DNA of 34,409 nucleotides from an uncultured Endomicrobiia bacterium (GTDB lineage Bacteria; Elusimicrobiota; Endomicrobiia; DTEH01), in NCBI GenBank assembly GCA_937928765.1, contig CALFVX010000015.1, positions 1 through 34,409 of the forward strand. Reading direction: 5' to 3'. Below the pieces are notes generated by a model. It worked only from the letters and a program-made list of their open reading frames with translations. It was not told the DNA's origin and ran no database searches. Positions 1-34,409 of the stretch are shown here, one piece after another. How positions within the stretch are numbered: the first letter of the stretch is position 1; each line of letters starts with the position of its first letter. The position numbers were made by a program, and so were the translations under genes.

Positions 1-546
1 CAATGCAAATATCGTAGAATACAATTCGTCACTTACAATAAGAAATATCTTTCTTCTAAATACAGACCTATTTGTGGAATCTACTAATATGCCTTGCTTA
101 AATAAATTTTATTTTGTATATTTTGTATTATTAAAAGTTAATAGAACTATTATAGCAAAAGTATATTTGTAGTTTTGTAGTGAAGAATTAATTACTCATT
201 TATTTATTGATCACCATAAATAAATTATTATACCACCCACAAAAAGGTAAAAAAATTCACAGAATATTATTATAGAATATCATTGTAGCCGATACTTAAG
301 TATCGGCTAAACATCTTTTTTGATGAAAGAACAAGCTCATATAAAAAAGTAAGATGATTTTTAAGAAAAACTTTTTACATAAATTCATAATGTTTATTAA
401 AAATCTAATTTACAAATTAAACCAAATAATATATATTTTTTATCTGTTTGTTTTACATCGTTTCTTTGGCTATATTTAGAATTATATACTATTTACAATA
501 TAGGTGAGTACTACAATGTACACCCTCTAAATTTTATTAAGATGAA
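1..546. other. Intergenic region with no recognised gene
   Basis: No open frame here gives a product I recognise. It lies downstream of the leftward glutamate-synthase-like gene and is very AT-rich. It holds a perfect 22-bp palindrome (287-308) and two leftward extended -10-like elements (149-157 and 227-235, each TGnTATAAT on the minus strand). Short frames run into the left edge. One on the minus strand is open from about 108 to beyond base 1 and reads like protein, but has no ATG inside the window, so the start of a leftward gene at the edge is possible but unproven. Confidence 0.5.
287..308. repeat. Perfect 22-bp palindrome
   Basis: The bases AGCCGATACTT are followed directly by their exact reverse complement, with TTAA at the centre. 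As RNA it could form a 9-bp stem with a four-base loop. On the plus strand a T run (about 315-321) follows at a distance. On the minus strand, the direction of the upstream gene, no T run follows closely. It could be a poor terminator, an operator for a dimeric protein, or another DNA site. Function unknown. Confidence 0.6.
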
Positions 547-2205
547 CTATGAATTTAATATTTCTTTTGCAATTTCATTTTCAGCTTCTGTTATTAAAGC
601 AATACCAGTAAATTGTTCTGTCTCACGATTACAAGAATATATATCTTCTCTTGAAATTAAAGAAACAGAAAACTTTCTTGCACCAGCCATAAGTTGTTGT
701 AATCCCGCGGCAAGTTTGTCACATAAAGTATATAAAGCAATAGCGCCAAAAGGAATGTTTTTCATTTCCTCTTTACCAACTTTTTTCTCAACTTCGTAAT
801 AACAAGCAAAAATTTCTTCAGGTTTTGACCCAAACTGTGAAACTGACGCAGGTAGTTTGTCCCAGTTACCGTTCACTTTTTGTTTATTTTCTGGTTTAAG
901 CACACCTTCTATGTTTGCACCTAAAAATCCTGGTATCATCAACGCCCTACCCATACATACAAGTTTCACATATGGAGCGCCTAATGCTAACGCTTTAAAT
1001 ATATGATCTTCTCTTGCAAACCCGCCTGCAAACGACATATCTACAACTTTTTTGTTTTTCTTAGACTTTTTATATTTTTTCTCAAGTATAGTTGCATATT
1101 CATATGCTTTTGAATGTAAATATATTGATGGTACACCCCAGGTTTCCATCATATTCCACGGACTCATCCCTGTCCCACCACCTGAACCGTCTATAGTAAG
1201 AAGGTCCAACTCAGCTTCAGAAGCAAACTTTATTGCCATTGCTAAAGCTTCCATACCATACGAACCTGTCTTAAGAGTAATTCGTTTAAACCCAAGTTTT
1301 CTTAACCTTTCAACTTCTTTCATAAACGCATCTCTTACTTGTTTCCAACTTGATAACGAGGTATATCCTATTCTACTATGTCTTGCAATACTTTTTATTG
1401 CACCGGATTTAAACGCTTCTTCTACTTCGGGTTTATCCGGGTCAGGGTCTACTATATACCCACGTTTCTTAAGAAGTTTCGCATATTCAAGGTCAGTAAC
1501 TTGTATTTCGCCGCCGATATCTTTTGCACCTTGACCCCATTTTAATTCTATTATAACTTTATCACCGTATTTGTCAATAATATATTCTGCAACACCGTTT
1601 CTTGTATCTTCTACATTTATTTGGACAATTATTGCACCGTACCCATTAAAGTATTTAAGATAAGTTTGTATTCGTCGGTCAAGTTCTGGCGCTTTCACAA
1701 CTTTACCGTTTTTAAATTCAGCTTTTTTATCTACACCTACAACATTTTCACCTACAACAATAGGGAAACCTACCAACGCTGCACCTACTGCAAACCCTTC
1801 CCAATATTTTTGAGCAATAAAAGTTGATCCTAACGCACCTGTCATTATAGGAAGTGCTGATTTTGTTTTAACTTTATTACCAAACTCTGTCTCAAGGTTC
1901 ACATTCGGAAAAATACAGTCATCTTCAGAATTAGACAACCCTTTAGGTAACCCTTTTGCACCATACACCCTTCCGTTAATTCTTAAAGAGTTATAACTTA
2001 CTCCAAGATGGATAGTATTTGCACTTCCTGCAGTAATAAAACCAAAATCGCGTGGGTACAACATTTTTCGTCCTCTTAACGAAGAAAGCCAGGTTTCACA
2101 TTTACCTGCACAATCTGACATACACAATGTACATAGGCCTGATTCACATGGGTTACCACGGTTCACTGTACCTAACGCATCGTTTGTTTTTCTAAATTCT
2201 ATCAT
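547..2205 (-). CDS. Stand-alone FMN-binding glutamate synthase-like protein with N-terminal cysteine cluster
   Basis: A 552-residue protein of the glutamate synthase central/FMN-domain family (GltB-like). It would make glutamate from 2-oxoglutarate and ammonia or use a related substrate. Seen: a cysteine-rich N-terminus (C20, C25, C28, C32, C36) that could bind an iron-sulfur cluster; a glycine-rich segment near 223-233 (GQGAKDIGGEI), which matches the family pattern; TIDGSGGGTG at 337-346, typical of the FMN barrel; and FAGGFARED near 392-400. Missing compared with classic GltB: the N-terminal class-II glutaminase domain, so it cannot by itself draw ammonia from glutamine. No GltD partner lies nearby. 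It starts at an ATG 10 bases after GGAGG. It has its own promoter-like sequence and a leader with hairpins that look like ANTAR targets, and sits just downstream of a GAF-ANTAR regulator. Family call is firm; the exact reaction and electron donor are inferred. Confidence 0.85.
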   Translation of the reverse strand: MIEFRKTNDALGTVNRGNPCESGLCTLCMSDCAGKCETWLSSLRGRKMLYPRDFGFITAGSANTIHLGVSYNSLRINGRVYGAKGLPKGLSNSEDDCIFPNVNLETEFGNKVKTKSALPIMTGALGSTFIAQKYWEGFAVGAALVGFPIVVGENVVGVDKKAEFKNGKVVKAPELDRRIQTYLKYFNGYGAIIVQINVEDTRNGVAEYIIDKYGDKVIIELKWGQGAKDIGGEIQVTDLEYAKLLKKRGYIVDPDPDKPEVEEAFKSGAIKSIARHSRIGYTSLSSWKQVRDAFMKEVERLRKLGFKRITLKTGSYGMEALAMAIKFASEAELDLLTIDGSGGGTGMSPWNMMETWGVPSIYLHSKAYEYATILEKKYKKSKKNKKVVDMSFAGGFAREDHIFKALALGAPYVKLVCMGRALMIPGFLGANIEGVLKPENKQKVNGNWDKLPASVSQFGSKPEEIFACYYEVEKKVGKEEMKNIPFGAIALYTLCDKLAAGLQQLMAGARKFSVSLISREDIYSCNRETEQFTGIALITEAENEIAKEILNS

Positions 2206-2220
2206 AGCATTATAACCTCC
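2202..2220 (-). promoter_or_regulatory. Strong ribosome site with a two-codon ORF overlapping the gene start
   Basis: On the minus strand GGAGG (2216-2220) is followed five bases later by ATG (2208-2210). That ATG opens a reading frame of only Met-Leu-stop (ATG CTA TGA). Its TGA overlaps the ATG (2203-2205) of the glutamate-synthase-like gene as ATGA. The main start is 10 bases from the Shine-Dalgarno, the mini start 5 bases. The main start is chosen because only it leads into the long frame. Confidence 0.5.
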
Positions 2221-2247
2221 CTAGAAATAAAATAAGTTGTGAAAAAT

Positions 2248-2263
2248 AAACCTTCATTGGTTT
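2248..2263 (-). promoter_or_regulatory. ANTAR-type hexaloop hairpin 3, possibly a terminator
   Basis: Minus-strand RNA: 5-bp stem AAACC/GGTTT closing the six-base loop AATGAA (2253-2258), with A at loop position 1 and G at position 4. It is followed by ATTTTT (2242-2247), so it could double as a weak intrinsic terminator. Known ANTAR switches place the second bound hairpin so that it overlaps a terminator; whether that applies here is inference. Confidence 0.55.
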
Positions 2264-2284
2264 GGATTTGCTTTTTTAGACAAG

Positions 2285-2296
2285 TCCTTCGTTGGA
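2285..2296 (-). promoter_or_regulatory. ANTAR-type hexaloop hairpin 2
   Basis: Minus-strand RNA: short stem TCC/GGA closing the loop AACGAA (2288-2293), with A1 and G4. The stem is only three base pairs, so alone it would be unstable. It lies about 6 bases downstream of hairpin 1, in keeping with the closely spaced double hairpins known as ANTAR targets. Confidence 0.55.
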
Positions 2297-2302
2297 TAAA
2301 AT

Positions 2303-2325
2303 TTTACCCACTTCTTTGTGGTAAA
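2303..2325 (-). promoter_or_regulatory. ANTAR-type hexaloop hairpin 1
   Basis: Minus-strand RNA: stem CCAC/GTGG extended, past one bulged G (2307), by ATTT/AAAT pairing, closing the loop AAAGAA (2312-2317). Loop position 1 is A and position 4 is G, the conserved bases of ANTAR-recognised hexaloops. It starts almost at the predicted transcription start of the leader and is the most stable of the three hairpins. Confidence 0.65.
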
Positions 2326-2333
2326 TTTTGGAT

Positions 2334-2362
2334 AAATTACAATAATTTAAAAAATTTGTCAA
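2334..2362 (-). promoter_or_regulatory. Promoter of the glutamate-synthase-like gene
   Basis: Minus strand: a consensus -35 TTGACA (2357-2362), a 17-bp spacer, and a weak -10 TAATTT (2334-2339). Transcription would start near 2327, just before hairpin 1, giving a leader of about 120 bases. The -10 matches consensus at only three positions, but the perfect -35 and the spacing support it. Confidence 0.5.
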
Positions 2363-2378
2363 CAGCTGGAAAAAAATT

Positions 2379-3092
2379 TTATTCTTTGTCTTCAAAAGCA
2401 ATAATTACAAACTTTGCAACTTCTTTAATCGGTTTTTGCAGGTCCATACTTTTCTTTTGTAAAAACCTATGTGCTTGTTCTTCAGAAAATCCTCGGTGCT
2501 TAATAAGTAACGCTTTTGCACGGTCTACAAGTTTCTTTGTTTCCAAAACATCTTTAGTAACAACAAGTTCTTCTACCAATCTTGTATTTTCTATTGCTAA
2601 CGCTGCTTGGTTCGCTATTGTTTGTAAAACATTTATTTCGTCAGGCGAAAATTCATATTGGGTAGTAGTATAAATATTAAGCACGCCTATAACTTTGTCT
2701 TTTATTACCATTGGAACTGCTAACATTGAACACAACTTTTCTTCTTTTGCTATTTCAGGATACATATACCTCGGGTCAGTTTTTACATCTAAAACAAATA
2801 TAGGTTTTTTTTCTTTTACTGCAAGACCACTTATGCTACTGCCAACTTTTACTGGCGGTTTAGTTTTATATTTTTCTGACAAACTCTGTGTTGCTTTTAT
2901 TATAAGTTCGTTTTTCTTTTCATCTAAAAGCATTATAGAACATATTTTTGAACCAAACATATCTGCTGTAAGTTTTACAATTTGTGTTAAAATATCGTCT
3001 AAAAATTTTGAAGATACAATTGTTGAACTTATAAGAGAAAGTGTTTCAAGTCCTTTAATCAACTTTTTACTTCTTCTCCGTTGTTGTTTCAT
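2379..3092 (-). CDS. GAF-ANTAR RNA-binding regulator
   Basis: A 237-residue cytosolic regulator. Residues about 10-170 form a GAF sensor domain (GSSISGLAVKEKKP, then SMLAVPMVIKDKVIGVLNIY). Residues about 180-235 form an ANTAR domain: LVDRAKALL, a helix with GFSEEQAHRFL, then KPIKEVAKFVI, matching the three-helix family pattern. ANTAR proteins bind paired RNA hairpins with six-base loops and prevent transcription termination, often on nitrogen genes. It starts in a four-base ATGA overlap with nadE, so the two are translationally coupled. Hairpins of exactly the expected loop type lie 55-130 bases downstream, before the glutamate-synthase-like gene, which is the likely target. The GAF ligand is unknown. 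There is no receiver domain or kinase beside it, so control is more likely by a small molecule than by phosphorylation. Confidence 0.9.
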   Translation of the reverse strand: MKQQRRRSKKLIKGLETLSLISSTIVSSKFLDDILTQIVKLTADMFGSKICSIMLLDEKKNELIIKATQSLSEKYKTKPPVKVGSSISGLAVKEKKPIFVLDVKTDPRYMYPEIAKEEKLCSMLAVPMVIKDKVIGVLNIYTTTQYEFSPDEINVLQTIANQAALAIENTRLVEELVVTKDVLETKKLVDRAKALLIKHRGFSEEQAHRFLQKKSMDLQKPIKEVAKFVIIAFEDKE

Positions 3093-3844
3093 TGTTCTTT
3101 AGTGTCTTTGTAATTAAATATTTTTGGTGGGGATAGTTTATGCAAAATTTTTTGTTTTGTTGAAACAACTTTCCGAAATAACTTTTTATCTATGTTTGAT
3201 AATTTTCTTTTATTCTCAACATATTCTATAATTTTGTCAAGTTGTTGGTAAGTTATTCCCATCTCTTCTTCATCAGTTTGTCCTTGCCACAAACCTGCAG
3301 AAGGTGGTTTGACGATAATCCTTCTCGGTATTTTTAACATCTCGGCTAATTTTATCACCTGCGTTTTTGTAAAATCTCCCAAAGGTAACAAATCTACACC
3401 ACCATCACCATATTTAGTAAAATATCCCATTGTAAGTTCTGACTTATTCCCTGTACCTACTACTAAATAATCTAATTTGTTTGCAAAATGATATAAAGTC
3501 ACCATTCTTAATCTAGGTTTTATGTTCACAACTGCAAGTTCTTTACTATACGGGTCTATACCCAGAGTTTCACAGAAGGACAAAAATACTTTTTCTAAGT
3601 TAACAATTTTATAGTTGAGCTTAAACTTTTTTATTATTAACTTAGCATCGGTTATGTCTTGTTTATTTGAAAAACATGGAAGTATCAATGCAAGATGTTC
3701 TTTAGGAAAAGCATTTTTGCACAAAACAGAAACAACTGCTGAATCCAATCCACCACTTAAACCAAACACAACACCTTTTTTATTTGCCTCAATAACTTGA
3801 GTTTTTATCCAACAGACAATTTCTTTTATAACAGTTTTATTCAT
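3089..3844 (-). CDS. nadE: NH3-dependent NAD+ synthetase
   Basis: A 251-residue enzyme that amidates deamido-NAD to NAD+ with ATP in the cytoplasm. Seen: the PP-loop ATP-pyrophosphatase motif SGGLDSA (residues 30-36), GTGNKSELTMGY and the KYGDGGVDLLPLGD segment, all typical of NadE. It has no N-terminal nitrilase/glutaminase domain, so it uses free ammonia; its length fits the short, ammonia-dependent class. It starts 7 bases after the pyrG stop and overlaps the GAF-ANTAR start by four bases, so pyrG, nadE and the regulator form one operon. The context links it to nitrogen supply. Confidence 0.93.
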   Translation of the reverse strand: MNKTVIKEIVCWIKTQVIEANKKGVVFGLSGGLDSAVVSVLCKNAFPKEHLALILPCFSNKQDITDAKLIIKKFKLNYKIVNLEKVFLSFCETLGIDPYSKELAVVNIKPRLRMVTLYHFANKLDYLVVGTGNKSELTMGYFTKYGDGGVDLLPLGDFTKTQVIKLAEMLKIPRRIIVKPPSAGLWQGQTDEEEMGITYQQLDKIIEYVENKRKLSNIDKKLFRKVVSTKQKILHKLSPPKIFNYKDTKEQ

Positions 3845-3851
3845 TTAAAAG

Positions 3852-5441
3852 TTATACTTTCTCTTTCGCTACTTTTACTAAATGGTAAAACAATGGATGT
3901 GGGTTAAGAAACCGTGATTTAAATTCAGGATGGAACTGTACCGCTATAAAGAACGGATGGTCTTTAAGTTCAACAATTTCTACTAAATTTCCTACAGGAT
4001 GTGTCCCACTTATCACCAACCCGTGTTTCTGAAGTAACGTAATATATTTATTATTTACTTCGTATCTATGTCTGTGTCGTTCATAAATTTTTGTAGCCTG
4101 ATAAACTTTGTACGCTAATGTACCTTTTTTTATTCTACATAAATACGCTCCAAGACGCATTGTACCACCTTTGTATTTGACCATTTTTTGACTTTCCATA
4201 AGGTCAATCACAGGATGGGATGTTTTTGTATCAAATTCTGTAGAATTTGCATCTTTAAGTCCACAGATGTTCCTGGCAAATTCTATTACTGCAGTTTGCA
4301 TACCTAAACATATACCTAAAAACGGTATTTTATTTTCCCTAGCATATTTTATTGCTTGAATTTTACCTTCAACACCACGTTCGCCAAACCCGCCCGGAAC
4401 TATTAAACCTTTTACATCTTTAAGTTGAACTTCAAAATTTTTTTGTTCCACATCTATATACCTAATGTCAACTTTTACATCATTATGGATTCCAGCATGA
4501 AACAATGCTTCAAGAATACTTTTATATGCATCTTTAAGTTGTGTATATTTCCCTGCAACACCTATTTTTATTGTATCAGTTAATTTCTCATATTTTTCTA
4601 CCAATCTTGACCATTCTGTGATATCAACCTTTCTTTGTCTTAATTTTAACTTTTGTAAAATTATTTTATCCAAATTTTGTTCCTTAAGAATTAAAGGAAC
4701 TTTGTATACACAACTACCTACATCTGGTTCTATTACAACATCTTCAGGTTCAACATTACAAAATAACGAAAGTTTTTCTTTTATACTTTTGTCTACATTT
4801 TTTTCTACTCTACAAATTAAAATATCAGGTTCTATACCTATCTCTCTTAATTTCATCACACTATGCTGTGTAGGTTTTGTTTTAATTTCTTCAGCTGCTT
4901 TGATATAAGGTAGTAAGGAAATATGAATATATACTACATTATCTCTGCCAACATCTAACCTTACCTGCCTTATCGCTTCTAAAAAAGGTAAACTTTCAAT
5001 ATCACCAACTGTCCCACCAATTTCTGCTATAACAATATCTTTACCACGGGCAAGACTGTATATTGCTGATTTTATTTCAGAAGTTATATGTGGAATAACC
5101 TGTACTGTTTTACCAAGATATTCACCGTATCTTTCTTTATACAACACATGTTCATAAATTTGTCCTTGGGTAACATTGTTCTTGTTAGACATATTTTGGT
5201 TCAGATATCTTTCGTAATGACCTAAATCCAAGTCTGTCTCTGCGCCATCCTCAGTAACAAACACTTCACCGTGTTGATACGGGCTCATTGTTCCAGGGTC
5301 TACATTTAGGTATGGGTCAAATTTCAGTACATCTATACGGTACTTATGAGATTTTAACAACATTCCAATAGACGCAGTGGTAATTCCTTTACCTAAAGAT
5401 GAAACTACACCGCCTGTAATAAAAATAAACTTTGTTTTCAT
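3852..5441 (-). CDS. pyrG: CTP synthase
   Basis: A 529-residue enzyme converting UTP to CTP with glutamine and ATP. Order of domains: an N-terminal amidoligase ([10 protein letters not shown] at 10-19, [17 protein letters not shown]) and a C-terminal class-I glutaminase with GICLGMQ (nucleophile C378) and the HPE pair H504/E506. The length is normal for the family and no key residue is missing. A promoter-like pair (TTGAAA, 17 bp, TAAAAT at 5476-5504) precedes it. I see no attenuator of the pyrimidine type in the short leader. Confidence 0.97.
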
Positions 5442-5475
5442 ATTTATCTAAATAAATCATCGAAAATATTTCAAA

Positions 5476-5504
5476 ATTTTATTAAAATAAATTTGTTTTT
5501 TCAA
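5476..5504 (-). promoter_or_regulatory. Promoter of the pyrG-nadE-ANTAR operon
   Basis: Minus strand: -35 TTGAAA (5499-5504), 17-bp spacer, -10 TAAAAT (5476-5481), each matching consensus at five of six positions. It would give a leader of roughly 30 bases before pyrG. The very AT-rich background makes chance matches likely, so confidence is moderate. Confidence 0.45.
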
Positions 5505-5523
5505 TAAATAATTAAAATAATTT

Positions 5524-6435
5524 TTATTCCAAAAAATTTTTCCCTTGATAAGAATTACGAATCTCTAATTCTTTTTTAATTTTTGATATAACATCAAATT
5601 TATTTTTCATCCATAAAGGTGCTACAAGATATTCATCTTTTGCAGAAGAAACTAATCTCAAAATTACAACATCTTTACGAAGATTTTCTAAAAAATCACA
5701 TACTATTTTAACATACTCATCAACTTCAAGAATTTCTATCTTGTTTTCATTATAAAGAGTTTCTAAAACAGTATTTCTTAGAACATGTAAATTATGCAAT
5801 TTTACACCGTTTAAATAAAGATTATTAATTTCTTTTGCATCCTTTATTATATCCTGCCCTGGTAAACCTAAGATAATATGTGCAGCGATGTTAATTCTAG
5901 GAAATTTCTTAGTAAGTTCCACTGATTTTAAGAAATCTTTATATGTATGTCCTCGGTTAAGCCAATCTAAAATCTTATCATCAGAAGTTTGCATACCGAA
6001 TTCTATCCATACAAGATAATCATCTGTGTAAGAATTTATAAGTTTAAGTATTTCTTCATCAATACAATCTGGTCTGGTAGAAATTGACAGTCCTACAATT
6101 TGTGGAAATTTTTTTATAACATCATAAGTTTGTTTTAATTTAGCTAAATCAGAATAAGTGTTAGTATACGCCTGAAAATATGCTATAAACTTTTTTACAT
6201 TTTTAAACCGTCTTGAATTAGTAAAGAAATTTATAGCGTCAATTATCTGTTGCTGAAGATTTTTTAAAGAATCTTCTTGAACAAAAGCAGCATTGTTGCA
6301 AAAAATACACCCTTTAGTATCAATTTTATCATCTAAATTCGGACAGCTAAAACCTGCATTAAGACTTATCCTATGAATGTGCTCTTTAAATATTTTTCTA
6401 AGATATATGTTAAAAGAAAAATATCTTTCTTTCAT
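5524..6435 (-). CDS. Radical SAM protein, TIGR01212/YhcC type
   Basis: A 303-residue radical SAM protein of the YhcC-like family, whose substrate I do not know. The cluster-binding cysteines are C31, C43 and C46 (CPNLDDKIDTKGCIFC), the family's unusual wide spacing instead of CxxxCxxC. The segments ISTRPDCI and WIEFGMQT are also typical. An upstream in-frame TTG at 6474 would add 13 residues, but it lies inside the -35 box of a good promoter (6446-6474). The ATG at 6435 is therefore the start, and it falls only 10 bases after the -10, giving a nearly leaderless mRNA. It is divergent from mnmG. Confidence 0.88.
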   Translation of the reverse strand: MKERYFSFNIYLRKIFKEHIHRISLNAGFSCPNLDDKIDTKGCIFCNNAAFVQEDSLKNLQQQIIDAINFFTNSRRFKNVKKFIAYFQAYTNTYSDLAKLKQTYDVIKKFPQIVGLSISTRPDCIDEEILKLINSYTDDYLVWIEFGMQTSDDKILDWLNRGHTYKDFLKSVELTKKFPRINIAAHIILGLPGQDIIKDAKEINNLYLNGVKLHNLHVLRNTVLETLYNENKIEILEVDEYVKIVCDFLENLRKDVVILRLVSSAKDEYLVAPLWMKNKFDVISKIKKELEIRNSYQGKNFLE

Positions 6436-6445
6436 AATTTTAAAA

Positions 6446-6474
6446 ATTATACAACTTTTATAAATAGTATTCAA
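6446..6474 (-). promoter_or_regulatory. Promoter of the radical SAM gene
   Basis: Minus strand: TTGAAT (6469-6474), exactly 17 bp, TATAAT (6446-6451, perfect consensus). The ATG at 6435 comes 10 bases after the -10, so only about 3-5 leader bases are expected. No Shine-Dalgarno is visible. Confidence 0.6.
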
Positions 6475-6567
6475 TTTTTTATAAAACTTGTCTTTATAAC
6501 AGTAATTTTGTAAAAAAATTTATCTATTTTTAATTAAAAATAAAAAAAAACTTTGTGTTTAAAAGTT

Positions 6568-8421
6568 ATGTATATCTATCCTGAAGAATTCGATATAATA
6601 GTCATAGGAGCAGGACACGCTGGTTGCGAAGCAGCAAATATTTCTTCAAAGATGGGATGTAAAACTTTGCTTCTTACAATGTCTTTAGATACAATAGCAC
6701 AGATGTCTTGCAATCCTGCAATAGGCGGTGTTGCAAAAGGACAAATTGTTCGCGAAGTAGATATTTTAGGTGGACTTATTGCAAAAGTTACCGATAAAAC
6801 TGCTGTACATTTTAAAATGTTGAATACCTCAAAGGGTCCTGCTGTGTGGTCTCCTAGAGCACAAACTGACAGAACACTTTATCGTATCGTAATGAAACAA
6901 TTTTTAGAACAACAAAAAAATTTGTTAATAAAACAAGAAGAGGTAACAAAAATTTTAACAGATGACAAAGCTGTAATAGGTGTATTAACTAAACATCAAA
7001 ATGTTTATAAAGCAAAATGTGTTATCGTTTCAACTGGAACATTTTTAAATGGTGTTATACATATAGGTTTAAAAAGTTTCCAAGCAGGAAGATATTCTGA
7101 ATTGCATTCAAGTTTGAGTGATTGTTTAAAAGAATTAGGATTTGAAATAAAAAGGTTAAAAACAGGCACACCGCCAAGAGTTGATGGAAAAACAGTTGAT
7201 TATTCAAAGCTTGAAGTTCAACCTTCAGACAACACACCTATACCTTTTTCTCATTTTACAGCTTTATCTGAATTTCCATATAATAAACTTTTAAATTGTT
7301 ATATAACTTACACTAATCAAGAAACTCATAAAATAATTTTAGACAATCTGGATAGATCTCCTTTATATACAGGTATTATAAAAAGTGTAGGGCCAAGATA
7401 TTGTCCTTCTATTGAAGACAAAGTTGTAAGATTTAAAGATAAACTAAGACACCAAATATTTTTAGAACCAGAAGGATTATATACAACTGAATTATATTTA
7501 AACGGTATCTCCTCAAGTTTACCCGAAGATGTTCAAGAAAAATTTGTTCATTCAATTTCTGGTCTCGAAAATGCAAAAATTACAAGATATGGTTATGCTA
7601 TAGAATACGATTTTTCTTTACCAACACAGCTTTACGCTACGCTTGAAACAAAATTGGTTGAAGGACTCTTTTTTGCAGGACAAATAAACGGCACCACAGG
7701 ATACGAAGAGGCAGCAGGACAAGGTATTGTTGCTGGAATAAATGCTGTGTTAAAAATTCGTGGTGATGAATATTTCATTTTAGGACGAGATGAAGCATAT
7801 ATTGGCGTTTTAATTGATGATTTAGTAACGAAGGGTGTAATGGATCCTTATAGGATGTTTACTTCTAGGGCTGAATATAGGCTTATTTTAAGAACTGATA
7901 ATACTGATTTACGACTTATTAAATATGCACATAGATATGGTTTAGTTGAAGAAAGTTTTTACAAGTTATTTTTAGAATATGAAAAAAAACTTAATGAACT
8001 CAAAAAATTTTTTGAAACAAAAACTTTAGGTAATGAAACTATAGCAAATTTGATAAGACAGTCAAAAGAAATAAATTTTGAAGATATTGAAGAATTAAAG
8101 GACTTCAAACTTGATTCAGAATATTATTGGAACACACAAAACCTTTTAAACGAAACTAAAATACAGATTAAATATTCTGGATATATAGAAAAACAAATTC
8201 TTCACGCTCAACAATTAAAAAAGTTTGAAAATAAAAAAATTCCCAAAGATTTGGATTACGAAAAAATTCCTGGCTTGCTTAAAGAAGCAAAAATTAAATT
8301 ATCTCAAATTAAACCTCAGACTATAGGACAAGCATCACGAATTTCAGGAGTCACTCCAGCAGATATATCTATATTGCTTGTATACCTAAAAAAATTAAGA
8401 AAAGAACTTAGCAACAGCTAA
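6568..8421 (+). CDS. mnmG: tRNA uridine-5-carboxymethylaminomethyl modification enzyme MnmG
   Basis: A 617-residue FAD enzyme that, with MnmE, modifies U34 of certain tRNAs. Seen: the N-terminal Rossmann motif DIIVIGAGHAGCEAA, SCNPAIGGVAKGQIVREVD, TGTFLNG, RLKTGTPPR, GLFFAGQINGTTGYEEAAGQG, FTSRAEYRL, and the C-terminal YEKIPGLLKEA/RISGVTPADIS region. Full length. The frame is open from a TTG at 6553, but the ATG at 6568 begins the conserved protein and is preferred. It is the only rightward gene here. mnmE is not in the window. Its stop directly abuts that of the convergent ABC permease. The WSPRAQ variant of the conserved substrate-loop region is intact. Confidence 0.96.
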   Translation: MYIYPEEFDIIVIGAGHAGCEAANISSKMGCKTLLLTMSLDTIAQMSCNPAIGGVAKGQIVREVDILGGLIAKVTDKTAVHFKMLNTSKGPAVWSPRAQTDRTLYRIVMKQFLEQQKNLLIKQEEVTKILTDDKAVIGVLTKHQNVYKAKCVIVSTGTFLNGVIHIGLKSFQAGRYSELHSSLSDCLKELGFEIKRLKTGTPPRVDGKTVDYSKLEVQPSDNTPIPFSHFTALSEFPYNKLLNCYITYTNQETHKIILDNLDRSPLYTGIIKSVGPRYCPSIEDKVVRFKDKLRHQIFLEPEGLYTTELYLNGISSSLPEDVQEKFVHSISGLENAKITRYGYAIEYDFSLPTQLYATLETKLVEGLFFAGQINGTTGYEEAAGQGIVAGINAVLKIRGDEYFILGRDEAYIGVLIDDLVTKGVMDPYRMFTSRAEYRLILRTDNTDLRLIKYAHRYGLVEESFYKLFLEYEKKLNELKKFFETKTLGNETIANLIRQSKEINFEDIEELKDFKLDSEYYWNTQNLLNETKIQIKYSGYIEKQILHAQQLKKFENKKIPKDLDYEKIPGLLKEAKIKLSQIKPQTIGQASRISGVTPADISILLVYLKKLRKELSNS

Positions 8422-9228
8422 CTATTCAAAAGCAGAAAATTTTGCAATTGCGCCTGATACTAAATTCTGTTTATATATCTTCATAAAAAATAAATAATTA
8501 ATAATTAAGAAAATCGTTGACAATACAAAACTTAAATTTATGTTATAAAAAACATATCTAAATTCTATATTTTTCAAGACAATTCCACGCATTGTTTCAA
8601 AAATATATGTAGTAGGAAAAATCTTTGCAATACTTTGTAACAGTTTTGGCAAAGTAGATATAGGATAAAACACCCCAGAAATTACTGATAATATAAAAGG
8701 TAAAGGCCAACCTATCCATTCTGCAGCAGGACCTAACCTAAATATAACAGCAGTAATAAAAAACCCTAAACCAACACCAAAAAGAAATAAATTTAAAAGT
8801 AAAATCCATAAAATAAATCCAAAATTTAAAATGTTATATCTGAAAAACAAACTTGAAACCAAAGAGATTACAAAAAAATTTATAACTCCCATTATAATAC
8901 TTGACAAAACTAAACCTAATAAATACTCCTCAATTTTTATCGGTGAAGAAAATATGTTTAAAAAATTTTTTGACCATACATCTTCTAAAAATGTTATCAT
9001 TATACCATTAATTATTCTTGTCATAAATTCATATATTATAACAGCCCCTAAAATCACTGTTATAAACGAAAAACCTTCTTCTGACAAAGAAGCTAAATAT
9101 TTTGTTAAAAATCCCCATTGCAAAATTGTCAAAAATGGCCATAAAAACATACTTATTAATCTTATAGGATTACTTTTGTATAAAAAATATTGTCTTAAAA
9201 TTACAGAAAAAATTCTTTTTATGTTCAT
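8422..9228 (-). CDS. ABC-2 type transporter permease
   Basis: A 268-residue membrane protein with about six hydrophobic segments and the ABC-2 family features: GPAAEWIGWPLPFILSVISG, then FYPISTLP between the last helices. It is the channel half of an exporter whose ATPase is the gene just upstream; the two overlap by four bases (ATGA) and must be coupled. The substrate is not evident; drug, polysaccharide or lipid export are all possible for this family. Its TAG stop touches the TAA of mnmG with no base between, and no terminator hairpin is seen there. Confidence 0.88.
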   Translation of the reverse strand: MNIKRIFSVILRQYFLYKSNPIRLISMFLWPFLTILQWGFLTKYLASLSEEGFSFITVILGAVIIYEFMTRIINGIMITFLEDVWSKNFLNIFSSPIKIEEYLLGLVLSSIIMGVINFFVISLVSSLFFRYNILNFGFILWILLLNLFLFGVGLGFFITAVIFRLGPAAEWIGWPLPFILSVISGVFYPISTLPKLLQSIAKIFPTTYIFETMRGIVLKNIEFRYVFYNINLSFVLSTIFLIINYLFFMKIYKQNLVSGAIAKFSAFE

Positions 9229-9974
9229 AATTCTTTTTCAAAAACACAATGTTCTTTTGCTAAATATATGAATAATTCTTCTAAATTTTTTCTGTCATAA
9301 ATTTTTGGTAATTCTTTAGGATGTCCTTCAATTAAAATTTTGCCGTGCGAAATAAACAAAACTCTATCACAAACTTCTTCAACTTCAGACATATTGTGTG
9401 ATGTCCAAAGAATAGAAATTTTTTCTCTTCTTGCTTTTCTTAAAATTTTATTTCTTATTTCTTTTGCAATATTTGGATCTAAAGAAGAAGTTGGTTCATC
9501 TAAAAGAATTATTTTAGGATCATTTATAAAAACTTTAGCAAGATTGACTTTCGCAAGCTCTCCTGAAGAAAGTAAGCCAACCTTTTTATATATTATATCT
9601 GATAATCCAAACTCTTTTTCTAAGTAATTTATTTTTTCTTTTAAATTTTCAACTTCATAAAGTAATCCAAATATATAAAGATTTTGATAAACAGTAAGAT
9701 TCCCTGGAAGGCTACAATATGTTGCAGCAAAGTTTATCTTTTTTGTTAACTCTGTTCTGTAAATCTTTAAATCTTTATTTAAGATTTCAACATATCCTTT
9801 ATTCTGCTTTAAAATACCTAATATTATGTTAATAATTGTAGTTTTTCCAGCACCATTGGGACCTAAAAGTCCTAAAATCTCGCCTTCAAAAACAGAAAAA
9901 CTTACATTATCAACTGCTAAAAATGAATCATAATATTTAGTTAAATTTTCTATTCTTAAAATTTCTTTTTTCAC
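9225..9974 (-). CDS. ABC transporter ATP-binding protein
   Basis: A 249-residue ATPase subunit. Walker A GPNGAGKTT (38-46), signature LSSGE (135-139, a common variant of LSGGQ), Walker B IILLDEP (155-161) and the switch histidine in TSHNM (about 190) are all present. It belongs to the ABC-2 exporter class, with the permease encoded directly downstream. The start codon is GTG at 9974; no upstream in-frame ATG fits. It begins 22 bases after the tRNA-Arg gene, so it may be expressed by read-through from the ogt side. Confidence 0.92.
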   Translation of the reverse strand: MKKEILRIENLTKYYDSFLAVDNVSFSVFEGEILGLLGPNGAGKTTIINIILGILKQNKGYVEILNKDLKIYRTELTKKINFAATYCSLPGNLTVYQNLYIFGLLYEVENLKEKINYLEKEFGLSDIIYKKVGLLSSGELAKVNLAKVFINDPKIILLDEPTSSLDPNIAKEIRNKILRKARREKISILWTSHNMSEVEEVCDRVLFISHGKILIEGHPKELPKIYDRKNLEELFIYLAKEHCVFEKEL

Positions 9975-9996
9975 TTTTTAAATAAGAAAAAAATTT

Positions 9997-10070
9997 CGCG
10001 CCCGGGCAGACTCGAACTGCCAACCTACTGGTTCGTAGCCAGACGCTCTATCCAATTGAGCTACGGGCGC
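9997..10070 (-). tRNA. tRNA-Arg (anticodon ACG)
   Basis: Folds as a full cloverleaf: acceptor GCGCCCG/CGGGCGC, D stem GCTC/GAGC, anticodon loop CTACGAA with anticodon ACG (presumably ICG, reading CGN), five-base variable loop, and T arm GGCAG-TTCGAGT-CTGCC. The anticodon stem begins with a U-U mismatch (27-43). Discriminator base is G (9997); CCA is not encoded. The minus strand then runs AAATTTTTTT, which could favour termination. Located between ogt and an ABC transporter gene. Confidence 0.95.
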
Positions 10071-10100
10071 AAAAAAATTAAAGATAGTATAAAAGAAAGA

Positions 10101-10436
10101 TTATATAAAAGTTTTAACTCCTTCTTTTTTTAAAAGGATATATTTTTTATGAACTCCTTTAGAATACCCTCCGATTTTACCTGAAGATTTTATAACCCTA
10201 TGGCATGGAATTATCAAAGTTAACGGATTTTCTTTTAAAGCTTTACCAACTGCACGATATGCTTTGGGTTTATCAATTTTTTCTGCAATAAATTTATATG
10301 TTCTTACTTCACCCTTTGGAATTTTTAATGTTTCTAACCAAACTCTTTTATAAAAAAAAGAATAATCTTTTATTCTTACATAATTTTTTCTTCCCAAAAA
10401 ATTTAATAATTCCTTATCAACTTCCTCTATCTTCAT
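10101..10436 (-). CDS. ogt: Methylated-DNA--protein-cysteine methyltransferase
   Basis: A 111-residue suicide repair protein that takes the alkyl group from O6-alkylguanine onto its own cysteine. Seen: the helix-turn-helix with arginine finger YRAVGKAL (R61), the active-site PCHRV (C78) and IGGYSKG with the final LLKKEG. The cysteine is present, so it is not an alkyltransferase-like (PWHR) protein. It is a short form that lacks most of the usual N-terminal domain, as in other minimal family members. Starts in a four-base overlap with argB. Confidence 0.92.
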   Translation of the reverse strand: MKIEEVDKELLNFLGRKNYVRIKDYSFFYKRVWLETLKIPKGEVRTYKFIAEKIDKPKAYRAVGKALKENPLTLIIPCHRVIKSSGKIGGYSKGVHKKYILLKKEGVKTFI

Positions 10437-11182
10437 ATTTTTATTATAGTGGCTTCTTTATTTAAACTGTTTGAAACAACAATTTTTTTTATTCCTTTCT
10501 TTAACAACTTTTTTATTGCTAAAACTTTTGGTATCATACCACTAGAAACAATACCTTGATTTATTAAGTTGTCTATATCTTTAATATTCAAAAATTTTAT
10601 AGTATTTTTATTTTTGTCCATTATACCCTCAACATCTGACAAAAATATTATTTTATCAAATTTCATCTTTTCTCCTATGGCATAAATAACATCGTCTGCA
10701 TTTATGTTAACTATAAAATTTTTTTTATTCTCTTTTGCTATTCCAACAGAAGAAAGCAATATCAAATAACCATTTCTTAACAACAAATTTATAATATCAA
10801 GATTTACATTCTTCACATTTCTCCCTACAAAACCTAACTCTTTATTTATATCAGTAGTTATAATATAACCATCAATACAAGATAAACCTACAACTTTTTT
10901 TATATCAAAATCTAAAAATTTTTTTACCAAATATTTATTAATTAGTCCACAAAGAATGTTAATAACAATATCTAATGTTTGCTCGTCAGTGTATCTTAAA
11001 CCATTGACAAATCTAGGTTCAAGATTAAGTTTCTTCATCCACAAAGAAACTTGTTTACCACCACCATGTACTATTATTATTTTATTTTTTTGAAAATATA
11101 ATCTTTTAATTTGTGATATAAACTCATCTAACTTGTTACTTTCATCTATAATCTTACCACTTAACTTTATTAATATTTTCAT
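10433..11182 (-). CDS. argB: Acetylglutamate kinase
   Basis: A 249-residue amino-acid kinase. It phosphorylates N-acetylglutamate in arginine synthesis. Seen: HGGGKQ (39-44), NGLRYTD (substrate arginine), NINADD and SSGMIPKV, all hallmarks of the ArgB family. It lacks the N-terminal helix that makes some ArgB proteins arginine-sensitive, so feedback control is not expected from sequence. No other arg gene is in the window, and it stands between comEC and ogt. A related LysZ-type kinase of the lysine amino-group-carrier pathway is less likely, as no carrier protein gene is nearby. Confidence 0.87.
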   Translation of the reverse strand: MKILIKLSGKIIDESNKLDEFISQIKRLYFQKNKIIIVHGGGKQVSLWMKKLNLEPRFVNGLRYTDEQTLDIVINILCGLINKYLVKKFLDFDIKKVVGLSCIDGYIITTDINKELGFVGRNVKNVNLDIINLLLRNGYLILLSSVGIAKENKKNFIVNINADDVIYAIGEKMKFDKIIFLSDVEGIMDKNKNTIKFLNIKDIDNLINQGIVSSGMIPKVLAIKKLLKKGIKKIVVSNSLNKEATIIKI

Positions 11183-11227
11183 AATTTCAAGAATATAAAA
11201 ATTAAAAATAAAAATCTACATTAAAAT

Positions 11228-13447
11228 TTATATCTTTATAATAATCCCATCTAAACTATAATCTAAAGAATATAAATTATCATTTCTAAATGTGCCAACT
11301 TTTATTTTAATATTTTTATAGCCTAAAGTGTCATATATAGGAAATTTAAAAATTTTAAAATTTTGTTTTGTTTTATCAGTTGATATAATAGCAAATTTAA
11401 TATTTAATCTTTTCTCTTTCTCTATAAGATTTTTTAGCAAAACAAAATCTTCTTCATATTTACCATGCCGAGGTATCTGCAAAATTAATTCATAATTTTT
11501 TAAATTTAAAATTCTATCTTTTAAATAATAAAATGGAATATCATTAGTTAAAAGAAAAATTTTATTTTTATATCTTACCTTTATTAATAAAGAATTAATA
11601 TCAAAAAATTCAGTATCAGCATATATATAATCAACAATATTAGGAATTAAATTTATCTCTCCATTATAAAACTTAATATTTTTTATAGAATCCACAACTA
11701 TTAAATTCAAATTTTTATTTTTAATTTTTTCTATTAAAAATCTATAATCTTTTTGTTCTGAAACTAAACTGTTTATGTAAACATTTTTTATTTTAAAATT
11801 ATCAATAATATATTCAACACCGCCATAGTGAGGATAATGTGAATGAGTAATAATTAAATTTTGTATTTCATTAATTTTATTTTTTCTTAAATAAGGTATA
11901 ATATTATACATAGCCACATATTTTGATTCACCACAGTCTATTAAAAAATTTTGTTTGTCATAAGTGGAAATTAAAATGCTGTCTCCCAACCCAACATCTA
12001 AAAATGTTATACTAAAATTTCTATTAAAAAAATCAAAGTCAAAAAATAAAGTTGTAGCAGAAAGTATAATTGTTGAAATCAAAAATTTATACTTTTTTTT
12101 CTTCAACCATATAGGAATTATAAGAATTAAAAAATAATAAATTATTACATTTACATAACTTAATGTTGCTATATTTATAAAATTTAAAGGTATTTTTGAG
12201 AAAAATTTTACTATCTCAATATATAAAAAACATAACTTTTCTAAAACTAACCAAAACAAAGTAGGAATTTTAAAGAAAACAAATTTTAAAAAATACACAA
12301 TAATGCTTAACCACAACAATAAAGATGTCATCGGAACAACAATAATATTACTTAAGAAACTTATAAATGAAATTTTATTAAAATAATATATAATAAAAGG
12401 TATCAACATCATCTGCACTGAAAAAGTTAACAAAAAAAGTTGTATTATATATTTTATGAAAAATGACAAATTTTTAATATATTCTTTAATATGTGTATAA
12501 AATACATTATAAAAATATAAAATACCAAAAAATGATGAAAAAGATAACTGAAATGAAGGGTTAAAAATATTATTAGGATTTATTATTAACAAAAATAGAA
12601 AAGATAAAATTAAAGAGTGAAAACTACTTTGTTTTCTATTTAACAGTTCTGATATACCAAAACATAAAATTATAATTGTTGCACGAACAACTGGCGGCGA
12701 ACATCCAGTAATGAACATATAAAAAATTACAGAGAATACAGAAAGCAAGATTCTTATATCTCTTTTTATAATAGGCACAAGTTTTAATATATAAAACATA
12801 AGAATAAAAACAAACCCAACATGCAATCCACTGACAACTAAAACATGTATAACTCCTGCATCTTGAAAATAACTTATAATATCATCTATTTGTGGATCTT
12901 TATATCCTAAAGTTACCCTTAATATAAAAGAATCGTATGGACTTTGCAAATTTTCTTTTGTGATTTTAACAATCTTTTCTCTAAAAAAGTAAGATTTAGA
13001 AATTAAATAATTTAAAATTTTATAAACTAAATTTTTATTTTTTTCAACTGAGAGTATATCATATACATATCCAAAATACGATACACCAAAAGAATTATAT
13101 AAATAACGATGGAAAGTATTGTTAAACGATATTGGAATTAATTCTGCTTTTATTATACAATAACTATTTATTTCTATCTCTTCTTCAACTATATATTTAT
13201 TAATTGTAAGATAAATTTTTGTTCCATTTGAAACAACTATCAAATTTATATCTTCATTATTTTTATTTATCCATAAAACTTTTCCTTTAATAATAAAATC
13301 TCGTTTTTTTGGATTAAAATATTTAATTAAGTCAGTTTCAATTTTATACTGTAAGAATACAAAGATAAGATATATTAAAGTTATAAATATCAATAAATAA
13401 TACAATGGATATTTAAAAATACTATTCAAACTGATAAGATTTTTCAC
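11228..13447 (-). CDS. comEC: ComEC/Rec2-family DNA-uptake channel with degenerate nuclease-like domain
   Basis: A 739-residue polytopic membrane protein of the competence channel family. Order: one or two N-terminal membrane helices, an OB-like region (about 50-135), the ComEC core with HVLVVSGLHVG (201-211) and GCSPPVVRA (248-256), many helices to about 465, then a metallo-beta-lactamase-like domain from about 475. In that domain DVGLGDS (484-490) and IDCGE (503-507) remain, but the usual HxHxDH site reads HSHYPHYGG (535-543, Asp to Pro) and the usual HHG reads RHG (660-662). Metal binding is probably weakened or lost. Starts at a GTG, overlapping the end of dnaE by 26 bases. No comEA or pilus gene is near. 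Confidence 0.85.
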   Translation of the reverse strand: MKNLISLNSIFKYPLYYLLIFITLIYLIFVFLQYKIETDLIKYFNPKKRDFIIKGKVLWINKNNEDINLIVVSNGTKIYLTINKYIVEEEIEINSYCIIKAELIPISFNNTFHRYLYNSFGVSYFGYVYDILSVEKNKNLVYKILNYLISKSYFFREKIVKITKENLQSPYDSFILRVTLGYKDPQIDDIISYFQDAGVIHVLVVSGLHVGFVFILMFYILKLVPIIKRDIRILLSVFSVIFYMFITGCSPPVVRATIIILCFGISELLNRKQSSFHSLILSFLFLLIINPNNIFNPSFQLSFSSFFGILYFYNVFYTHIKEYIKNLSFFIKYIIQLFLLTFSVQMMLIPFIIYYFNKISFISFLSNIIVVPMTSLLLWLSIIVYFLKFVFFKIPTLFWLVLEKLCFLYIEIVKFFSKIPLNFINIATLSYVNVIIYYFLILIIPIWLKKKKYKFLISTIILSATTLFFDFDFFNRNFSITFLDVGLGDSILISTYDKQNFLIDCGESKYVAMYNIIPYLRKNKINEIQNLIITHSHYPHYGGVEYIIDNFKIKNVYINSLVSEQKDYRFLIEKIKNKNLNLIVVDSIKNIKFYNGEINLIPNIVDYIYADTEFFDINSLLIKVRYKNKIFLLTNDIPFYYLKDRILNLKNYELILQIPRHGKYEEDFVLLKNLIEKEKRLNIKFAIISTDKTKQNFKIFKFPIYDTLGYKNIKIKVGTFRNDNLYSLDYSLDGIIIKI

Positions 13448-16400
13448 CTATAATATGTTTTAAATCTGTTAACATTTTGTTAGATGGAAAAATTTTATAG
13501 TCAGTTTCAATTATTATTTCTTCAAAATTTTTTGTCATTAGTTTAAAAAATACTTTTGTATTACCAGGATATTTCTCTATTGTTTTTTTTAACCTAATGA
13601 TAAACTCATCATCTAATCCAACATCTGATATTGTTATATAAACTTTGTCTTTGTTTTTATAAATCTCTTCTTTAGCTTTCTCGAATAACTTGATTTCGTC
13701 TGCTACAATACTTTTCTTTTCATCTCTTATGCTTATTTTACCTTTAACAAAAACTATCGCATTTTTGTGAATAAAACTTTTTGTTTCTTCATAAACCTTA
13801 TTGTAAACAATCACTTCTATTTCATCTTTTAAATCTTCAAGTAAAAATTTTATCCATGGTTGACCTGACTGAGTAGTAAATTTTTTTATATTTTCTATCA
13901 TACCGACAACTTCTACTTCAAGAAGATCTTCTTCTGGAAGATCACTTATTGTATTTTTTACTACACATCTAATTTCTTCTATATATTTTTCAAGAGGATG
14001 TCCAGACCAGTATATTTCTGTTAACATATGTTCATACTTAAAAATTTCTTGTTCTGTAAATTTATCTACATTTTCTTTTTCAATTTTGTCTTCAGATTCT
14101 AAAAATAAAAGTTGATGATTTTCATATTTAATTTTTTGTATGTTTTCTAATTTATTTAAAAATTTTTTTCTTAAAACACATTTATCCTCTAATGAAACAT
14201 TCTCTTTATCAAAAAAACAATCCATAGCTCCTGAAAGTATTAAAGCTTCAATAACTCTTTTATTTACCTCCCTTGTTTCAGTTCTTGAAATAAAATCTTC
14301 AAACGATTTAAACTTACCAGTTTTTTCTCTTAACTTCACAATAAACTCTGCTGCAGCTAAACCTACATTCTTTATACCTACTAATCCATATCTTATTGAT
14401 TTCTCATCCTCTTTATTAAAATAAACATCAGAAAAATTCAAACTCGGCGGCAATAAATTAAATCCTATATTTTCAACTTCTAACAAAAACTTACGATAAT
14501 TTCTTCCTTCTTCGGATTGTGAAGATTTTACAGTTGCACCTGTTCTTAATTCTGCATTAATCAATGATATCATATACTCTGCAGGATAATGTGTTTTTAA
14601 GTATGCACACCTGTAAGATGTTAAAGCATAGGCAGCAGCATGTGACTTATTAAATCCATAACCTCCAAAATTTAATATCTGTTGATAAATTTTTTTTGCA
14701 ACATTAAGATCAATTTTCCCCTTTTTCGCACCTTCTAAAAATTTTGTCTGCATTTTCATTATTTCTTCTGGAACTTTTTTTGCAACAGCTTTCCTTAAAT
14801 CATCTGCTTCTTCAGGTGTAAAGTTTCCAATCACTTGAGCTATTTTCATAACTTGTTCTTGATAAACTAAAACTCCATATGTTTCTTTTAAAACATCTTT
14901 TAACAATGGGTGATCATATTTAATTTCTTTTCTATTATGTTTTCTTTCAACAAACTCGTTTACTAAACCACTTCGTATAGGTCCAGGTCGATACAAAGCT
15001 ATACACGCAATGATATCTTCAAAAACTGTAGGTCTTAATTTTCGTAATAAATCTTGCATACCAGCTGATTCTAACTGAAAAACTCCTGTAGTTTTCCCTT
15101 CTTGTAAAAGTTTAAATGTTTTTTTGTCATCTAAAGGAATTTTATCTATTTCTATCTCTATATTATAATTTTTTCTTATTAAATTAACAGTTTCTTCAAT
15201 AACAGATAGCGTCTTTAAACCTAAAAAATCAACCTTTAGCAAACCTAAATCAGCAAGAATTTCATCATAATACTGTGTTGTTATACTTTCATCTTTACTT
15301 CTTCTGTATAAAGGAGTGAAATTAGTAATATCTCCCTTTGAGATTATAACACCAGAAGCGTGAATTCCAGTATGTCTCTTTCTGCCTACAACTTCTTTTG
15401 CATAGTCTAAAACTTGTCTTACATTATTATCAGACTCATATAAATCTCTTATATCTTTTACCTCGTTTATTGCTTCTTCTACACTCATATCTGCATTAGG
15501 AATTAATTTAGATATTTTATCTGCTAAACTTACAGGCAATCCCATAACCCTTACTATATCACGAATAGCATTTTTTATTTTTAATGTATTAAAAGTAATA
15601 ATTTGTACTACATTGTTAAAACCATACTTTTCTCTTACATAATCAATAACTTTATCACGACCATAATCTGCAAAATCTATGTCTAAATCTGGTAAAGTTT
15701 TTCTTGCAGGATTTAAAAATCTTTCAAATAAAAGCTGATATTTGATAGGATCAAGATCTGTTATGCCTAGACAATAACTTACTATAGAGCCCGCGCCAGA
15801 ACCTCTTCCAGGACCTACAGGAATTTTGTTTTTCCTTGCATAATTTATAAAATCGTATACAATCAAAAAATAAGACGAAAAACCTTTCTGTCTTATTACT
15901 TCAAGTTCGTATTCTAACCTATTACTTACTTCCAAAGTTATATGTTGGTATCTCTTTTTTAAGCCTTCTTTACAAAGTTTACTTAATAAACTATCTGCTG
16001 TTTCACCATCAGGCAGTGGTATTTCTGGTAAGTGAATTTTACCAAAATCTATAACTAAATTGCATTGTTCTGAGATATAAACTGTATTTTTTATGGCTTC
16101 AGGATAATCTTTAAAAATTTCAACCATTTGTTGAGGAGATTTTAAATAAAACTCCTCAGTAGCAAATTTTAATCTATCAGGATCATTTAAAGTTGTCCTT
16201 GTACCTATACATAGAAGAATTTCTTGCAATTTAGCATCTTTTTCTTTTACATAATGCAAATCATTTGTAGCAACTAATTTTAGTTTATGTCTTTTTGCTA
16301 TTTCTACAAGTTTTGGCAAAACTTTTTTTTGATCTTCTAAATTATTATCCATAAGTTCAATATAAAAATTTTCTATTCCAAAAGCATCTATATAAACTTC

Positions 16401-16892
16401 AATAATTTTATCTATCTCATCTTGTGTTTTATTTTCTAAGATACTACTTGAAATCTCTCCTTCTAAACATCCAGAAAGTGCAATTAAATCATTACTGTAT
16501 CCTTTAAGCCAACTTTTTTTAACTTTACCTTTGCCTGCAATTAAATTCTCAACATATGCTTTGGACAAAAGTTTCATCAAATTTTGATACCCATTAAAAT
16601 TTTTAGCTAACAAAGTAAGATGAAAACTTTTCCTATTATCCTTTTTTTCATCTTCAGGGTCAATGTATATTTCACATCCTATAATAGGTTTTAAACCTAC
16701 CTCAGAACACGCACGATAAAATTCTATTGCTGCAAACATATTACCATGATCAGTAACTGCAATTGATGACATACTATATTGTTTTGCTAATTTAAATAAT
16801 TCTGATGGATTACCTTTATTGTCATAAATCCTACATGCACCATCTAACAATGAATATTCTGTGTGTAAATGTAAATGAACAAATTCTTTCAT
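13422..16892 (-). CDS. dnaE: DNA polymerase III alpha subunit
   Basis: A 1156-residue replicative polymerase. An N-terminal PHP domain (HLHLHTEYSLLDG from residue 6), the polymerase catalytic region with PDLDIDFAD (about 396-404), GPGRGSGAGS, the helix-hairpin-helix region, and a C-terminal OB domain (VEVVGMIENIKKF, about 985-1000) are in the expected order. Length is typical of DnaE1. The start ATG is followed directly by the conserved PHP motif, so it is secure. Its 3' end overlaps comEC. Confidence 0.97.
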   Translation of the reverse strand: MKEFVHLHLHTEYSLLDGACRIYDNKGNPSELFKLAKQYSMSSIAVTDHGNMFAAIEFYRACSEVGLKPIIGCEIYIDPEDEKKDNRKSFHLTLLAKNFNGYQNLMKLLSKAYVENLIAGKGKVKKSWLKGYSNDLIALSGCLEGEISSSILENKTQDEIDKIIEVYIDAFGIENFYIELMDNNLEDQKKVLPKLVEIAKRHKLKLVATNDLHYVKEKDAKLQEILLCIGTRTTLNDPDRLKFATEEFYLKSPQQMVEIFKDYPEAIKNTVYISEQCNLVIDFGKIHLPEIPLPDGETADSLLSKLCKEGLKKRYQHITLEVSNRLEYELEVIRQKGFSSYFLIVYDFINYARKNKIPVGPGRGSGAGSIVSYCLGITDLDPIKYQLLFERFLNPARKTLPDLDIDFADYGRDKVIDYVREKYGFNNVVQIITFNTLKIKNAIRDIVRVMGLPVSLADKISKLIPNADMSVEEAINEVKDIRDLYESDNNVRQVLDYAKEVVGRKRHTGIHASGVIISKGDITNFTPLYRRSKDESITTQYYDEILADLGLLKVDFLGLKTLSVIEETVNLIRKNYNIEIEIDKIPLDDKKTFKLLQEGKTTGVFQLESAGMQDLLRKLRPTVFEDIIACIALYRPGPIRSGLVNEFVERKHNRKEIKYDHPLLKDVLKETYGVLVYQEQVMKIAQVIGNFTPEEADDLRKAVAKKVPEEIMKMQTKFLEGAKKGKIDLNVAKKIYQQILNFGGYGFNKSHAAAYALTSYRCAYLKTHYPAEYMISLINAELRTGATVKSSQSEEGRNYRKFLLEVENIGFNLLPPSLNFSDVYFNKEDEKSIRYGLVGIKNVGLAAAEFIVKLREKTGKFKSFEDFISRTETREVNKRVIEALILSGAMDCFFDKENVSLEDKCVLRKKFLNKLENIQKIKYENHQLLFLESEDKIEKENVDKFTEQEIFKYEHMLTEIYWSGHPLEKYIEEIRCVVKNTISDLPEEDLLEVEVVGMIENIKKFTTQSGQPWIKFLLEDLKDEIEVIVYNKVYEETKSFIHKNAIVFVKGKISIRDEKKSIVADEIKLFEKAKEEIYKNKDKVYITISDVGLDDEFIIRLKKTIEKYPGNTKVFFKLMTKNFEEIIIETDYKIFPSNKMLTDLKHIIGEKSYQFE

Positions 16893-16923
16893 AAAATTAA
16901 ACTAAAAAAAATATAAATAATTT

Positions 16924-17799
16924 TTAATAAGGTATACCTGCTGTGCAGGTAAGTTCTCTAAATTCTTTTATAATCCTTTTTGTAACTTCACCAGGTTTTC
17001 CATCGTTTATAATTCTACTGTCAACTTTTACTACAGGTATAACTTCTGCAGCTGTTCCTGTAAGGAAACATTCGTCTGCAGTATATACATGATATATTGT
17101 GAAGACATCCTCTTTTACTTCTAACTTAAATTTTGTTTTAGCAATGTTAATCACGGTATCTCTTGTAATTCCTGGCAAAGCACCAATATATATAGGCGGG
17201 GTAATAAGAACATTGTTTTTTACAATAAATATATTATCTCCTGTACATTCTGCTACATAACCATCTTTGTTAAGCATTATTGCTTCTTCACAACCTGCTT
17301 TTATAGCTTCAATTTTTGCAAAAATGTTATTTAAATAATTAAGTGATTTTATAGCAGGATTCATTGCTGAAGGTAAGTTACGTCTTGTAGAAACAGTAAT
17401 AAGTTCCAATCCGTTCTCATATAACTCTTGTGGATACAAAACAATTTTATCTGTTATAATAATTATGGAAGATGAGGACGGTGGACATTTTCTTGGATCC
17501 AAACCCAAATCTCCTATACCTCTTGTAACTACTACTCTTATATATGCGTCAGACAAATTGTTTATCTTTAATGTTTCAATTATGGCTTTTTCTATTTCCT
17601 GTTTTGAAACAGAAATCTCAAGCATTATTGCTTTTGCAGAATTATAAAGCCTATCTATGTGTTCTCTTAACTTGAAAACTCTACGGTTATAACTTCTAAT
17701 TCCTTCAAAAACACCATCTCCATATAATAAACCATGATCAAATACTGAAATCTTTGCTTCTTCTTTATCATAAAACTTACCATTTATATAAACTTTCAT
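16924..17799 (-). CDS. ilvE: Branched-chain amino acid aminotransferase
   Basis: A 291-residue PLP-dependent class-IV aminotransferase making valine, leucine and isoleucine from their keto acids. Seen: MKVYINGKFY at the start, HGLLYGDGVFEGIR, SLNYLNN with the PLP lysine, ECTGDNIFIV, PGITRDTVI and FLTGTAAEVIPV. The frame extends to a TTG at 17811, but that codon lies inside the GGAGG Shine-Dalgarno (17805-17809), which sits 5 bases before the ATG at 17799; the ATG is the start. It lies between acsV and dnaE, all leftward. D-amino-acid aminotransferase is a less likely alternative. Confidence 0.93.
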   Translation of the reverse strand: MKVYINGKFYDKEEAKISVFDHGLLYGDGVFEGIRSYNRRVFKLREHIDRLYNSAKAIMLEISVSKQEIEKAIIETLKINNLSDAYIRVVVTRGIGDLGLDPRKCPPSSSSIIIITDKIVLYPQELYENGLELITVSTRRNLPSAMNPAIKSLNYLNNIFAKIEAIKAGCEEAIMLNKDGYVAECTGDNIFIVKNNVLITPPIYIGALPGITRDTVINIAKTKFKLEVKEDVFTIYHVYTADECFLTGTAAEVIPVVKVDSRIINDGKPGEVTKRIIKEFRELTCTAGIPY

Positions 17800-17867
17800 T
17801 TTTCCCTCCAAATATTTAATAATTTAAAAATTTTTATATAAAAAAATTTTGTTTTATTACAATATAT

Positions 17868-19793
17868 CTACTTCAAAATTTTTGCTACATTTGGGAATAA
17901 AGAGATATCTGTATGAGGAATAAACAAAGTTGAAGTGTATTCGTTCATATAAATTGGCAAACTTGAAAGATCTACATAAGCCATTTTTTTAGCAACTTCA
18001 TAAACTCGTTCTCTAAAATTTTTAGAAACTAAAAACATCTTTGCAGCAGCTAAAGAAGTATTCCCTGAAATAATAAATTTTTCATTCTCCAAATCTGGCA
18101 GAAGACCTAAAATTTTTGCTTTCTCAATATCTAAGAAACAACCAAATCCACCTGAAATATAAATTTTTTTAATATCTTTAAAAGATAAATTCAAATATTT
18201 CAATAAAGCATAAAGACCATGAAAAATTGCTCCCTTGGACCTTAAGATATTTTGTATATCACTTTCTGTAATTACTATATCTTTATTGTTTGCTGTAAGA
18301 TTTTTTTCTAATACTAAAAATTCATATTCAGAATCGTAGTTCTTTCTTATTCTACTTAATAAAAATTTATTTTCTATATTATTGCTAAATCTTCCAGACC
18401 TATCAATTACACCATTTTTAAAAAGTTCTGCTGTAATAGCAATTAAACCAGAACCACATATACCTAAAGGTTTATTATCGCCTATCACTATGTATTCAAT
18501 CTTATCTTCTTTTATACTAATATCTTCTATAGCACCATAAACTGCTCTAATACCTGATTTTATACCCACACCTTCAAATGCAGGTCCGCAAGAACACGCT
18601 GCCGAGATTAAAAATTCTTTGTTGCCTAAAACAACTTCTCCGTTTGTACCTAAATCTAAAAGCACAGAAATTTCTTCTGATAAATCCATATTTGTTGCTA
18701 CAACACCACCAACTATATCTCCACCCACATACGAAGCAACTAAAGGTAATGAATAAATTGAACCTTTTGGATTGATATTTATTCCAACATCTTTAACATC
18801 TATTGAAGGCAAAAAAGATATTGCAGGTATATAAGGTTGGCGACGAATGTATCCAGGATATATTTTCAAAAATAGATGTATCATTGTAGTGTTTCCAGCA
18901 ATTACTGCTGTGTATATATCACTTAAACTTATATTTTTTTCGGAACAAATAGAATTAACAATTTGATTTATTGTATCAACAATTTTCTGGTTCAATTCTT
19001 CTAAACCATTATCTTTTTCTGCATGCATGATTCTCGTTATTACATCTGCACCATAAACCATTTGTTGGTTAAAAGCAGATTTTGTAATTATTGTTTGAAA
19101 ATTTTCTAAATTTATTAATGAAACAACTACTGTAGTTGTTCCTAAATCAACTGCTATACCATAAAAATTTTTATTCTCTTTATTAGACAATATCTCGATA
19201 ATATTATACTCATCTTTTGAAAAATCGTTTTCATTTAAAACTAAATTTATTTTCCATTCATTATTTCTTATTATCAAAGGTAAATTTTGTAATAGCCAAA
19301 CATTTTTTAAAAAAATATTTTTAATTTTTCTTCCTAGAATAGAAATTTTTAAATTTTCAAAATCTGAGATAGGATTTTGTAAATCTGGTTTGTTTAACTT
19401 AACTTCCATAATTTTTATTACAGGATTTAAATCAAGTTTTTGTTGTTTTATTAAATATTCTAAATCTTCAAATTTAGAATAATAACATGATAAGATTTCT
19501 TCTGATATTATTTTTGTATCTTTTAAAACTTCTATAACAATATCTGTTTCAGGAAATGTTTTGCAGGCAAGAACTATGTTATTTTTTTGTTCTTCTTTAG
19601 AGAGAAACTGTGAAGGAAAAGAAATATATTTGCCTGAAATTATTTTTAATTTACATTTACCACAAACACCTTTACCACCACAGTCAGCATAAATATTTAC
19701 TCCAGAAGAAATTAAAGAAAACAATAAGTTTTTAGTTTTTTCTGCTAAAAATTCTTTATTTTCAGAAATAACCTTAATTTTTATATTGTTCAT
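17868..19793 (-). CDS. acsV: Reductive activator of corrinoid iron-sulfur protein (ferredoxin-ASKHA ATPase)
   Basis: A 641-residue protein of the RACo family, which uses ATP to reduce the inactive Co(II) of corrinoid proteins to Co(I). An N-terminal plant-type [2Fe-2S] domain has ligands C38, C44, C47 and C77 in the expected spacing. After a linker region, the C-terminal DUF4445/ASKHA ATPase domain carries DLGTTT (216-221), VIAGNTTM, LLDLGTNGEVV and ISGGFG. Length fits the family. It directly follows acsC (9-base gap), whose product is the natural partner. RACo-like proteins also serve methyltransferase corrinoid proteins, but the neighbour makes the CoFeSP assignment more likely. Confidence 0.85.
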   Translation of the reverse strand: MNNIKIKVISENKEFLAEKTKNLLFSLISSGVNIYADCGGKGVCGKCKLKIISGKYISFPSQFLSKEEQKNNIVLACKTFPETDIVIEVLKDTKIISEEILSCYYSKFEDLEYLIKQQKLDLNPVIKIMEVKLNKPDLQNPISDFENLKISILGRKIKNIFLKNVWLLQNLPLIIRNNEWKINLVLNENDFSKDEYNIIEILSNKENKNFYGIAVDLGTTTVVVSLINLENFQTIITKSAFNQQMVYGADVITRIMHAEKDNGLEELNQKIVDTINQIVNSICSEKNISLSDIYTAVIAGNTTMIHLFLKIYPGYIRRQPYIPAISFLPSIDVKDVGININPKGSIYSLPLVASYVGGDIVGGVVATNMDLSEEISVLLDLGTNGEVVLGNKEFLISAACSCGPAFEGVGIKSGIRAVYGAIEDISIKEDKIEYIVIGDNKPLGICGSGLIAITAELFKNGVIDRSGRFSNNIENKFLLSRIRKNYDSEYEFLVLEKNLTANNKDIVITESDIQNILRSKGAIFHGLYALLKYLNLSFKDIKKIYISGGFGCFLDIEKAKILGLLPDLENEKFIISGNTSLAAAKMFLVSKNFRERVYEVAKKMAYVDLSSLPIYMNEYTSTLFIPHTDISLFPNVAKILK

Positions 19794-19802
19794 TTAAAAA
19801 AT

Positions 19803-21140
19803 TTAATTATTAAAATCCCATATTGACTTTAAAAATTTCGGTATTAAAGAAGCTTCCTTAGGACCAACTATTATTTGCCAACCAGGTAAAAGATTACTCA
19901 GCTTTTCACTCATAATAGCTACATACCCTGGAATAATCAATTTTCTATGATTAATTTTTTCTTCAATATTACATTTCCTAATTGAATCAACAATTTTCTC
20001 AGCATTAAATTTTTCTGCAGCCCATGCAGTAAGAACAGAAAGTCCGTCTGTGTCAACTATTAAAAGCCATGATGGTATTTTGGAATTTAAAATCTCAGGT
20101 TCTACAGAATAATATGTTAAAGAAAAATTTGTTGTAACTAATAATGGAGATTTTTCTGTAGTTTCACCACCAATTTTATAAAGTTTTGGTTCTACAGTAG
20201 TAGGTTTTTGTGGATCTGTATAAATATTTAATCTTAAAGTAATCAAAGACAGATGTATATCTGGTTCCACTCTATCTACAACGACAATACTTCCGTATTT
20301 TAAAATTCCAGCAGTAGCATAAGCTAAAAGTTCTTCTTCTTGTTTTTGTTCAATTAATAAAATCGTCGGATACCCTAAAGGACGAAAATTTTTTTTAATT
20401 GCTAAACGTCTTATTTGTGTCAAATATTCTATAGTTTGTATATAACTTCTAATAGGAATATTTATTATTAGTTCTCTATATTCATACTGCTGAACAATTA
20501 AATTTATAATTTCTATAATCTCTTTGAGAGTTTCTCCACCAACTATTAATGGAACATTATTACTTTTTGCTAACAAAACAAATTTTTCAATATTTCTTTT
20601 ATCTTTAACTATACCTATTAAACTTAACCTGCGAATTTTTGTCAACTCTTCTAAAACATCTGGATTTTCACATATAAAGCCTAAAGTTGTATCTGGTTTT
20701 ATCTGTTTTAGAATATCATTTATTCTATCAATATTATCTTGTTCAGATTTTAATAAAAGAAGTTCTGTTTTATATCTTTCTCCTATACGAACAAATTCTA
20801 ATTTATAAAATTTTTCTATATTTATAGAAATAATTTTATCATCAAAAGTATCTTTTATTAAAACTCCTAACAAACACGGATTGTAAAAACTTCTTTCATG
20901 ACGAAACAACACTGTTTCACCACCAATTTTATATTTATTATCTATTGTTATAGTTCTTATTGGTGGTTCAGATGCTTCAGCTATAATTTTTTTTGTTTCT
21001 AAAGATATATAAGGACATTTATCTAATGAAACTTTTTTTGCAGCTAAAGCCATTGCAAAAGACAAACATGTTGGAAAACCACATTTTTTACAGTTTGTTT
21101 TTGGTAATAATTTGTATATTTCTAAACCTGTTAATGCCAT
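19803..21140 (-). CDS. acsC: Corrinoid iron-sulfur protein large subunit (acetyl-CoA synthase complex gamma)
   Basis: A 445-residue protein matching the CoFeSP large subunit, which carries a methyl group on cobalt from methyltetrahydrofolate to acetyl-CoA synthase. The N-terminal [4Fe-4S] domain has C17, C20, C25 and C42. A TIM-barrel domain follows (about 90-320), then the C-terminal cobamide-binding domain (VDTDGLSVLTAWAAEKF, IIPGYVA, and GWQIIVGP). Full length. RBS GGAG lies 7 bases before the ATG. The small subunit (acsD), acetyl-CoA synthase and CO dehydrogenase are not in the window. It follows a 350-base gap and is the first gene of the acsC-acsV pair. Confidence 0.92.
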   Translation of the reverse strand: MALTGLEIYKLLPKTNCKKCGFPTCLSFAMALAAKKVSLDKCPYISLETKKIIAEASEPPIRTITIDNKYKIGGETVLFRHERSFYNPCLLGVLIKDTFDDKIISINIEKFYKLEFVRIGERYKTELLLLKSEQDNIDRINDILKQIKPDTTLGFICENPDVLEELTKIRRLSLIGIVKDKRNIEKFVLLAKSNNVPLIVGGETLKEIIEIINLIVQQYEYRELIINIPIRSYIQTIEYLTQIRRLAIKKNFRPLGYPTILLIEQKQEEELLAYATAGILKYGSIVVVDRVEPDIHLSLITLRLNIYTDPQKPTTVEPKLYKIGGETTEKSPLLVTTNFSLTYYSVEPEILNSKIPSWLLIVDTDGLSVLTAWAAEKFNAEKIVDSIRKCNIEEKINHRKLIIPGYVAIMSEKLSNLLPGWQIIVGPKEASLIPKFLKSIWDFNN

Positions 21141-21492
21141 AGAAATTCTCCATATGTGGTAAAATTGTCAATTTTAAATAAAAAAACTAAAACTTTATCC
21201 TTTATTTTTATATTTACTAAAATTAATTTTGTCTCTTTTAATGAAATAAATTTTTTATTTATAAAACCAAATATTTGCCTTTTATAATAAACGATTTTTG
21301 TAATATAGTTAAATCAAAATTTTCTTTATAATTTTCAATATATTTTTAATAAAATAGAAGAAAAAATAGCTGTTAAAAATAAATATATTATTCAAAGAAA
21401 CAAATAGAAATATATTTTTGATAAAATTTACAAAAAAGAATAATTCACTTCAAGATTTGAAGAAATTTATAAATGGTAAGATATGAAATAAT
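21141..21492. other. Long AT-rich gap before acsC
   Basis: About 350 bases with no coding frame I can support. It must hold the acsC promoter and leader. I find no clear -35/-10 pair that stands out from the AT-rich background, and no cobalamin or other riboswitch core. Near the tRNA end lies a hairpin followed by a T run (21432-21462). Confidence 0.5.
21432..21462 (-). terminator. Possible terminator after tRNA-Gln
   Basis: Minus strand: six-base-pair stem CTTCAA/TTGAAG with a three-base loop (21448-21462), then about ten bases, then TTTTTT (21432-21437). The stem is AT-rich and the T run is not adjacent, so this is a weak candidate for ending the tRNA-Gln transcript. Confidence 0.35.
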
Positions 21493-21564
21493 CTCCGGGG
21501 CGTGGACTCGAACCACGACTAAAGGATCCAAAGTCCCTTGTGCTACCAATTACACCACCCCGGA
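21493..21564 (-). tRNA. tRNA-Gln (anticodon TTG)
   Basis: Cloverleaf with acceptor TCCGGGG/CCCCGGA, D stem GTGT/GCAC (one G-U), anticodon stem AGGGA/TCCTT around loop CTTTGGA (anticodon TTG), four-base variable loop and T arm CGTGG-TTCGAGT-CCACG. Discriminator G (21493) fits tRNA-Gln; CCA is not encoded. Its 5' end is only six bases after the stop of the upstream citrate-synthase-like gene. Confidence 0.95.
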
Positions 21565-21570
21565 AAAATT

Positions 21571-22959
21571 TTATTTTTTATATTTATTATATACTTCTGG
21601 CAAATATGTTTTTACTAAATCCCACATTTCTTCGTCTGAAATGTCGCTTACTCTATAATAAACATTATATTGTTCATCGATCCATTCTTTAATTTTTAAT
21701 ATCCCAGTATGATCTTTTGGCAACCATTCCTCCTCTGGTATTTTAAGTTTTGTATTTACCCAGTAAGCTATGCCTGCAATACCTGATTTGTCAGAAATAC
21801 CAACCTCTGGTTTTTTACCTAAAATTTTTTCCGTATTAAAAATATTATAAATCTCTTCATATTTTAACAATCCGTCAGCATGAATACCAGCACGTGTTTT
21901 TGCAAAATTTTCTCCTACGAAAGGCTGGTTTGAAGGAATTCTGTATCCTATTTTTTCTCTGAAATATTGAGCAATTTTTGTTATTGAAGATAAATCCATA
22001 GAGTTGGTTTCACCTCTTAAAGCTACATATTCTATACATAAAGCTTCAATAGGTGTATTACCAGTTCTTTCTCCTATCCCTAATAAAGAACCGTTTGCTG
22101 CTGAACATCCATACAACCACGCAGTTGTAGCATTTACAACACCAAAATAAAAATCGTTATGTCCATGCCATTCAAGGCATTCTGAAGGAACCCCAGCTAA
22201 CCTTGTCAAACCGTATATTATTCCAGGAACACTTCTTGGCAAAGAAGCTCCTGGATATGTTACACCATAGCCAAGTGTGTCACAAGCACGAATTTTTACT
22301 GGGATTTTAGCTTCATGTGACAATTTCATCAATTGTCTTGCAAAAGGTACTACAAAACCATAAAAATCTGCTCTTGTAATATCTTCAAAATGTACCCTCG
22401 GAACTATACCCATCTCTAAAGCTTTTTCTACAATTTTAAGGTACTGAGTCATCGCTTGACTTCGTTTCATTTTCAATTTATAAAAAATATGATAATCAGA
22501 AACAGAAGCAAGTATACCTGTTTCTTTAATTCCCATTTGTTTTACAAGTTCGAAATCTTTTTCATTTGCTCTTATCCATGAGGTTATCTCAGGATATTTC
22601 AAACCTAAATTTCTACATCCTTCAAGTGCTTTTTTATCTTTTTCTGTATATATAAAAAATTCAGTATATTTTATAACTCCATTAGGTCCGGATAGTTCTG
22701 ACATAAGTTTATATAAATCAACAATTTGTTCTACAGTAAAATTTCCAAACCCTTGTTGACCATCACGAAATGTAGTATCAGTTATCCAAATTTCTTCAGC
22801 AGGATTCATTGGTACTAACCTGTGGTTAAAAGGAATTTTAGGAACTTCATCATAAGAAAAAATATCTCTGTAAAGATTTGGTTCTTCTACATCTTGTAGT
22901 TCGTATCTGTATTCATCTTGTTCAAGAGTTCTTCTGTGTTTATTAAATCTTAGTACCAT
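21571..22959 (-). CDS. Probable Re-citrate synthase (isopropylmalate/homocitrate synthase family)
   Basis: A 462-residue HMGL/DRE-TIM enzyme that condenses acetyl-CoA with a 2-oxo acid. Seen: ITDTTFRDGQQ (59-69, catalytic Arg and metal Asp), VRVHFEDITRAD-like segment, RACDTLGYGV, WHGHNDF (metal histidines), GIGERTGN and TRAGIHADG. It lacks the C-terminal LeuA regulatory domain. The N-terminal extension (about 55 residues with EEPNLYRDIF) and the wording of these blocks resemble Re-citrate synthases of anaerobes more than LeuA or NifV. That would make citrate from oxaloacetate where no Si-type GltA is used. Assignment rests on remembered family patterns; homocitrate or isopropylmalate synthase remain possible. 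No leu gene is adjacent. RBS AGAGGA precedes the ATG. Confidence 0.72.
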   Translation of the reverse strand: MVLRFNKHRRTLEQDEYRYELQDVEEPNLYRDIFSYDEVPKIPFNHRLVPMNPAEEIWITDTTFRDGQQGFGNFTVEQIVDLYKLMSELSGPNGVIKYTEFFIYTEKDKKALEGCRNLGLKYPEITSWIRANEKDFELVKQMGIKETGILASVSDYHIFYKLKMKRSQAMTQYLKIVEKALEMGIVPRVHFEDITRADFYGFVVPFARQLMKLSHEAKIPVKIRACDTLGYGVTYPGASLPRSVPGIIYGLTRLAGVPSECLEWHGHNDFYFGVVNATTAWLYGCSAANGSLLGIGERTGNTPIEALCIEYVALRGETNSMDLSSITKIAQYFREKIGYRIPSNQPFVGENFAKTRAGIHADGLLKYEEIYNIFNTEKILGKKPEVGISDKSGIAGIAYWVNTKLKIPEEEWLPKDHTGILKIKEWIDEQYNVYYRVSDISDEEMWDLVKTYLPEVYNKYKK

Positions 22960-23016
22960 ATCTTTTAATCCTCTTTAAATTTTTATTTTTTGTTTAATTT
23001 CTTTACAAATTAATTC

Positions 23017-23033
23017 TGTCAATGAGATGTCAA
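23017..23033 (-). promoter_or_regulatory. Two TTGACA boxes upstream of the Re-citrate-synthase-like gene
   Basis: Minus strand: perfect -35 hexamers TTGACA at 23028-23033 and 23017-23022, 11 bases apart. Neither has a good TATAAT at 16-18 bp, so the -10 is uncertain. They lie in a 175-base gap after moxR, about 55-75 bases before the gene start. Confidence 0.3.
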
Positions 23034-23134
23034 GTAAATTTTTTTATTATACAAATATAACTTTTATTTTTCAAGATATAAAATTTTATTTAATACAAAT
23101 TCAAAGCTTTTATTAAATATTTTATAGTTAATCT

Positions 23135-24133
23135 TTATGGCACCTCTATATTGTTTAAGATTTGTTTAATAACATCATCTGAACTCATTTCTTCTGCTTC
23201 TGCTTCATAGGTGAGTATAATTCTATGACGTAAAACATCATACGCAACTGATTTAATATCATCTGGCACAACATAACCTCTGTGATTTAAAAATGCAGAA
23301 CATTTTGCTGCTAAAACTAAATATATAGAAGCACGAGGTGATGCACCATACATTATAAACTGTTTTATTTCTTTAAGATTATAATTTTCAGGTTCTCTTG
23401 TAGCAAAAATTATATCTAAAATATAATCTTTTAGTTTTTCGTCAATGTAAATCTCATCAATTATTTTTCTTGTTTTCAAAATATCATTTGGAGAAATTAT
23501 CGGTCTTAAATTAGAAAATTTATCCTCTAAAGTTTCTGGTGTTAATTCTAAAATACTTTTTTCTTCATCTTTGTCTGGATAAGAAATTTTTATTTTAAAC
23601 ATAAATCTGTCCACTTGAGCTTCTGGCAATGGATAAGTACCTTCTTGTTCAATAGGATTTTGTGTGGCCAAAACTAAAAATGGTTCTTCAAGTTTATAAC
23701 TCTGTTCTCCAATAGTTACTTGTTTTTCCTGCATTGCTTCAAGTAAAGCAGATTGTGTTTTAGCAGGAGCACGATTAATTTCATCTGCTAAAATAATATT
23801 TGCAAAAATTGGACCTTTTTTTACTACAAATTGTGTTGTTTGAGGATTATAAACTAAAGTGCCAATAATATCTGCTGGCAATAAATCAGGCGTAAATTGT
23901 ATCCTTTGAAATTTTGTTTGAATACATTTTGAGATTGTTTTAATAATTAAAGTTTTAGCCAAGCCAGGCACACCTTCTATCAAAATATGTCCATTACTTA
24001 ACAAACCTATAAAAATTCTATCTATCACATAATCCTGTCCTACAATTATTTTATGAATTTCATTTTTTAAATCTTGTATAAAAACAGATTCTTTTTTAAT
24101 TTTTTCATTTAATTCACGAATTGTTTTATCCAT
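23135..24133 (-). CDS. MoxR-family AAA+ ATPase
   Basis: A 332-residue MoxR ATPase, a chaperone-like protein usually working with VWA-domain proteins in cofactor insertion or envelope stress. Walker A GVPGLAKT (54-61), Walker B with LADEINRAP, the following KTQSALLEAMQE, ATQNPIEQEGTYPLPEAQ and the arginine-containing EAQVDRF are all canonical. Length normal. The usual downstream DUF58 and VWA genes are absent from the window: a 175-base gap and a citrate-synthase-like gene follow. It lies 72 bases after the GNAT gene. Confidence 0.92.
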   Translation of the reverse strand: MDKTIRELNEKIKKESVFIQDLKNEIHKIIVGQDYVIDRIFIGLLSNGHILIEGVPGLAKTLIIKTISKCIQTKFQRIQFTPDLLPADIIGTLVYNPQTTQFVVKKGPIFANIILADEINRAPAKTQSALLEAMQEKQVTIGEQSYKLEEPFLVLATQNPIEQEGTYPLPEAQVDRFMFKIKISYPDKDEEKSILELTPETLEDKFSNLRPIISPNDILKTRKIIDEIYIDEKLKDYILDIIFATREPENYNLKEIKQFIMYGASPRASIYLVLAAKCSAFLNHRGYVVPDDIKSVAYDVLRHRIILTYEAEAEEMSSDDVIKQILNNIEVP

Positions 24134-24205
24134 AAGATTTATCCCCTTTAAATAAAGGTTTGATAAAAATGAAAAGATAAAAATTTTGAAGAATGATATT
24201 ATAAA

Positions 24206-25333
24206 TCAATTAATATCTTTTTCGTAAACACGATATTTTTTATACAAAACAGCACCAAGCGTTTCTGCAGCACGGTTCATCATAATATTGTCCTCCAATA
24301 TCCACGATATCTCTCCCCATTGATATCCTATCTTTAAAGCATTAAGCATTGTTTCATAATACATAACAACATCAACTCCACGTCCTCTATATTCTTTTTT
24401 TACCCCCATCACCATTACTCTTAATGATTTTATCTTATTTCTATAGTAGATAAATTTTATAATTTCTATTGGTCCTATTTTACCATTTAATTTTTTTAAT
24501 ACTTCATTATAATTAGGTACTGTTATAATCATACCAACAGGTTCTTCTTTTAAGAAAGCAAATAATACAAATTCTGGTTTTATTAAAGGTTTTAACCTCA
24601 ACGCTTGAGAGACAAACTCTTTTTCTGTCCAAGGGACAAAACCCCAATTTTTTTCCCATGCATTATTGTAAATTTCAACTGCATATTTAATTTCTTGCGC
24701 AAAATTTTTCATATTCACAGGACGAATATTTAAATCTGGTAATTTTGTTTTTACTGCATCTACTATTTTTTTAATTCTTTCTGTTGGAAAATTTTCTTTT
24801 GTAATTTTATATGCATACAAATCTTTTGCTTTTCTAAATCCGTAATTTATAAGCAACTCATGATAATATGGTGGATTATACGGCATCATTAAAACAGGTT
24901 CTAAATCATAACCTTCATATAATAATCCCATTTCATCATTTGTAGATGGAGCTGTAGGACCTAAAGCTTTTTTCATACCTTTCTCTTTTAACCACATCTC
25001 TACTGAAGAAAGTAAAACACTTATTGATTCTTTTGCTTCTTTGCTATCTAAACATTCAAAAAATGCAAAAAATCCAGTTCTTTCTTTATGAAATTTTATA
25101 AAATTATAATCAATAACACCACAAGCACGAGATAATATCTTTCCATTTTCATCTTCTATATAAAACAACTTTTTATCTGCATGTTCCCAAAATAAATTTT
25201 TTTTATTATCAAACAACAATTCTAAATCTGAAACTAACATTGGCACCCAATAAGGGTTATCTTTGTAAACATCCCACTGAAATTTTATAAATTTTAGTAG
25301 TTGCTTTTTTGTTGTTACAACTTTTATTTTCAT
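24206..25333 (-). CDS. GNAT-like acyltransferase, candidate bacterial ceramide synthase
   Basis: A 375-residue soluble protein of the GNAT-fold family. Seen: NPYWVPMLVSDLELLF near the N-terminus, GFFAFFECLDS, ALGPTAPSTNDEMGLLYEG (about 125-145), MMPYNPPYYHELL, and a C-terminal MVMGVKKEYRGRGVD acyl-CoA-binding signature. Such proteins are usually annotated only as N-acetyltransferase. It overlaps the upstream serine-palmitoyltransferase-like gene by four bases, so the two are translationally coupled. From the known bacterial ceramide pathway, in which a GNAT-type enzyme N-acylates the product made through serine palmitoyltransferase, I infer a role in sphingolipid-like synthesis. An unrelated N-acyl transfer is possible. 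No membrane helix. Confidence 0.6.
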   Translation of the reverse strand: MKIKVVTTKKQLLKFIKFQWDVYKDNPYWVPMLVSDLELLFDNKKNLFWEHADKKLFYIEDENGKILSRACGVIDYNFIKFHKERTGFFAFFECLDSKEAKESISVLLSSVEMWLKEKGMKKALGPTAPSTNDEMGLLYEGYDLEPVLMMPYNPPYYHELLINYGFRKAKDLYAYKITKENFPTERIKKIVDAVKTKLPDLNIRPVNMKNFAQEIKYAVEIYNNAWEKNWGFVPWTEKEFVSQALRLKPLIKPEFVLFAFLKEEPVGMIITVPNYNEVLKKLNGKIGPIEIIKFIYYRNKIKSLRVMVMGVKKEYRGRGVDVVMYYETMLNALKIGYQWGEISWILEDNIMMNRAAETLGAVLYKKYRVYEKDIN

Positions 25334-26655
25334 CTATTTTTTACCAAAAAAAGTTTTTTCATCCATCTTTTAGTTCCATAAAAAAATTTTTTCGTAAACT
25401 GTTTTGCAATCTTTCTTTTTGGTATTTTAACAACTTTTCCTTTGGGTAAACCACTACCAGAAATTAATCCAAATTTTCTGCCAACTTTAGCAAATTTGTC
25501 TAACACAAACTCAAGCTGTTCATCAGTATGTATAGTCATATAACTTGTCCTAATAAGCTCTTCTCCTTCAGGAACTGCTGGAGGTAAAACTGGTGATGCA
25601 AAAACTCCTTCATCATATAACGCACGCCAAAATGAAAAAACTTTTTTTAACCCACCACCAACAAGAATTGGAATAATTGGTGTTTGAGCATTTCTTGTAT
25701 TAAACCCTAACTCTTTAAATTTTTTTAACATCATATTTGTTATTTCCCACAACCTTTTTCTTCTTTCTGGCTCTTCTTTAATAACATCTAAAGCAGTAGA
25801 AATTGCAGCAACTTGTGCTGGAGGTAACGCTGCTGTAAATATCAACGATCTTGCATGATGTTTAATATAATGTATAACTTCTTCTTTGCCTGCAATAAAT
25901 CCACCAATAGAAGCTAAAGATTTTGATGCTGTAACCATCACAAGATCCGTCTCTTCTTCTAAACCGAAATATTCTGCAGTACCACGACCATTCTCACCTA
26001 AAACACCTAACGCATGTGCATCATCAACCATTACTCTTGCATTATATTTTTTAGCAAGACTAATTATCTGTGGTAAATTACAAATATCACCCTCCATACT
26101 AAAAACACCATCTACAACAATAAGTTTTGGTTTATCTTCATATTTTTGTAAAACACGTTCTAAATCTTCCATATTGTTATGTCTAAACCTAGCCATCTCT
26201 GCCCCAAAATATTCTGCAATCATACAACCATCAATAATTGATGCATGATCAAGTTTATCAGTTATGACAATTTCACCTCGCCCAACTAATGCTTGAATTA
26301 CTCCTAAGTTCACATGATGTCCTGTAGTAAATAATATAGATTTTTCTTTCTCAATAAATCTAGCGAATTTTTCTTCTACTTCTTCATGCAAATTCAAAGA
26401 ACCACTTAAAAATCTTGACCCAGTACAACTTGTACCGTATTTTTTTATTGCTTTTATTGCTGCTTGTTTTATCTTAGGATGTACTGTTAAACCTAAATAA
26501 TTGTTTGAACAACAAACTATTTTTCTTTCTCCGTTGATAATAACTTCTGAAGTTTGCGCTGTTTCTATTGGTTTAAAATAAGGATATATACCTAACATCT
26601 GTGCTTGTTTAGCATCTGTAAATCTATAACATTTAGCAAAAATATCTGTATCCAT
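25330..26655 (-). CDS. Serine palmitoyltransferase-like alpha-oxoamine synthase
   Basis: A 441-residue PLP enzyme that condenses an acyl-CoA with an amino acid. Seen: CSNNYLGLTVHP, SGSLNLHEEVE, LDHASIIDG (H137), VVDGVFSMEGD, DDAHALGVLGENGRGT (D211, H214), the PLP lysine K245 in TASKSLASIGGF, and RTSYMTIHTDEQ. SKSLASIGGF and the TIHT ending resemble bacterial serine palmitoyltransferases rather than BioF or Kbl. The C-terminal 45 residues are a very basic tail (PKRKIAKQF, RWMKKLF) that may touch the membrane. RBS AAGGAG precedes the ATG. Coupled to a GNAT gene downstream; no bio genes nearby, which argues against BioF. Confidence 0.75.
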   Translation of the reverse strand: MDTDIFAKCYRFTDAKQAQMLGIYPYFKPIETAQTSEVIINGERKIVCCSNNYLGLTVHPKIKQAAIKAIKKYGTSCTGSRFLSGSLNLHEEVEEKFARFIEKEKSILFTTGHHVNLGVIQALVGRGEIVITDKLDHASIIDGCMIAEYFGAEMARFRHNNMEDLERVLQKYEDKPKLIVVDGVFSMEGDICNLPQIISLAKKYNARVMVDDAHALGVLGENGRGTAEYFGLEEETDLVMVTASKSLASIGGFIAGKEEVIHYIKHHARSLIFTAALPPAQVAAISTALDVIKEEPERRKRLWEITNMMLKKFKELGFNTRNAQTPIIPILVGGGLKKVFSFWRALYDEGVFASPVLPPAVPEGEELIRTSYMTIHTDEQLEFVLDKFAKVGRKFGLISGSGLPKGKVVKIPKRKIAKQFTKKFFYGTKRWMKKLFLVKNR

Positions 26656-26701
26656 AATCTTCTCCTTAATAGCAAAAATTATTAATTTTTAAAAAATAAT
26701 A

Positions 26702-27136
26702 TCATTCTTTACTGCCTATTATTTTAACAATTATCTCTCTATCTCTTTCCCTATTATCAAAATCTATAAAAACAACCTGCTGCCATACACCTAAATGTAA
26801 CCTTCCTTCTGTGATAGGAATAGTTATAGACGGACCAACTAATGTTGCCCTAAGATGTGATGTCGCATTACCATGGAAATGTGTTGTATCATGAGAATAT
26901 TGTTTCCCTTCTTTTACTAAATCATAAAACAATTCTTTTGTATCTTTTATTAATTCTTTTTCATACTCTATAGTAGTAACACTTCCTGTAGCACCAGGAA
27001 CAAATATAAGCATTATACCATCATAAATATGTGACTTTTTTAATATATCCTGTAGATGTTTTGTGATATTTGTGATATCTGTATTACCTTTTGTAACAAG
27101 ATTAATTGTTTCGGTTAATATCTCTATGTTTTTCAT
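26702..27136 (-). CDS. yjbQ: YjbQ-type (UPF0047) protein
   Basis: A 144-residue protein of the YjbQ/UPF0047 family, small enzymes reported to have secondary thiamine-phosphate synthase activity. Seen: LIFVPGATGSVTTIEYE, the metal-site-like THFHGNATSHLRA, and RLHLGVWQQVVFIDFD at the C-terminus, all family hallmarks. The frame extends to a TTG at 27157, but the ATG at 27136 matches the family's beginning. Either start overlaps the 3' end of the HD-GYP gene (35 bases with the ATG). True cellular role is unclear for the family. Confidence 0.88.
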   Translation of the reverse strand: MKNIEILTETINLVTKGNTDITNITKHLQDILKKSHIYDGIMLIFVPGATGSVTTIEYEKELIKDTKELFYDLVKEGKQYSHDTTHFHGNATSHLRATLVGPSITIPITEGRLHLGVWQQVVFIDFDNRERDREIIVKIIGSKE

Positions 27137-29132
27137 AATATTCTTTCTTTGGTTCAAAAATTTCAGAATGTTCTTCTATCAATTCAATAAATCTATCTAC
27201 TAAGTATGGATCAAAATGTTTGCCTTTTTGTAATTTAAGTTCTTCTATAACTTCTTTTATAGTCATTACTCTTTCTTTGTATGGCCTTTCAGATAACATT
27301 GAATCTACTGCATCAGCCAAAGTTAATATTCGTGAAAGTAAAGGTATCTCTTCACCTTTTAGTCCTGCTGGATACCCACTGCCATCATAATGTTCATGAT
27401 GGTACAAAACAACCTCTGCAACTTCATCTAAAAATGATAAAGACTTTAAAATCTTTGCTCCTTTAATTGGATGTTGTTTTATTTCTGTCCATTCTTCCTT
27501 TGTAAGACTTCCAGGTTTACTTAATATATAATCATGAATCCCAACCTTACCTAAATCATGTAGTGTTGCTGCATGTTTAATAACATATATATCTTTTTCT
27601 GACAATCCTATTTTTTTAGCTAACATTATTGCATATATTGTAACTTTATCTGTATGTCCTATAAGATATTCATCTTTAGATTCTAAAGTTAATAACAAAG
27701 CACGTGTAATCTGTATATATGCATTGTCTAATTCTTTATAAATAAGACTATTTTTTACAGCAACAGCTAATTGGTCAGCCATTTTTTTCAAAATCTCTAT
27801 ATCTTCAATGTCAAATATATTACCATCTATTTTTTTCTGATCTAAAGTTATTATACCTAATAAATCATCTTTATAAACAATAGGGATAATTAATATTGCT
27901 CCAAATAATTGCAAATCATTAACAAACTCCCTTATTTCTTCTTTAGCTAAACTACTATATTCTAGATCTACCAAAAAAGGTTCTTTGGTATTATACAACC
28001 ACTTTATTATTTTTTGATTTCTAAAATATACAGTAGTAATATTTCCAAGACCATATCCCATAGCTAATCTATATACACTATTATCTTTTTTTTCATCTTT
28101 ATCTTTTAAAAATATTGCTATTTTAGACACACCTAATAAACTATTTAATTGATTGACTACATATTTTAACAGATTATCTAAATCTAAAATTTCTACTAAA
28201 GCTTTAGAAGTAGAATCTAATAATTTTTGATAACTTTTTCTCTCTTTTAAAATATTTAACTTTATAACCTCATCAATTTTCCCTATTAAAGGAGAAAAAA
28301 AATATAAAACACTGATCAAAATTATACTAAATGTTGAACTAATTATATAAGAAAATTTTAACCACAAAAATAATTGAAAAAAAATATAGTTAAATATTAT
28401 GCCTAAAATTATAAAAGTAGAGTATCTTACTACATTGTAAAAAAAAATTTCTATATTTAAAATTCTATACTTTTGTACTGAATAAGATAAACACAAAACC
28501 CAAAAAGCTGCTCCCAAAGGAGTTAAATATATCAAATTTTCATAACCTAACAAAGGTAAAATACCTACAAATATTGTACCAAAAATAGCATACATAGTTA
28601 TACTAAAAATATAATATTTATTCTTTAACTTTTCAACCCCATCAGTTAAAGAGAAGTGATGTGTAATACTTAAATATAATGAATAAACTATAGAAATAAT
28701 TATCCAAAAACGAAATAATGAAGCAATTTCTCCCGGGATACGTTTTAGTGGAAAAATAGAAACAATTTCTTTTATCCCAAACTTAGTAAATGCAAGGATT
28801 AAAAAAACACCAGCTATTATATATTGTATAATCCCTATTATATCTGCAACTTTATTTTTTAGCACCAAAATTAAACTTGAAAAAGTATAACTTGAAACAA
28901 TAAATGCTCCTACCCAATTAAATCTTACAAAAAAATTCCCTATTTGAGGATTGTGTGCAAAAAAAAGTTGTATTGTCATATTCAAAGACCATATAAAAGA
29001 GCTAAATGATATAAAAAATATACTCAAAGTATATTTTGAAATACTTCTTATATTAGATTTTAAAAAAGATATGCATAAAAACAAACACAAAAAAGTAGAA
29101 ACTATATTAATTAGCTTAAATAAATTAATCAT
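27102..29132 (-). CDS. Membrane GAF-HD-GYP phosphodiesterase
   Basis: A 676-residue signalling protein. Residues 1 to about 285 hold roughly eight hydrophobic helices resembling the 7TM sensor of some histidine kinases. A GAF domain follows (about 305-460, with LFGAILIIPIVYKDDLLG), then an HD-GYP domain from about 475: HAATLHDLGKVG, then HHEHYDGSGYPAG, with all expected metal and GYP residues. HD-GYP domains hydrolyse cyclic di-GMP or related dinucleotides; activity is inferred from intact motifs. It has no kinase or receiver domain, so it may sense a membrane or cytosolic ligand directly. Neighbour relation with yjbQ is only an overlap. Confidence 0.9.
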   Translation of the reverse strand: MINLFKLINIVSTFLCLFLCISFLKSNIRSISKYTLSIFFISFSSFIWSLNMTIQLFFAHNPQIGNFFVRFNWVGAFIVSSYTFSSLILVLKNKVADIIGIIQYIIAGVFLILAFTKFGIKEIVSIFPLKRIPGEIASLFRFWIIISIVYSLYLSITHHFSLTDGVEKLKNKYYIFSITMYAIFGTIFVGILPLLGYENLIYLTPLGAAFWVLCLSYSVQKYRILNIEIFFYNVVRYSTFIILGIIFNYIFFQLFLWLKFSYIISSTFSIILISVLYFFSPLIGKIDEVIKLNILKERKSYQKLLDSTSKALVEILDLDNLLKYVVNQLNSLLGVSKIAIFLKDKDEKKDNSVYRLAMGYGLGNITTVYFRNQKIIKWLYNTKEPFLVDLEYSSLAKEEIREFVNDLQLFGAILIIPIVYKDDLLGIITLDQKKIDGNIFDIEDIEILKKMADQLAVAVKNSLIYKELDNAYIQITRALLLTLESKDEYLIGHTDKVTIYAIMLAKKIGLSEKDIYVIKHAATLHDLGKVGIHDYILSKPGSLTKEEWTEIKQHPIKGAKILKSLSFLDEVAEVVLYHHEHYDGSGYPAGLKGEEIPLLSRILTLADAVDSMLSERPYKERVMTIKEVIEELKLQKGKHFDPYLVDRFIELIEEHSEIFEPKKEYYEKHRDINRNN

Positions 29133-29183
29133 TTTTTAAAATAATACTAAATAATTTGTTAAAATTTCAATAAAATAAATTAA

Positions 29184-30332
29184 TTAATCAAGCATGAATT
29201 CATAAGGTATGTTTTTGCAAGGATTGTTGAAAAAAACTTTTAATTTTTTTTCTTTTGGCAAAAAAATCATTCCAACTTGAGTAGAAATCAATTCCCCATG
29301 TCTACATATAGTATTATCATCTCCTACTGATCTATTACTATGATCTTTTAACATTTCTTCAACTTCTTGTATTCCTATATGAGAAAATTTTTTTATTAAT
29401 TCTAAAATTCTATAATATCTATCTTCGTTAGATTTATGAACTCTTACATCTTTTAATCCTTCGGGATAATTTTTTGCAAAATATGCATTTGATGGAATAT
29501 CATATTTTTTCATTTCTTCTGTGATATAAAAATTTGTAGCAACTAAAATTCCATCTTCAGGTTTACGAAAAGACATATTCTCTGGAGATAGCTCCACACA
29601 TACAGCACGATTTGTTTCATCAACTAATGTGATTATTGCACCGTTAGGATATCTAAATGCTTTTATAAAAGTCATTGCTTCATCTATATTTGCACATCTT
29701 TGAAGAATTTTTTGTACAAGTAAAGTTATAGGAATACGCATTTGTGTTTTTTGAGTACTTAAACCATAGTTGTATAACACAACAAGACCTTTTTCATTCA
29801 TACCGTCATGCGAACCTACAATTTGCTTATATGTAACTTCTATACTTTTATATCCATCTTTAGGTTGACTTATTCTAACAATGTGATCTGTTGCAAACTC
29901 TGTCAAATAATCGAAATTTTTTGCTACAATAGTTGTAGAATTCCTTAAAATCTTCGGTAAAACACAAATTGAAGAACACCCAAAAGATATTTGTTTATTT
30001 TCTTTAACATAATATTTGATCTCATCTGCCATAACTTCTATCGCTTGAATAAAATATAACTCTTTCAAACTTGTATTTGAACCATAAGAAAGTCCTTTGA
30101 TTCTTTCTGAATATTCTGGAAGCAAAATTTTAATTGTTTTCTGCCATTTTTTTAACACAACTAACTTTAGTAGATTTGAAAATATAAAGTTAGGTAAGAG
30201 TTTGGGTTTGATAGTTTTTAATGAGTCTGATTTTATTAATCTTGAAAAAGTTTTCTTAATATCTAAAGTAAAGTATTCTCCTTGTTGAAATCCCATTTCA
30301 TACTCTGTGCCTTTGACTTTGATAAAATTCAT
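29184..30332 (-). CDS. C45-family Ntn-hydrolase (acyltransferase/amidase-like)
   Basis: A 382-residue protein of the autoproteolytic C45 family (acyl-CoA:6-aminopenicillanic acid acyltransferase-like). The conserved GCSSI puts the presumed nucleophile at C119, so self-cleavage would release a 118-residue propeptide. VAKNFDY, GSHDGMNEKGLVV and CVELSPENM fit the fold. Members act on acyl-amides; the substrate here is unknown. No signal peptide is seen, so it should act in the cytoplasm. It lies between etfA and the HD-GYP gene. Proximity to the SPT/GNAT genes makes an N-acyl lipid substrate conceivable, but that is speculation. Confidence 0.8.
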   Translation of the reverse strand: MNFIKVKGTEYEMGFQQGEYFTLDIKKTFSRLIKSDSLKTIKPKLLPNFIFSNLLKLVVLKKWQKTIKILLPEYSERIKGLSYGSNTSLKELYFIQAIEVMADEIKYYVKENKQISFGCSSICVLPKILRNSTTIVAKNFDYLTEFATDHIVRISQPKDGYKSIEVTYKQIVGSHDGMNEKGLVVLYNYGLSTQKTQMRIPITLLVQKILQRCANIDEAMTFIKAFRYPNGAIITLVDETNRAVCVELSPENMSFRKPEDGILVATNFYITEEMKKYDIPSNAYFAKNYPEGLKDVRVHKSNEDRYYRILELIKKFSHIGIQEVEEMLKDHSNRSVGDDNTICRHGELISTQVGMIFLPKEKKLKVFFNNPCKNIPYEFMLD

Positions 30333-30376
30333 AAGAAAAATTTTATTATTTCGATGAGTTTTTAAAAATGAAAATG

Positions 30377-31621
30377 TTAACTTTTAGACTTATATTCTTT
30401 TACAGCTTTTATTAATTCTGGAACTATTTCATAAAGATCACCTTCTATACTATATGTAGCAATTTTCATCATTGGAGATTCAGGATCTTTGTTTATTGCA
30501 ACAATAATCTCTGAAGAACCCATACCTACAAGATGTTGTATCTGTCCTGATATACCACATGCAATATAAACCTTAGGTGCAACAGTTCTTCCTGTTTGTC
30601 CAACTTGGTGAGAATATGGTATCCAACCAGCATCTACTGCAGCACGTGATGCTCCAACTGCTCCACCTAACAAATCTGCAAGTTCCTCTAATAATTTAAA
30701 TCCTTCAGGTCCACCAAGACCTCTGCCACCAGAAACTATAATATCAGCTTCTGCAAGATTAACCTTTGTGGAGGTATCTTTTATAAAATCTAAAAATTTT
30801 GTTCTTATCTTTATTTTTGAAAAATCAAATTTTTTCTCTATAATTTCTCCTTGCCGCGAAGTATCTCTAGCTAAAGGTTTAAAAACTTTATGTCTTACGG
30901 TAGCCATTTGTGGTCTATGCCGTGGAGTCAAAATTGTTGCCATAATATTACCACCAAATGCAGGACGTGTTTGTAACAAATTATGTGTTTGTAAGTCAAC
31001 ATCTAATGCAGTACAATCAGCAGTAAGGCCTGTCCTAATTTTTGCAGCAACACGACTTGCAAAAGACCTACCAATATTTGTTGCTCCCATAAGAATTATC
31101 TGTGGTTTTTCTTCCTTTATTAACCATGCAAAAACTTCAGAATATGGCTCATCAAGAAATTCTTCCAAAGCCGGATCATCAACTACATAAACTACATCAC
31201 TTCCATAATATATTAATTCGTTTGCTAAATCTTTAATTTTGTTACCTAACAAAACACTACATACTTTAAAGCTAAGTTTTTCAGATAAATCTTTAGCTTT
31301 TGCAATAAGTTCAAAAACAACAGGAGATATCTCTTTTCTTCTTTGTTCTGCGTAAACCCATATGTTTTTGTAATCTTTAAAGTCAATCTCAATTTTTGCT
31401 TCTTCTTTTTGTAAAAATATCGCATTATATTTTTTACATGCTTCTACACAAGCACCACAATATGTACATTTGTTCAAATCTATAAAAGCAAGCTGTTTAA
31501 CAGTTCTACCTGATTCTAAAGTATGTGGTGAATCAATAAGCGTAATTGCTTGATAAGGACAAACCTTTACACATAATCCACAACCAATACATCTGTTAAC
31601 AATAACCTCTATTTTATTCAT
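30377..31621 (-). CDS. etfA: Electron transfer flavoprotein alpha subunit with N-terminal ferredoxin domain
   Basis: A 414-residue EtfA. Residues 1-70 form a two-[4Fe-4S] ferredoxin (C11, C14, C17, C21 and C52, C55, C58, C62). The EtfA N-domain follows, then the FAD-binding domain with GGRGLGG, SRAAVDAGW, VGQTGRTV and ACGISGQIQH. Full length. Ferredoxin-fused EtfA occurs in flavin-bifurcating systems such as caffeyl-CoA reductase, but whether this pair bifurcates cannot be read from sequence alone. It follows etfB by 59 bases. No acyl-CoA dehydrogenase, lactate dehydrogenase or FixCX partner is in the window. Confidence 0.93.
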   Translation of the reverse strand: MNKIEVIVNRCIGCGLCVKVCPYQAITLIDSPHTLESGRTVKQLAFIDLNKCTYCGACVEACKKYNAIFLQKEEAKIEIDFKDYKNIWVYAEQRRKEISPVVFELIAKAKDLSEKLSFKVCSVLLGNKIKDLANELIYYGSDVVYVVDDPALEEFLDEPYSEVFAWLIKEEKPQIILMGATNIGRSFASRVAAKIRTGLTADCTALDVDLQTHNLLQTRPAFGGNIMATILTPRHRPQMATVRHKVFKPLARDTSRQGEIIEKKFDFSKIKIRTKFLDFIKDTSTKVNLAEADIIVSGGRGLGGPEGFKLLEELADLLGGAVGASRAAVDAGWIPYSHQVGQTGRTVAPKVYIACGISGQIQHLVGMGSSEIIVAINKDPESPMMKIATYSIEGDLYEIVPELIKAVKEYKSKS

Positions 31622-31680
31622 AAAATAACAACCCCTCTCTTTTAATTAAAAAATTTAAATTCCTAAAATAAAACTTCAAA

Positions 31681-32472
31681 CTATATTATCCCATGAGAAC
31701 TCAATTTTTGTATAAGTTTATTTACAATTTCTTTTGCATCAGCACCAGTAATTCTCTCACCACCACTTCTTGCTGGAGGATAAAAAATCTTCATCACTTG
31801 TGTTGGCGAACCTTTAAGTCCAATTTTATCTTCTTCTGCATTTATAGTTTCTTTATTCCAATAATGAACTTGCTTTTTCTTTGCTGCAAGCATTGTCTTT
31901 AAGGAAGGTAATCTCGGCGTGTTAATTTCTTTTACTACAGTAACTAATGCTGGTAGCGACATCTCAAGAATGTCAATACCATCTTCAAGCATTCTTTCTA
32001 CTTTAATATATCCTGGTTTTACTTCTACGATTTTTCTTACATAAGCTACATGTGGTATATCTAACATTTCTGCCAAAGAAGGACCAACCTGCGCAGTATC
32101 GCCATCTGAGGCTTGTTTGCCACAGATAATTAAATCTGCTGGTTCTGACAACATTTTTATTCCGCGAGATAAAGTATAAGAAGTAGCCCAAGTATCAGCT
32201 CCGGCAAAAGCTTTGTCTGTCAACAATATAGCATCATCACAACCACGACTTAGCGCTTCTCTTAAAGCTTGTTCTGCTTGTGGAGGACCCATACTAATTA
32301 CTGTGGTTTTTCCTCCTACACGTTCTTTTAATCTAATACCTTCTTCTATAGCATACTCATCAAACGGATTTATTATTGATTCTACACCTTCTCTTTTCAA
32401 TGTTCCTGTTTTAGAATCTATCTGTACAGAAGTTGTCGCTGGAACTTGTTTTATACATACTACAAAATGCAT
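31681..32472 (-). CDS. etfB: Electron transfer flavoprotein beta subunit
   Basis: A 263-residue EtfB, the partner of the ferredoxin-fused EtfA encoded just downstream. Seen: the start FVVCIKQVPATT, NPFDEYAIEEG, ALSRGCDDAILLTD, and the nucleotide-binding CGKQASDGDTAQVGP. Normal length. RBS AAGGAG precedes the ATG by 8 bases. It follows exbD after 44 bases. It carries electrons between an unknown dehydrogenase and other carriers. Confidence 0.95.
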   Translation of the reverse strand: MHFVVCIKQVPATTSVQIDSKTGTLKREGVESIINPFDEYAIEEGIRLKERVGGKTTVISMGPPQAEQALREALSRGCDDAILLTDKAFAGADTWATSYTLSRGIKMLSEPADLIICGKQASDGDTAQVGPSLAEMLDIPHVAYVRKIVEVKPGYIKVERMLEDGIDILEMSLPALVTVVKEINTPRLPSLKTMLAAKKKQVHYWNKETINAEEDKIGLKGSPTQVMKIFYPPARSGGERITGADAKEIVNKLIQKLSSHGII

Positions 32473-32516
32473 AATTTTTCTCCTTTTAATTAAAATTAAA
32501 TGATTTTTAACTTAAA

Positions 32517-32924
32517 CTAATCTTTTTCTGTAGCAATTGCTAACTTAGCTGCACCTGCTATTTTTGCTATATCCATAACTTTTACAACCAAACCGTGTGC
32601 AACAGATTTATCTGCACGGATTACAACAATTTTTTCAGAATAATAAGGTAGCAACAACTTCAGTTTCTCCTCGAGATTTTCTAAAGAAACAATTTTTTTT
32701 TCTATAAAAATTTGTTGATTGCTGTCAATAGTTATTATAAGCTTTTGTTGAACTTGTAATTCTGAAGTTTGTGATTTTGGCAAATTAACTTTTATACCAG
32801 GTTCTACAATAAATGATGATGACAAAATAAAAAATAATAATACCTGAAAAACCATATCAGTCATAGGGGCAAGATCTATAAGTGTAAAAGATTGTCTATC
32901 TTTTAATCTTCTTCTAATTTTCAT
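32517..32924 (-). CDS. exbD: ExbD/TolR-family biopolymer transport protein
   Basis: A 135-residue ExbD/TolR protein. A basic N-terminus, DLAPMTDMVFQ with the proton-path aspartate D23, one membrane helix (about 24-40), then a periplasmic domain ending in IRADKSVAHGLVVKVMDIAKIAGA, a family hallmark. It would work with an ExbB/TolQ motor protein to energise the outer membrane, but no exbB is in the window, which is unusual. It overlaps the upstream membrane-protein gene by 11 bases. Supports a two-membrane envelope. Confidence 0.88.
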   Translation of the reverse strand: MKIRRRLKDRQSFTLIDLAPMTDMVFQVLLFFILSSSFIVEPGIKVNLPKSQTSELQVQQKLIITIDSNQQIFIEKKIVSLENLEEKLKLLLPYYSEKIVVIRADKSVAHGLVVKVMDIAKIAGAAKLAIATEKD

Positions 32925-33891
32925 AATAACCTTCTTCTTTCATACCTTTAATAACTGTAATTTCTTTTATTATGAAAATAATCCCTAAAATAACTACAGG
33001 AAACATACTTAAAATATGTGATAACAAAGCAAAAGATAAAGCTTTTGTTTTTTCTATTTTAAATATTGTCAAAGATAACATACCCATAAATTCCCAACTA
33101 CCTATATATCCAGGAGACGACGGTATAGCAACACTTATTGCAGTAATTGCCTGTACCAAAAATCCTGCCCATAAAGAAGGTAGTTCTATATTTAAAGATT
33201 TACATATCAAAAACATTCCTATGCTATATCCACTCCATAATAATAATGTTAAAAATAAAACTTTAAACAACAATTTAAAATTTTTAAAATTTTCTACAGC
33301 AGAATAAAAATTTTTAAAAATGTTTTTAAGCTTTGTAGCTACTATATATTTTATGCTTGCTTTATCTAAAAAATTTATTATAAAATTTTTTAATTTCAAT
33401 AATAAAAAAAAGCCAAAAATTAGCAAAACCAAAATAATAACACTGACTAATATACTAATCTGTTTTGGTAAAATAATAAAAAAAGAACCAATAATTATGA
33501 AAATTATAGGTGGGAATAAATCTATAAATCTTTCCATCAATACAGTAGAAAAAGTTAATGATTTCTGTATTTGTGTTTTACGAGATAATACATATGCCTG
33601 AAAAAAATCGCCCATACGAAATGGAAGAACATTGTTAAAAAATAAACCTATAACTGTAGATTCAAAAAATTTAAAAATATCAAAAAATTTGTATTCTGTA
33701 ATAAGTGTTTTCCATCTATAACTTCTTAAAAATAACAAAAAGAAACCCAAAATAATACATAAAATAATATATATTAGCTTTGCTTTTTTTAAATTTTCTA
33801 ATACCAAGATAATCTCAACTTTTTTAAAAACAAAATATAAAAGAATAACGCTAATTAATATGCCAAAAATAAATTTTAACCATTTTTTCAT
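32914..33891 (-). CDS. Lysylphosphatidylglycerol synthase TM-domain/UPF0104 membrane protein
   Basis: A 325-residue polytopic protein of the family that includes AglD and the flippase part of MprF. Seen: repeated hydrophobic helices, RSYRWKTLI (about 56-64), the family pattern NVLPFRMGDFFQAYVLSR (about 93-110), and AIPSSPGYIGSWE (about 255-268). No catalytic MprF domain is attached, so lipid flipping or glycan-lipid handling is only a family-based guess. It overlaps the glyS stop by four bases and exbD by 11, so it is inside one operon. Confidence 0.85.
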   Translation of the reverse strand: MKKWLKFIFGILISVILLYFVFKKVEIILVLENLKKAKLIYIILCIILGFFLLFLRSYRWKTLITEYKFFDIFKFFESTVIGLFFNNVLPFRMGDFFQAYVLSRKTQIQKSLTFSTVLMERFIDLFPPIIFIIIGSFFIILPKQISILVSVIILVLLIFGFFLLLKLKNFIINFLDKASIKYIVATKLKNIFKNFYSAVENFKNFKLLFKVLFLTLLLWSGYSIGMFLICKSLNIELPSLWAGFLVQAITAISVAIPSSPGYIGSWEFMGMLSLTIFKIEKTKALSFALLSHILSMFPVVILGIIFIIKEITVIKGMKEEGYYEN

Positions 33892-34409
33892 AATTGTATA
33901 TTTTCGAATGCACCAATTTTGTTAAAAGTTTTTAATAATAAACTTAATATTCTTAATCTATTTAAAGCAATTTCTATTTTTTCGTCAAATACTAATACTT
34001 TATCGAAAAATCTATCTATTATATACTTTTTGTCTAAAAACAAATTTATTATAAATTCAAATCTTTGTTCTAAAAAAAATTTATCAACCTCATCATTTAA
34101 AGTCATTACTGTTTCATAAAAAGATTTTTCTTCATCTAAAACAAACAAATTAGTTTTTACTTCTCCTTCAATTTCAAATTTCTTATTTTTTGCTTGAATT
34201 AAAATATTATTAATTCTTTTGTATAGCTCTATAAATTTCACAAAATCATCTTTTGGCCTAAAAATTTTTATAACATTTAAGATTTGTAATTTTATATTAA
34301 CCTCGCCATTGAAATTGTAAAGAACTGTCCTTATTTCATCAATCTTATATCCCTCTTGAAGAAGTAAATTTTCAAACCTTTGAGATAAAAAATTTATTAC
34401 TTTATATTT
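33888..34409 (-). CDS. glyS: Glycyl-tRNA synthetase beta subunit, C-terminal part (cut by window edge)
   Basis: The minus-strand frame is open from the right edge to the stop at 33888, so the gene begins outside the window and about 173 residues are visible. They match the GlyS C-terminal anticodon-binding (DALR-type) region: FLSQRFENLLLQEGY, VKFIELYKRINNIL, FIINLFLDKKYIIDRFFDKV, and a final NRLRILSLLLKTF. The GTG at 34241 is internal and should not be taken as the start. It pairs with GlyQ, which would be upstream. It is the first visible member of the leftward operon running through the flippase-like gene, exbD and etfBA. Confidence 0.9.
   Translation of the reverse strand, partial: KYKVINFLSQRFENLLLQEGYKIDEIRTVLYNFNGEVNIKLQILNVIKIFRPKDDFVKFIELYKRINNILIQAKNKKFEIEGEVKTNLFVLDEEKSFYETVMTLNDEVDKFFLEQRFEFIINLFLDKKYIIDRFFDKVLVFDEKIEIALNRLRILSLLLKTFNKIGAFENIQL

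Follow-up and report, generated by a model that had tools for sequence, protein, structure and literature searches.

Introduction

In the eutP leader of Enterococcus faecalis the ANTAR protein EutV, which carries a REC domain, reads two short-stemmed hairpins whose six-base loops keep A1 and G4, and the second of these (P2) overlaps an intrinsic terminator (PMC8934654, PMC3369931). From the EutV structure the minimal target was redefined as one hexaloop, a dimer gripping one hexaloop at once; Met172 is essential, Tyr164 stacks on G4 of the loop, and one extra single hexaloop was noted in EutX RNA (PMC8934654). Binding to a single hexaloop did not explain the presence of two in each target, nor did it tell whether hairpin number and output can differ from the known form. 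ANTAR targets that are devoid of a terminator and lie near ribosome-binding sites are thought to act on translation (PMC3369931; actinobacteria survey PMC8164766).

Dual-hairpin ANTAR targets were described at the glutamate synthase genes of Desulfotomaculum reducens by Ramesh et al. in 2012 (PMC3369931, Fig. 9A). The arrangement studied here had been put forward in a preliminary description as possibly new; because of the 2012 report the setting, in which a glutamate synthase gene follows an ANTAR target, is already known. What differs is the array itself. The searchable papers, few of them from subscription journals, describe dual motifs, and no report of three-hexaloop ANTAR arrays was found among them.

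Results and Discussion

Genetic Setting of the glt Leader

The window, the whole stretch of 34,409 nucleotides analysed, is the start of contig C15 in a 1.54 Mb genome of 47 contigs. The minus-strand gene order is pyrG, nadE, a GAF-ANTAR gene, a gap of 173 bases and a glutamate-synthase-like gene (here glt). The features of this region, in the direction of transcription, are:

2379–3092, minus strand: gene for the GAF-ANTAR protein (237 aa), the presumed hairpin-binding regulator, ending the pyrG-nadE-ANTAR run
2334–2362, minus strand: predicted sigma-70 promoter (TTGACA 2362–2357, 17-nt spacer, TAATTT 2339–2334)
2321–2308, minus strand: hairpin H1, CCAC[AAAGAA]GTGG, loop 2317–2312, stem extending beyond a bulged G
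2296–2285, minus strand: hairpin H2, TCC[AACGAA]GGA, loop 2293–2288, only 3 bp
2263–2248, minus strand: hairpin H3, AAACC[AATGAA]GGTTT, loop 2258–2253, stem of 5 bp
2216–2221, minus strand: Shine-Dalgarno sequence GGGAGG of glt, read from the sequence
547–2205, minus strand: gene for the glutamate-synthase-like (FMN-domain) protein (552 aa), the presumed controlled gene

The product of the upstream gene matched Pfam GAF_2 (3.2e-24) and ANTAR (2.2e-15), the ANTAR domain (PF03861) scoring 56.6 bits against a curated cut-off of 27.3, and a genome-wide search returned it as the sole ANTAR match; its earlier naming as a GAF-ANTAR protein was thus correct. Most of the EutV RNA-contact residues are kept, Met172 among them, while some arginines are replaced and the equivalent of Tyr164 is His, as in AmiR. 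The 552-aa protein matched Pfam Glu_synthase (4.8e-14) over residues 295–415. This upholds the glutamate-synthase-like part of its proposed role in ammonia assimilation, although its relatives are annotated only as 'glutamate synthase-related protein'. The N-terminus of this protein is Cys-rich, and no relative was found among the solved structures searched by sequence.

Judged from the promoter sequence, glt transcription is expected to start near 2327, a few bases 5′ of H1. The promoter was missed by a consensus scanner because its weak −10 box matches only three of six positions. In most of the related leaders a TTGAC box lies about 33–56 nt 5′ of the first hexaloop.

Hexaloop Hairpins in the Window

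The hairpins are present exactly as the preliminary description had them, with loops AAAGAA, AACGAA and AATGAA on the minus strand, and reading of the letters confirmed that all three loops keep A1 and G4 and share A2, A5 and A6. Their stems of 4 (more past the bulge), 3 and 5 bp fall within the published definition of at least 3 bp (PMC3369931), H2 barely so. The loop-to-loop spacing of 24 and 35 nt makes them tandem hairpins, the spacing elsewhere being 20–46 nt.

When the leader was shuffled 3000 times with dinucleotides preserved, a chain of three A1/G4 hexaloops did not occur at all, and a chain of two occurred in 0.2% of the shuffles. Two copies of C[AANGAA]G within 38 nt were found in the whole 1.54 Mb genome only in the glt leader, as two overlapping matches. 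When stems of 3 bp were allowed, this looser rule gave one other three-chain in the 34 kb window, located near 34310–34380 within a coding frame, and for this reason context and conservation matter. The hairpins have been set against chance formation in AT-rich intergenic DNA, for which the short stems (3–5 bp) and the unremarkable stability of the whole leader fold (z 0.28, with the gap folded from the ANTAR stop codon) could be cited; the shuffles, an antisense control, the genome-wide uniqueness of the pattern, conservation and the neighbourhood all oppose it, and such an origin is hardly credible. All three hexaloop hairpins are thus genuine features of the leader.

When the RNA was folded from its expected 5′ end, the predicted pairing probabilities were 0.70 for H1, 0.03 for H2 and 0.92 for H3. 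A long-range helix seen in the raw fold of the gap is probably irrelevant, because it is formed with bases upstream of the expected start site. The near-palindrome GGGTAAAATTTTATCC (window 2309–2294, minus strand) would allow the 3′ half of the H1 stem to base-pair with the 5′ half of the H2 stem; this alternative fold would exclude both hairpins and is not conserved in genome G002. CsrA-type sites were dropped on inspection, the loops being without GGA.

Comparison with the Endomicrobia Family

The leader was compared within its Endomicrobia family among three sequences: the window, its nearest relative by sequence (G004, glt protein identity 98%) and G002 (89%). In G004, H1 is kept as CCCAC/GTGGG and H3 is kept, whereas H2 is broken. 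G002 has three good hairpins, GCTAC[AATGAA]GTAGC, GTCC[AACGGT]GGAC and AAAC[AATGGT]GTTT. Conservation is higher in the hairpin columns than elsewhere in the leader, at 93% versus 82% in G004 and 73% versus 40% in G002. Pairs changed on both sides number three, two in H1 and one in H3, and covariation as high was reached by 18 of 500 shuffles of this small sample. The alignment of the gap in relatives, suggested earlier as a check, was therefore favourable for H1 and H3, with A1 and G4 of the loops kept, and H2 added nothing to it. In G003 the glt leader has two strong hexaloops and a third with 2 bp; in G001 no ANTAR gene was seen, though there the contig breaks off in the glt leader, 27 nt from the gene.

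In the window and in G002 the glt leader carries three hexaloops and has no intrinsic terminator. Triple arrays, likewise terminator-less, also precede glnA in G001, G002 and G003, and the glutamate synthase amidotransferase gene glxB in G001, with all loops AAAGAA. Over 278 kb of family loci, both strands included, every chain of at least three hexaloops falls in the leader of a nitrogen-assimilation gene; since loci overlap, this amounts to seven distinct three-chain sites, the one at G003 glxB having some doubtful members. The claim of three hairpins in a row is thus borne out by the recurrence of such arrays in the family and by the shuffles, with the reservation that H2 is weak and lost in G004.

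The G003 glxB leader has a canonical P2-terminator, and at glnA of less closely related Elusimicrobiota the leaders are of the canonical kind, two hexaloops with a terminator. The occurrence of triple terminator-less leaders beside two-hairpin terminator forms, as at glxB of G001 and G003, amounts to a natural experiment on hairpin number and on the way in which ANTAR proteins could act where a terminator is missing. The presumed reach of ANTAR regulation over glutamate synthase and glutamine synthetase is also widened to Elusimicrobiota.

The window's genome (G000) and G004 are without glxB (no match to the amidotransferase was found in the former) and without the second glnA, and no hexaloops were found in the leader of the remaining glnA of the window's genome. 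For these reasons glt may be the only ANTAR target in that genome.

Wider Relatives and Covariance Model

Hexaloops, taken as A1/G4 loops with at least four Watson-Crick pairs, were counted in the glt leaders of other genomes, 78 in all with the record of G004 among them. There were 55 on the sense strand and 6 on the antisense strand, the shuffle expectation being 5.7 (sd 2.5). In 14 loci, from Desulfobacterota, Margulisbacteria and G004, a GAF-ANTAR gene adjoins glt, and all 14 have at least two hexaloops (Fisher p 8e-9). This enrichment before glt, often beside a GAF-ANTAR gene, sustains the nitrogen part of the proposed cis-encoded nitrogen switch; the window leader is without an intrinsic terminator, and the word switch goes beyond what was observed.

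The distant leaders are mostly of the textbook type, with P1 followed by P2 GAC[AAAGGC]GTC, the 3′ half of which opens a strong terminator, and their dual motifs gave 22 double-change cells, a value that none of 500 shuffles reached. The leaders of Desulfobacterota (L088–L110) share with the window an upstream GAF-ANTAR gene, a promoter, tandem hexaloops and a homologous glt. They differ from it in that P2 is embedded in the strong terminator and in that there are usually two hexaloops; three hexaloops plus a terminator occur in three desulfobacterial loci (L104, L106, L107).

A covariance model of the dual motif (R1) was built solely from sequences outside the window's class. Its best match in the respective genome was the glt leader in G003 (25 bits) and G002 (24 bits), and it found the G011 leader at 19.9 bits. 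The window's leader was not found by R1, and a search of it with Rfam gave no match to an ANTAR model. This check, proposed together with the original claim, hence succeeded for the relatives and failed for the window itself, whose leader is a weak member of the ANTAR targets. Second-rank R1 matches in the window's genome were set aside, being located in coding frames.

Contig C114 of G011 (L155, 17 kb) carries two GAF-ANTAR genes together with glnA and glt, a compact ANTAR-nitrogen cluster.

Terminator, Ribosome Site and Proposed Mechanism

No terminator-like site was found in the window leader, where the best hairpin before a U run has −2.9 kcal/mol, as against −9 to −30 kcal/mol outside the family. 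Eight of the nine family leaders are without an intrinsic terminator, their best hairpins ahead of a U run reaching at most −5.4 kcal/mol, and nearly all leaders outside the family have one; the terminator of G003 glxB exceeds the length limit of the scan and was seen by eye. The leader departs from the canonical dual antiterminator both in having no overlap of P2 with a terminator and in hairpin number, three in the window and G002 and two in G004. Since there is no intrinsic terminator, the mechanism known from textbook ANTAR systems cannot simply be transferred to this leader.

With EutV/eutP the locus shares A1/G4 loops, short stems and mostly the same RNA-contact residues, and differs in the GAF domain of its protein in place of REC, in a third hairpin and in the missing terminator. 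With D. reducens it shares A1/G4 hexaloops in a glutamate synthase leader and a presumed ANTAR reader; there the published target is a dual hairpin, whereas here three hexaloops stand without an intrinsic terminator in a different phylum. In ANTAR RNAs acting at ribosome sites the hairpins lie near or over the site, while the last hairpin of the window ends about 26 nt before it. The difference from known ANTAR targets is the array, three hexaloops and no intrinsic terminator.

Simple masking or release of the Shine-Dalgarno sequence by an alternative fold was rejected, because its predicted accessibility remained unchanged when the hexaloops were forced in folding.

We consider it probable, with some room for doubt, that this leader is a true target RNA of the ANTAR type, through which the neighbouring GAF-ANTAR protein sets glt expression after initiation by an output other than a terminator. 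The points that weigh against this reading are the miss of the window's leader by R1, the weak H2 that is broken in G004, the unchanged accessibility of the ribosome site and the failure to see an ANTAR gene in G001. Transcription of glt from the promoter would begin only a few bases ahead of H1, and with such a start the tandem hexaloops would be the first RNA structures made. With its GAF domain in the right signalling state, the protein encoded next door would bind the hexaloops, ANTAR dimers loading on them one after another and so setting glt expression after transcription initiation. Because the intrinsic terminator is absent, a non-terminator output is proposed, most likely at translation or at what becomes of the leader RNA, or else through Rho-dependent termination; Rho is encoded in the window's genome. 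The element would be a descendant or a sister form of the canonical glt and glnA leaders with P1, P2 and terminator, one in which the terminator is absent and extra hexaloops are present. Here we infer the binding of the ANTAR protein, its signal, the direction and the output step at the glt leader; the direction would, by analogy only, be activation under nitrogen shortage.

More tentatively, and at somewhat less than an even chance in our estimate, the Endomicrobia family as a whole could have remodelled the two-hairpin antiterminator, giving an array of three or four hexaloops that has no terminator, with serial ANTAR dimers controlling a nitrogen-assimilation regulon (glt, glxB, glnA) at translation or leader-RNA fate.

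Alternative Explanations

A functional target consisting of only H1 and H3 (or of H1 and one other hairpin), with H2 a chance look-alike, is unlikely but deserves weight, as G004 retains just H1 and H3 and H2 is hardly ever paired in the predicted fold. Yet G002 has at the aligned place an H2 of 4 bp with G4 kept, the glnA and glxB leaders of the family likewise carry three hexaloops, and the spacing of the H1 and H3 loops (57–59 nt) exceeds the usual 20–46 nt, into which that of H1 and H2 fits. The broken H2 of G004 and the 3 bp of H2 in the window could also be taken as signs of decay in a leader that no longer regulates, left behind after the window's genome and G004 lost their glnA-type and glxB targets; that R1 gives the window leader no score would agree with this. 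Against such degeneration stand an intact ANTAR gene that still adjoins the leader, complete retention of H1 and H3 with conservation above that of the flanking leader, and loops still A1/G4 and nearly identical in sequence, so that we regard a remnant as improbable.

Canonical antitermination, in which two of the hairpins would be P1 and P2 and binding would disrupt a weak AU-rich terminator made of H3 or an overlapping hairpin and a U stretch, is the mode of the well-studied ANTAR systems (PMC3369931, PMC8934654) and is represented in the same family by G003, with its P2-terminator before glxB and possibly before nadE. AUUUUU follows H3 in the window, and in G002 a 6-bp alternative hairpin, AAACAC...GUGUUU, was seen on inspection to overlap H3. 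The window leader, however, has no terminator-like site, the glt leaders of G002 and G003 are also without a terminator, and if H3 were the terminator, loop binding would favour H3 rather than remove it; we hold this mode to be distinctly improbable at glt. The evidence so weighed leaves control of glt through the hexaloop array, with a non-terminator output, as the reading that we prefer.

Minor Observations

In each of the four glt leaders of the family (window 2257–2211, minus strand; L113, L114, L119) the final hexaloop reads AATG, and its AUG opens a frame of 12–17 codons ending just before or across the glt start. This frame may be due to chance, because it has no Shine-Dalgarno sequence and its peptide is unconserved between the window and G004; ANTAR binding might even gate its reading.

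In several loops of the glnA leaders L179, L180, L183 and L185, from other Elusimicrobiota, position 1 is G and G4 is kept, which suggests that the A1 rule is softer than published.

Between groEL and nadE in G003 (L134, about 1501–1580) there is a hexaloop, GAAGAC[AAAGGC]GTCTTT, with an overlapping terminator. Since in the window it is nadE that adjoins the ANTAR gene, this gene too may be under ANTAR control.
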